Assembly (NCBI RefSeq): GCF_002994745.2
Contig: NC_037091.1
Span: 8,676,001 to 8,740,000 of the forward strand
DNA: 64,000 bases
Direction of reading: 5' to 3'
DNA from: Rosa chinensis
Taxonomy: Eukaryota; Streptophyta; Magnoliopsida; Rosales; Rosaceae
Shown here: one piece after another, positions 1 through 64,000 of the stretch
Layout of the letters: every line of letters begins with the position of its first letter
Position numbering within the stretch: the first letter of the stretch is position 1
Position numbers and translations under genes: made by a program
The notes under the pieces: generated by a model
Databases searched by the model: none
Told to the model about the DNA's origin: nothing
Seen by the model: only the letters and a program-made list of their open reading frames with translations

Positions 1-73
1 CGTCCCAAATACTGGACGTAACGCCGCTCCTGAGGTACCAAGAGATAGAGCCACTGCCCAAATTTGTAGTAAT

Positions 74-2002
74 ATGGCGTCTGTGGCCGGTCCAACGAGG
101 AAGCGCGGTAGACCGGTTGGTTCAAAGGATTCCAGCCCTAGAAAGAGAGCGAATGAGGCACAAACAAATCCTTTGATCATCAATACTCAAAATCCGTCCT
201 ATGAGAATGTTCCGGATTATGATTATCTCCAAGAGACATCTTTGGGGGACACCTCAATGTTAAAACCTATCCCTGACAACGTAGAGATCTCTGTGAATTA
301 CACTAGTGTACATGAGACGTGGGAGAGAAGCTTCATCATCATTGATGATGTATTCGCGCATTCTGTAGCGCGTGAGATTATTGAGACCGATAATATCAAA
401 CCACATTCTATTAATGAATGCCAATGTAAAGCTGATTGGCCAAAATGGAAAGAAGCGATTTAGGTAGAGCTTGATTTTCTTGCGAAAAGAAAGGTATTTG
501 GGCAAGTTGTGCCAATACCGCCCAATACCAAACCGATTGATCACAAATGGGTATTCGTTAGAAAGCGTAAGGAGAGAAATGAGATTGTAAGATACAAAGC
601 TCACCTTGTGGCGCAAGGCTTTTCACAACGCCCTGGAATCGACTACAAGGAGACCTATTCTCTCGTAATGGACGTCATTACATTCTGCTACCTTGTCAGT
701 TTGGTAGTTTCCAAAAAACTAAACATGCAGCTCATGGATGTGGTTACTGCGCATCCATATGGGATCTAGATACTGAGATATACATGAAGGTCCTGGATGG
801 ACTTCAGTTACCCAAGTCAAGTGGCTCTAAACCACGGAGCACGTTTGCAATAAGGTTGAAATGCTCACTATATGGATTGAAATAATCTAAACGGATGTGG
901 TATAACCGTCTAAGTAAATACTTGATTGGGAAGAGATATGTTAACAATGAACTATGCCCATGTCTTTTCATAAAGAAAACAAGTTTTCGGTTTTGCTACA
1001 GTGGTGGTTTACGTTGATGACATGAACATAATTGGCACCCTTAAAGAGTTAAGGGAAATCGATGAGTACTTGAAATCTGAGTTTGAGATGAAGGACCTTG
1101 GGAGAACACGGTTTTGTCTCGTTTGTCTCATCAATAAGCTTATACCCAAAAGATGCTTAGATCTTTCAATATTGATAAAGTTAAGCCTTAGAGCACCCCA
1201 ATTAATGGTCATCTATAGCCTTGATCCAAAGAATGATCCATTCCGTCTAAAAGATGATGACGAAGATATGCTAGAGGCAGAAGCGTCCCACCTATATGTA
1301 ATAGGCACATTATTGTACTTAGCTCAATGCACAAGACCGGATATCTCATTTTCCGTCAACTTGTTAGGTAGACATAGCTCTGCGCAAACAAGACGTCATT
1401 GGACTAGTGTTAAAGATATCTTTCGATACCTAAGTGGTACGATCGATATGGGCTTGTTCTATCCCTATAGAACAACTATGGATTCGAACCCATCACATGT
1501 CAGGGATACCACCAACAGTGGTCTACGTTCCCTCTCCCCATCCCAAAATGCCACAAGTGTTTTGGAAGATTTTGCTAATGCTAGGTACCTTTCTGACCCA
1601 CACAAAGGTCATTCCTAAACTGGTTATGTGTTCACCATGGTTAAGACCACAATATCTTGGAGGTCTACAAAACAGACCCTAGTCGCTACTTCTTCAAATC
1701 ATGTAGAGATTATTGCTCTTCACGAAGCGGTTCGTGAATGTATATGGCTTAGATCCGTAATTACACATGTTTGAAGCAATTGTGGTTTGAAGTTTACCAC
1801 ATATGAGCCTACTAGCATTTGTGAGGATAATGCTGCTTGCATTGAACAAATGAAGCAAGGCTACGTCAAAGGCGACAACACCAAGCACATATCACCCAAG
1901 TTCTTCTACAATCAGCAACAACAGAAGCTCTTTAAGATCAAAGTGTTCTCATGTTCGATCTTAAGACAATGTGGTAGACTTGTTTACAAAGTCATTGCCT
2001 AA
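74..2002 (+). pseudogene. Decayed Ty1/Copia pol region (RT and RNase H)
   Basis: This is the 3' half of a Copia polyprotein broken into several frames. The first piece (74-463) has a basic GRPVGSKD tract, as found ahead of the RT in some Copia lineages. The next (509-769) carries RT motifs KWVFVRKRK and LVAQGFSQRPGIDY. A piece at 1001-1618 has the catalytic box as YVDDMNIIG. RNase H remnants (SSNHVEIIALHEAVRECIWL near 1690-1760 and CEDNAACIEQ near 1830) follow. The RT core between 769 and 1001 is recognisable only in fragments, with stops at 461-463 and 767-769. The element is old and cannot encode a working enzyme. Its 5' half lies upstream of the window. Confidence 0.85.
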
Positions 2003-2079
2003 ATCCATGTTCGAGAAACATGTTGCAAGCATTGGTTTGCGGAAGTTATCAAACTCCCATGACCGTAGTCAGGGGGAGA

Positions 2080-2471
2080 TGTCTTCATTTTAATTTGGTC
2101 TTGAAACGTGAATGGTGTGTTGAACTCTTTTCCCTCTTCGACCAAGGTTATTTTTGTCCCACATGATTTTTGTTACTTGACAAGGTTTTTAATGAGGCAA
2201 CAAGAGGAGCACCACGTTTGAGCGACATAAAGGGGAGTGTTCAAGTATATCTGAATTATGTATCTGACCCAAACTCTAGTTACTTGTCTGAGTTGTAATA
2301 GGGTTAATATTAGAGATATTCTCGGAGATATTATCATAGATATCCAATCATTGTACGATTATGTTTCCACGTACAACTCTGATTCTATGCTTGAAATCCT
2401 CTATATAAAGATGCCCTTATTATCAATGAAAGACACAACAATTTCTCTCCCAATTTCATTTTACTTAAACA
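2080..2471 (+). mobile_element. Probable 3' LTR of the Copia remnant
   Basis: A purine-rich tract, CAGGGGGAGA (2070-2079), directly precedes TGTCTTCATT, the usual polypurine tract to LTR junction. A TATA-like CTATATAAAG lies near 2400 and the likely end is ...TTACTTAAACA near 2471. The 5' LTR is outside the window, so the 3' boundary is an estimate. Confidence 0.5.
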
Positions 2472-3086
2472 TGAACAAAATTATTTTTCCTCACAAAAAT
2501 AGGAAACCAAGTTTCCAAGATCTTAGAACAACAATAGTGACAGTTTCAACTGCATGAGTACATTATGACTTTTGGCTCTATAACTATAGTAAAAATTAGG
2601 ACTAAATACTTGCTACTCTTCAAACTTTTTCCTGGAAAAACAGTTTAGTCCCTCACCTTTTAAATTAGGGTTACTTCCTGTTTACCCAGAAATCACCTGT
2701 ATTGTGCCCACTTGCACCAACAAGTTTGTATTGTGTCCATTTACACAAATCTTAGGAGAAAAGACCTATAGGGGTAGTCTTTTCTAAACTAGTGCCTAAT
2801 ATATCCTATGCTGATTTTTGGGTTTAACCTTTGCTTTTGCCTAGAAAAAATTGTTCACACTTTTGAGAGAAACAAAACTAGCCTTCAACATGCCCAAGTT
2901 TGTCACCTAACGGTTACTTTAACAGACGGAATCACTGCTGCTTGTTTCTATCTTAAGCTGAGTCAATTTTTTCTAAGAAATAGAAAGTCTAAGCCTAAAA
3001 ATAGTACATGAATAAGGCAGAAACAGATTAAATACTAAAACATCGAACTTAAAATAATGACAAGGTGGATGAGCAATCTGAAAATA

Positions 3087-3092
3087 TTTATT
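3087..3092 (-). terminator. Putative pararetroviral poly(A) signal AATAAA
   Basis: AATAAA on the minus strand lies about 270 bases downstream of the minus-strand TATA box at 3361-3370. That is the arrangement expected of the terminally redundant pregenomic RNA of this family. Confidence 0.45.
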
Positions 3093-3360
3093 CAAACATA
3101 ATTACAGACTAAAACTTCAGAGCCTCATTCTCAGGTAAACAGCTAAAAAGCTGTTTAGCTATCCATAAGAATAATTTATAGATACTTACTTGAAAACAAA
3201 GTACTCCACACTTAGACAGAAAGGAAAGAGCACACTGCTACTTCTTGAGAGAAGACTCTTCTACTCAATTTTCTGATCTAAAACTAATATGAAATATTTC
3301 TAATGGTGGGATTTTTTGATGGAGCTAATTTTCTATGCCTTACAAACTGAACCTCAAGCT

Positions 3361-3370
3361 CCTTATATAG
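3361..3370 (-). promoter_or_regulatory. Putative pararetroviral TATA box
   Basis: CTATATAAGG on the minus strand lies downstream of the last viral ORF and upstream of the AATAAA, where the pregenomic RNA promoter of plant pararetroviruses sits. Transcription has not been shown. Confidence 0.5.
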
Positions 3371-3547
3371 GGAGTGGACCTCAAACTAAAATTCAAAACA
3401 CACTAATGTATAGCACAACTCTATTATTTTCTGCTCTCGTGAGTGCTCCTGATGATGGAGGTCGGTTGGCGAGCTCTTTTTGAAAAGCAAAAGCAGCTTT
3501 TGAGAAAAATCCAAAAGATGCTTTTGGTGCTTTCTACACCTGCTGCT

Positions 3548-4560
3548 TCACATGTTCTCGTCTGTTTCGGAATTGTGGCCAAGGACAAACGAGTTGTTAT
3601 CCATCCGGGCCATTGGGGCAGTAGTTGCATTTTCTTCGACATTTGTATCTACATACATTTTGTAGTGGTTGTCATTTTCAAGCTTTTCAACCCACTGTAA
3701 GCATGCCAGTGTCGAATCTATCTCCTTTCTTGTGAGAGATAGGAAGAGGTCATTGCTGATTACATCAGGATGATCGTAGGTAGTGATTATCGTTTCCTCT
3801 CCTGCTGCCAGGAATGTATTTCTTGTGTCTTCTGAGATGATCTTCTTGATATATTCAAGAGACATGGCTTTCATCCATGGAATGCTTGAATTAGGCTGGC
3901 CATTGTATCCAACACAGGCGGGCTGAAGATATCTTTTTTGAATAATTCTCACATAATGATAAGGAGAAATGTATTCAACTTCACCGTTTGTTTTTTGAAT
4001 CCATTCTGGCGGAGTGGATCTGAACTTCAGTCGAAGCATGCAGTCATTTTTTCTGACATTTTTGATGGTGTTAATGATGATAGGGGGCAAGCCTTTGAGA
4101 TCATCATTCGTTTTGGTCCATAGATTATGGACAAAACCATTTTCAACAAGCCAAAGCTTGTGTTCTTGAGGATGTTCACTCTGAATATTTACTCCGTATC
4201 TTCCAACGTAAGGTCCTGCAACAATGAAGAGGGTTGGAGGGATACATGCCTCAGAATTATGACTTTCAATCAGATTATGGAATTCAAACCAATCTGATTC
4301 TTTTAATGCTATGATAGGAACTCTAGCACTTTCTGGATCGTCAAGATAGTGAATTTTTTCAGTCCTAACAACACTCTGCTGTGTATGAACTTCTTCAAAC
4401 TATGGTCTAGCATTTTAATGGAGTTCTTCAGCTAAGGCAAACAAAGCTGGGAACATAATACCACTGTTTCTCTCCTGGAAGACAAATAGGAGATTATCTA
4501 GGATTGCCTTCTAGTGGTAAGCTAGCCTCCTGCCATTTCTGAACACAGGATTAGCAAAAG
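3548..4560 (-). pseudogene. Pararetrovirus downstream ORF of unknown function
   Basis: An open stretch of 180 codons (3548-4090) lies beyond the RNase H region on the viral strand. The same kind of sequence, with interruptions, extends upstream to about 4560. The product has no membrane segment and no enzyme motif I recognise. Its position matches the extra ORF 2 of florendoviruses, which has no established function. Assignment rests on position only. Confidence 0.45.
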
Positions 4561-4639
4561 TTTGTAGTCATAATTGAAAACATTTATTACTCCAGTTGGA
4601 GTTGGTTTGCTTTTGGGCAAAGCAACAGCCTTCAACGGT

Positions 4640-6840
4640 CTTAATGAGCCTTTACCGTCTGCCGTTTGAGACGGGCAAGCTAATCCTTTACCCTGGGATT
4701 GATCAGTTGTTGCTAAGCCTTTTGGACCTAGCAGGAACCTTTTGAGAATTTTTTTTCTTTAGGATCCTCATGATCTCTTCGGCTGAATGTTGCCATTTCC
4801 CTGGTTAAGGCGTCTGGAAGATAGTTCTTGTTTCCTACAATTAATTCGACATTATAATCATATTGGTTAAGAAATAATTGTCAGTTTGCTAATCTTCCTC
4901 TATCAGCAGTTTTATCAAGTTTGAAATTTTTAAAGTTCTTTACTTTAGCACAATCGTTGCGTACAGTAAAGGGTTTTCCAAGAAAAGTTGGAGAGTTTAA
5001 AATTGTTTTCTTGATAGCCAAGATTTCCTTTTCCCCTATGGGATAATTTTGTTCTGCAAGGCTGAACTTGCAGGTACAAAATTTACAGATCTTTTCAATG
5101 TTAGTTCCAGGCGTTTTTGCCAGAACAACACTGGATCAGTAATTATCACTCACATCTGTTTGGAGGATAATTTCATCATTTTCCTCTGGTTGTTGTAAAG
5201 GAGGGAGATTTTTGCAGAGATTTTTTATCTGCTTCACAATTTTTTCATCATCTTTTGTGAAGTTCCATTTTCTTTTGGAACTTGTTTTAGGAGATAACAT
5301 TGCTGTTAGTCCTGAGATTTTGGGAATGAAATCTCTCCCATAATTAATGACTCATAAGAATCTCTCTAGACTCTTAGCATCAGGAATTCTATCTGGGAAT
5401 TTCCAGATTTTCTCAAGAATGTGAGGTTGGAGTTTTATCACTCCATTCTTGATGTTTATTCCTAGGAAATCAACTTCATCAAGAATAAAGAAGATTTTCT
5501 TTTCACCTAGGATAATTCCACGCTGAACTATCAGCTTTCCAACCTCGTGGAGGTGTTTCATGTGTTCTTCTCTGTTTTTGGAGAAGACAAGGATGTCATC
5601 AATATAGACGACGCAGAATTCAGCAGTATGTTTGTCATCCATCTTTCTTTGGAAGATTGAAGGGGCTTGCTTTAGACCGAAGAGCATTACTAACCATTCG
5701 TAATGACCTTGTGGTGTTCCAAATGCAGTGAGAGGAACACTATCTGGGTGCATCTTGACTTGCCAAAAACCCGACTTTGCATCGAATTTTGAAAAAACTT
5801 TAGCTCCTTTGAGCTGGTTGATCAGTACTCATACTTGAGCAATTTGATAACCGTCTTTCACGGTCTTCTTGTTGACATCTCTGTAGTCAATTACCATTCT
5901 AGCTTTGCCTTTGAGGTTTTCTGCATGATTTCTCACGTAGAATGCTGGAGTATGATGAGGGCTAGTAGATGGTTGAATTAATCTCTTGTTTAGGAGATCT
6001 TCAATATCTTTTCTGAATTCTTTATGATCTTCCTCTTTGTATTGAAGAATTGCTTTGACATGACAGATGTCATTCATATCATGGAATCTCAATTCACAGA
6101 CCACTGGGTCTTTTTCCCAAAATTTCTGAGGGCCTACATCGATATTTTGTTCGAGTAGTTTCTTGATTTTATCAAGAGTAGGAACTTTCTGAGACTCAAG
6201 CTTATTCTGAAAGTGCTTGAGGTTATGCTTATGGATGAAACTAGCTTCTTCATCTTCACTAGTTTCCTCTTCTTCTTCTTCAGAAGATTTAGATTCTTCA
6301 ACAAGTAATTCTTCTTGTTGTTTGATTTGGAGTATGGGCTCGAATTTGGGCTTGTAAGGAGTAAGATCACCACTATTCTAGTGCAATCTCTGATATCGGG
6401 TAGTAAAATTTAGACCTACCACACTTCTGGCTTGTGTAAGCCTACCTGCCTAGAACACTCGGTCTCCTTTTCTGAAGCCTATCGCTTCTTCATCCTGAAT
6501 AAATCTCTGTTGGAGAATAAAATCATTTCCCAACAAGAAATCAGATCCTTGGCCTTCAGATTGCCAAATGTTGTGGATGATAAATGTTTCTCCACCAATG
6601 GTGATATGAACATTTTTTGCTACTTTGTTCATTTTAAGGTGGCTTCCGTCAAACGTGACACCAGTAGCTGTTCTTTTCTTATCTTTTTTCCAGAGTTCTT
6701 CTGGAATTGCAAATCTCTTTGCAATAGTAAATCCTGATCCATTATCTATGAATGCATGTAGATGATATTTCTTGTGGTCAGGGAATTTTAATCCAATCTC
6801 TATGTAGTTGCTGTATCTACTAGTAGAGACGATTTTTGAC
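4640..6840 (-). pseudogene. Pararetrovirus protease - reverse transcriptase - RNase H region
   Basis: The minus strand holds an aspartic protease remnant (6450-6632, with FLLGNDF, typical of the retropepsin C-terminal part), an acidic linker (6134-6373), and RT in two open pieces. RT piece 1 (5829-6104) has ARMVIDYRDVNKKT. Piece 2 (5352-5753) has FGLKQAPSIFQRKMDD and the catalytic YIDDILVFS. RNase H remnants follow to about 4780 (LQTDVSDNY, then YLPDALTREM). Stops separate the two RT pieces and interrupt the RNase H, and there is a frame change between protease and RT. The RT resembles Caulimoviridae and Ty3 rather than Copia. It is not functional. Confidence 0.85.
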
Positions 6841-6849
6841 TATTGAAGC

Positions 6850-8086
6850 TCATTTTCTTGAGCTTGTTCCTGTATCTATGCCAATGAATGCCAATGAATG
6901 CCCTTCAGCTTTACACAGCCAACATCTACTAGCTTTCTTGTTAGGTTGTTTATTCTGATGGTTAGTCCGATAATTCTTCTTTTTCTTGAAGAATTTCTTT
7001 TTAGGATCTTCATCCTGTTGTTTCTTGAAGTTGGAACTTTTCTTGAATTTCCAATCTCTTTTCTTATTACTCTTTCTGAATCTTTTCGAGTAATATTTTT
7101 CTTTTGTTTTCTTGTGGAACTTGGATCCATGACATCCCCAGTTGGTTGGCATATCCATTATTCCATAACAGAAATTTTCAACTCCTTTAAGTTGTTTCTT
7201 AGCCATCTTTGCTCTAAGATAGGCTTTGCATTGCTTTTTTAGTAATTGCCTAATTCTATCGGCAATTCCTCCAACTGAAAATCTTTCAATTGGTTTTTCA
7301 GCTATGCTTTCTCTCACAGCTGTTCTCCATGGTTCAGGGAGTTTTCCGTGCAATAGGTTGACTAGGTCGTATTCTCTAGTTCACCGATCATACAGTAGTA
7401 TTCTTGAAACTCATTCAAGTATTCTTCAAAATATCTCATGTCACAAATTTTGAGAGCATAGATATTTGATTTGGCCGTTTCTTTAGCCTTCTCACTCAGA
7501 TTTGAGAGATCTCCACAGAACTGATCGTACAGGGGTACTGCAAAATCATACAGAGATTTTGAATTTTTGATTTCTTCTAGCCTGTCTTTCCCTCTGGCAG
7601 TCTTCTTGAAAGAGAAGTAATACATTTTTGCTACTCCGGTGAGAGTAGTTTCGTAGTACACCTGAAGATCTGGTGCTTCAAACTTTCCAAGGGTTAGAGC
7701 AGAGGCCTTCATCAGGCTATCTACCCATTGATCAAGAGTTTTCCTCTTGTCTAGAGCTTTGTCTAGATTTAGCTAGATACCATGAGTGGAAATTGGTACT
7801 CTGGGTATATTGTCCTCTGGACAAATCTTTGAGAATTTATTTCTCCATTTTTCCCCGTTGGGGCTTTTTGTAGAGGGAGTTTTAGCTTTCCTTTTTCTCG
7901 ACTGATGAAAGTTTTGGAATTGGAGCTTTCTCCTTCTTCCATTTCAATATCTTGATAGGGAAGGAGTTTTCTTTCCTTTTCTGGTTTGAAAATTTTCATT
8001 TCTTCGATTAGTTTTTCTAATCGATCAGGATTTTCGCAAGATTCTGCTTCATCATAAAGTTCATAGAGCTTTTTTGCTCTAAGCAT
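6850..8086 (-). pseudogene. Pararetrovirus coat protein region with zinc knuckle
   Basis: Three open pieces (7769-8086, 7362-7712, 6850-7353) run consecutively on the viral strand in different frames. The last is very lysine-rich and ends in CWLCKAEGH, the first three ligands of a CX2CX4HX4C knuckle. The fourth cysteine is missing: the reading runs into a duplicated CCAATGAATG at 6881-6900, a small tandem duplication that changes the tail. Basic tract plus CCHC knuckle is the signature of Caulimoviridae coat proteins. Confidence 0.75.
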
Positions 8087-8268
8087 ATTAACTGGTCTAT
8101 TCAGATCAATTTCTAATTATTCTTCAGTGATCGGTTCTATTGGTTCTTCAACAGAGACTTTGGTACCACTAACACTAGCTTCTCTAGTGCTGTAACTTCT
8201 TCTAAGAAGATTTTTGTTTATCCTGACATTTTCAGGACAGACGTCACTTTTTCTGTGTTCGTCGAATT

Positions 8269-8834
8269 TTAGACTGATATCTCCAGTCTTCTGCTTTCAT
8301 AAATTGCCACTTTTGCATTTTCAGCTGGTTTTTTCGGACCAGATAGTTTCCATTCAATAGGAAAAGTTACTTCATTCCAAATAACGTTATAAATATGTTT
8401 TGAATGGTTCTTCTGACTGGTGAGGAATCCAGCAGTGAGACCTGAGATATTTGATATCCTTGTCTTAGGTTCTACTGTAGTACTCATTAGTTTATAGTAT
8501 ATTCTGTATACTATAGCCAGTTCTTGCATATCTTTTTCATTGATATGTCATCTGTCTTGACTCTCAGTCTTAGGCAGTGAGCTGCATCTTTCAAGCTGGT
8601 TGAGAAATTTGGAAAGCAGTTGAAATAAGCCACTTGATTGCATAAAGATGCTTCAAGTGTTCCCAACTGACTACCTTGAAAATCTATTAGTCTATTGTCT
8701 TGTAAGACACATAGAACTGAGTAGTTTATGCCTTCTCGGGCAAGAAGTTCTATGCCTACTTGGATTGCTCCAATATGCATAAATTGATAATTCTTTGTTC
8801 TTGCTCGGGCAACTTCATCAGGAGTGATCATCAA
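8269..8834 (-). pseudogene. Pararetrovirus movement protein (30K-like) region
   Basis: Two overlapping open pieces (8511-8834 and 8269-8529) in different frames sit between the N-terminal coiled-coil region and the coat region. The first contains MHIGAIQVGIELLAREG, the conserved core region of caulimovirid 30K-type movement proteins. The change of frame near 8520 is a break. Confidence 0.65.
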
Positions 8835-8950
8835 AAGATCTGTTTCTCCTGTTGTGAGGGGGTTGTGAATTCCAATAATTTGAAGTGATGGCTGTCCATC
8901 AGGTCAAACTTTTCCCTTTTATAGATTTGTTTAAAATCTAATTTTGGAAT

Positions 8951-9475
8951 TTAGGAGTTTTTTACCTCCTGTTCAATTTCGTTGAATTTGAATTCTTCAG
9001 CATGTAGGAGTTGTACTCCTTTCTTTTTCCCGAAGATGCTCATCATTTTGACATCTCGTGCTTCTTTCGGGTTTTCATATAGAATACTAGTATGACTAGT
9101 AGATGGTTCCAGAAAAATCATGTTTGGAACAGGATTCTTCTCTGGTCTTTCTAATGGTTTGAATCCATTAGCTTTCTTTGTTTTTACTGTAGGCACTTTC
9201 TTGTCCTTCAGTATATTTTTCATAGAATCCAGCGTTTTTTGCTGTTCATTGATTTTTCTACTAACATTTGTTAGCTTTTCTTCTTCTGTTTTTGGAAGTT
9301 CCTTGATATAATCTATTTTGTTTTCCAATTTTTCTAATTGGTAGATTATAGCAGGTAGCTTTTCTAGATGATCTTGACATCTAGATAATTTCTTCTGCAG
9401 GTTCTGATGTTTCTCATCAGAGGATATAAGTAGAGAATTCAACTTCTCTAATATCAATTCAGACATTGTCCCCAT
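8951..9475 (-). pseudogene. Pararetrovirus N-terminal coiled-coil region
   Basis: A 174-codon open stretch starts 30 bases after the primer-binding site on the viral strand. It is rich in Lys, Glu and Leu with heptad-like spacing over residues 5-95, consistent with a coiled coil. This is where florendovirus ORF 1 begins. It ends in a stop before the movement protein region. Function is unknown. Confidence 0.6.
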
Positions 9476-9504
9476 TGGGGATTCCCCTTTTGAGTTCTTT
9501 GCAA

Positions 9505-9516
9505 GCTCTAATACCA
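9505..9516 (-). promoter_or_regulatory. Primer-binding site complementary to initiator tRNA-Met
   Basis: The minus strand reads TGGTATTAGAGC, an 11 of 12 match to the plant retroelement site TGGTATCAGAGC. It lies just upstream of the first viral coding block and marks the 5' end of the viral minus-strand DNA. Confidence 0.75.
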
Positions 9517-10222
9517 GTGATTTGCGGATCTAACCAATACTCAAATAGTCAAGAGGTTTTTGTTCCTCTTTAAGAGTATATAAGATATTTTCAATATTCT
9601 GCTCAGCTTTATAGATTCTTTTCTGAACTATAAAGATGATATCCCAGTAGTCGGGAGTTTCTCCTTTAAGCCACAATCTATAATCTTTTAATTTTCTCAA
9701 GTTTTCTTTTTCTTTAGTCAGTTCTTTGCTAGTAATATTATAGATAGCAAGTAACTCAAGTCTATCGATGATCGGAATTATAAATAGTAAAATTTAGCTG
9801 CTTACCTTTGAATATAGATGATGAATTTTGATCTGCAATTATAGTCTAGACAAATAAATTCAAAATGGGCCCACCACGCTTTATCAAAAAATAATAATTA
9901 TGTAAGATAAAAGAAAATGATGATGGAGAGGGGTATTAGTAGGATGAATAGTGAGTGGTTTTGAAAAGTAGGGAGAAAAAGTGGAAAGTTTTGTGTGAGT
10001 GGGAATAAAAACAAGTTGGTGGGGTGTATAGGAAGTATATTGGTGAATTTGGGGTATATGAGAATTTCCCCTTTAAATTAAACTGGATAGTCCTTATTCT
10101 TTGCAAATCTCACACAACAGGTCCACAACATGTCCAAAATGAGTATTATACCCTCACTTCCTTTTTTATATATATATATTTTATTTTTCTTTCTTTTTTA
10201 TTTTATTTTACGTTTTCTGCTT

Positions 10223-10224
<2 letters not shown>

Positions 10225-10291
<67 letters not shown>

Positions 10292-10310
10292 CCTCCCTCT
10301 CTCCCTCTCC
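10225..10310 (+). repeat. CT microsatellite
   Basis: A run of (CT)n with CCCT interruptions lies inside the outer MULE just inside its left inverted repeat. A (GA) run sits at about 11008-11052 near the right end, so the two are inverted relative to each other. Confidence 0.95.
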
Positions 10311-10329
10311 CTCTCTCCATCTCCCTCCG

Positions 10330-10402
10330 GAGGAGGCAGCTCTCGTCTACGACAGCGCTACTAGGTCTCTCCGCGGCAACAAGGCCAAGACCAACTTTCT
10401 GG
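10330..10402 (+). pseudogene. Captured AP2/ERF domain fragment
   Basis: The frame starting at 10330 reads EEAALVYDSATRSLRGNKAK followed by TNF. This is the C-terminal helix and end of an AP2/ERF DNA-binding domain (family pattern EEAARAYDxAARxLRGxKAKTNFP). Only about 24 codons are kept. A nearby DLSLDLN in another frame recalls the EAR repression motif of ERF repressors, but this is weak. The fragment sits between the terminal repeats of the outer MULE, so capture by that element is the likely origin. Confidence 0.7.
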
Positions 10403-11001
10403 CGCCGTTGGACCAGAGGAGATCTCTCCCTCGACCTCAACATCTCCTCCGTTCACTTCAGCCGTCTGGTTGAGTTTCTCCACATTGGCGTCTTGAACGA
10501 CATCGTTTGCCCAGCGTAGGAGTGCGGCAGCCATGCGAGCCCAATGTAGCAGCCGTGGCAAGCATATCAACCCTGCGCAAAGCAAGCATGCCTACACGTA
10601 GCACAGCCTCGTCACACCACTCTGCCCAACTCAGCCAAACCTCAAAGACCAATTCCACCATCTCCACCCAGCTCCGATCCCATTTCCAACAAGCATACCT
10701 CTACCAAGCTCCATTCCTAGCTTTGATCTCACACTTGCGGCTCTCGGAGCCTTAGACCTCAATCAACCTAATTGACTTCAATCGGAGCCCTGGACAGATC
10801 AAAATCCGAGCCTACCGAAGTAATTGGGCAGGGGCTTGGCGGTGAGGAAGGCGTCGTTTTAGGTGGAGTGGGGTCCGATGCCGAGGTTGGAGAGGAGTGC
10901 AGCGTCGTTTTGGGTGGAGTGGCCCATTGAAGAATAGGGCGAGGCCGTCGCTATGGAAGAGAAAAGGAAGAAGAGGCAGATCACTGTTGGTGAGCGAGAG
11001 G

Positions 11002-11054
<53 letters not shown>

Positions 11055-11244
11055 AAAAAAAAAAAACAGAGAGAGAGAAAAATAATATAGAAAAAAGGAA
11101 GTGAGGGGTATAAATGTCATTTTGGACCTGTTGTGTGAGATTTGCAAAGAATAAGGATTATCCAGTTTAATTTAAAAGGCGAGGGACTAAATTGTTTTTC
11201 AGGGAAAAGTTTGAGGAGTAACAAGTAGTTAGTCCTAAAAATTA

Positions 11245-11565
11245 TCAGAATATACTTATACAAACTTATAAAGATTACATAGAACCAGAAGTTAGATTGA
11301 TCATTGTAGATATGTATATAACACAAAGAACGAGAATATCTGAATTTTGGTATTCGGAAGCACTTACTTAGGCTATAGTGAAGACTCTTATAATAGGGAT
11401 TCCATGATAATAAGTCAATGGTTAAATGAGTACTTGTGCATTGAAGAAATAATATTTTTTAAAAAAATTCGACAAATTCATCCAACCATTGATTTAAAAA
11501 TCTTTATAAAGCCTTCAAATTAAAATTATTACTTATTACTTATATGTAATTTGTTATTGATGGGT
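11245..11565. other. AT-rich spacer, nothing recognised
   Basis: Lies between the right TSD of the outer MULE and the next inverted-repeat element. I see no ORF or repeat of note. It is probably stretched 5' flank of the first AKR copy. Confidence 0.5.
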
Positions 11566-11687
11566 TAATTATATATAAGTGCATCTTTAAATGTTTTTTT
11601 AGCTATAAGGCCACCAACTAGTTTTTTCCCTCATAAGGCCACTAGATTAAAAATGGTGTTATATTTTGGATATTAAAAACCAACATA

Positions 11688-12129
11688 TTTACATAAATGT
11701 CACTAGAGTACAAAGTCAACAATCATTCTCTCTCTCTTCTCCTGCGAGGTCTTCAGCTGACCTCCGACGAGTCTCCGACCAACTTCCAGCGAACTCTGGC
11801 AACCACAAAATCTATTGTCACTAACACCAAAAGCTACTATGGCTAGCAACAAAAGCTATTCTAATGAGATTTCCAGCAACCTCCGGCAATGTCACAACCT
11901 CCAACATATTTACATAAATGTCACTAGAGTACAAAGTCAACAATCATTCTCTCTCTCTTCTCCTGCGAGGTCTTCAGCTGACCTCCGACGAGTCTCCGAC
12001 CAACTTCCAGCGAACTCTGGCAACCACAAAATCTATTGTCACTAACACCAAAAGCTACTATGGCTAGCAACAAAAGCTATTCTAATGAGATTTCCGGCAA
12101 CCTCCGGCAATGTCATAAAAGCTACTGTC
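11688..12129 (+). repeat. 221-bp direct tandem duplication
   Basis: The block starting ACATATTTACATAAATGTC at 11688 is repeated from 11909 with very few differences. Both units include CTCTCTCTTCTCCTGCGAGG and GCTACTATGGCTAGCAACAA. Confidence 0.9.
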
Positions 12130-12900
12130 ACCAGCAAGAAAAACTACTATCACCAGCAAGAAAAACTACTGTCACTAGCAAGAAAAACTACTATGGTGAG
12201 ATTTCAGGCAACCTTTGGCAAGGTAACAAAAGCTACTATCACCAGTAACAAAAAGCTACACTGGTGATATTTTCGGTGGCTTCCGACGATGTCACAAAAG
12301 CTATTGTCACCAGTAACAAAAGCTACTCTGATGAGATTTCCGGCGACCTTCTGTGAGGTCACAAAAACTACTGTGACCAGCAACAAAAACTACTGTCACC
12401 AACACTAAAAGCTACTCCCATCAAACATTACTGTCACCAGCAACAAAATTTACTGTCACCAGCAACAAAAGTTACTGTCACTAGCAACAAAACCTGCTCT
12501 CACCAACACTAAGCTACTATCGCCAGCAACTATAAAGAAATTTCCAGCAAAGTCACAAAAGCTACTGTCACCAGCAACAAAATTTACTGTCACCAGCAAC
12601 AAAAGTTATTGTCACCAGCAACAAAAGTTACTGTCACTAGCAACAAAACCTGCTCTCACCAACACTAAGCTACTGTCGCCAGCAACAAAAGCTACTATCA
12701 CCATAAATAAAAACTACTGTCACCAACACCAAAAACTGCTTAACCATCACCAAAAGCTACTCTCACCGACACCAAAAGTTACTACTAAGCAAAAAAAAAA
12801 AAAATATTCCCAGAGATTGAGAAAACTATTACCATAGCCTAACAAAACTACTATCACTGACTGAGAAAGCTATTACCAACCAATACAAAAGCTACAATGA
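12110..12900 (+). repeat. Degenerate minisatellite, about 21-24 bp unit
   Basis: Many imperfect copies of CACCAGCAACAAAAGCTACT run head to tail, decaying toward the right. Confidence 0.85.
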
Positions 12901-14068
12901 AAAATCAAAACAACTATAAATATAGCCTTGCACTGCTCAAATTTGAATGTATTGCACATATCATAATTCATCAACATAACTTGTATCCATAAGCATCATT
13001 CACTAGAGTAAGCCGTAGAATCCATAGGAATTACTAAAATCAACCTAAGGCTATCAAACTGAATGACAAATTTCAACAAATGAGTTTCTACCTTTTCCAA
13101 AAACAGTAACAATGCATAATTCAAGCCTCAAATCTATACAAAAATAAAAAACTCAGCAAAATGAACACATAGAACGATCAAATTCCAAATCTCCAACCCT
13201 TCAAGATGATCCAACCCTTCAAATTGAAACAAAAAAACTTGTATTAGAAAAACAGGTTTCAAAATGATTGAAAAATCGACAAAACCAGACCATTGAAGAC
13301 AACTTTCTAAGGGCTAAGGTCAGTGGCGAAGCGAAGCCAGTAAAAGTAGTAGTAATTGCCGGAATTTGGTGTTGAAGGTTCGGAAAGCAGAAAAGCAGTG
13401 GGGATTCTGGAAATTAGGGACCGGTGCCAGAATCTCAATTTCAAAATCGGAGGACGGCGGCGTCAGCTACACGCTTAATTTGGACGACGACTCCACACGC
13501 GTCGACGACATCCTCCTCTGGTCACGGTTGCCGGCCTTCGCCTCCTGGAGTCTAACCCCGCGAGAGAAGTATACCACAAGCCGGCATATTCTGGACGACG
13601 TTCTAGAGGAAGATGAGGATAACCGGAGTTGGAGGTCACCGACAGAGAACAATTTGAAGCATCACTGATCGATGTGCCGACGGATATCCCAAGCTCAAAT
13701 TAGGACACCACTATCCAAGACCTGAAGGTTAACCTGCTTGTGGAGAACCAGATGCTTCGGGTCAGGCTAGAAATCTACTCGCCGTTCGACTATCAGGTAC
13801 TTCACTGACGAGATCGTGAGGTTTGCAACCTCGTCGTGTCAGTTTGTGAAAGAGAGAGAGAGAGAGAGAAACAAAGATGAGAATTCGATCAGTTTCAAAT
13901 CGAAGAAAAAAGAGAAAAGGGGGTTGAGGGCAAAATAGGAATAGCACAGAAAGAAACTGATGGTTTGGGCTCTAAAGTGGCCTTATGTGTACAAAAAAGT
14001 TTAGGTGGCCTTATGACTAATTAAAGTCTCAAAATGACACTTATTTGCAATCCACTAATAAGAATTTT

Positions 14069-14382
14069 TCAATTACCGCCAATGCTGATTGGAGTTTAAA
14101 TCACACTCTATTCTTGGTGTCCAGGGGAAGAAAGTGTTTGTGACAAGACCTCTTGACATAGATTAATCTCTAAATCTAAAAAGTCTTTAAGGAATTATAC
14201 CACGTGATCTTGATTTGAAAAAAAAAAAATTCCAGATTACCAAAGAGGTGGGGGCCCATGGACCCACTTCTCTCGAAATCTAATAGTCCCCGCACTAGGG
14301 TCACACAGTCTAACCTTGATTTGGGTAAAGTCAAATTCTAATAAGAGGCCGAGAGCAAATGAACCCAATCTAACCCATCGCC
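14069..14382 (+). promoter_or_regulatory. Proximal 5' flank of AKR copy 1
   Basis: The last 60 bases before the ATG at 14383 closely match the bases before the second AKR copy (about 57220-57277): GTCAAATTC, then AAT.AG.GGC.GAGAGCAAA. The rest has no match in copy 2 and shows nothing else I recognise. Confidence 0.55.
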
Positions 14383-15660
14383 ATGGCCTCGTGCGCCACC
14401 GCCTTCCTCTACAACCACGCCACCGCAATAACCTCACCTTACTCGCCTGGAAAGACTAAAACCACTGCAAGAAGCCTCCAGAGGCAGAGGAGCTCTCTCA
14501 GACCAACCACCATCACTGCCAAGCAGGACCAGAAGTCGGCATTGCAGTACCGGAAGCTCCTTGACTCGAACCCCGAAATTAGCGAAATCACTCTGGGCAC
14601 AATGACGTTTGGTGAGCAAAACTCGGAGAAAGAAGCTCACGAGATTCTCAGCTACGCTTTCGACAATGGGATCAACATTTTGGACACTGCCAAAGCTGTG
14701 AGTACTCTAAGGCTATGTTTGTTACGTGGGACTAGACTGAATTGGAGTAACTTATGTAATGAAATAAGAATCATCCCACGTTTGGCACACATGAGGACTC
14801 AATTAAATGAGATTAGAGAGTCCCCGCACCAGCTCCCGACCTTCTTACATAGAACCCCTAAATCTCACAGGACTGTGGAAGCAAGGGCTTCAACAACGCA
14901 TTAGTCTCTCCATCCCTTTCGCGCGCTTCAGCCTCGTCTCTCCACCTCTTTCACGCTTCAACCTCGTCTCTCCACTCTCGATCGCGCTTCATCCTTCTTG
15001 AACTTCCAGGTTCAATTTCTTTTCTCTATCATGCTCCTTTTGCTTTGATTCTGATTCCCTCTTCCCTTCGACCCCGTCTAGCTTCTTCTTCTCATGTATC
15101 TACTGTGATTTGTTAAATTAAAGACTATGGATTGATTTTCTATTAACAATGGTTTATGGGTTGTAACAATTGGTGTCTGGGTAGCTTGATTTGTTAAGAA
15201 TTGATCAATTTCAAGACTGAATTTTTTTTTTTCCTTTTAACAACGTCTGTGTTTTGATCTTCTTCTTTGGTTGGTTGTTTTCATTGATTTTTGATGTTGA
15301 TCAATTCTGGATTTTTTTTTCTTTTAACAACGTCTGTATTTTTATCTTATCCTTTGGTTGTTTTTTTCATTTATTTTGGATGTTGATCAATTTTGGATTT
15401 TTTTTTCTTTTAACAATGTCTGTATTTTGATCTTCTTCTTTGGTTGATTGTTTTCATTGATTTTGGATGTTGATCAATTATGAATTTTTTTTTTTTTAAC
15501 AACGTCTGTGTTTTTATCTTCTTTTCTGGTTGTTTGTTTAAATTGATTTTGGATGTTGATCAATTTTGGGTTTTTTTTCTTTTAACAACATCTGTGTTTT
15601 TATCTTCTTCTTTGGTTGGTTGTTTTCATTGATTTTGGATGTTACTGTGAAATCTTAGAT

Positions 15661-17137
15661 ATGGATCGAAGGCAAATTATGTTGCTCTTATTGGTGGAGT
15701 TGTGGCACCTAGAGACAATGTGTGCTTGTACTATGCTTGTGCTATTCATGTTTAATTTGAGACGAAGACGTGCTGAAAGACATGCTCTAAATAATCATTC
15801 ATTCGTTAGACGTGAGACTTGTTTGAGTTATCTAGATAGTATTATAGGCAATAGTGACAGCGAATGTGTACACGAATTAAGAATGGATAGAAAGACTTTT
15901 GGCCTTTTGTGTGAACTGCTTTGCACAGATGGAAAGATAAAGAGTGATGGTTTGGTGTATGTGGAAGAGCAAGTATGTATGTTTTTACATATACTTTCAC
16001 ATCATGTGAAGAATAGTACTATTAGAGGTAGATTTTTTCGATCCGGAGAGAATATTAGTAGGTATTTCCATTCTATACTACAAGGTGTTTTACGATTGCA
16101 AGGTAGTTTGTTGAGGGTGCCTGATCCGGTACTTGCTGACTGCACAGATCATAGATGGAAGTGCTTTAAGATTAGTGTTTGTAGGGACTGCAATTATGCC
16201 TTTTCTGATTGTTAAAAGGTTCATCTATATGTGCAGTTTATAGACTTCATGAATATATATATTTTTTTAATAGAATTGCTTGGGGGCAATAGATGGAACT
16301 TATATTAGAGTGCGTGTACCTGCAATTGACAAGCCAAGATACCGCACGAGAAAGGGTGAAGTTGTTACAAATGTGTTAGCTGCTTGTTCTCATGATATGC
16401 AGTTCATATTTGTCTTACCGGGTTGGAAGGGATCGGCATCGGACTCTAGAGTTCTTCATGATGCAGTGACTAGGCCGAATGGATTAAGAGTTCCCACTGG
16501 TAAGGCTATTGGATTAGTTGTGTAGATTAAATTAATACAGTTTATGTGCGTTTCACACACTAATAGGAATTTTTATTTTGGCTATTAGGTTATTATTACC
16601 TTGTAGATGGTGGTTACACAAATGGTGAGGGATTTCTTGCACCATATAGAGGAATAAGTTATCATTTGTCAGAATGGGATGAAAGAAATAGGCCTAGGGA
16701 TCATGTGGAATATTTTAACATGAAGCATTCGAAGGCAAGGAATGTCATAGAACGGTGTTTTGGAATGCTAAAAGGAAGGTGGGGAATACTAAGGAGTCCA
16801 TCATTTTATCCAATAAAGACACAATGCCCCATAATTACGGTTTGTTATCTTTGACATAATTTTATTAGGAGAGATGTCCATTGATCCGATGGAGTATGCA
16901 GTATGTGAATTAGATGCATAAAATGGGGAAGAAGCTGATGTAGTTGGCACAGTTGAAGCGTCTAATCAATGGACTACTTGGAGGAATGAATTAGCTTTAC
17001 AAATGCATAATGAATGGACGGGAAGAAGGGCTTACTGGGATGCTGGAGATACAGGGGTTTCAGGTGCTGCTACAAGGGCTGCAATGGATGCAAGAGCTGC
17101 AAGGGACGGAAGAGCTGCAAAGGATGCAAGAGTTTGA
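15661..17137 (+). pseudogene. PIF/Harbinger transposase (HARBI1-like DDE), degenerate
   Basis: Exon 1 (ATG at 15661 to about 16190) holds the N-terminal helical region ending ADCTDHRWKCFK. Exon 2 (about 16274-16500) has NCLGAIDGTYIRVRVP with the first catalytic Asp, then GWKGSASDSRVLHD. Exon 3 (from about 16588) has YYLVDGGYTNGEGFLAPY, then ARNVIERCFGMLKGRWGIL with the catalytic Glu region. A frame change near 16840 moves the tail into another frame (HNFIRRDMSIDPMEYAV), which meets a stop at about 16918 and ends in a run of ATRAAMDARAARD-like repeats. Family role: cuts and pastes elements with TWA TSDs, together with the SANT protein encoded at the other end. Confidence 0.88.
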
Positions 17138-18661
17138 AGAGAATAAATGATGCAGTTTCTGCTTTATAGGCCTTTTAGTACGAATGATCATAATTTATGT
17201 AGCTTTTGATTTGTTATGAACACTAGATGAGATAATAGGTAACTGATTCTGTACATCAGTTACTTGCATTTTTAGGAGCTATTGATTAGTAGAGCTATTG
17301 CTTAATATGAAATTGTTTTCCTTATTCTCATGATTAGTTTTTGTGTTTTACTTGTGTTGATGTAATTGGTTTATTATTTTCAGTTTGGGTTATTAGTTTT
17401 GTTAATATCCCAGAAAGAAAAACACAAGCTGATGAGAGAAAAAGAGGGAAAGCTGTGGACTGTGTTTGGTGGTACCTTTTCAACTTGCTTTGTTCTGTTG
17501 TTCTTGCAGGTTTGGATTCAGGTTGAATTGGTTTAGTGCTTATTGTTTTTCCTGGCTAAAGTGGTTTAGTGCTCTTCTTGCAAGTTAGGATATAATTTAT
17601 TGATTTTATGGTTTCATGATTTGTGAATTTGTGTTCTTTTGTTATGAGAATCAAGTTGGAGGGTCAGAAAGTGTGAGTTTTTGAGTTTAGTTTGCTTGCA
17701 TTGGATGATTAGTTTACAATTTTTCTGTTGGATTTTGCTGGGCTGAACAATTATGTTTAAAGTCTGTACTTTTTATGCAGCAGTTTTTGATCTATTTTCA
17801 AATAGTCTGTTATGATATTATGTTCTTATGTATTGAGTATGAAAGATGGCTTTTCCTTGCAAAACCAAGTTCCCCATAACCTTTGGGAATTACATTTGAA
17901 AGCTGAAACCTAAAGGCAACACTTTGATAAAAAATAAAAAAAAATAAAAAAAATAAAAAAGATTAAAAAAAACATTAAAAAGGCAATCTCCTTTAAATGG
18001 AAATGGAATTATCCATCTCAGAATGCTATTAGGGATAAGGGCTGATTCGACTTGTTCCTCTTTGAAAAATACTATTAATTCTTTGCTTTACTTGATACCT
18101 TTGCTTAGCTTCAAATCCATTTTTCTGATTCTTAGCTTTTCTCTGTGCACTAAGTCTTATACATATCCTAATTTATGTGGTGTGGTTTCTTTTCACTGGA
18201 AAAATCTAGATTCGATGTGTTTATGCTTTGTCACTAAACAATATTCTCAGTTTTTTTAAATGTTCTTATATACAGCCACGGCTGGTGGGTTTCATTTTTT
18301 CAAACTGATTGATCTTCTCTTAGTCTTTCAATGAAAATGAGTTACCTAGAAAGTTTGTAAACTGGCCTTTTTCTTTCTCGATCATTGATAATTAATATGC
18401 TAATGATCACTTATTCTCTCATTTTGGTAATCAATTGATACCGAATTACCTATAATGGATATGTTAGACATTTCATGTAAACACTCGGCTTCTTGGTGAA
18501 TTTGTTCTCCATTACTCTAATAATACAAATTGCAGATAAATTAGGTATGTTCAGAAAGAAAGTTTAATAATAAGGGTCCTTATTTATTTGTGAATTGTGA
18601 TACATTGCATACATATTCAGTCCTATTGTATTATGGCTTCATTGATTCATTATGATGTATA
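17138..18661. other. Non-coding interior of the Harbinger element
   Basis: AT-rich sequence between the transposase gene and the nested Copia element. It contains an A-rich run at 17930-17975. I recognise no gene. Confidence 0.6.
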
Positions 18662-18972
18662 TATTAGGATTATATAGTTAATTAGTTTAGTTAGCTATTT
18701 AGTTAGCTAATTAGTTAGTTACTAATTAGGGTTAATTTGTTAACCTCGTCTTCTTAATTAGCTTTGTTAATTGTCCTAAGTCTGTTACTAGTTTGTTAGC
18801 TCAGCTTGTGTGATTGTTATGTGATGAGAGTTGGATGCTTGACACGTGTTCTTGTGCAAGTCATCTATAGGTTCAGCTCACTACTATAAATACCTGATGA
18901 CCTCTTGTACTTTTATCAGACTCTGAAATACATTTTGCTTCATTTTCTTGCTTCGTCTTCTTCTAGCTATCA
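18662..18972 (+). repeat. 5' LTR of the nested Copia element
   Basis: Contains a GACACGTGTT box (18841-18850) and a TATA-like CTATAAATA near 18884 upstream of the likely transcription start. It ends ...CTATCA at 18972. Confidence 0.95.
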
Positions 18973-18984
18973 TGGTACCAGAGC
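18973..18984 (+). promoter_or_regulatory. Primer-binding site of the nested Copia element
   Basis: TGGTACCAGAGC abuts the 5' LTR with no spacer. It matches the initiator tRNA-Met site TGGTATCAGAGC at 11 of 12 bases. Confidence 0.85.
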
Positions 18985-19419
18985 TCAGGCTGCGACCTTG
19001 GAGCACTTCAATTCTTCAAAGACTCGTATACAAATCTGCAAGATCTTCTACTATTCTACTTTGATTTCTGCTCTGCAACTCAGATAAGTCTTCATCATCT
19101 TCATCAACTTTGATTTGAGGTTGCTATTTGACTTGAAGAAGTTTATGTGATAATTGATTCTCACTACTTGAATCGAAGCTTTGGTTTTTGATTTTGATCT
19201 GTTTTGAGTTGGATTTACTCGAAAGAAGCATCAAGAATTGTCTAGTTCTTCAATCTTTTTGGCTCTCAAACCCTAGTTTACAGTCATAGCCTGCAAATCT
19301 GTTGAAATTGTGCCTTGATTTTCTGCTCTACTTAAGTTCTACAAGAAAATCTCTAGCTCAAATCCTAGATCTGCAATACTTGAAACCCTAGCAAATTCCA
19401 ACATAATCAACCTAGAATC

Positions 19420-21689
19420 ATGACTGCTTCCACACCTCAAAACTTGTCTCACACCACTCAAACCACAGTTTACCTTCCTAATATTCTACTCGATGAATCA
19501 AATTACCCTACCTGGTTGTTTAGGATGGAATCCTTCCTTCGTGGCCAAAATCTCTTTGGTTTTGTAGATGGCTCTACTCCTTGCCCTTCTTAGTATGTCC
19601 TTTCCACTGATGGCACCACAAGCACTACTTCAGCTGATTACATCACCTGGAAGACACAGGATCAAAGCATTGTTAATATGATTGGTCAAACTCTTAGTGC
19701 TGTTGCTATGAATTGTGCGGTTGGAAGCAAATCTGCTCAAGATTTATGGATCAGACTGAGGTTGAAATTTGCTGATGCAAATAAGCAAAACATTTTGCAA
19801 CTGAAATCTAATCTTCAGAATGTTAAGAAAGGATATGATGATATTGAGACATATCTTGATAAGATAAAAGCAGCTAAAGATGCCCTTGAAACTGTTGGTG
19901 TGATAATTGATGATGAAGACATTGTGGTGACTGTACTTAATGGTCTTCCCTCAGAGTTTGCAGCCATCAAAACTGTTATAAGAGCTCAATTCACTTGTTC
20001 TCCCTTGAGCCAATTAAAGACCTTACTTAAAGCTGCTGAAATGGACATTAGCAATGAAGTTCCTGGTATTCAAAGCCTACTTACTGCTATGTTAGCCAAC
20101 TGTAATTTCAATGCTCTCAACACTCAGGCTGCCTCCACATCTACTGCTAATTCATCATGCACCAATCCTTTACTCCCTACTTCACAGTCTCAAGCTCAAT
20201 TGCAGTCAACCTCACTCATACAACCTCAAGTTCAAACTTCTGTGCATAATCAAGTTGTGCAGCCTTCTACATATGTGCAAAATACTGTGCCTTCTACATC
20301 TGTGCAGCCTTCTGCTGCTACAAGCTATGCTACTCAAGGCATTCTCTCTCCTGCCCCAGCTGTTCCACCTGGCTTTTCAGTCTCTCACTTGCCTACCTAT
20401 CCAATCTCTGCTCAGAATTCCTATGTTTCAATCCCTGCCATGCCTTATGGCTTCACATCCACTCCATCTGTTCTTGTGTTCAACTCATCTCCTGCATTTG
20501 CTGGCTTCTATGCTGGCAGAGGAAATGGCAGACTCAACAACAATGGTGGAAGGGGCAATGGAAACAACTTTGGGAGAGGCAATCAGCAATATGGAGGCTT
20601 TAACAATCAAAATGGAGGATTCAGGAACATTGCTAACAATGGCAATTCTATTACATGTCAATGGTGCAACAAAGTAGGTCATAGTGCCAAAACATGCAGG
20701 TCTCTTCCCAATGCTCATCAAGGCAACAATGTGATCACTCAAGGTGGCTGTCAATATTGTGGAAAGCCTGGACACACTGCTGATAGATGCTATTTTATCA
20801 TTGGTTTTCCTGGACAGCAAAATGACTCTGAAGCTGACAATGTCAATGCCAATGCTACTGCAATGCTTGCTGCTACCAATCTTGCACCACAATACTGGTT
20901 TGCTGACACAGGAGCAACAAACCATATGACCAATAACCTGCAACTCCTCAACAACATCACTTCATATCCAACCAATGATGGGGTCCAGATTGGTAATGGT
21001 AAACAGCTCCATATCACACATTCTGGTGATGCAATGCTGGGATTACTTAAACTTAACAATGTTCTGTTAATTCCTGAACTTGCTGCACACTTACTTTCCA
21101 TTTATCAATTGTGCAAACAGAACAATTGCTCTGTTTGGTTTGATGAATTTATGTGTATCATACAGGACAAGGTGCAGGGCAAAATTTTATACCAGGGACT
21201 GAGTAAGCAAGGGTTATATCCTATCCATTTGATCTACCAAAAACTGCAGCAACTACTTCAGTTACTTCTCATTCTTCAACAGGTCTCAATAATCTTTAGT
21301 CACAGAATAAGGCTACATCTGCACCTCACCATTCAGCTTATATTGGTCAAAAAATCAAGCAGTCATTGTGGCATCAGAGACTTGGTCATCCCACCAATGA
21401 AGTGATAAAGGTCATGCTTGAGAAGTCTAGTATAGTACACTCATCTATTGAGAATGATAGTGCAGTATGTGAGTCATGTTTGTTAGGCAAATTTCACAAA
21501 CTCCCTTTTCCTAGTTCTCAGTCTAGATGTAGTTCACCCTTTGCACTTGTACACTCTGATGTTTGGGGCCCTGCCCCTCATCTATCTCTAGATGGCTACA
21601 AATACTTTGTATTGTTCATTGATGATTGTACAAGGTTCATTTGGATGTTTCCAATGAAAAATAAAAATGAAGTCTTGGGTTACTTCAAA
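19420..21689 (+). pseudogene. Copia gag - protease - integrase N-terminal region
   Basis: The likely start is ATG 19420 (MTASTPQNLSHTTQT). A TAG near 19591 interrupts the frame 57 codons in. From 19678 to about 21230 the frame is open and carries the gag core, two CCHC knuckles (CQWCNKVGHSAKTC and CQYCGKPGHTADRC) and the protease site WFADTGATNHMT. A frameshift in 21230-21360 moves the rest into another frame, where the GAG-pre-integrase LWHQRLGHPTNE, the zinc ligands CESCLLGKFHKLPF and the integrase start VLFIDDCTRFIWMF are read up to GYFK at 21689. The TAG could come from CAG by C-to-T change, an inference. Confidence 0.93.
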
Positions 21690-24353
21690 TGTAACGTCCC
21701 GTATCTTAATTTACCCGTTTACTAGTCATTTGGACTGTAAATGACAACTATTTTCACTTTTGCTATCGTTTCGGTACTTTTAGTGGCCCTAAAAGTTGAC
21801 TTTTTGTTCGGGTCAAAATTTGAGAAAATTTCCTTCATGAAAGTTGTAGAGGACGTTAAACCGAGCGCGTGCATATGTGGTACGTAAAAATCGGAGTTCG
21901 TATGTGAAAGTTATAAGTGAAAAGGTGAATTTACTGTTCATGGTAACTCTCTATATATAAGGAAACTTACCGAGGTAAGATCCCATTTCAGAACTTACCC
22001 TGACCCTCTCTCTCCCCTCTCCCTCTTCCCCGCGTCGCCCTCCCTTTTTCTTTTTCCGATTTCTTCACCGTCCGGCATCCGATTGATGTGATTCCAGTTG
22101 TCCTTGGACCGTCTCTTCCTCCTCTATACGATGGTATCAGTGGGTATCGGTGATTTGGCCGGAAAACCCCGAATTTATGCAATCATTTTTACTGTAGCAA
22201 TTTGCTTCTCTGGTGAAATTCTCCAGTTTTCGGCTATCTCCGATGGGAAAATTGGTTCTATTAGGAGCGCCTCAAGTCACTGATCATCTTCTCTCAAGAC
22301 TTCTAGCTGAAATTTCCACGTTTGGAAGGTGAATTTGAAGGATTTCCAAATTGGTGGGTTTGGAGATTTCCGGGTTTGTGTTCATCGGCAAAATTGGAGC
22401 ACTTCAAGGTATTTTCTCACTTGGTCACAGTTATGAAAAATGCTTAGAATGTTGAGATGATTATGTGGTTGAAATTTGGTGGCCGGAGGAGGAGTTGGCC
22501 GGCGCATGAACAGTGCCATGCGTGAACAGTGGTGGCGTTTAAACAGTAATTTAAATTCTATTTTTTTTAGCTAGTTAAATCCTATAAATTGTGTAGAGCT
22601 TGTATGTGAAGTTTGGTAATTTTTTGAGAAACTTGGAATTAATTATGAATTTTTGAAGTTTAGGGTTTCGATTATCGAATTACGAGAATCCGACCGTCGG
22701 ATATCTCTCGGTTCTGCCTTGGAACCTTTAAATTAACGAATTGGTATTAGTGGTATAATTTGGGCTGAATCCGAAGTGAATGGGAGATGTAATGGTGAGG
22801 AATTGATTTTAGGAATCGTATTAAATTGTTGAATAATTATTCACGGAGTATAATTGTGAACAGGATGAAGTACCGAGCTATTGCTCGATGACGGAACTCG
22901 AATGCGTGATCGTCGGAATAGTACTGTGAGTGGACTTTTGTTTTTAAATAATGATGCATGCATTTATTTCTTAAATTAATGCTCTAGTTATTAATCATAT
23001 TACATTTTGAGCAAATGAATTGATTTTCGGAATTTGATTTCAGTTTATCTCGTGGTTTTACTTTCAACAATGAGTTTCAAAGGTTGGTTATGATTTATAA
23101 TATTATTTGACGAATTACTTATTTCCGAGGTAATTTTCCGGAATTAAGTATATTTCTAATCGCCGATTTAAGTTCCTGGAAGATTTTCGAGATGATTTTC
23201 GATGGAGTTGGATTTCTCATTTATTTATTGACCTTCCGTTTTGGCATTGGGAATGCCTAATTAATGATTTTGGATTTGGTTTGTTTCTTGGAGATTTTGA
23301 GAGATTTTTGGAAATGGGATTTGCTTATACTAATTTCCGGTTTTGGTTACGGATTTGAGAATATTTTGGCGTGCGGGGTCACGTCATTGGAATATATGTT
23401 TTTCTTGTGAGAGATTGGGGAAGTCTTTCGGATTTTATGGATTTTGAATGTTTTCCTCACCATACTCGGGTCATTCGATTAGTGCTCCTCCTCACTTACT
23501 TTGTGTTTGTGAGTGGCAGTTGAGGTAGCTTATTCTCCTCCTCACTTACTTTGTGTTTGTGAGTGGTAGTCGAGATGATTTATTCTCCTCCTCACGTGAG
23601 TGGTAGTCGAGGTTATTAGTTCTCCTCCTCACACAATCTATGTGTGAGTGGCAGTTGAGGGTAGGTAGAGCCTAAGGGGCTCCTTTACCCGTATGGTGAC
23701 ATCTCTTCCCCATATCCTTTTATTTGTTACTTGACTAGCGGGGCTAGTACGATTCTTTTAGCAAGCGGGGTCTGGTATGTTTTTACGAGATTTCGAGTTT
23801 TAAAGACATACGTTTTATAATTGTTGCATGCATCGAAGTTTTACGAATTTAAATTCGTGGGGAAGTAATACAATTCCTTTTCCTTTAATTTATTTATTTA
23901 ATCGTTTATTTTGTCCACTCACTCTAACATGTTTTTCAATTACTTTCCCCTGGGCCCTTCGGTTTCAAATGCCCAGTTTGCAGGCGAAATTAGTGAGGTC
24001 GGGCGTACATTGGAGTTGAGGCATAGTCAACCACATGGCTTCCGCATTTTTATTTGATTTAGGTTTTCCTTGATTACCCTTGCTGTTAGAATTGCTCTGA
24101 TTACTTGAGGAAATTAAGGTTATTTAAGTTGTGATTTGTGTTATGTGATTTTTGGTTGATGTTGTAATTTGGGGAGCAGGGTGGCTCCAGGAGAATGAGG
24201 ATGGATGATTTAGAAGTGTAAATGTTTTCCTACAGGTTTTGGGTAGCCTACTTTTAGGGGAAGTTCCGCCAAATTTTTGATAGAATTTCTTCTAAGGTGG
24301 GCCCCGCAGGGCCACTTCGGATTTCGAGGTGAAATCCGGGGCGGGTCCTGTTA
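21690..24353 (+). mobile_element. Solo LTR (2.66 kb), probably Ty3/Gypsy, nested in Copia integrase
   Basis: It begins TGTAACGTCCCG and ends GGTCCTGTTA, with TSD TCAAA at 21685-21689 and 24354-24358. Excising it plus one TSD rejoins the Copia integrase frame (GYFK to SLCAIVQ). It has a TATA box (CTCTATATATAAGG near 21950), a CT-rich 5' leader and no coding capacity, so it looks like one LTR left by recombination. Long LTRs beginning TGTAACG are common in chromovirus-type Gypsy elements; the lineage is a guess. A roughly 60-bp direct repeat (TCCTCCTCACTTACTTTGTG) occurs three to four times at 23480-23660. The terminal dinucleotides are TG...TA, another non-canonical end. Confidence 0.85.
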
Positions 24354-24358
24354 TCAAA

Positions 24359-27106
24359 TCTCTGTGTGCAATTGTGCAAACTCAGTTCAATACTTCAGTA
24401 AAAGCTCTAAGAAGTGATGGTGGTGGTGAATACACAAGTAATCAGTTCAAGGGATTCCTAGCACATTCAGGTATCATCCATCAAATATCTTGCCCTTACA
24501 CTCCAGAACAAAATGGCATAGCAGAAAGGAAAAATAGACACATTAGAGAAACTGCAGTCACACTTCTTCAGCATGCATCTCTTCCCAACCATTTTTGGTT
24601 TCATGCTTGTGCTACTGCTGCCTTCTTGATCAACAGGATGCCTACATCTGTTCTTCTTATGAAATCCCCTTATGAAGTGTTGTATCAGTCTGTGCCTAAT
24701 GTTGCTATGCTTCGAGTGTTTGGCTGCTCCTGCTATCCACTTATGGCCCCTTATAGATCAAACAAACTTCAACCTAAGATTGTCAGATGTGTGTTCATTG
24801 GTTTTGCAGCAGGATATAAAGGCTATATTTGTTACAGTCCATCTCTTAAAAAATATATAATTTCAAGGCATGTGTTCTTTGAAGAAAACTCTTTCCCTTA
24901 TGCTGGTTGTAACACTAAAGTTCTGCATCAGAAAAATGGGATTGACTCGGTATTTGATCAGTTCAGTTCACCTCATGCTCAAGCACCCAAAACTGTTCCA
25001 GTAGATACTTGCTTGACTCAAAATCAGTCTCACACTCAGCACGTTATGCCTACACCTGTTCTCTCTTCTTCACCATCATCTCCACATGTTCATACAGGTG
25101 ATCATCCTTCTAATTCTCTACATATTATTGAACCAACCTGTCACAATGAGATTTCTGAGTCTCCTGTTGTTAGTGCTGCATGTGACTTTGTTGACAATGA
25201 TCCTGATGTTATTCTCTCATCACCATCTAATGCTAATTCTTCTTCACACAATGCATTTGAACCTCTGGCTGATACTTGCATTCGATTTGCTGAAACTGAT
25301 GGAGTTATATCTGTGTCTGCTGAACCTGGTAATGGTCACATTTCTATGATTCTCAACTGTGACTCCAACTATAATCCCTCGGCTCAAGTATCTGAATCTA
25401 ATATTCTTCATCCTGTTGATGGCATCACACCCTCTGTAAGTAATTCTCATTCTATGCTCACTCGAAGTAAGAGAGGGATCCAAAAGAAGAAATGTTTTAC
25501 AGCTCTTCTTACACATCTCAGTCTAGACCCCAGTGCTACTGAGCCTTCCAATTACAAAGAGGCACTTAAAATTCCTGAGTGGAAACATGCTATGGATGAA
25601 GAGTATAATGCACTTATGCAGCAGAATACTTGGTCTCTTGTTCCATTACCTGCCAACAAAAACCTTGTTTCTTGCAAATGGCTCTTCAAAGTTAAAAGAA
25701 ATGCTGATGGCTCCATTGCTAGACATAAAGCCAGACTTGTAGCTCGAGGGTTTAGTCAGGAATATGGAGTAGATTATGATGAAACATTCTCACTTGTGGT
25801 TAGACACACTACTGTAAGACTTATTCTCTGTCTTGCTGCTCATCATGCATGGAATCTTCATCAAATGGATGTCAAGAATGCATTCTTACATGGATTGTTG
25901 AGTGAAGAAGTCTACATGACTCAACCTGGTGGTTTTGTTGATCCTTCTGCTCCCAGGCTTGTCTGCAAGCTACATAAGTCTCTCTATGGCCTGAATCAAG
26001 CTCCTAGGGCCTGGAATGAAAGGTTCACCAATTTTTTACCTGCTATTGGCTTCTCTACTTCATATGCTGACCCAAGTCTCTTTGTCAAACAGTGTCACAC
26101 AGACTATGTGTTTCTTCTACTATATGTAGATGACATTATCATCACTGGTAATTGTGAATCTCTTATCACTTCAACTAAACTTGCCCTTCAGAGTGAGTTT
26201 GATATGAAAGATTTGGGCAAACTACATTTCTTTCTTGGACTGGAGATTGAGTATCTGCCAAATGGTTTGTTTGTTACACAACAGAAATATGCCCGAGATT
26301 TGTTGCATAAGTCTGGTCTAGGTGACTGTCATTCTCATTCTACACCTTGCAAGTCAGGTCTTAAACTTTTGAAGGATGTTGGTATTCCCTTACAGTCATA
26401 TGATATTACTCAGTTTAGAAGTTTGGTTGGCTGTCTTCAGTATCTTACCTTCACAAGGCCAGATATCACTTATGCTGTTAATTCAGTTTGTCAGTTCTTG
26501 CATTGTCCTACTGATGTTCATCTTCATGCTGCCAGAAGGATACTTCATTATGTTAAGAACACCATGCATCAAGGCATATATTTTAGGAGGGGTTCTCCCA
26601 ACAGTAGCTTGCCTTATCTTCGAGCCTTTTGTGATGCAGATTGGGCTGGTGACCCCAATGATAGGAAATCCACCACTGGGTTTGTTCTTTTGTTTCATGA
26701 TGCCCCAATCTCCTGGTGTAGCAAAAAGCAGACTGCTGTGTCTCGTTCTTCCACTGAAGCAGAATACCGGAGTATGGCAGATACAACTTCTGAGATTTTG
26801 TGGCTCTTACATCTCTTTCGTGATCTTCATGTCACTTTGGCTGATGTCCCAATTCTTCACTGTGATAATATCTCTGCTCTTGCATTGGCTACCAATCCAG
26901 TCTATCACTCTAAACTCAAGCATATTGAAGTAGATGTTCACTTCACCAGAAATCAGGTCAAGGCTGGCTCTCTCAAGCTTCAGTTTGTCACTTCCAAAGA
27001 TCAACTGGCTGATCTATTCACTAAAGGCCTTTGCTCACCTCAACACTCATACTTATGCTCCAGCTTGATGCTACTTCCTCCCTATCAAGCTGAGGAGGGG
27101 TATTAG
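24359..27106 (+). pseudogene. Copia integrase C-terminal - RT - RNase H region
   Basis: One open frame of over 900 codons runs from the integrase catalytic region to the 3' LTR. It contains ALRSDGGGEYTSNQF and ENGIAERKNRHI (integrase), LVARGFSQEYGVDYDETFSL, MDVKNAFLHG, SLYGLNQAPRAW and the catalytic YVDDIIITG (RT), then CDADWAGDPNDRKSTTGF and SRSSTEAEYRSMA (RNase H). The frame stops at TAG 27104-27106, inside the LTR start. The motifs look intact, so this half may still be sound protein code. It is cut off from gag by the solo LTR. Confidence 0.95.
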
Positions 27107-27411
27107 GATTATATAGTTAATTAGTTTAGTTAGCTATTTAGTTAGCTAATTAGTTAGTTACTAATTAGGGTTAATTTGTTAACCTCGTCTTCTTAATTAG
27201 CTTTGTTAATTGTCCTAAGTCTGTTACTAGTTTGTTAGCTCAGCTTGTGTGATTGTTATGTGATGAGAGTTGGATGCTTGACACGTGTTCTTGTGCAAGT
27301 CATCTATAGGTTCAGCTCACTACTATAAATACCTGATGACCTCTTGTACTTTTATCAGACTCTGAAATACATTTTGCTTCATTTTCTTGCTTCGTCTTCT
27401 TCTAGCTATCA
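27101..27411 (+). repeat. 3' LTR of the nested Copia element
   Basis: By eye it is identical to the 5' LTR over 311 bases. It follows the polypurine tract GCTGAGGAGGGG. Confidence 0.95.
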
Positions 27412-27416
27412 GTATA

Positions 27417-28317
27417 GATGTTTTGATACATAATCAAATAACATGTTTTGATACAAAGCTTCTGGCTTCTAGTGATGAATACTCTACTATATAAGTTTTG
27501 GCCTTGTCTAAAAATATAATGTTGAAGACAAGTTTTACAAGTTCTGAGGGGAGCTAGCGACTTCTTATTTTCTATTTTGCATTTACTGAACTATGAACTC
27601 TGTTACTTGTTCTTGTGAGTTTTGGCTCTGGCATGCATTCTCATCTGCTTCAACTTCTGAGATGTGATACATGATTATGGATGGTGAACCGGAAGCTTTG
27701 TAGTTATGTGTGCCATAATTGCATGGTATGAAGGAGATTCATCATTCTGCAGTATCGTAGTTTCTCTGTTGCGTTTTGGATCTTGATAAGAAATAGATTT
27801 TGGTATTAACCTTGTTCTTATAGGAAATAGTAAAGGGTTCAGGTTGAGAATTGAATGAATGATTGAATGGTTGAATGGTTAAATGGTTCAGGTTGAGTAA
27901 TGTCTTGCATTGCTTGATTCACTTCGATCACTTGAGAAATTTGTACTTTTCTGGGTACTTTATTAGTTTATTTGCATTGTTTCTTCTGTTTGCTTTGGCA
28001 TTGCATTGCAAATTATTGTTGCAGTTGAAAGCTCACACTGAACATGGACATAGTCACATAGCATGTTTGTTTTCATTGATCAATTATGAGTGGCAGTTTG
28101 TTAAACTGGGAACATTGCAGAGTAGGAGAGAAAATGTGCAGTTTGCCAAAGAAAAAAAGTAAAATATTCTGTTGAGATTAGGATTAGTTTTGGAAAGAAG
28201 AAAAGTTGATAGTGAGTGGAAACTAAACTAGAACCAGAAAATTGCATTTGGTTGATCATATTTATGCTTCTTTAACCATGAGATGTTGATTTTTTTTTTT
28301 TTTTTTTTTTGCAGAAA
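27417..28317. other. Non-coding interior of the Harbinger element
   Basis: No gene recognised. A T-rich tract then GCAG at 28287-28314 looks like a splice acceptor in front of the SANT gene. Confidence 0.5.
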
Positions 28318-29261
28318 ATGGAAAGTGGTGATGAAAATATAGAGCAAGGGAAGTCAAGGCGTGTATGGACCAGCTTTGAAGAAGAATCTTTGTTGAATGT
28401 TCTTGATTGAATTATTGTTGGAGGACAACGTTGCGACACTGGAAGTTTCAAATCTGGTACTTTACTGAAAATTGAGAATGCTTTAAATCTTTTATGTCCC
28501 AATTCCAATCTGAAGGCAAGTCCACATATTGAGTCAAAGTTGAAGAAACTAAAGAAAGATTATAGCATAATCTATGACATGATGAACAAGAATGGATTTG
28601 CATGAAATAATATCAAAAAGTGCATTGAAGTTGATAGTAATGAAGTATAGGATACGTATTTGCAGGTAATGAGGAAGTTTCATTGAGTTTCATTTTTAAT
28701 CTAACTGATTTCATTGCTGCACTGTGATCGATTCATTTATTTTTTCTGTCATAGCACAACAAAAAGGCAAAGGGATGGAGAAACAAGAAGTATCCATTAT
28801 TTGATAGACTGGCTACCATCTTTGGGAGTGACCGTGCAACTGCAACTGGAGTTGAGGTCCCTGCTGATATGATGGAGGAGCAGAGCAACAATGAAGATGG
28901 CATTGAAGTTGAGAATGACACAATCCCCATGTCAATGAGCACGGGACAATATCAGGTTAGTCAGAAAAAGAGGAAAAGAAATGATGAAGATAAAATTATG
29001 CTTGCATTGGATAAATTGTTTGAAGAATCTGGAAAAACAGTGCAAGCAGTGACTAATGCTATAGTGAAAGGTAATGAAGATCGATCTGATATTGCTAAGG
29101 AACTTAAGAAAATGGGACTTTCTGTTCAAGACCAAATTGAGGCATTGAAAATCATTTTGGATAAGCCCCAAAATATCTCTGTGTTCATGTCCTTAGATGA
29201 TGAAGTGAGAAAAGTGTATGTGGATAACTTGCTTGCAGGCACTGCTAGAGGATCTACCTAA
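28318..29261 (+). pseudogene. Harbinger Myb/SANT-like DNA-binding protein, degenerate
   Basis: The start is ATG 28318 after a splice-acceptor-like tract. The product begins MESGDENIEQGKSRRVWTSF, with the VWTSFEEESLL start of a Myb/SANT-like domain. It continues with ASPHIESKLKKLKKDY and IKKCIEVDSNEV. Three in-frame stops interrupt this part (about 28407, 28603 and 28650); two of them sit where the family has Trp. After a short intron the frame is open from about 28755 to 29261 (RNKKYPLFDRLATIFGSDRA and an acidic/basic tail). PIF elements need this partner for binding and nuclear import of the transposase. Confidence 0.85.
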
Positions 29262-29903
29262 CTGCTGCATGAGGATATGTTCTTTTTTTTGTTTGGAAAA
29301 CTGCAAGAGTTGCTGCAGTAGCTTAGGTTGGACAAGGTCCTTCTTTTGCTATATTAACATTCATTTTTGTAATTGCTAGATAGAACTTGTGAATGTTAAA
29401 TCTGTATATTAGGGACTTGTGAATGTGTATAAACTAACTACAAGTATGTAAATTTATTAGCATGTGTTGTATTAATAGGTGGACTTGTGAATGTGTAAAA
29501 ACTAACTACAAGTATGCATATTGTGGTTGCTCTTCTCAAGCTATTTGGTTATTAGATTTCTTCTTGCTGTATGTGAACTTTGCCAAAAAAACAAGCTACG
29601 ACAGTTTCTTACAGCATTTTCTGATTTCCATCTTGAGATTAGGATTTGTCTTCAGCTTTCACCTTCAAATTTTCTTTTCTTCTCACAAACTCAGAAAATC
29701 GTTCATGTTTCTACAAATTACCAACTTTTAATCCAATATACAAACAAACATGGGATAGGACTATTTTGACTATTCTGCTCTTTAGTCCTAAGCTGTATCA
29801 AACATGGGTCAGGTATTAACATAGCATATCCCAGGCTAGAAGAGTCCTAGACTATTATAGGAAATAAGGTGGGCAATAATAGTCTCATGTAACAAACACA
29901 ACC
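29262..29903. other. Right non-coding end of the Harbinger element
   Basis: A subterminal region with a duplicated GGGACTTGTGAATGTG-like block (29410-29510), ending in the terminal repeat. No gene. Confidence 0.6.
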
Positions 29904-30988
29904 TAAATGTTACGGCTTGATTCTCATGATTACTTTGTTTATTTTTGGTTTCGATTAAAATTTGAGTATTTGTTTGTTGCAGTACTTACCCGATTCCGAT
30001 GAAGAAGGAGACGCAGGGATTGACTGACCTGTACATTGCCAGCTGGATCAAGTCTCAGCCCCGCTTCAATGAGCTTCTTCATTAGTTTAACCAGCAATGG
30101 TTTTCGGATTATTGATGGGAGTCGCTAATTTTTGCTACTGTGTTTTGTACATATATATGTATAGATTGTTTTGGCAACAAAAGTATATATGTGGGTATTC
30201 AGAGAGGGCTAGTTATCTACGTGACAATGCAAAGGTCCTGACCAAAATGCTGCAAACATTACAGTGTAGAGAAAAGCCTTAAGAGACTCGGCACAGATTA
30301 CACACCAAAATTCTAAATTCTTACGAGTTTGTATGGGTACATGCTCACAGCATTTCTGATATTATGTAATTTGTATCTGCGAGTTAATATGGTGCAAGTT
30401 AAATAACGACTAGCTAATATTTAGAATCGGAGATGTCTGTCGAACTGTTTTTTTATCTATCATTTATATACATGGCTGGAGATTACTCTATTATTTGTAT
30501 GAATGACCGGACATTACTATTTCCCTTTTTCTGGTTTTCATTAGATGCTAATAAAATTGGTCATCTGAACTCACATGAGCACTTCACACATCATTGGACA
30601 ACTTTGTCCATTTTTCGATCTATATTACATTCACAGGAGTATAGCTGAAATAGTGACCTTAAGTTAATACATTGGAGCTCCTTGATTAGACATGGTAAAG
30701 ACAAAGAAAGCAGTGAAGCAACACCATGTATAGAGGCTTCCGAATTGACTCATGATATTTTGAAATGATACATTGACACGCTTTTCATATTCCAGAAAAG
30801 GAATCTGAATGTTAATTAGTTTACGGTGGTGGTTTTCGAAAATTAAGTTACTGTGTTCAATCCAGGCCAGATCGCTATGTTGCACTATTTGGTGAGTATT
30901 GTTATGATCCTTCCAATTGGAGGCCTAGTGTGCCATTTGTGGAGCAACTGAAGGCTCTTCAAGAAGTGTTGATGAAGGAAAGGTAATA

Positions 30989-32269
30989 GGGGAAATGATC
31001 ATTTACCCAATTTCAGCTTAAAAATTGCCCACTTGCTCCACTAACTGTTTTTTAACTCCATTTACCCAAAACACTCTAAGGGATAATTTCCCTAATACCC
31101 AATTAATTCCTTTTTCATTCTTTTTATTTATTTTTGAGATTTTTTTGCCCTCTCCTTCTTTCTCACTTAGGGAGAGAAGTCATCCTCCACCTTGCTGTGC
31201 TCCGGTGACCAGTGGCCGGCCGCGGTCTCCTGCGACCAGTCACCAGAATCCGGCTCCCGGACTGGTGACCGGATTCCGGCGTCTGAGTTTATTACCCCCC
31301 AATAATCACATTATTGCCCCCAGTAACAAGTTCATTGGGGATCAATAATTAGTGAAAAATGAATATGTTTTTAATTTTGAATGTTTTAGTAGGTTTATCC
31401 AAATAAATAATCTTATTATTTCCCCCCAATAATCTTATTATTGCCAAAATAAACATTTTATTGCCCCCCAGTAATATTATTATTGCCTCCCAATAATCAT
31501 ATTATTGTCCTCAAGTGAAATGTATAAACTCCCAAAACCAAAATGAAGCAAACGCAATTGATCAATTTATATGTTCAATTGGTATAAGTTCACTTTTTTT
31601 TTTCTTCCCCATTCTCGGAACTCAAAGTATACCTAAAAAAAAAAAAATTGCTCTGGGCACCAGATCGGATTAACAGGGATGAAGTCACCTGCGATTGCTC
31701 TGGCCCAAAACCACAGAGCCGCTTCACCGGACGAAGACACCAGCGCCAAGATTCGTGATCATCATGAACCTCGACAACCCTCTCAACGTCGCCGTCTGCG
31801 CGGAGCACGCCTACCCTGCCACCGTCGCCAGATTCTCCCCCAACGGCAAGTGGATCGCGTCCGCCGACGTCTCCGACACCGTCAGGATCTAGGGGACCCA
31901 CAACGATTTTGTCCTCAAGAACGAGTTCAAGGTCGTCTCGGGTCAGATTGACGACCTCCAGTGGTCCGGCGACAGACTGAGGACCGTCGCTTGCGGCGAA
32001 GGCAAAGGGAGACCTTGCGGCTGCGCGGTGTATGCTTTCAGGTGAAACAGAGATCTGAGGCACAGAGACAGAGATCAGAGATTGGGATGAGAGAGAAATA
32101 GCAGATCAAGGGAGAGTGGAGAGAGACTTGGAGATGCAGATGTAATTAATTAATTGGGTTAAGATCAAAACTGTCAATGGGTGTTAGATTGGGTAAATGA
32201 GATTAAAAAACTCTTAGTAGAGTAAATGGACAATTCTTAAGCTGAAATTGGGTAAGTGGTCACGGCCCC
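30989..32269 (+). mobile_element. Pack-MULE carrying an AIP1 fragment
   Basis: The left end GGGGAAATGATCATTTACCC then AATTTCAGCTTA, and the right end TAAGCTGAAATTGGGTAAGT then GGTCACGGCCCC, are inverted repeats of about 30 bp. A perfect 9-bp TSD AAGGTAATA lies at 30980-30988 and 32270-32278. The subterminal region (31290-31510) has several copies of CCCCCAATAATNNTATTATTGCC. The element sits immediately after AKR exon 4, straddling the donor. No transposase is present. The right half carries a host gene piece. Confidence 0.92.
31764..32042 (+). pseudogene. Captured actin-interacting protein 1 (AIP1) N-terminal WD40 fragment
   Basis: The frame reads MNLDNPLNVAVCAEHAYPAT, then VARFSPNGKWIASADVSDTV, a stop in place of the Trp of RIWG, then [20 protein letters not shown] and [18 protein letters not shown]. 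This matches the first WD40 repeats of plant AIP1, which works with ADF/cofilin to disassemble actin filaments. About 90 codons are kept without an intron. The TAG near 31890 and loss of the rest make it non-functional. Higher GC than the flanks fits a host exon. Confidence 0.85.
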
Positions 32270-32278
32270 AAGGTAATA

Positions 32279-32843
32279 ACTATGAGCTATCGAGACCACA
32301 ATAGTGTTCACCTAGTTAGTTGCTGACTAAAGAATTTAAGCTCAATAACGCTTAAATTTACATCCAAAGGTGGAAAACAAAACACCTCAACTTAATAATA
32401 ATTCAATCTCTTTGTCCTTGGATTTACATTCAAGGGTGGTTGAGCATTATTTTCTTGGTCAATCACTGATCAGGTGAACATTTTAGATCCAGACCAACTT
32501 TAAAGTTTTGACTTTCTGGCAATAACTATAAAGTACCTTCCACCTGATGTGGAAGTTATATAGAAATAAGTAAGCTTTCATGACATGTTGGTGGATAATG
32601 TAGAAAATGTACTGCATAATTCCATACCAATGGGCTGGGCACCCAAAGGGGATCCCTTATATTGGATTCAAATCTTTTATTAACAGGGTAATGCATTTGT
32701 TTATTAATTTTTTTTTAAAAAATTTTGTATTATGTCATATATATTAGGTCGTAGTTATTTTGATCACAAGGCATGGAAGAACCTAACTTTAAACAACCAA
32801 AAAACGTATTGGTGAAAAGAAGAGAAAAACCCTAAGCACTGCT
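32279..32843. other. Spacer, nothing recognised
   Basis: It follows the Pack-MULE TSD and should begin as AKR intron. No later AKR exon is found. No ORF or repeat of note. Confidence 0.5.
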
Positions 32844-33369
32844 ATGGACGCCAGAAACCCTAAACCTCTCACCAAAGCTATTGCCAAAGCTAATGCACGA
32901 CAAGCCCGTACTGCTGCTCCATCCATGGATGACGTTGCAGCCTCTTTTGCTGCCTCCTTGGCCCTTGCAACCAACAATGTCGTGGACCTCTTCAGATCTG
33001 CAAACTCTGCTGCACGACGGGGGACGCAGTCCTATCTGCTAGCCAAGTCACTTGCATCCAAACCAGCCCCATTACAAGATCTTCGGCGTTTCTTTCACCA
33101 TGTGTGGGTACTTGAAAGAGATTTCAAAATTCAAGAGCGGACGAAAAACAGTTTTGTCATTGCTTTTGACCTCAAAAGGGATCGCAACAAGGTGTTACGT
33201 GGAGGACCATGGCATTTCAACCAAGCCCCGGTCGTGATGCAAGAGTATGACAGGATTGCGCCGCCGCAATCGGTTGCTTTGAATGCATTATTTTTCTGGG
33301 TGTGTATTACTAATATACCACCACTTTTTAGAACAAAGACACTATCAGAGACATTGTTACTGTCGCGGG

Positions 33370-34761
33370 TAGGCCTGACATTTAAACCCGTAACCCGCAA
33401 ACCCGCACTATACCCGCACGCTAAAAACCCGCACATACCCGCCCGTTTATTAATCCGGGCTAAAAAAAGCCCACACTCAAAAAACCCGCAAATTAACGGG
33501 TTTTGCAGGCCAAATCCATTGGAACCCGTTAACTAAAAATCCTTCCCAAAAACCCATACGGGTTCCTTTTTTTTCTTTTTTTCAACCAAGGCATTTTTAT
33601 AATTTTTCTTATTCCCCATGAGGATCCGACAGTTAGATCTTCGTACAATTGTGAAAAGACTATTCAAAAGGAGATCCGTGAGGATTCGACCGTTGGATCG
33701 TCATATAATTTTGTGAGGATGATTCTAAAGGCGATCTGGGACGATCCAACCGTTGGATCTTCGTATAATTGTGCAAAGATGATTCAAAAGGCGATCCATG
33801 AGGATCCGACTGTTGGATCGTCATATAATTTTGTGAGAATGATTCTAAGGGTGATCCGGGATGATCCAACCGTTGGATCTTCGTACAATTTTGGGAGGAA
33901 GAATCTAAGGGCGATCCGTGAGGATCTGACCGTTGGATCATAGTATAAATCGGTAAAGATGATCATCTAGGTGATCCGTGAGGATCTGACCGTTGGATCG
34001 TCGTATAATTTTGAGATGATGAACCTAAGGGCGATCCGTGAGGATCTGACCGTTGAATTATCGTATAAATCGTTAAGATGATCATCTAGGTGATCCGTGA
34101 TGATTCAACCGTTGGATCTTCGTATAATTTTGAGAGGATGAACCTAAGGGCAATCCGTGAGGATCTGACCGTTGGATCATCATATAAATCGGTAAAGATG
34201 ATCTTCTAGGTGATCTGACCGTTGGATCTTCGTATAATTTTGAGAGTATGAACCTAAGGGCGATCCGTGAGGATCTGACCGTTGGATCATCGTATAAATC
34301 AGTAAAGATGATCTTCTCAGTGATCCGACCGTTGGATCATCGTATAAATCGGTAAAGATGATCCTCTAGGTGATCTGTGAGGGTCCGACCTTTGGATCGT
34401 CGTATAATTGTGATTTGTGAATTATTTTTTGTCAAAAAAGGAAAGGAAAAAAAATCTAAAAAGTTAGAAAATAAAAAAATTTAAAATAGAAAACCAAAAA
34501 AGTTCATATAGAGAAAATGGCAAATGAGGGGGATATATATAAGTCTTAATTGATTTTAATTGCTTTGATAAAAAGTTAAAAAAAAATTAAAAAAAATGTT
34601 TACGGGTTTTAACGGGTTCCAATGGAAAACCCGCAAACCCGCCGGGTTTGGCCCGTGAAACCCGTTAAGCTAACGGGTTCTTACCGGGTCGGCCCGTTAA
34701 AAACCCGACCCTTTAAGAACCCGCACCGTACCCGCACTATACCCGCACGTTGCCAGGCCTA
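33370..34761 (+). mobile_element. Non-autonomous hAT element in the DUF4283 gene
   Basis: The ends are TAGGCCTGACA and, in reverse complement, TAGGCCTGGCA. An 8-bp TSD GTCGCGGG is at 33362-33369 and 34762-34769, as for hAT. Subterminal parts are dense in ACCCGCAAACCCG-like repeats on both sides, in opposite orientation. The middle is a minisatellite. No transposase. Confidence 0.92.
33610..34420 (+). repeat. Minisatellite inside the hAT element
   Basis: More than ten copies of a unit with GATCCGTGAGGATCTGACCG and TTGGATCGTCGTATAATT, about 60 bp long. Alternating subtypes (GTATAATTTTGAGAGGATGA against GTATAAATCGGTAAAGATGA) form a higher-order pattern in the right half. Confidence 0.9.
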
Positions 34762-35588
34762 GTCGCGGGAAAGGTCATCGAGTTAGATGACAAACTCTTT
34801 GACAACACTGGCAAGATTAGGGTTAGGGTTTCCTATGAGCTCTCCAAACCCCCTTTGTGCTGAAAAAGAAAGTCAAACTAGCATCGGGTGTTGAGCAAGA
34901 GATCAGTTTCTTCTTTGACAACCTCGTTGGTAAGTGTAACTACTACTGTGATTTGATTTTCCATGAGAATGGTGTTTGTCCTACAGCGGATGGAAGGGCT
35001 CTCCCACGAATGGAACCAAACCCGGTGCAAAGGAAACAGGAGATCACTGGTCTTTCTCTGAGTTTTGTGCAAAGCCAGTTTGAGAATGGCATGTTCAAAT
35101 TCCATGGGCTCCAAACCCCTATATTACCATCAGTGGCATGCTCACTCTTTCACCCAAAGGAGCAGGGTGGACGTAAACCTGTGGTGTTGAGGGGGTCGGA
35201 TAGTAGATCATCCTCCAGCAAGGATGAGGAGGATCCCACATTGTCTTTAGTCCTGGTTGAGGCAGCTGTTTCGGCTAAGCGAGATTGACAGCCTTCTAAC
35301 TATAGCTCCCCAAACAAGCTAAAGGTACTCTTGCCTAAGTTGTTTACTTACTCGGGGTGCACTGAGGCTCCCTCCAAGAAACTAAACATGCCGGAATTTA
35401 TCTCCAAATTCAATGCTAGATCCCTAGGATTGATTGAGGCTCCGGGTAGCATCCTTGTTCCAAAGTCTGAGGCTGAAGGTTCTGGGACCAAGAATAAAAG
35501 AGGCAGGCCTTTGGGATCAAAAAACAAAAATCCACCAAAGCCGAAAAAGATTGTTGCTGCACAGGAAGCCTGCATATGTCTTTTTTAA

Positions 35589-36072
35589 CAAAACCTCCTA
35601 GTCCTAGTGTCAAGGGCAAGGAGAAAATTTGGAGTTTTATTTTGCTTTTGAACCCTGCTTATTTTCTATGTTTACTTCTATAGTTTATAGGCTTGCTTTT
35701 AATAAGTGAGCATGGGTGTTCATTAATGAGTGGTACTAGATATATATGCCACGTTTTCTTATTTGCCCTCTGTATTCAAGGCAGTGGAAAGGTATGTAAT
35801 ATACTGCACTAGCTTGAGACTAGAATGAGAAATTGTTGATTTGATTCAAAATCACAAGGCATGGAATCATGCATTGATTTGTATATGAAAATCATTGTTA
35901 CTTTAAATATTACATGCGCGACTGAGTAGTTAAGAGGAGTGAACAGAACTTAGCAAGTAAATCATCGATGGATTAGAACATGGATAGTAATTAAGATTAT
36001 GTTTGTACAACAGTACAAGATTTTGGTTACTCATGGTCTACCACTTACCAATAGTTGAAGTTATCATTTTTA
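35589..36072. other. AT-rich spacer
   Basis: No gene or repeat recognised downstream of the DUF4283 pseudogene. Confidence 0.5.
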
Positions 36073-36450
36073 GTTTTTTTGTTTTGATGAGGTAAAATTT
36101 TATTAAAATAAAAGAAGATACAAGCATGGGCGGAGGATACCCTTATCCCTTCAAAAACAAAGTACCAGTGTTAAAGAAATGCGGATAAACAACATCCCAC
36201 ACTTCGCAAAAAGTAAATAAAACAATAATAGCAAGGAAGGAGGATTTCCAATGCCGAAACAAAAGAAATCATCTAAAACGAAAATCATGAGCTCGCTATG
36301 CAAGGATTTCCAATGCTGAAACAAAAGAAATCATCTAAAAGAAAATCATGAGCTCGCTATACAATGACATTGTTGTTATTCTATCACTCATCTGAAGATC
36401 AAGACGGATACGTGGGAAAGATACAAACCAACGAGAATTAAACTTACTTT
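36073..36450 (-). mobile_element. Possible LINE 3' end with a 58-bp tandem duplication
   Basis: The minus strand ends CTTCTTTTATTTTAATAAAA, then TTTTACCTCATC and an A-rich tail, like plant L1-type 3' ends. A block around GGATTTCCAATGCNGAAAC is duplicated in tandem (about 36248-36360). No RT is visible. Confidence 0.4.
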
Positions 36451-37020
36451 ACTTGGTCATCAGGACTTGATGATCTCTACCGAAGCTTTCAAGTCTTGAG
36501 TTGAACGCCCATTCAGTCCAATAGCCTCTTGAGCAAGCTGTTTAAGGATTCCACTTCTCTGTCTCATTTTTTTTCCTTGTTCAAGCGATAAAACTTGTTC
36601 CAATGCCTTGACTGCTCTAGTTTTTGTCAAAACGCCTCCCTCAATCCTCACACCGATCTTCCATACAACTTCTACACTCCGCATATTTAAATTTAGGTCA
36701 ACAAAGTAAGGCCTCCCAATCATAGGCCGCAATGTGTTACATGCACTCCTACCGAGGCATGATTGAGGATTTGCTCTTGGTTCACCCATGGAATTAATTA
36801 ACTACTTTTCCTATGGATAACATGTTGGTTCTTTCGATAAATTCTTGTGGAAGTCCTCTTGATTTCCCCTAAATGACCAAAGAAAGGGGAACCCACCTTC
36901 CTCTAATGCCTCAGCTAATGCTGCTACCTCCATGGGAGGCAGTGCCCCCAGACTTCCAAAGCTAATGTATGCTACTGACGCAGGCTCGTTGTTGTCCAGC
37001 CACTATAAGCATGCATCATG

Positions 37021-37330
37021 TGTTATGAAATTAGGCCTAAATGAGTATTACTAGGAGAGGTCATTCAGTTGTCGTGTGCTTGGCACGTGTGTTAGTTAAT
37101 CAGTCGTTAAGTGTGTTAGTTAAGGTTAAGCAGTTAAATAGCTATTCTGTTATTGCAGCCAATACGTGGAGGACACGTGTCCGTGGTAGTTGGCTCATCT
37201 TGAGCTATATAAACCCCAGCCTGTATTTCTCTATCAATCAATCAATATATCGAGTTATTTCCTTTCTTCTTGTTTAATTCTCTTAGTTTTTCTCTGCAAT
37301 CTTACCATGGTTGGGGCTCCTACCCTAACA
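37021..37330 (+). repeat. 5' LTR of the gene-carrying retrotransposon
   Basis: Contains the 12-base palindrome GGACACGTGTCC (37171-37182) with a CACGTG core, and the TATA box GCTATATAAACC near 37204. Confidence 0.95.
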
Positions 37331-37332
37331 AC

Positions 37333-37344
37333 TGGTATCAGAGC
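37333..37344 (+). promoter_or_regulatory. Primer-binding site, initiator tRNA-Met
   Basis: TGGTATCAGAGC, a 12 of 12 match, two bases after the 5' LTR. Confidence 0.95.
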
Positions 37345-37351
37345 CCACATC

Positions 37352-40300
37352 ATGGGGCCGAGGAGCACTGGGAATCCACCACCATACTCGTTAGCACCGC
37401 CGCGTCCACCTGACCTCGATGAAGTGAGGAGGAAGAGGATCCAAATCGCAAAAGAACAAGTAGCGGAAAGGACAGCTGCGTGGCGCCGTGAACTCGAGAA
37501 AACCATGGCGTCGTTATGATCCGAGATAATCAACGAGTTGAGGCAATTTCAATTGGAGCGACCAGCTCAGGTGAGTGAGCCTTCGGGGCTGACTTCTTCC
37601 GTTCCGATCCTATATCAACACCAGCCTCCTCCTCTGCCCGACGGCGCAATTTCGACTCAGCAGAATAATTCCCCTGCATCGTTTTTCTCTGTAAGTGGCA
37701 CTAACACAAGTGTTTCTAATCACAAGGATGATTGTGGTGGTATGGGTTTTGTGTTTAGTGCTAATGATATTGATGAGAAATTAGAGAATGGGGAGAGTGT
37801 CGAGAAGAGGGCTGAGGCGACTAGTGGAGATGGTAGAGGGTTCAGTGAGCTTGAGTGTGTCATTGCTAAGTGGGACGAGGGTGGTATAGTTGAAGGCAAG
37901 GAGCAGCTCATCAATGGAATGTTAGAATTTCATGCCCTCCAACTGTTCGATAAAATGCCGAACTCAGAAGGGTTGTGTGATGCAAGAAGGACCGGGTTGT
38001 GTAATGCAGGAAGGGCCATTATGGCTCCTATGAGCATTCGAGACAAAGGGGGAGGACTCGCTACTCATTGTGAAGTTGTTGATGCTTCTGACTATTTAGG
38101 CTATCCCAAAGCACGTTCCGAGGTCTATTATACTATCCACCTTGCTGCTGTCAGTGAGATAGCAATATGTTTTGTCAGTTGTAAGCAGGACAATAGTGGT
38201 TTCATTGAAGATAAGGAGCTGGAGCAGAGTTTTTTTGGACACACCAGTGGCATTGCTTCAGTAAGCTTTGATTCTTCAGAGGTCTTAGTAGCTGCAGGCG
38301 CTGCAAGTGGTACAATTAAGCTTTGGGATTTAGAGGAGGCAAAAATTGTTTACACCCTTACTGGTCACAGATCTAATTATATATCTGTCGACTTCCATCC
38401 TTTTGGAGAGTTATTTGCATCTGGCTCCCTGGACACAAATTTAAAAATATGGGATATCAGGAAGAAGGGGTGTATTCACACATACAAAGGCCACACACGA
38501 AGAGTCAATGCCATCAGGTTTACCCCAGATGGACGTTGGGCTGTTTCTGGTGGAGAGGACAACACTGTGAAGTTGTGGGATCTGACTGATGGAAAGCTCT
38601 TGCATGATTTTAAATGTAATGAGGGCCAGATACAATGCATAGGCTTTCATCCCCATGAGTTCCTGCTCACAACAGGTTCAGCAGATGGGACAAATAAATT
38701 TTGGGATCTTGAAACCTTTGAGCTAATTGGCTCAGCTGGACCTGAGACAACTGGAGTGTGCTTTTTGACTTTTAGTCCGGATGGGAGGGCTCTACTATGT
38801 GGTTTGCCCATCATGAAGATTATATTTAAGAGTTTCTGCAAGCCTGGTTTGGTGCTTGGAGACTTTGAGCTGATTCATGAAGAAGACCACATGCTTGGAG
38901 ATCATGAGCAAAGTGCAGTTGTGACTCACTATTCCCAGTTGTGCCAAAAGGCTGGCGTTAAGTATAAAAGTTGTGATGGTGATCTTGTTGGTGTTGTGGA
39001 GGATTCACATTTTTATTATTGGAAGAAAGATCAGAGTAGTTTTGCGAAAGGGCACGTGTGGGCTCTATATGATGATGATGGAAGGCTGAGAAATTATGGT
39101 TTGGTTGATGCAGTTGTTGACTTTCTCAAAAGCAATTCAAAGTTATATTTTATGAGGTACACTTCTAATGCACTTCTTTCAAAAGATAATTGTGTCGGCT
39201 TTTTGACTAATATGCACAAGCTTTTTCAACACATGGTGGGACATGTTCATAAGGATGAGCTTTTCATGGCAACGTGCTCTTCCATTTTTCATCCTCCATT
39301 CCATGCACTTGTGAAGAAATTGTCTCTCTTTTTACCTATGGTTGCTATCCAGTCATTACGACCACTTTTGGCTGACATATTGAGAGAAGATGCACAGTTT
39401 ATTTTTGGAATTATGAGGGTTGTGCACATCATTTTTCAAGATGGATGGTTGTTGATTCATGAACAAGAGTGAGGTCTTGCCAAGAGCACTATAATTGCAG
39501 GGTATTCTCAAGCAGGTTATGTGGAAAAAGCTTTTGAGTATTTGTGGTGGATGAGAATGGATGTACCAAACCCAAATGAGTATGCTTTTACTCGTGTACC
39601 AAGTGTTTGTGGAACCATGGCGATGCTTGCTCAAGGAAAGCAATTGCATGCTCATGTGCTAACTGTTGTTCTAGATTGTGAAGCTATGGTACAAAGTGCC
39701 TTGGTCAATTTGCACTTGAAATGTGGAAGTTCACAAGAAGCTGCAAAAATCTTTGATGTGACAAAAGTTGATGATCACCTATTTGACTTATACAGAATTT
39801 TCATTGAGCCTCTGATTGCTTGCTACTTGAGATACATAGATAAGCAGCTCAGCCATGGAAGATATGAAGATGGTCATGCTATAGTTTCATCTACCATCAT
39901 GAATAAAGAAAAATTTATGTTTGTGACTATTGACAAATTATGCACTGCTTTAGTTTTTAAGTGTTGTCCAATTGGTATAGTGGAGGTATCAGAGAAGTGG
40001 CTTCTAGATGTGATGAATATGAATTTGGAGACCATGGTTGGAAAAATTAAATGTGGTGGGGAAAAGAGGCTGCATATGGATTTCTTTAAAATTCATAGGG
40101 GGCCACTTGAGAAATGTTTGGGGTATGCTCTAGCTACTTTGGATGCGATTTGTTTATGTGTCCAGAAGCTTTTCTTGGTTGATTGGGCTTTTGCAGATGT
40201 ACCAATATCTTGGAAGGATGTGGAAACCAAGTTGTTTGCTCTTTACTTCCCTAACTTCATGATTGCATTCATCGAATTTGGCTTCGTGGCAATTGATGTT

Positions 40301-41275
40301 AGAGTTCTTGCATTGGTTCCTCAAATACACTTTTCAGTACACATGTGGACAAATGAAGCTCTTCTACTCGTCCTGTTGTCTGCAATTATGCACTCCCAAA
40401 CAATGAAATTTGTAATTTCAAGCATTCTATTGCAGAGTCCCAATAGAGAAGCCTTGAGGTTTTTTTCTAATATGCAACATTTATATCATTGGCAATCAAA
40501 TTTTAATTCTCAGGTGTGTGTTCATCTATGTGCACTACTCCATGCTTGGCAAGTTACTACAGATGATGGATACTTGCAATTGGATGATAAATTGGGTTGT
40601 GATCTTATGACTATGGATAATGAGACCGAGATGGTTCTGTATACTGGATGTCAGACTCCACATAACTGTTGGTCAATAACATATGAGAGCAGGAAAAGCA
40701 ATAACAATATCAGTGGCAAGACTTGCTCTGTCTCTCTAGTGTCCAATTCATTGAATTTGTATTTAACAATATTGCTGCCATATGGAATTTTTGAGGTGGG
40801 AGAAGATTCTGTAAGTGGTATTTTTTGCTCGCAATTGTTGCTGGACTTGGTAAGAAAAATGTTGCAGATTTGGACATGGGAAAATGGCAGATTTTTGCAG
40901 ACTCAGATGATTGTTGAGGCAAGGGATTTTCAAAAAAGAACAATGTGTTGTCATCAACTGGTCTATAGCTCTTCAAGTTTCAAAGGATATGTGGTACTGA
41001 CATCAGCCATCTTGCATAGAAGATTTGCAATGAATGGAGCAGCAGCAACAACAATTTTACATTTGTACTGGAACTGGTTTCACTTCTTTGCTGGAGTGCC
41101 TGGTGGTATACATTTAAACTATGACTGGAAAGAGAGCTTCCCTGATGTTCCAACTGGGAGATTTGATCAGTTCAAAGCATTGGTGAGAGGTATCCAGATT
41201 TTGACTCAGAATGTGAAACTTGAGGACAAGTTTCTGTTAAGGGGGCTGCATTGTTATGAAATTAGGCCTAAATGA
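37352..41275 (+). CDS. Chimeric polyprotein frame: gag-like head, katanin p80 WD40, PPR, unknown parts
   Basis: From ATG 37352 one frame runs 1308 codons into the 3' LTR, broken only by TGA at 37517-37519 and 39470-39472. The head (to about 37690) is Pro/Arg-rich with RRKRIQIAKEQVAERTAAWR and may be gag-derived. About 38234-38830 is katanin p80 (KTN80) WD40: VLVAAGAASGTIKLWDLEEA, FASGSLDTNLKIWDIRKKG, AVSGGEDNTVKLWDL, HPHEFLLTTGSADGTNKFWD. No introns interrupt it, so it came from spliced RNA. About 39489-39770 is a PPR piece: STIIAGYSQAGYVEKAFEYL, then GKQLHAHVL. The remaining parts (38830-39470 and 39780-41250) I do not recognise. Whether any protein is made is unknown. Confidence 0.75.
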
Positions 41276-41561
41276 GTATTACTAGGAGAGGTCATTCAGT
41301 TGTCGTGTGCTTGGCACTTGTGTTAGTTAATCAGTCGTTAAGTGTGTTAGTTAAGGTTAAGCAGTTAAATAGCTATTCTGTTATTGCAGCCAATACGTGG
41401 AGGACACGTGTCCGTGGTAGTTGGCTCATCTTGAGCTATATAAACCCCAGCCTGTATTTCTCTATCAATCAATCAATATATCGAGTTATTTCCTTTCTTC
41501 TTGTTTAATTCTCTTAGTTTTTCTCTGCAATCTTACCATGGTTGGGGCTCCTACCCTAACA
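41252..41561 (+). repeat. 3' LTR of the gene-carrying retrotransposon
   Basis: 309 of 310 bases equal the 5' LTR by eye. It keeps the GGACACGTGTCC palindrome (41402-41413). Confidence 0.95.
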
Positions 41562-42602
41562 TCCTGCTCCTGCTCCTGATCCTCATCATCTGATACAAAT
41601 AATTGTAGTGGCCGGACAAGATGTAGTGGACCAACAAGGATAAACTTTTGGAGTCTTTTCTTCAGTTCCTCAGTAACTTTCAAGTCCTTTGTTTCAAAAG
41701 AGTTGACGACAACCGCAGCTGCTTGTGGCAGCTTCTATCCCATTTTATGCAACATTCTTGCAAATGGAGATTCTATTTCTCCAAATACAATCTCCTTGGG
41801 TAAGTCAGATGCTCGAAACCCATCTGAGAATCCCGGAAGGAACTCCAGGGTTTTGTTTTCTTGTCCTATGTACGTACAGAATAGCAAAACACACGAGTGA
41901 AAACTGTTCTACATATTTATTGATGTATTTAGACATCAGCAAAGGGGAAAAAAAAATAAAAAAACACAAAACATCCTTACCAGGAGCTCCCACTTCATCT
42001 CTAATTATATCAGTCTCGATATGAACAAAAAGTGAGCGTATTTCACCAATCCATGAGGTCACCCAAGGGACGTGCATTTTATCGGCTATATCTCTAGCAA
42101 ACCAGAATAATGCATCCGAAATCAAGCATCCAAACTAATTGTGTCCTGTTTCAGCCTCCACCTCTTTGATTGCCCTCTCAAAGATCCGAGGTGCATTGTC
42201 AATGAACAACTCAACGTGCTCCCGTAGTGGATTTCTGGAGAGGGGTATATATGTAGCCATCTGGTAAGCCATCCCATACGTTGTAAGGCTTTATATTATC
42301 ACAGCCCTTGTTGCTGGAACCTGAAAAGAGGGAGCTATTTGATCTAGCACCTTCGTTTGCCTCGACTTTTCTTTCGCTACCCATTTCGGGCCTAGCTTCT
42401 TTTGTCTTTTGTTTTGTTGTTTTTTATCCTTGTATTGACTCTTGACTGTGCTCTTGTATGTTGAAGAAGGTGAACTGCATATCGGGGAAACAGTTGAAAT
42501 GGAACGTTCAAATCGAAGAAGAGCGGCAGGATGGGAGGTGAATGGAAATACGTAGGACTGCAACATTTTGAGGACTATAGTAGTAGCAACTTTGTGGCTC
42601 AT

Positions 42603-43504
42603 TATGAAAAAATTTCAAGGTAAGAAGTGAAATGAAATAAAGAGGCCGACTATGAACTCTGAGGAAGGGGACATTGAGAGAGAACGTAAGTGAACTGGCC
42701 GGTGAAGGTTCTCGGCAGATCGAGACTAATATCTAGCTAGCATTCAGTTGGTGGAGATGAAGATGCAGCAAAATAATCTCCTTTCAAACAACACTGACAG
42801 TTTAATTATGGAGGGGGGAATAGTATATGGCTCATGATTACTTCAATCAGTCTATTCATATATAGGTCCACATATTTTTGCTATGCGATGCTATCCACTC
42901 ACATGTTATCAGATTGATATTAATCATCACTTCGTTATTGAAAAGTTTGGTAAATCAGAAGTGCGGAACACAATAATGCATCTCTTTGATTATAAAAAAG
43001 AAAACCGATCAAAGATGCTTCCGTGTTTTTTAGCTGTATGTTAGCATTTGTACTAAGACCTCGTTTAGTTCACGGAGTGAATTTTTTAGGAAAGTTGTTT
43101 TTTTGTATTTCCATCTGGAAGGAAAATTAAGATTCCTGCTAATGTGTTTGGTAACACTAAGGAATGGAATCAATAATTACTAGTAGAATTGAAGAAAATT
43201 GGTATTTATCTTTTTTATAGAATTATTTTATCCATACAAATAGTGTAATAAATGTTAGAAAAGTGTAATAAATACTAGGAAATGAGAAAGGAAAATGGTT
43301 TCTTAGGAAAATGGAAGGATTCATTTTCCTTCCTATTTTCCCTTGCAAAAGGAACCATTTTCCTGACCTTGCACTTACCAAACACAGGAATGTAAGCAAT
43401 TTCCCTTTCTGAGCTTAAAATCTGTAAAACAAATTAGGCCTAACAGAAACAAGCTAATGTTCTGCACTTCTGCATATAAAAAAGACAGTGGAGCTTTCAG
43501 AGGG
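42603..43504. other. UGT 5' flank with a possible MITE
   Basis: No gene. The stretch about 43063-43400 begins CCTCGTTTAGTTCACGGAGT and ends near TTACCAAACACAGGAATG. It is AT-rich with GGAAAAT/ATTTTCC palindromes, like a small inverted-repeat element. I found no TSD. Confidence 0.35.
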
Positions 43505-43584
43505 CAGAGCCGGCCCTGGGCATAGGGCCAACAGGCACAAGCCTAGGGCCCCCAGTTTCAAGGGCCCCAAAAAAATATAACTTC

Positions 43585-43628
<44 letters not shown>

Positions 43629-44310
43629 GTATTTTATTGTTTCATCTTTGTACGCCTGTAGCTCTGTACGTGACATTTGTTCTTCTCTACTGCTGAATCT
43701 CTCTCGTTCTTACTTCTCAAACAAAACTTGTCCAGATAATATATTAAGTCTATCTTGCTCCAATACCATGCCTCTTCGGCTCTTTCTCCTATTAAGGAGG
43801 TAGAAAGAGACGAGTTCTTCTTCAGTTGGGTAGAAACGGAAGCCTGTTGTGAGTTCTTGATACATTATTGAAGTCTTGTTTTATCTGATTATCAGTAGCA
43901 GGAGACGAGTTCTTTTTCAATTGGGTAGAAGGGGAGGAGTTCTTCAATTTTGTATTTGGGTGATGATAATTTTATGTTAAGTTTGTGTTTGGGTGGGAGA
44001 AGTAATTAAGTCTCTCGTTCTCCTTTTAATCTCGAGTTATTTGTTTGTGCTAGTCTTAGTAGTCTGAGACTGCAAAACAATGAATTAAGCAAACAACCAA
44101 TTGGACTAGTTGACTGACTCCAATTTTATAGTTGAGATTAAAGAAAATTGTTTTGATTTGCTGACTGTCAATTAAAATTGAGTTTAATATTATGATAATG
44201 GTATTGTATCATTTGTACGGAAATATTTCAATTGAAAATGGGTTTATATTAGTAGGGAGGCCCAATTTTTTTTTACGCTTAGAGCCCCGGAAAACTCAGG
44301 GCCGGCTGTG
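43505..44310. mobile_element. Non-autonomous hAT element, 0.8 kb
   Basis: The ends CAGAGCCGGCCCTG and, in reverse complement, CACAGCCGGCCCTG match at 13 of 14 bases. The flanking 8-mers TCAGAGGG (43497-43504) and ACAGAGGG (44311-44318) match at 7 of 8. A (TA)n run of about 32 bases lies at 43591-43622. No transposase ORF. Confidence 0.8.
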
Positions 44311-44618
44311 ACAGAGGGGGCCTGCTGGAGACGTTAAATCAATCATCCACAACAATCCATTTAATAACGTATGTATACAAATTCCCAAACCAAAGTTTCT
44401 ATACATGCATCTTCACTTCGGGAAAAAATCCAAAAAAAAAAAAAAAAAAGGGTTCTAAGGAAAAGAACGTACCTAAAGTTTCTATACATGCATCTTCACT
44501 TCGAAAACCAAAACAACAAACTCCCAAACCTTCAATGTTCCATATTTTGAATTAGAAAAAAATAAAAATGAAAATGTGAAAGCTAATAATTAATAGTGTA
44601 CTCACAAAGCCAATCAAT
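44311..44618. other. 3' flank of the DUF761 gene
   Basis: An A-rich spacer containing a short duplicated phrase, CTATACATGCATCTTCACTT (44399 and 44480). No gene. Confidence 0.6.
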
Positions 44619-45224
44619 CTAGGCACTTCGAGCCAACATCTCCTGGAATTCAAGGATGGACCTCTCCTTCTGAAGCTTCATGTCTTGCCTAAACTTGTAA
44701 ATAAACTCTTCCGCCCTTTCGTCCACTACCCGTAGCTGTGGTGACCTAGCAACCACTGCCTGCCATGCATCTTCAACGCTATAAACACTCTTGCTGTTTC
44801 TCGTTGCAATATTTCCTTTGTTGAGCCCTTCTTTGCCTCTGCTTGTTTCAGCTTGCGCATCTAAATGTCGGTTCTTGGTGTGCGCAGAGTCGGGAGACTG
44901 TGCAAAGAGCTCGTCTATGTGTATGGTCGCAGCATTCTTATGGAGAAACTTGTTGTGGTGTTGGTAGTGGTGGTTGTAATATTGGTTTCGAGAAAATGTA
45001 GAGGAAGTTTTAGTGAGAGCGCGTAGTTTGGATGGGACAAAGAATCGCAAACAGCGCAAGTTGAGGAGACGTTTAGTGGTGGTTTTGATGGTTTTGGGGA
45101 TGTTGAGCTCGTGGAGTTTCAACTGTACTTTTCCAGTGAAGCTCTTCCATGCCTTTTTAGCACGGCCGAGCTTCTTTGCCAGCATCCAGCCTGGCATCGA
45201 AGCATTTGGTCGTGACGAAATCAT
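44619..45224 (-). CDS. DUF761 domain protein (cotton-fibre-expressed-like)
   Basis: An intact single-exon frame of 201 codons from ATG 45224 to TAG 44619-44621. The frame is open a little further upstream but without another ATG; an alternative start is the ATG ten codons downstream. The N-terminus has AKKLGRAKKAWKSFTGKVQL, typical of the family. The middle is Ser/His/Lys-rich. The C-terminus VDERAEEFIYKFRQDMKLQK followed by ERSILEFQEMLARSA is the DUF761 motif. There is no signal peptide or membrane helix. The molecular function of DUF761 proteins is not well established. It is the only host gene here without visible damage and is flanked by two hAT elements. Confidence 0.88.
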   Translation of the reverse strand: MISSRPNASMPGWMLAKKLGRAKKAWKSFTGKVQLKLHELNIPKTIKTTTKRLLNLRCLRFFVPSKLRALTKTSSTFSRNQYYNHHYQHHNKFLHKNAATIHIDELFAQSPDSAHTKNRHLDAQAETSRGKEGLNKGNIATRNSKSVYSVEDAWQAVVARSPQLRVVDERAEEFIYKFRQDMKLQKERSILEFQEMLARSA

Positions 45225-46185
45225 TCCTTGTTTGAGAGATGATAGAAGAATTGGAGAGAGAGTTCTGGACAAGGTTGCAAAGATAGGGAATGAGGGTATG
45301 ATTGTTCTTATGGAAGAAGATATGATTCCCTAGCTAGTAGTACTCTATTTTGTTAAAAATTTCTGGAATGTCATTGCATGCTCACGCCAGCCAGCCAACT
45401 AATTAAGAGAGTCAGCTTTGGAATGGGAATAGCAAAGCAGCCATTAAAAAAGTTCAATCATGTTTGCTTAGACAACGGGGTATTTCACTTTCGGCAAACT
45501 TGGAGGCCCCAGATTGAAGCTAGCATTTCCTTGCGTCCTAAGTTTGGTGGGAGACGAAAATCAAAGTATAATACTGTAAAGAACAATCACGTATTTGTTT
45601 TGGTTTGAATGGTGGGGTTTTCAGTAAGCCACCTTGTGTTTGTTTTGTTAAGAAAATGTGCGATTTGAGAATTTTCTATAAGACATATAGGTCTTCTTGC
45701 TTCTCTGTTTTGTTGACCAACTAATGCTTGAAAAAAGTTATGGCCCTCAGTCCCTCACCATTGATACAGCTAATTCTAAACTTGAATTATAAGTGACTTT
45801 CCAACCTGGTAAAGTTGGCTAGCTAGCTCCTCAAACTTTTTTCCTTTTAGGAGATTCAAATCCATGTCTTTGGGCAACATGTATGAAGGACAAGGCATTT
45901 GCTTTTATAGTTTGTGAAGAAGGAATTGAAAGCTATTAAGCTAATATGCTACTTTTTTGATATAAAGAAATGGCCATTTCCTTCTAATTTGCTTTCCGCG
46001 TCAGTGGTGCTGGCTATCATAAAAGAAACCCCAACCTTTTACACAATTATTTATTCATGATGCCATGATGGTGATATTCATCTCCTGGCTTCTGGCATGC
46101 TTAACCTTCCCCAGTTCCATAACTGCACCTCTATTTTCTGTTGCCTCACGACAAAGCTACTGACAAAAAAAAAAAAAAAAAACAT
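45225..46185. other. 5' flank of the DUF761 gene
   Basis: Upstream sequence of the minus-strand DUF761 gene, with poly-A at 46166-46182. A 76-codon open stretch at 45378-45608 on the plus strand has no recognisable domain and is probably chance. Confidence 0.5.
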
Positions 46186-46193
46186 GTACTAGC

Positions 46194-47007
46194 CAGTGTT
46201 ACCTGGATTGCGGGTCATTGCAGTATGGCCTGTACGGGTACGCGGTATGGATACGCAGTACACTAATCTCTATAGTACGTGATATGCTAGGATATATTAG
46301 TTAAAATTTTAATTAAAATAAATTACATATGATAAATATAATTATGTATTTGGAAACATAACTTTTTTAACATAAATATCCCTTACATATACACTATGAA
46401 AATCACAATAATTTGAAAGGGTAAACAAGTAAAATTAGAGATTAGAGATAATAAGAAAATAGGAATAGGATAGAAAATAGATATTATCTTCTTCTTCTTC
46501 TTTTTTATCAGAATAGTCATTATGTTTTCGAAATCTCTTCAGAAAAATAAAAAGAGGATAAACTTAAAAAATAAAAAATAAATAAAAAGAAAAATAAAAA
46601 TCTCAGCGAGCCGTAGAGTTGCAGACGAAGTGAGTGACGATTGACACCAAGATTATATCCAACCTCGGTTATCTTCACAATGAATAGGTCACAAGAGAAT
46701 CCTTTGAAATCTTCTGGATTCTTTCTAGCAAATCTAAGATTTGATGCTTTGATATTCTAAATCAATGATCTATTTAGATTTTAGACCTGATACTATATAG
46801 ATCAAGAATCTAGATCGCAAAGATGGAGGACATCAAGAACACCGCCGACAAAGGCTTGATTCTTGCAGAACACCAAACCTGATCACTTGATGCTGGGTAA
46901 ATATGGGATCGCTGGAGTTACTGATCTGGTTAGCGATCGTATTGCGTTTCGGGTCGCCCGATCGGGATAGCGGGTTGCCGGCAAACCGAGCGATCCCGGC
47001 ATCTCTG
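46194..47007. mobile_element. hAT-like non-autonomous element, 0.8 kb
   Basis: A perfect 8-bp TSD GTACTAGC lies at 46186-46193 and 47008-47015. The ends CAGTGTTACCTGGATTGC and, in reverse complement, CAGAGATGCCGGGATCGC match at 13 of 18 bases. The middle is AT-rich. No transposase. Confidence 0.8.
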
Positions 47008-47159
47008 GTACTAGCAATAATAATATGCATTTTCCTACCATACAGTAGCATTGATGTTTTCAGTATTTTAAAGCCTAAAATACTAATGAAAACCACGTTT
47101 ACATCCATTGTACGTATTCCTCACATTTTTAGGCTTGTAAATAAGTTGTAAACCCTATC

Positions 47160-48237
47160 TACGAAGAGATTTTATATCGCACTTAAGAGACCTAGGTTTT
47201 CCTCGTCAAAACTTTTCCTCGTCCGGTGGCATACCCTCGTCGACGCGTGCAGCCAGATGGGCTCTGGCCTTCGTGGTGATGTTTTTTCCAGATGGCAAGG
47301 ATGGTGGTGGCCGAGATTGGGCCGCTGTTGAGACTGAACCACTCAATCCCAATTGATTCCAATCGGATCTCAGGTTGAGTGGGTTGGATGGACGGATAGG
47401 CAGCGGTGCTTGGCAAGGGATGGATGGGGACAGGTGGGTCGGAGGGAGGAGATGGAGGTGTAGCGTTGTTGCAGCTATGGCGTCAAGCTGTGTTTCTGGT
47501 TTTTCATCTTCTTTGCTAGTGTTTTGGCTGCCTGGGTTCAGATCGGTTGGCTATCTGCCTATTAGGGTGGCTGGGCTCTGGACGGAGGTAGGGGCAAGGC
47601 GACGGCCCAATCATGGTGGCGACGGTGTTCGTGGGGCTGAGGTGTCAGTTTGGGCTTGATTCCTATTTGTTCCTTGTTGGGCCTAATGGTTATTGGGTCT
47701 GGGTTTGGCCTGTGGCTCCAACTTTATTTTATTTTATGTTTTATTGTTATTTTATTTACTTACTTGTAGCTTTATGCTAGCAATAATCCCCTATCACTTA
47801 GTGGTAGGGCGACGTGGGCTTAGACCCAGCATGCACCTTCAGTGTGCCTTGTCTGGCTAGAGAGGCAGCGAGCTGTTTACGTCAAATGAACGCAACCTCT
47901 TAGGGGTAGGATGAAATTTAGTGTCGCCGGATTTATCTCCGTGCAGCATGATATTTGTAATGATGCTTCTTTGTTTTAGAGTAATCTTTCCGTTATGTCA
48001 CCGCTTTGTTAAAGCAAATAGAGTAGCCTTTTGTGCACTCTTTGCTAATTGGTCCTTGTCAGAATACATAGACTTAGTGGAGACTCCCGATATTATTTCA
48101 GAAGGTTCTCTTTATGCTTATGCGCATTGTAATCAGGGGTTTAGGCTCATTGTCCCCCCCCCCCCTTGTATTCGGCAGTTTCATCAATCAAGGCTTGAGG
48201 GTAGCCGTACAAGCCCTTTATTTAAAAAAAAAAAAAC
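47160..48237 (+). mobile_element. Probable LINE (L1-like) 3' end with poly(A) tail
   Basis: A GC-rich stretch without a long ORF (GTGGCGACGGTGTTCGTGGG near 47613) is followed by AT-rich sequence. It ends AAGGCTTGAGGGTAGCCGTA and an A-run at 48223-48237, like plant LINE 3' regions. A poly-C run lies near 48154-48166. No RT code is left, so this is tentative. Confidence 0.4.
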
Positions 48238-49930
48238 AGTTGAAAAAAAAAAGATGTTAAATTCTATTCACTTCCTTGAACTTTACAAATTTGTGTTTCC
48301 AAACTTCCATTTGATCACAAATGCTCACATAATCTCCAATTTGATTAATTAGTTGTGAGGGTAAAGATTTTCTACTAGTTACTTAGCTAGGCTTGATAGA
48401 AATGGGTAGAGAAAACTTGCATGCTCAGACGTGAAGACTCAATATCCAAGCAATAGGAACATGTAAGCATAGCCTCGAAACAATTAACTACTTCTTCGAA
48501 ACATGCGCTGCAAGTAATGGGACAAGAGACTTGTGTCCCAAGAACTTGGTTCGTATTCTTATCTATATAGTAATAAAATTTCATTATCTTTGTGTTAATG
48601 CTCATCAAGAAACAAGGGGGTCGCCTGATCTTGTTAACGTGGATAGAGGCCAAAGTCTCGGTTGTTATAGTGAAGGGAAGCGTCAGCGTCAGCGTCACAT
48701 GTCAAATGAAATACACCAGCGTCAAGAAAGAGACTGCAGCTAGCGGTTTTTGCTCCTCCGATATCTAAATTAGTCAATGTATTTATGTTGACAGAGTAAC
48801 ATTAGATAGATAATAAATGCTTAATGAATAGAAGAGAGGAATAGACCTTTTATAGGTAAAGTAAGGAGTGACCTTCATTTGGTTTCTGATGTGGGACTGA
48901 TGCCGATCAATTCTGTGCTTTCGGGCCTCTTTGGGAGGCCATATTAATATGGTGTGTGAGGGCGCCTTAAGGCCACTTTCAGCTGAGCCTGAGCTCAAGT
49001 GAAAGCCTGCCTGCTGGTGTTCGCCAAATAACTTTCAAGACGGCAGTTATCCTAGGGGGTTACACCATTGTTATGGTTTGGAAGTGTAGAGGCAGCCTCA
49101 AGTCCTAGTTGATTATGCTTGACAATACTATGTATGTACACTTTGGGTTTGAGGGACGTGTGGCCTCAAGTCATTAGGTTGACTAGCGAAAGGTGCGTGT
49201 GCTGCAAGTCATTACTCAAGTAACTAGCTGCCCATGTAGAAGATTGAGTGATTTGCGACCCAAGCAGTAACTACCTATTGGATAAGGTTTGGATCAACAC
49301 TAAAAATACTCTTGCTAACTGATCTGATATGGCATCAGTTACTACGCTTTAACGTACTATTCACACCATAAGACTTCTCAGTTAGAAATCGAAAGGTTTT
49401 TTGCAGGCACTCCCTCTCGATCATCTCCACTGATCATTGTAATCCAGCCTAAGCTTTCTATCGATGATGGTTATTTGTTGTTCATGGTACCTATATTCTC
49501 CTATTCGATGATGCGTCCATGCTTGTCTATAATCCGTGGAGGAAAGATTAAAATTGTTAGGTTATCTCTCCTCCGTAAAATTTCATGAACCAACATCAAT
49601 TAACTAATTCCTTAATTTCTCCACAGATTGTTGTCAGGTAGAGTCCATTAAGACCAATTTTTAGCCTTAACACGGTAATCTAGTTTGAATGGGATCGTCA
49701 AGTCAATAGTTTATGAAGAAATTACAAAATAGACAATGATTAGCTATTAGTGATCAAATTAAAGAGTAGAAGAGTACATGTTATCAAATTAGAACTCTCA
49801 AGACATCAGTGGTCTTAAGACAAAAAAAAATCATGCAATATATTATGGCACGTTTACTTATCCGGAAAGGGAATGAAAATAAATGGAATGATTCTAGTTT
49901 ATCAGTTTTCCTGCATTAAGATATTGTCCA
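48238..49930. other. Intergenic sequence, nothing recognised
   Basis: Several short open stretches have no domain. The phrase GCGTCAGCGTCAGCGTCA near 48680 is a small triplet-like repeat. Confidence 0.5.
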
Positions 49931-49935
49931 GTATC

Positions 49936-50046
49936 ATTTAGTCTAGTGGCATAAGTCTCCCCTTTCTAAGTGGGAGGTTGTGAGTTCAACTCACAATAGA
50001 CTAGTTATTATATATGAGTTGTTTGTTTGATATATATAAAAAAAAC
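49936..50046 (+). mobile_element. Possible tRNA-derived SINE
   Basis: A short unit has an A-box-like TAGTGGCATAAGT and, 30 bases on, a B-box-like GGTTGTGAGTTCAACTC. It ends in a TATATATAAAAAAAA tail. This is the layout of plant tRNA-derived SINEs. No clear TSD. Confidence 0.45.
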
Positions 50047-50475
50047 ATATATAGATATTGGAATTGATGTGGATCTCACCTCATTGTCAGGAATTGATTC
50101 CTAAATAACCTGAAATTTGATAACCAAGGAGGGGTATGGGTTTAGGAATGAAAGCCTTAAGAATGCATTTTTTTCTATCCAAAATATCGTTACATATTTT
50201 CAATAACCCGTAACCTTAGAAGTATATATACATCTCTCATGAACTTTTATTTTTGTCGGGGTGTTTTAGTAATCGAACCGGAATTAATTCATGAAAATTA
50301 ATAAAGAACATCAATTGTAGTTAGTTGCGTGCATTCATCACTATGCCAAAAAGGCCTTCAGACGACACGCATCAGACGACATAAGTTTTGTTTTATGTCG
50401 TCTGAGTTTTTCAGACGACATAATTTTTTTTTCTATCGTCTGAATATACACTAAAACCATACTGGTTTATTTTGG

Positions 50476-50680
50476 AAAAATGGTGAGCATTCAGACAACA
50501 CATTTGTGTAGTTGTAGAAGGTGGTGATTTTCTATCTCAAATTTGGATAAATGGTGAGCATTCAGACAACACATTTGTGTAGTTGTAGAAGGTAGTGATT
50601 TCCTATCTCAAATTTGGATAAATGGTGAGCATTCAGATAACACATTTGTGTAGTTGTAGAAGGTGGTAATTTTGGAGGGA
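50476..50680 (+). repeat. Tandem repeat near the left CACTA end
   Basis: Three copies of a unit of about 85-90 bp with AAATGGTGAGCATTCAGA and AACACATTTGTGTAGTTGTA. Confidence 0.85.
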
Positions 50681-51931
50681 TATTCAAAAGTTGATTGAGT
50701 CTTTTCCCTCTCAAATAGCCACGCCCTAGTTGACTAGAATTTGTGACATTCAGACAACATTTAAATGTTGTCTGAGTGTGGGTTTAAAAATTTTCCAAAT
50801 TATTTTGACTTGTGGTGTTGGACATATATAGATCCCTCGCAATTAAGTCATTTTTTGTCATTCTCACTCGATCAGCTCCCTCAGCTTGACCTAGAACTCG
50901 CAAAACTGAAAACCTCAAAAACCAGCCTCTCTCTTTCTCACTCAGCTCCTTCAGAACTCGATTCTCACTCTCTCCTTCGTCTTCTTGCTCACTTGATTCT
51001 TGTTCTTAGTCTCTCCCTCTTCTTCTTAGTTTCAATTTTAGGTTTGATTTCGATTAGGTTTTTCTTCTATTTGGGGTGATTGGATTTTACTTTTCCTCTT
51101 ATCCTCGTCAAAATGAGGTGTTCCAATTACTGAAAACCCAGACCTCTCTCTCTCTCTGACTCTCAGCCTCCTTCACTGTCGATGGCGGCGAAACGGCGGC
51201 ATTCAGTGACTGTTGTCTTGGTCTCTCCATGAATTCGAAGGCAATCACTTAGTGACTCGTCGTCTCTCTCTCTCTCAATCTCTCCTGGACGGTCGCCGGC
51301 ACTAGCCCTCTCCCTCTATCCTCGAAGGTCGACGGCACCGACCCTTTCTCCTCAAATTAGACTGGAGTAGTGGAAGGCGATACTGTTGGAATCGAGAGAG
51401 CGGGAGAAGAAGTCAGTTCGCCTTTCATTTGGATCAATCTTGAAAGCTTGGCTATCGAAGGTATTGTTTCCCAGATTCCTATTTTTTTTTTTTTGATTGG
51501 GGTTTTTGTTGCGGTTGGGTTTGGATTGATATGGGTTTCAATCTTTTTGCTGTGGTTGGTTTTGAATTCAATTGGGTTTCGATTTTGTAGGGGTATTGTT
51601 CGGTTTTGCTGTGAGGAGGAAGAGGACCTGCGTTTTGGATAACTGCATTTTGAGCCAAGGAGAAGATGAGGAACTTGGGTATAGGGTTGTGATCGATACT
51701 TAGTTTTTGGGGTAAGTTCATGTAATTTTGATTTTGATTGAAATATTGAAATTCTGGTTTTGATTTCAGTATGGATTCTGTTTGATTGCTGGGTCAGTGA
51801 ACAATTTTGAGAGTTGTTATACAATTTCTGCTTAAACCTTACTTTGGTGTTGAATGAATATGGTTAATGGTTCTAAATGTTTAATGAATGTCTTTGACGT
51901 TTTCCCCTATTGCGGCTTTTGTCATCTGCAG

Positions 51932-53070
51932 ACGTGTTAGTGCAATAATGTTTGCTAGAAGAGGTCCAAGAGGCTGCGCTTATGCAGATCCAGAACGACA
52001 CCTTATTAGTCCAAAGGTATTACAATTAGTTTGCTCTCTGCTTTGTCAGTGTCATGCTAATTAACCTGCCAATTACAATACAATTTGAATTCACAAAGTT
52101 AGTTCAGTTGTGATATGTCCTTGAATGGCAAGCTTATTATGCCTTTTACTTGCAGGAATATCAAAGTTTTTGAATTGGAAGCAATGGAAATCTACAAGGA
52201 GTTGGCCTTTTCATAGGTACTGAACCAAAAACAGGTCATCTGGTTAGTGAGATCATACAAAAAGAACCTTTCTTTGTTTTTTTTATTTTCCTTTTGTTAT
52301 CTATGCTCACGGAGAAAAAGTTCTAGTATTAAGCACTGTCACTTGTAGTGAGCAGTATTTCGAGTAGGAGAAAGAAATGTATACATGAGCACATGCTCAT
52401 GAATATAAATTTAATCGGAAATTGCAGGTTGTTATGTCTTGTGTAGACGATAGCCCAGCTGCTCTTGCTGGTATTCATGAGGGAGATGAGTTGGTTGAAA
52501 TTAACGGTAAGCCACAGATCTAGTATTTGGCTTCTTCCTTTTCTTTTCTTTTTTCTATTTTTATTTATTGTTTTTATAAGGCTGGAAAGGGCTGGTATTC
52601 CTATAACTTTTGGTACTTGAATCCTAACATTATTACATTGTTTAGTTGGTCAAAATTCAAATTCCATAAAAAAAATAAAACCTTGTGGCATGAGCTCTCT
52701 CAAGACAAAGTAGCATTGATTCATAAAACTAATGCTCCCAGATTCTTGAACTTAAATAAGTTCCATTTCTCAAAAGTTCTTTCTACCGGACTCCCTGCTA
52801 CATTGTTCTGCTTCTTCAAACCCACTAAAATTTTCTTTTGACTAAATCAAACTTTAACTACTTTCTGCATTGTAGGATATTCCTTAATTATGACAATGTG
52901 TTGCAAAATTCTGTTTCTCCATGGCCTAACTAACTTGTCGAATATTAGTTTCAAATAATGTGTGTATCACTTCAGGTGAGAAGTTTAATGCATGGTGTTG
53001 ACACTGAAGCAGCAGTACAGAAGCTTAGAGGCCGAGTTGGAACAATTGTTAATAAAGTTAAAGTTCATTG
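51932..53070 (+). pseudogene. Captured C-terminal processing peptidase (S41, CtpA-type) exons
   Basis: Four exon pieces keep splice borders. About 51932-52016 ends ADPERHLISPK before GT. 52156-52242 reads EYQSF, a stop, then NLQGVGLFIGTEPKTGHL. 52428-52506 reads VVMSCVDDSPAALAGIHEGD then ELVEING, the PDZ domain. 52976-about 53070 has VDTEAAVQKLRGRVGTIV. This is the substrate-binding PDZ and adjacent part of a plastid-type CtpA peptidase. The catalytic Ser/Lys domain is missing. Introns are retained, so capture was at the DNA level. Confidence 0.85.
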
Positions 53071-53121
53071 CATATTGAAGTTTATCCTAACTTTTTCACT
53101 TTTATGCCTTTCATTTTTTAG

Positions 53122-54200
53122 GTAGTCAATGATGGAGATATGTATCTATGGAGAGAGCTAGGTGTGAATTCATGGCTAATATTTGCTGTTGTTGGGCCCA
53201 ATGGAAGACTTCTTGCTCAACATTTGGAGAAAGATAATGATCCCCGTTTGTTTACATCTCCATTAAAGTTTCCTGGAAAGCTAGCAGTTGATGTCGAAAA
53301 CAATAGGCTCTTCATTTCAGACAGTAATCATATCCGCATAGTAAGCTCTCCAGTAGAGGTCCTAACTTAGAAGATATTTAAATCCTGTAACTCCTTGTGT
53401 TTCCTGCTACTAGAGAATATAAGAAATAACAAGACGAAATCATTATTAGTTAAATATTTAAATATAAGAGCTATCTGAATTCTTCACATTTGAAAGCATT
53501 CCTGAAACATTAGAAGGATTTCTCACTTATATTTCAAGGTTATCCTGTGCTTTTTCATCTTTTACAGGACAATATAATGATTGATGTGGTAGTAACCCAT
53601 CTGCTGACATTTTATAAATGAGTTCCTGTCATAATATAGCTTTGAAATTGTAGGGAGATTGACTTTGTTAACGAAACAGGCGTACTCTAGCTAGAACTGT
53701 AACCAAAGGCCCTAATTATAGAGGAGGAAAAGGAAGCACTCAGATAAGATTAGAAATACCTTGAGTTTGAGTATGTAAACCTTTTTTTATTAGGAATAAT
53801 GAACTTTTGGTGATATCTCTTATTTTAATTGAATTACAAAATTCTTGGATATACATCTCTATTTTATTAAAGAATCTGGTTATATTATTCAGCTACTCAA
53901 CTCTCCATGGGATGTCTGCTTTCATCTAGTCAATGAGAAAGTTTATATTGCCATGGCTGGCCAACATCAAATTTGGCAACTTGATACAGCTGATGGGATT
54001 ACTAGAGCATTTAGTGGTGATGGTTATGAAAGAAATCTGAATGGATCAAGGTAATTGATAATTTGAAGATGCTAATGTCAATATGAACATTTTTCTGCTA
54101 TTATGTAATTCCAGACTTGATTTGGTCCTTTTGATCTTTCACTGGGATAGCTCTTCAAGCATATCATTTGCACAGCCTTCTGGAATTTTATTATCTCCTG
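53122..54200 (+). pseudogene. Captured SOQ1 (thioredoxin/NHL) exons
   Basis: Exon pieces are 53122-53340 (DGDMYLWRELGVNSWLIFAV, then LEKDNDPRLFTSPLKFPGKL and NNRLFISDSNHIRI), 53893-54050 (LLNSPWDVCFHLVNEKVYIA, then MAGQHQIWQLDTADGITRAF) and about 54150-54200 (SISFAQPSGILLSP). These match the thioredoxin-like end and NHL repeats of SUPPRESSOR OF QUENCHING 1, a thylakoid protein that limits a slow form of photoprotective quenching. Sequence between LLAQ and LEKD is missing within the first exon. The fragments sit directly after the CtpA pieces. Confidence 0.88.
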
Positions 54201-54827
54201 GTATTATAACACTTCGACACATTTCAAAACTTGTTATCATCATTTAAGAATATCATTTTTCAAAGGTCCATGTCCCTCTTCTAATTCAAACCACACAAGC
54301 TTGTTAACTCCAATTTAGTTACTGTTTTCTAATGAATTTTACCATCTTACTTTCAATTTGGCTACTGTACTTTGACATTTTCAGCTTTTTGTCAGTTGTC
54401 ATGTATAAATTTTAAATGCAGGAAGCTCGCAGTAAGTTTAGTGTTGAAACTGAGCCTGAAACTGCAGTTCTTGTTAATATGTACCCCCTGTTTACTTCAA
54501 CACATTAGTCCCTTGATCTTGTTCTTCCATTTTTGTGGCTGAAAATCAATTAAGGAGAAAAATATGAATTCTCGCTGCTTAAAAATAATCTCTGTGCTTT
54601 AATGTTAATGTTATAATACTACATCATAGATTTGGTTCAGCTTTGCTTGTGAGCTTGAAACAAAAGTCATCTTCTATTTTTGCTTCTGGCCATCAATATC
54701 CAAATGCTAAAGAGTGTATTTAAGGATGGTAGATAATGGCTTACCTCAGATGGTAACTCTTTATTTGTTTGAAGACAAGAATTTTTATATACTTTGTTGA
54801 ACCTTTTTTGTTACATTGTTTGAATAG

Positions 54828-54955
54828 GTGATATATCGAGATTTCAAATCCTCCAACGTGCTCTTGCATGAGGACTTTAAGCCAAAGCTCTCAGACTTTG
54901 AGCTTGCTAGAGAAGGGCCAACCGGTGACCGTACTCATGTATCGACAGCAGTAGT
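54828..54955 (+). pseudogene. Captured receptor-like cytoplasmic kinase fragment
   Basis: It starts after a TAG splice acceptor and reads [20 protein letters not shown] then [20 protein letters not shown]. These are kinase subdomains VIb to VIII of an RLCK VII-type kinase. YRD and the Asn are present. The DFG motif is DFE, so the magnesium-binding loop is damaged. Only about 43 codons remain. Confidence 0.88.
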
Positions 54956-54959
54956 TATT

Positions 54960-56480
54960 TTACTACTAGCCCAAGTTCTTTAAGGACTCGATGTCAACTT
55001 CATCTGGAGGTTGGCAGCATCTTGTTTGAATTGCAATATTGAGAGGACAATTGGTATTAGTTGTTATTTGCTTTTCTGGTTCTTTGCTTCTATTTCACAA
55101 TTTCCCTGGTTCATGTTGTATTTGCTTTTGTTATTAGGTGGTCGAAAAAGAGGGAGTGAAAAGAGTGACAAAACACTCGATCACTCATTAGAAAGGGTAG
55201 TTGATTTTATATGGCTTTGATGATTTCACCACCTTAGTGTCAAATGATCTCTTGGAGCTACAATGTGCACTTTCTTGTTTACTGGTGTGTGATGTATGAA
55301 ACCTTGAAGAAACTACTGTACAATATACATCCGTTTTTGGTTGCTTGTCTTAGAAATTAAGCAAAATTGTTATATTATGTCACATTCATCAGATATTTGA
55401 TCTCTTCAAATATTAGTGAAGTTGCATGTATATATCTTTTTGGCTGCTATACTTGGTCTATCATTGTCCCCTGTGAGTTTATCTATTTTATAGATTTTGA
55501 TGTTTCATTTTCTTACTCATTTTACTGCCTTATGTTTTTCTTCTTAGTTGGAAGTTTTAAGTAAAGGTTAACATCAATTTGTTCTGTTTATGTGGGAGTT
55601 AAGATGTTCTTCTCTGTTGTCGATCAGGTGGTCTGCAGGAGTTTGATGCATCTAGGAATACTTTTGCTGTTATTCTGGTGGTTCAATTCAATGCTGCATA
55701 ACCGGTTGATAGAAACATTTCAAATTATTTGGTACTAGACATAAAGGTATTGCATTATTAATGTTGTTATCCTATTTTCTTTCGAGTATCAGTCACTTTT
55801 TAATTCCTTAGTTTCATGTTTGAATATGATTCTTATGAAGAAGTTAATTTTATAACCTTTGATGAATCAGGCATATCTCAATGCAATTCTTCTCATATAC
55901 CTGTGTACTCACGAGGTCATGAAGCAAGCAGAAAATACTACAATGATTGCTCCGAGTAGGTAAAAAGCTCTGATAAGATTGTGAAACTGGTACAGCAGTA
56001 CAGCTAGCTAGTTCCTTTATTAACTTGTGTCTAGTGGAAATTCTTCCTTCATTAAGCATTTGGACTTGTCTGCAGATCCAGATTAGTAGATATGGGTCAT
56101 TTTGAACTGATGTTCATGACTAGGTTTGTGTACATGAGACAATGGTGGATTAATGGAAATTGCAATGAATGATTTTGGATGTGGATTTTATGGTTTCATA
56201 CTTTTATGAATGGGCAATTTTAATTTTTAGAATGCATGCATACCAATTGTAACCGGGGACTACTAATATGTGTTATCTCAAATTGCAAGCTACAACAAAA
56301 GCACACCAAAATGTGTGGTTGCAGCTAAACAAAAACAACACAAAAATCAAATAGAAGTCTATTGTCTTTTTGGCATTGGGACGACAGAAAATTGTAGTCT
56401 AAAGGGCAAAACAACAACATAAGTTAGACGAAAGAGTTGGCTAAAACGTATAATAACAACAAATAAGTGTGGTTGGAATC
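54960..56480. other. CACTA interior without recognised genes
   Basis: T-rich, intron-like sequence. It may include further captured introns or 3' flank. No domain seen. Confidence 0.5.
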
Positions 56481-57277
56481 AATCACAGACAATATAAAAG
56501 ACCTCATAAAAGACCTTTCACACAACACTTAAGTGTCGTATGTATGTACCCTTGAACGATACTTAATTGTCCTCTGATGCTCTTTACGACCACATATAAT
56601 TGTCGTTTAAAGTAAATTAGCACAACCTTTAAATGTTGTTGTATGAGAGAAGACACTATATACGAGTCTTCATATTTCTTATTTAAGGGCATTCAGACCA
56701 CACAAATAAGTCTTGCAAATATGCTTCACACAATAGTATTTAAAAAATATTGTGGTTGTTTTGTTTATCAAACAATACAAAACTGTTGTTTGAATGCTTT
56801 TAAAGATACAGATCACAATGTTCCCAAAATACAAAACTCATCAGACGACACAAGACTTTTATTTTTTTATGTCGTCTGAAAAATCAGACGACAGAACACT
56901 TCTGTCGTCTGATGCCCCCAAGAGACGACACCGTACTAGACGACACATTTTTGTTCGTTCAGACGACAGAACAGTTCTGTCGTCTGAAGGCTTTTTTGGC
57001 ATAGTGCATATTTTGATTCCTATACCGCGAATGGAAATATTCTCATACCGATTCATTTATTCTCTCATTCTAAGTGTTTCTGATTCATAATTTTTTTCTA
57101 TTCCAGATAAGTAAACGTGTCATAAAAAAATTTTCAGATAAACAAATGAAGCTTTACTACAACAATTGTGATAGTTTCAACTGCACGAGTATACTATGAT
57201 GGTTCTATAAGCGGGTAATTAACGGTCAAATTCCAATAAGCGGCTGAGAGCAAACGAACCCAAGCTAACCCATCGCC

Positions 57278-58003
57278 ATGGCCTCGTGCGCCACCGCTTT
57301 TCTCTACAACTACGCCGCCTCATTAACCTCACCTTGCTCTCCCGGCAGAACCAGAAGCACCGCAAGAAGCCTCCGAAGCTCTCTCAGACCAACCACCATC
57401 ACTGCCAAGCAGGACCAGAAGACGACGTTGCAGTACAGGAAGCTCGGCGACTCGGACCTCCAAATTAGCAAAATTAATCTGGGCACAATGACATTCGGTC
57501 AGCAAAACTCGGAGAAAGAAGCGCACGAAATTCTCAACTACGCTTTCAACAATGGGATCAACATTTTGGACATTGCTGAAGCCGTGAGTACTCTAAATGT
57601 TACGGCCTGATTCTCATGACTATCTTCTTTATTTTCGGTTTCGATTAAAATTTGAGTATTTGTTTGCAGTACTCGATTCCGATGAAGAAGGAGATGCAGG
57701 GAATGACTAACCTGTACATTGCTAACTGGCTCAAGTCAGCCTCGCAAGAAGGTAATCAATCAGCTTCTTCATTGGTTTAACCGCAATGGTTTTCGGATTA
57801 TTGATGGGAGTCACTGATTTTCGTTACTTTGTTTTGTGTATAGATTGTTTTGGCAACAAAAGTATGTGGGTATTCAGAGAGGTCTAGTTATCTGCGTGAC
57901 AATGTAAAGGTCTTGAGGGTGGATGCTGCAAATATTAGAGAGAGTGTAGAGAAAAGCCTTAAGAGACTCGGCACAGATTACATTGATCTATTGCAAATTC
58001 ATT
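57278..58003 (+). pseudogene. Aldo/keto reductase, copy 2, truncated
   Basis: Exon 1 is 57278-57591 (MASCATAFLYNYAASLTSPC transit-peptide-like start; LQYRKLGDSDLQISKINLGT; EKEAHEILNYAFNNGINILD), donor GTGAGT. Exon 2 is 57670-about 57751 (IPMKKEMQGMTNLYIANWLK) and lacks two bases compared with the expected LKSQPR reading, a frameshift. Exon 3 is 57844-58003 (VLATKVCGYSERSSYLRDNV, then KSLKRLGTDYIDLLQIHW), donor GTGAGT. The catalytic Tyr and Lys regions are present. The gene then runs into intron 3 and is cut at 58320 by a MULE. No later exon appears before the window ends. Confidence 0.85.
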
Positions 58004-59584
58004 GGTGAGTACACTGACCAAAATTCGCAATGTTTACAAGTTTGTATGACTACATTTGTCACCTGATTTCTGATTCTATGTTATTTGTATTTCCGAATTA
58101 ATATGGTGCAAGTCTTAAATTGGGACTAACGAACATTTAGAATCGGAGGTGTCTACAAATTTTTTTTTACTTTACCATTCATATGCTTGGCTGCAGATTA
58201 CTCTATCATTTATATACATGACTGGAGATTATTCTTACCATTTGTATGATTGACTAGACATTACTATTTTCTATAGGAATTTGAGTCCCCTAGGAAGGAC
58301 CTGTTTTCTTTTCTTCTTTGGGAAAATGATCATTTACTCAATTTTGGGGTTAATTAACCTCACTTACCCAAACACTCTAAGAGATTACCCACTTACCCAA
58401 ACACTTTAAGAGATCATTTCCCTAATATCCAATTAAGTATTTTTTTATTCTTTTTTATTTATTTTTGGGACAATTTTGCCCTCTCCTTCTTTGTCACTTA
58501 GAGAGAGAGGTCATCGAAGACCTTGCCGAACTCTAGTGACCAATGGCCGGTCGCAGACTCCGGTGACCGAAATCTGGCAACCGGTCACCGGAATCCCGAA
58601 TCCGGCTACCGGACCAGTGACTGTGGGTGTGGTCAATAAATTTGACCCTGCAATCAAGGCAATTAAAGAGAAGTAATGGCAACAGTAAATGCAACGGTTA
58701 ATGTAGCTGTAAATGCGACGATAAATGCAACATTCAGTATGGCAATCATGGCCGCCAATAAGTGACTGTTATTGCAGGAGTGAATATGGCCTTAATGGTG
58801 GTGTGCCGCTCAAGTCACTGCGACTTGCTGTGCAAGTTTACTTGCAGCCCACGCCGAAGTACACCTATAAATAGGCTGCTCGACAGCGAGGTAAATCATC
58901 GAATTCCAATTCTCTCTACTCCACTACTAAGAAACGTACTGACTTAGGCATCGGAGAGTTTTCTGCATGTACCCCCCCTCCTCCTCGAGCCGACGGTCAA
59001 ATTTCAGGTCAACGTTCGAAGGAAGCTTCTCGATTGTTCCCGATCAGCTCCCGCTCCAGTCCGCATTAATTGTTCGGTCAAACTCCTCTACGGAATTTTT
59101 CACCTCCAACAAGTGGCTCTCCAGTCATGAAGGAATATTTGAGAAGCCGCCCCCCCCCCCCCCCCCCCAACCAGAGGCTAGCCCCCCCCCCAACCAGAGG
59201 CTAGTGACGAGGATGAGGGAGGTCGATATTGCCCGCTCCACGAGGCACGAGGACATGGCAAATATAAGTGTCAGGGAGTGCGACCTGCAATCCTTACAGC
59301 AATGAAGACTGGTAAACTCCTTCAGTATACAATGACATAAATTAAGGCAATCAGAGGGTTCATGGAAAAGTCCACGTGCCGAAATTCATCTCGAGTATTA
59401 GAGAAGGTACGATACTATGGTGACTTCGTTTTGATAAAAGTGACTTTGTTTTTATAAAAGATGGCACAACCCGTAAAACTCAGGTAAGAAAAATAAAAGA
59501 GTTTAATTGATTTTTGTGCGTGTTGATATCTCATTCGAGAGACTATTGAAATTATGTATTTTGTATTTCTCGCGTGAATAATAT

Positions 59585-59735
59585 CACTGGGGCTGGTTCC
59601 TCGAGTAGGACAGTCCTATTAATATGTATGATTGGTTCCTCGAGTAGGACAGTTGCATTCAATCTATAGAAACTGGTTCCTCGAGTAGGACAGTTATGTT
59701 TGATTCATAGGAACTGGTTCCTCGAGTAGGACAGA
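59585..59735 (+). repeat. Four copies of GGTTCCTCGAGTAGGACAG
   Basis: The exact 19-base phrase recurs about every 45 bases between divergent spacers. Confidence 0.95.
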
Positions 59736-59777
59736 CAAACAAGGGGGCACATAGGAGAGTGGAATATAAGGGGGCAC

Positions 59778-60690
59778 ATGGAGAGTCGAAATCGAGGCAC
59801 CCTCGTCGAAATAAACGTCGATTTCGAGGCACTCTCATCGAAATAGACTTCGATTTCGAGGCATCGTCGTCGAAATAGAAGTCGATTTCGAGGCACCTTC
59901 GTCGGGAAATAAAAGTCGATTTCAAGGCACCCTCATTGAAATAGACTTCGATTTCGAGGCAGCCTCGTCGAAATGGACGCCGATGTCGAGGCACCTTCAT
60001 CGAAATAAACGTTGATTTCAAGGCACCCTCTTCAAAATAGACGTCGACGTCGAGGCGCCTTCGTCGAAATAGACGCCGACGTTGAGGCACCCTCGTCGAG
60101 AAGGACGCCGACACCGACGAAGTCTCGAGGCACCCTCGTCGAAATGGACACCTACGTCGAGGCACCCTTGTCGAAATGGACACCTACGCCGACGTCGAGA
60201 CACCCTTGCCTTCATTAAAATAGACTCCTACGCCGACCCGAGGTTGACACTGACGTCGAGGCACCCTAGTCAAGGTTGGCGCCAACGTCGAGGTCAGCGC
60301 TAAGGTGAAGTTATGGAGAAAAATGCTCGACGTCGACGCCAAGGTGAAGTTATTGAGAAAAGCCTACGCCGACGTCAAGGTTGACGCCAAGGGCTGACGA
60401 TGAGACTCCAACGTCGAGGTCGACACTGAGGTTATTGCAAAAGAAGTTATCGATGTCGAGGTTGGCGCCAACGTGGAGGTTGACACCAATGTGGAGGTTA
60501 GCACTGAGGTTATTGAGAGTGAGATCATCAACGTCGAGGCTGGCATCTTAGTTATTGAGAATGACGTCACCGACGTCGAGGCTGGTGCCGAGGTTATTGA
60601 GAAAAAGTCACCACCGTCGAGGTTGACACTGCAGACATTAAAGAAGACGTCATCAAAGCCTACGCCGACGTCGTGGTCATTGTGAAGGAG
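59778..60690 (+). repeat. GC-rich 30-33-base tandem array
   Basis: Units contain GTCGAGGCACCCTCGTCGAA and ATAGACGTCGAT. They are regular to about 60260 and then decay to GTCGAGGTTGACGCC-like units. The multiple-of-three spacing creates long spurious frames on both strands. Confidence 0.9.
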
Positions 60691-62026
60691 AAGTCACAGA
60701 ATGTTAGGTGACTAAGAAGGGAAAAGAGGAAGAGTTTCACAACAGGGTACCTCAGGCTCAGAGTCTGGTTTGAACTGCACTGGGGGCATGGCTTAGGAAC
60801 GAGGTAGCTCAGTGGGGGTAGCGAACGCAGGCGAGACTAGAAACTAAGCTTTGGTGCTAGTGGCGAGGCACCGGAGACTCCACAAGGAGACAAGTCCGCG
60901 ACGCGGAGACTTGACACTAGAATGGCTGCAAGACAAAGGCAGATTTGACTCCTGATTTTGGCACGTTGGCGTCGGCGTCGTCGACGAGATGAGATGCCGA
61001 CTCTAAACAAAGAACGAGGATCTTCTTATATGGGTCTCTACATCTTCAACATGAGGAAGGCCTAGATGAAATTCAAAGAAGGATGCCCAAAGAGAAGTAT
61101 AAAGATGTGGAGCCCATAGAGAAATTTGAGCTTTGGAAATTTTCTCTTGGGATGAATTCCCAAGGAGAAAATTTGGCGGCATTGTGGGGGTGGTCAATAA
61201 ATTTGACCCTGCAATCAAGGCAATTAAAGAGATGTAATGGCAACAGTAAATGCAACGGTTAATGTAGCTGTAAACGAGACGATAAATGCGACATTCAGTA
61301 TGGCAATCATGGCCACCAATAAGTGACGGTTATTGCAGGAGTGAATATGGCCTTAATGGTGGTGTGCCGCTCAAGTCACTGCGACTTGTTGTGCAAGTTT
61401 ACTTGCAGCCCACGCCGAAGTACACCTATAAATAGGCTGCTCGACAGCGAGGTAAATCATCGAATTCCAATTCTCTCTACTCCACTACTAAGAAACCTAC
61501 TGACTTAGGCATCGGAGAGTTTTCTGCATGTACCCCCCTCCTCGAGCCGACGGTCAAACTTCAAGTCAACGCTCGAAGGAAGCTTCTCGATTGTTCCCGG
61601 TCAACTGCCGCTCCAGTCCGCATTAATTGTTAGGTCAAACTCCTCTACGGAATTTTTCACCTCCAACAGTGACCAGATTCCGGCGGCCTATTTTATTGCC
61701 CCTAATAATACCCAGTAATCATATTATTGCCCCCAGTAGAAACATTATTGCCCCCCAGTAATATGATTATTGCCCCCAATAGAAACATTATTGGCCTCTA
61801 ATAATATAATTATTACCCCCAGTAATATGATTGTTGCCCGCAGTAGAAACATTATTGCCCCTCAATAATGTTATTATTGCCAAGTCAATTTTGAAAAGTT
61901 TGCTGGGCAAGTCAAAAAATTACCAAACCAAGCATGTAACAAGTATACAACAATACAACAATATATCAATCGGTCTGATGCCAACTCATTAAAAAGTTCA
62001 TCAAAACAAACAATGGAAAAAAAAAA

Positions 62027-62267
62027 TTGATTTGGACACCCGACTCCTCTTCTCTCCTCTTTCTGGTTGCAGATCCGGAACCTGGCGCAACAACCTACCT
62101 CTATACTTCATCTCCTCCGCCGTCGTCAAATTGGACATTTGACGTGCGGCTACTTGATTTCGAAATTGAAGCCGTGGCTCCGAATCTCAGAGTCGTCATT
62201 GTCGATGTGGCCGAACGGAACCAAACCGAGCAAGAAAAGCAGCAAGCATCAGAAAAACGCTTGCCGC
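62027..62267 (+). pseudogene. Possible captured exon in the second MULE, not recognised
   Basis: An open GC-richer stretch reads ADPEPGATTYLYTSSPPPSS and TFDVRLLDFEIEAVAPNLRV. It is interrupted by the solo LTR at 62268 and the flank resumes at 63865. By analogy with the AIP1 piece in the sister element it is probably captured host DNA. I do not recognise the source gene. Confidence 0.4.
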
Positions 62268-63864
62268 TGATAGGAGCATATTTATGTGATGTTAATAACG
62301 TTAATCTCTATACTTTCTTTGTTATTTTAGTGTATTTTCTCATAATTTATGTTGTTTATTTGTTTTATAGATATCTTGGAGCAAAGAAGGAGAAAAGAAG
62401 TAAAAGAGGGACTGAAAGGCAAAATCAGCAAATCTGCCTGTGCAAATCAGTCAAATTCAACAGATCGCTGAGACCGGCTCACAATAATTCAAAGGATGAT
62501 CTTTATATTGATGAAAAGCCTCAGATGTCTAGTTCCAGTTCTTTTTACAGCTAGTCAATATCATTTTTCTAGAAGAAGTTATGGCCGATTTAGTACAAGA
62601 AGGTCAGGCTGCACGTGAATCTGAGGTTGGACGGAAATTTATGTTTCGAAGCCCAAATCACACCGAGAAGCCTGAGGACAAGTTTGTGCTTCATATTTCA
62701 GCTTAATATGGACAAATGGCATGATGTGAATGGTTGGAATAAGTCATCAAGTTCAAGAGCTAATAGGAAAACTCCTCTTAAACACGTGAACCCTAATTCT
62801 CTTAGGTTTTGGATTTCCTACACAATAAGAAAGATGAAGGCAACCTCTAAGTATAAAAAAAGGAGATCAATCTGCAGCAGCTCTCTACCTCTCTCTTCCT
62901 CCCCTTCTTTAGTTAGTTTCATTTCTTCTATGTTTAACTAGTTTTTATTAGTTAGGGGGCTGCTTGAAGCCCCTAGACATGAACTACAAGATGATTTGAT
63001 TTTTGATTTTATTTTCTTTTAATCCAAGAAGAGACTTTTGTTTACTCCTTTTCCATTGATGAATGCTTACTCGTATGCTTTGAGTGCACGCTTAGTATGC
63101 ATGTTAGGATTCTACCGCTTTAATTGTTTGATGCCTGTGTCAATAGTTTGACTCCTCAAACCTTTTAGAGAAGTAATTGTTAGTTTTCACTATCAAGTAA
63201 ACTAAGTTCTAGGTTTAGCATGGCGCTAAGTTTATTGCGATCCCTAGTGATGTCTCAAACTCTTTCAGACCTTAATGATCTTTGCATGTTAAATCTAATA
63301 AGCGTACTTTTAGGTTGCATTGCTTGGGAATAGTCTAGGTGTAGAGCAGTTCCTGCCTAGCGTACGAAGTAAGAAAGGGTAATAGGTTGTGTTCAAGAGT
63401 ACTAAGCCAACCTGAGCATCTTCATCTAGATTGATTGAATTAGGATTGAACAAATTATCTTGTGTGTGATTTTCTGGGGTGGATGCATCTTCCCTAACTA
63501 TCTTCATCATATTGTTTTCAAACCATCTTAAAACCGGTTTTTGTTATTTTCAGCTTCTGTACTCTATATTTTCATATTTGTTTAGAATAGTAAGTTAATT
63601 CCAAAAATTACCAAATTTTGTGTACTCGACTCCCTGTGTGTCTAGTACATCTCTGTAAATTTTCATAATTTTCTGAATAGTTTAGGTTAGGTTTTTAATT
63701 AGGTTTTGACTGCTGTTCGCTAGGAACAGTGGTCACTTTTGTGACATTGTTTTGAGTAGTTATAACCTTAGTCTTCTGCGGGAAAGACCATTGTTTACCC
63801 TTGCTACAATTGACAATCTTAAGTATGAATAAGGAAAATCAATAGCTTATAAATTCAGCTATCA
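62268..63864 (+). mobile_element. Solo LTR, 1.6 kb
   Basis: It begins TGATAGGAGCATATTTATGT and ends TTCAGCTATCA, so the termini TGATAG/CTATCA are exact inverted repeats. Flanks GCCGC (62263-62267) and GCCGT (63865-63869) match at 4 of 5 bases as TSD. It has no coding capacity, and no partner LTR is in the window. Length and termini fit Ty3/Gypsy LTRs. Confidence 0.8.
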
Positions 63865-63934
63865 GCCGTCGACCTGCCCTTGCTCTCCCTCAAACCCAAA
63901 CCCGTTGCTCTCCCTCACGTTCTTTGGACAACCA

Positions 63935-64000
63935 GAAATTTTTGATCTGTAGACATGGAGGGAGGGAAGGAGGGAGGAAATTTTTGATCTGTAGACATGG
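63935..64000 (+). repeat. Short direct repeat at the window end
   Basis: GAAATTTTTGATCTGTAGAC followed by ATGG occurs at 63935 and again at 63977, separated by GGA-rich DNA, period 42. Confidence 0.9.

What the first reader, a model, noticed from the sequence alone, without database searches (positions are those of the whole stretch)
37352..41275. Retrotransposon whose whole interior is one frame of fused host gene pieces
A 310-bp-LTR element with a perfect primer site has no pol at all. It carries a frame of 1308 codons broken by only two TGA codons, and the frame runs from just after the primer site into the 3' LTR. It contains a contiguous, intron-free katanin p80 WD40 block and an in-frame PPR piece, joined to parts I cannot assign. 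Fusions kept in frame over 3.9 kb are unlikely by chance. This suggests the chimera was once a single translated protein, possibly carried as cargo or under selection. LTR identity of 309 of 310 says the insertion is recent.
Basis: partly seen in the sequence, partly recalled or inferred. Interest (0 to 1): 0.88.

Follow-up and report, generated by a model that had tools for sequence, protein, structure and literature searches.

The report
Rose retrotransposon of in-frame gene scraps
In the rose genome a defective jumping gene carries scraps of several host messenger RNAs stitched into one long open reading frame; sister copies carry other scraps, several of them also in one open frame, which suggests that the element had to stay translatable to keep jumping even though what it spells matters little.

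Summary
The window (a rose genome) carries a 4,541-bp LTR element: LTRs 309/310 identical, primer site, no pol found, and one frame from the primer site into the 3' LTR with two TGA codons (best of 1,000 shuffles: 39 stops). It is one of a family: its leader lies at 35 or more places in this genome, and other copies carry other host pieces (PDR/ABC transporter, NT-C2, subtilase). Of ten copies read LTR to LTR, three (J, L042, L051; LTRs 97.5-100% identical) have no stop over 1,028-1,236 codons. Katanin exons separated by introns in the host gene are contiguous here, so that piece came from spliced RNA. The leader resembles the gag start of a chromodomain Ty3 element, the likely helper. Spacing differences between shared blocks are multiples of three in 17 of 20 cases. 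In 17 copies every stop in the shared part is private to one branch tip, where 14.6 are expected on inner branches; amino-acid change in captured parts looks nearly free. Best reading: a helper-dependent gene-shuffling family filtered for openness, probably by RNA decay or translation. Against a strict rule: two stops in this young copy, and broken copy C. Closest known: maize Bs1.

The parts
37021..37330 (+). 5' LTR, 310 bp
   Evidence: one mismatch to 3' LTR; 26 LTR matches in the genome
37016..37020 (.). left 5-bp target-site flank TCATG (right flank TCCTG, 41562-41566)
37333..37345 (+). primer-binding site TGGTATCAGAGCC; match to initiator-Met tRNA is recalled, not tested
37352..37613 (+). 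gag-derived leader shared by the family (interior 22-283); contains in-frame TGA at 37517
   Evidence: resembles the gag start of copy L; leader DNA found at 35 places
37770..38225 (+). shared module (interior 440-895), source unknown
38228..38806 (+). katanin p80 WD40 piece, intron-free
   Evidence: exons at C4:67062285-67063093 separated by two gaps of about 168 bp
38799..39156 (+). piece with a weak DUF3444 match (E 0.0003, below Pfam's cut-off); shared with copies L050 and L051 at 92-94%, and L050's version passes the cut-off
39101..39421 (+). piece shared with annotated rose proteins P0026 and P0027, donor unknown
39470..39472 (+). second in-frame TGA; relatives P0001 and P0003 have a sense codon here
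39485..39775 (+). PPR piece (At3g47840-like donor)
39770..40051 (+). piece shared with R. sericea P0010, donor unknown
40238..40570 (+). piece shared with P0027, donor unknown
40628..40762 (+). 45-residue piece like an unnamed protein with PF01453, PF00069 and PF07714 (P0025, 60%); the reading as a lectin receptor kinase is recalled
40928..41251 (+). 3' tail (all or part of it matches 37 times in the genome); ends in the purine-rich tract 41239-41245
41252..41561 (+). 3' LTR; the long frame ends at 41273 inside it
36811..37002 (-). one side of the UGT-like exon split by the insertion (other side about 41570-41734)

Best explanation
The element is a non-autonomous LTR retrotransposon of a rose family derived from a chromodomain Ty3 element. 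It keeps the LTRs, primer site, purine tract and a gag-like start, and the rest of its interior is a patchwork that includes pieces of host genes (shown); for katanin the source was spliced RNA (shown). The pieces were probably taken up by template switching of a helper's reverse transcriptase in mixed particles and re-sorted between copies by the same route (inferred). The helper is probably the chromodomain element of copies L, M and N (inferred from leader, primer site, LTR end and tail). To propagate, the RNA had to carry one open frame from the gag-like start to close to the 3' LTR (supported statistically for the leader and module; seen in whole copies J, L042 and L051). The likeliest reason is that an early stop leaves a 3'UTR of kilobases and exposes the RNA to plant long-3'UTR nonsense-mediated decay, or uncouples translation from packaging (inferred, untested). 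The sequence of the captured parts is then nearly free.
For: 41 leader matches at 35 places (places counted by hand). Different cargo in different copies. Open LTR to LTR: J, 0 stops in 1,236 codons; L042, 0 stops in 1,028 codons from the leader ATG, LTRs 295/295; L051, 0 stops in about 1,184 codons, LTRs 201/204. L042 and L051 frames end 31 and 28 nt before the 3' LTR match. R. sericea P0145 is colinear with the L042 chimera over 1,028 residues, 95-98% identical, no gaps. Offsets between shared blocks are multiples of three in 17 of 20, and in 12 of 14 distinct increments. In 17 copies all 15 stop cells are private to single copies, against 14.6 stops expected on inner branches; parsimony inner gains 1 in the true frame (an artefact of gaps: only L048 has that stop) against 19, 22, 16, 14 and 5 in the other five frames. 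Ka/Ks in cargo not lower than in shifted frames. Donor katanin exons are separated, the element's are not. Copy M has gag, RT, integrase and chromodomain matches. Plants have long-3'UTR NMD (PMC3711448, passages).
Against: The window copy has two stops although its LTRs differ at one base; 0.24-0.29 stops would be expected since insertion, P about 0.025 at 0.24. Copy C has LTRs 97.8% identical, yet its frame is broken in several places. The stop test covers the leader and module only (352 codon columns, 17 of 27 loci held), and its columns follow copy J, itself chosen as an open copy, which rules out stops on J's own ancestral branches: about a fifth of the inner length by the tree, so 14.6 becomes about 12. 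One control frame (antisense 2) had only 5 inner gains, and a Fisher test of inner to terminal gains against pooled controls gives only P 0.012. Three of 20 offsets (G twice, L058 once) are out of phase. The leader shows moderate protein constraint (Ka/Ks 0.53 against 0.78-0.79 in shifted frames), so part of the openness may be plain protein selection. That captured sequences lie in sense is usual for LTR elements (PMC7264820, passages). No RNA data; NMD itself untested.
Confidence: 0.62

Rival explanations
1. The chimeric protein itself works for the element: its gag-like N-terminus joins helper particles and the fused parts are tolerated filler or help targeting (a chromodomain in the L042 type).
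For: Leader resembles the gag start of copy L (score 80, best of 500 shuffles 47; against copy H only 49 versus 46); leader Ka/Ks 0.53; chromodomain and a weak SH3_Tf2-1 match kept in frame in L042 and P0145.
Against: Ka/Ks in module 0.89 and in cargo 0.47-1.06 with shifted-frame controls of 0.34-0.90; no chromodomain match in the scanned frames of A, J and L051.
Confidence: 0.22
2. No selection: the pieces are open because they are fresh copies of coding exons, and the in-frame joins are luck or survivorship.
For: Several pieces are recognisable coding sequence; the window copy already has two stops; copies C, D and G are broken.
Against: The loci were found by DNA similarity, not by frame; 17 of 20 offsets are multiples of three; no stop is shared by a clade where about 12-15 are expected; sense open runs exceed all 50 shuffles at 23 of 27 loci and antisense runs at 0 of 27.
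Confidence: 0.1
3. A host gene: the annotated WD40-like proteins P0001 and P0002 are functional rose genes kept by selection on the plant.
For: P0001 equals copy B over all 895 residues, and P0002 is a gene model lying on copy A or its equivalent.
Against: Both lie between LTRs; P0002 leaves out stretches of the frame, among them the one around the second stop; A-B Ka/Ks 0.82 (0.56-1.18), not lower than shifted frames at 0.61-0.63.
Confidence: 0.04

Closest known systems
Bs1 of maize (seen in passages of the review PMC13317346; primary paper PMC2899935 not held)
   Same: LTR element with segments of three host genes forming a chimeric gene that is transcribed and translated
   Different: Here a family at 35 places with different and re-sorted cargo between copies, a shared gag-like leader, and no stop shared by a clade in the 17 copies tested
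LTR-captured genes of rice and sorghum (PMC3726574, passages)
   Same: Host genes between LTRs; in rice mostly non-purifying selection
   Different: The passages seen treat genes one by one and describe no family-wide open frame over patchwork cargo
Large retrotransposon derivatives, LARDs (PMC6431247, passages) and TRIMs (details recalled)
   Same: Non-autonomous, moved in trans, DNA trapped between LTRs in place of coding sequence
   Different: There the trapped fragments are called not necessarily coding; here the interior is a long open frame that starts in a gag-like leader
Pack-MULEs and gene-carrying Helitrons (PMC13317346 and PMC6431247, passages)
   Same: Families that carry shuffled gene fragments
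   Different: DNA elements; here the katanin piece comes from spliced RNA and the carrier is an LTR element

Membership tests
LTR retrotransposon | Two LTRs, primer site, purine tract, short target duplication | tested here: met
   target duplication imperfect in the window copy (1 of 5 differs); GGCTT in B and CAGGC in C, read by eye
Autonomous Ty3 chromodomain element | gag-pol with RT, integrase and chromodomain | tested here: not met
   window copy; copy M has the matches, in broken frames
Non-autonomous derivative of the L/M/N chromodomain element | Shared cis parts: leader, primer site, LTR end, tail before the purine tract | tested here: met
   LTR 216-310 at 82-85%; leader score 80 against at most 47; tail box compared by eye only
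Non-autonomous derivative of the L/M/N chromodomain element | Moved by that element's proteins | not testable with these tools
Bs1-type gene-capturing element | Several host genes captured without introns in one frame | tested here: met
   intron loss shown for katanin only
Bs1-type gene-capturing element | Chimera transcribed and translated | not tested
LARD / TRIM | Interior without a long coding frame (criterion partly recalled) | tested here: not met

The most novel reading that the evidence does not exclude
A retrotransposon family acts as an exon-shuffling machine with a reading-frame sieve: any mixture of host mRNA pieces can propagate as long as it stays one open frame from the gag-like start to the 3' LTR, so selection acts on openness and not on sequence. 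That would yield a stream of long, never-before-seen chimeric proteins in a living plant genus.
Probability: 0.45. Interest if true: 0.88.

Novelty: new variant of a known kind. Interest (0 to 1): 0.74.

Why it matters
Host pieces caught by LTR elements are often dead fragments. A family in which differently composed copies stay in frame, with no stop shared by a clade in the part tested but little constraint on the protein, would separate two questions that are normally tangled: selection for being translatable and selection for a product. It makes nonsense-mediated decay or translation-coupled packaging testable as a filter on retrotransposon RNA, shows a route to new chimeric genes, and warns that rose protein catalogues list such copies under names such as WD40-like family or ABC transporter.

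Tried and rejected
Rejected: lone chimera (41 leader matches at 35 places); host gene under protein selection; chance openness. Donor searches for the 39101-39421 piece and the 39776-40051 piece did not complete, so those donors are unknown. Pfam listed nothing in 8 of 10 sub-pieces of the frame up to E 10, and only a match at E 0.15 in a ninth. Pfam on ten other-frame ORFs (10 of the 21 listed for 37000-41800, some of which lie outside the element) found nothing at E 0.01. A PDB search with one piece found nothing. A recalled likeness of the 39770-40051 piece to SIN3 found no support in Pfam. Paper searches; no listed title or abstract start names this rose family. In the rose genome paper PMC6786968 I searched six terms; 'captur' and 'non-autonomous' do not occur.

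Limits. Pfam cargo assignments are biased: long open frames were scanned, so short out-of-frame host pieces could be missed. Ka/Ks is Nei-Gojobori without a rate model; shifted-frame controls were run for A-B, the five comparisons and the pooled module, not for the other pairs. The C-D pair there was read in a frame with 54 stops and is not used. Rows dropped: L061, L062, L070 (second matches of places already counted); of 27 loci, 17 copies went into the tree (L041, L046, L047, L055, L057 as A, J, B, F, G) and ten did not (L054, L059, L060, L063-L069). Of the 35 places seven have no locus and were not examined. The 14 distinct increments and the 35 places were counted by hand. The 5S-scale details of copy E (nested, 18 kb) were not pursued.

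Full report
What is there. The window lies in a genome of 515 Mb in 53 contigs. The listed proteins that share pieces of the element other than single host domains are named as Rosa chinensis or Rosa sericea (one search listed 120 of 451), and copy B encodes the Rosa chinensis protein P0001 exactly, so this is a rose. The element spans 37021-41561: 310-bp LTRs with one mismatch, primer site, purine tract, and a frame from 37352 with only two TGA codons before it ends at 41273 inside the 3' LTR. In 1,000 dinucleotide shuffles the best of six frames never had fewer than 39 stops; the other five frames of the real interior hold 52-108.

Surroundings. The insertion splits a UGT-like exon on the minus strand (named by eye); removing the element and one 5-bp repeat restores the reading on both sides, apart from a TAG in the flank. 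The two 5-bp repeats differ at one base.

Captured pieces. Residues 237-429 of the second open stretch match a rose katanin p80 at 91.7%. In the genome the gene at C4:67062285-67063093 gives three exon matches at E 1e-12 or better, separated by gaps of about 168 bp, where the element is continuous: the source was spliced RNA. The PPR piece has a donor-like 708-codon frame at C2:12733110 (78%; Ks 0.25, Ka 0.11). A weak DUF3444 match and a 45-residue kinase-protein-like piece lie in the same frame. Several pieces have no donor yet.

A family. The leader DNA gave 41 matches at 35 places, a lower bound by the tool's own note. At 23 of 27 loci the longest sense open run in the 1.6-1.9 kb from the leader on exceeds all 50 shuffles; the longest antisense run does so at 0 of 27; the four misses are L054, L064, L065 and L069. 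Cargo by Pfam: ABC transporter in L042, L043, L049; NT-C2 in J, L044, L045; subtilase in L061 (the place of L056); DUF3444 in L050; copia gag in L052; WD40 in B; PPR in J and C; a weak U-box in L073. No match at E 0.001 in the stretches given for L048, L051, L053, L058/L070, L059, L060, L063, L066, L067 and L068, nor at E 0.01 in L072 and one of two L073 stretches. Annotated relatives add U-box, thioredoxin, HSP90, 3'-5' exonuclease, OTU, methyltransferase, armadillo and GH81 pieces, but gene models favour open frames. Pieces recur patchwise: window interior 1469-1826 in L050 and L051 at 92-94%; three J pieces in the second half of L051's element (L072) at 88-91%.

Whole frames. Ten leader-type copies were read LTR to LTR. 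J: 0 stops in 1,236 codons, LTRs 97.5%. L042: 0 stops in 1,028 codons from the leader ATG, LTRs 295/295, running through half a PDR transporter into a weak integrase-end SH3 match and a chromodomain. L051: 0 stops in about 1,184 codons, LTRs 201/204. A: 2 stops. L056: 3 stops and a frame slip, LTRs 98.3%. B: 4 stops, the last ones after a slip, LTRs 96.2%. F: 518 codons open, then stops. C (LTRs 97.8%), D (93.2%) and G (94.7%): broken in several places. From LTR divergence 2.7-3.2 stops are expected in B, 1.7-2.1 in J and 0.24-0.29 in A; A thus has more than expected (P about 0.025). The L042 chimera has a colinear partner in R. sericea (P0145, 95-98% over 1,028 residues, no gaps).

Helper. 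Copies L, M and N share LTR positions 216-310 with the window copy at 82-85%. Three stretches of M match gag, RT, integrase, SH3_Tf2-1 and chromodomain families, in broken frames; L and N were not scanned. The leader of J aligns with the gag start of L with score 80 against at most 47 in 500 shuffles, and with that of H only at 49 against 46. No working helper copy was looked for.

Is the frame selected? Relative to J, shared blocks in 13 copies show 20 spacing offsets, 17 of them multiples of three; among 14 distinct increments, 12. Common descent makes the first count not independent. In 17 copies and 352 codon columns there are 15 stop cells in 13 columns; the two columns with two stops each pair copies that are not sisters (A and G; L044 and L058). 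Neutral expectation is 14.6 stops on inner and 21.5 on terminal branches. Parsimony gives 1 inner and 14 terminal gains in the true frame, against 19/38, 22/18, 16/27, 14/23 and 5/16 in the other five; the one inner gain is a stop seen in L048 alone, placed inward because its neighbours have gaps there. Because the columns follow J, an open copy, stops on J's own ancestral branches could not appear; these are about a fifth of the inner length (tree), leaving about 12 expected. Thirty bootstrap trees keep the contrast (true frame 0-3 inner gains, others 3-27), as does dropping G, L052 and L058, or L043. A Fisher test of inner to terminal gains against pooled controls gives P 0.012.

Protein constraint. 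Ka/Ks: leader 0.53 (shifted frames 0.78, 0.79), proline-rich part 0.69 (0.80, 0.76), module 0.89 (0.59, 0.90). Whole shared blocks: A-B 0.82 (0.56-1.18; shifted 0.63, 0.61), A-J 0.84, B-J 0.85, A-E 1.11, A-F 0.98, A-G 1.08, J-F 0.79, J-G 0.86. Cargo: L042-L049 1.06, L042-L043 0.83, J-L045 0.55, J-L044 0.47, with shifted frames 0.34-0.90. So openness is kept, the leader is moderately constrained, and constraint on the captured parts is not detectable by this method.

How it works. Shown: relatives with gag-pol matches in the same genome, spliced-RNA origin of one piece, differing cargo, fully open frames in three of ten copies, no clade-shared stop in the shared part. Inferred: capture by template switching in mixed particles, movement in trans, and the filter. 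Because plants degrade RNAs with long 3'UTRs (PMC3711448, passages) and the frames of L042 and L051 end 28-31 nt before the 3' LTR match, decay of RNAs with early stops is the simplest filter; translation-coupled packaging predicts the same pattern.

Known and new. Maize Bs1 is the nearest precedent (PMC13317346, passages). In the searches made no listed title or abstract start names a rose family of this kind or openness kept without protein constraint; most subscription papers are not in that library.

Noticed in passing
18662-27411: Another young LTR element: two 311-bp repeats 100% identical (18662-18972, 27101-27411) with ORFs of 603 and 936 codons between them, the latter reading like copia pol by eye.
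   Followed up: no
36811-37002 and 41570-41734, minus strand: UGT-like exon disrupted by the insertion; the restored reading also holds an in-frame TAG.
   Followed up: partly
33616-34407: Tandem array of roughly 60- and 120-bp units.
   Followed up: no
12025-12797 and 15186-15643: Further tandem arrays, periods about 22-111 and 86 bp.
   Followed up: no
58622-59111 and 61183-61668: 490-bp direct repeat at 96% identity.
   Followed up: no
L032:579-3601: Copy F sits in a tandem LTR-interior-LTR-interior arrangement.
   Followed up: partly
L034:826-5026: Degenerate RT-bearing element whose LTR resembles positions 95-310 of the window copy's LTR.
   Followed up: partly
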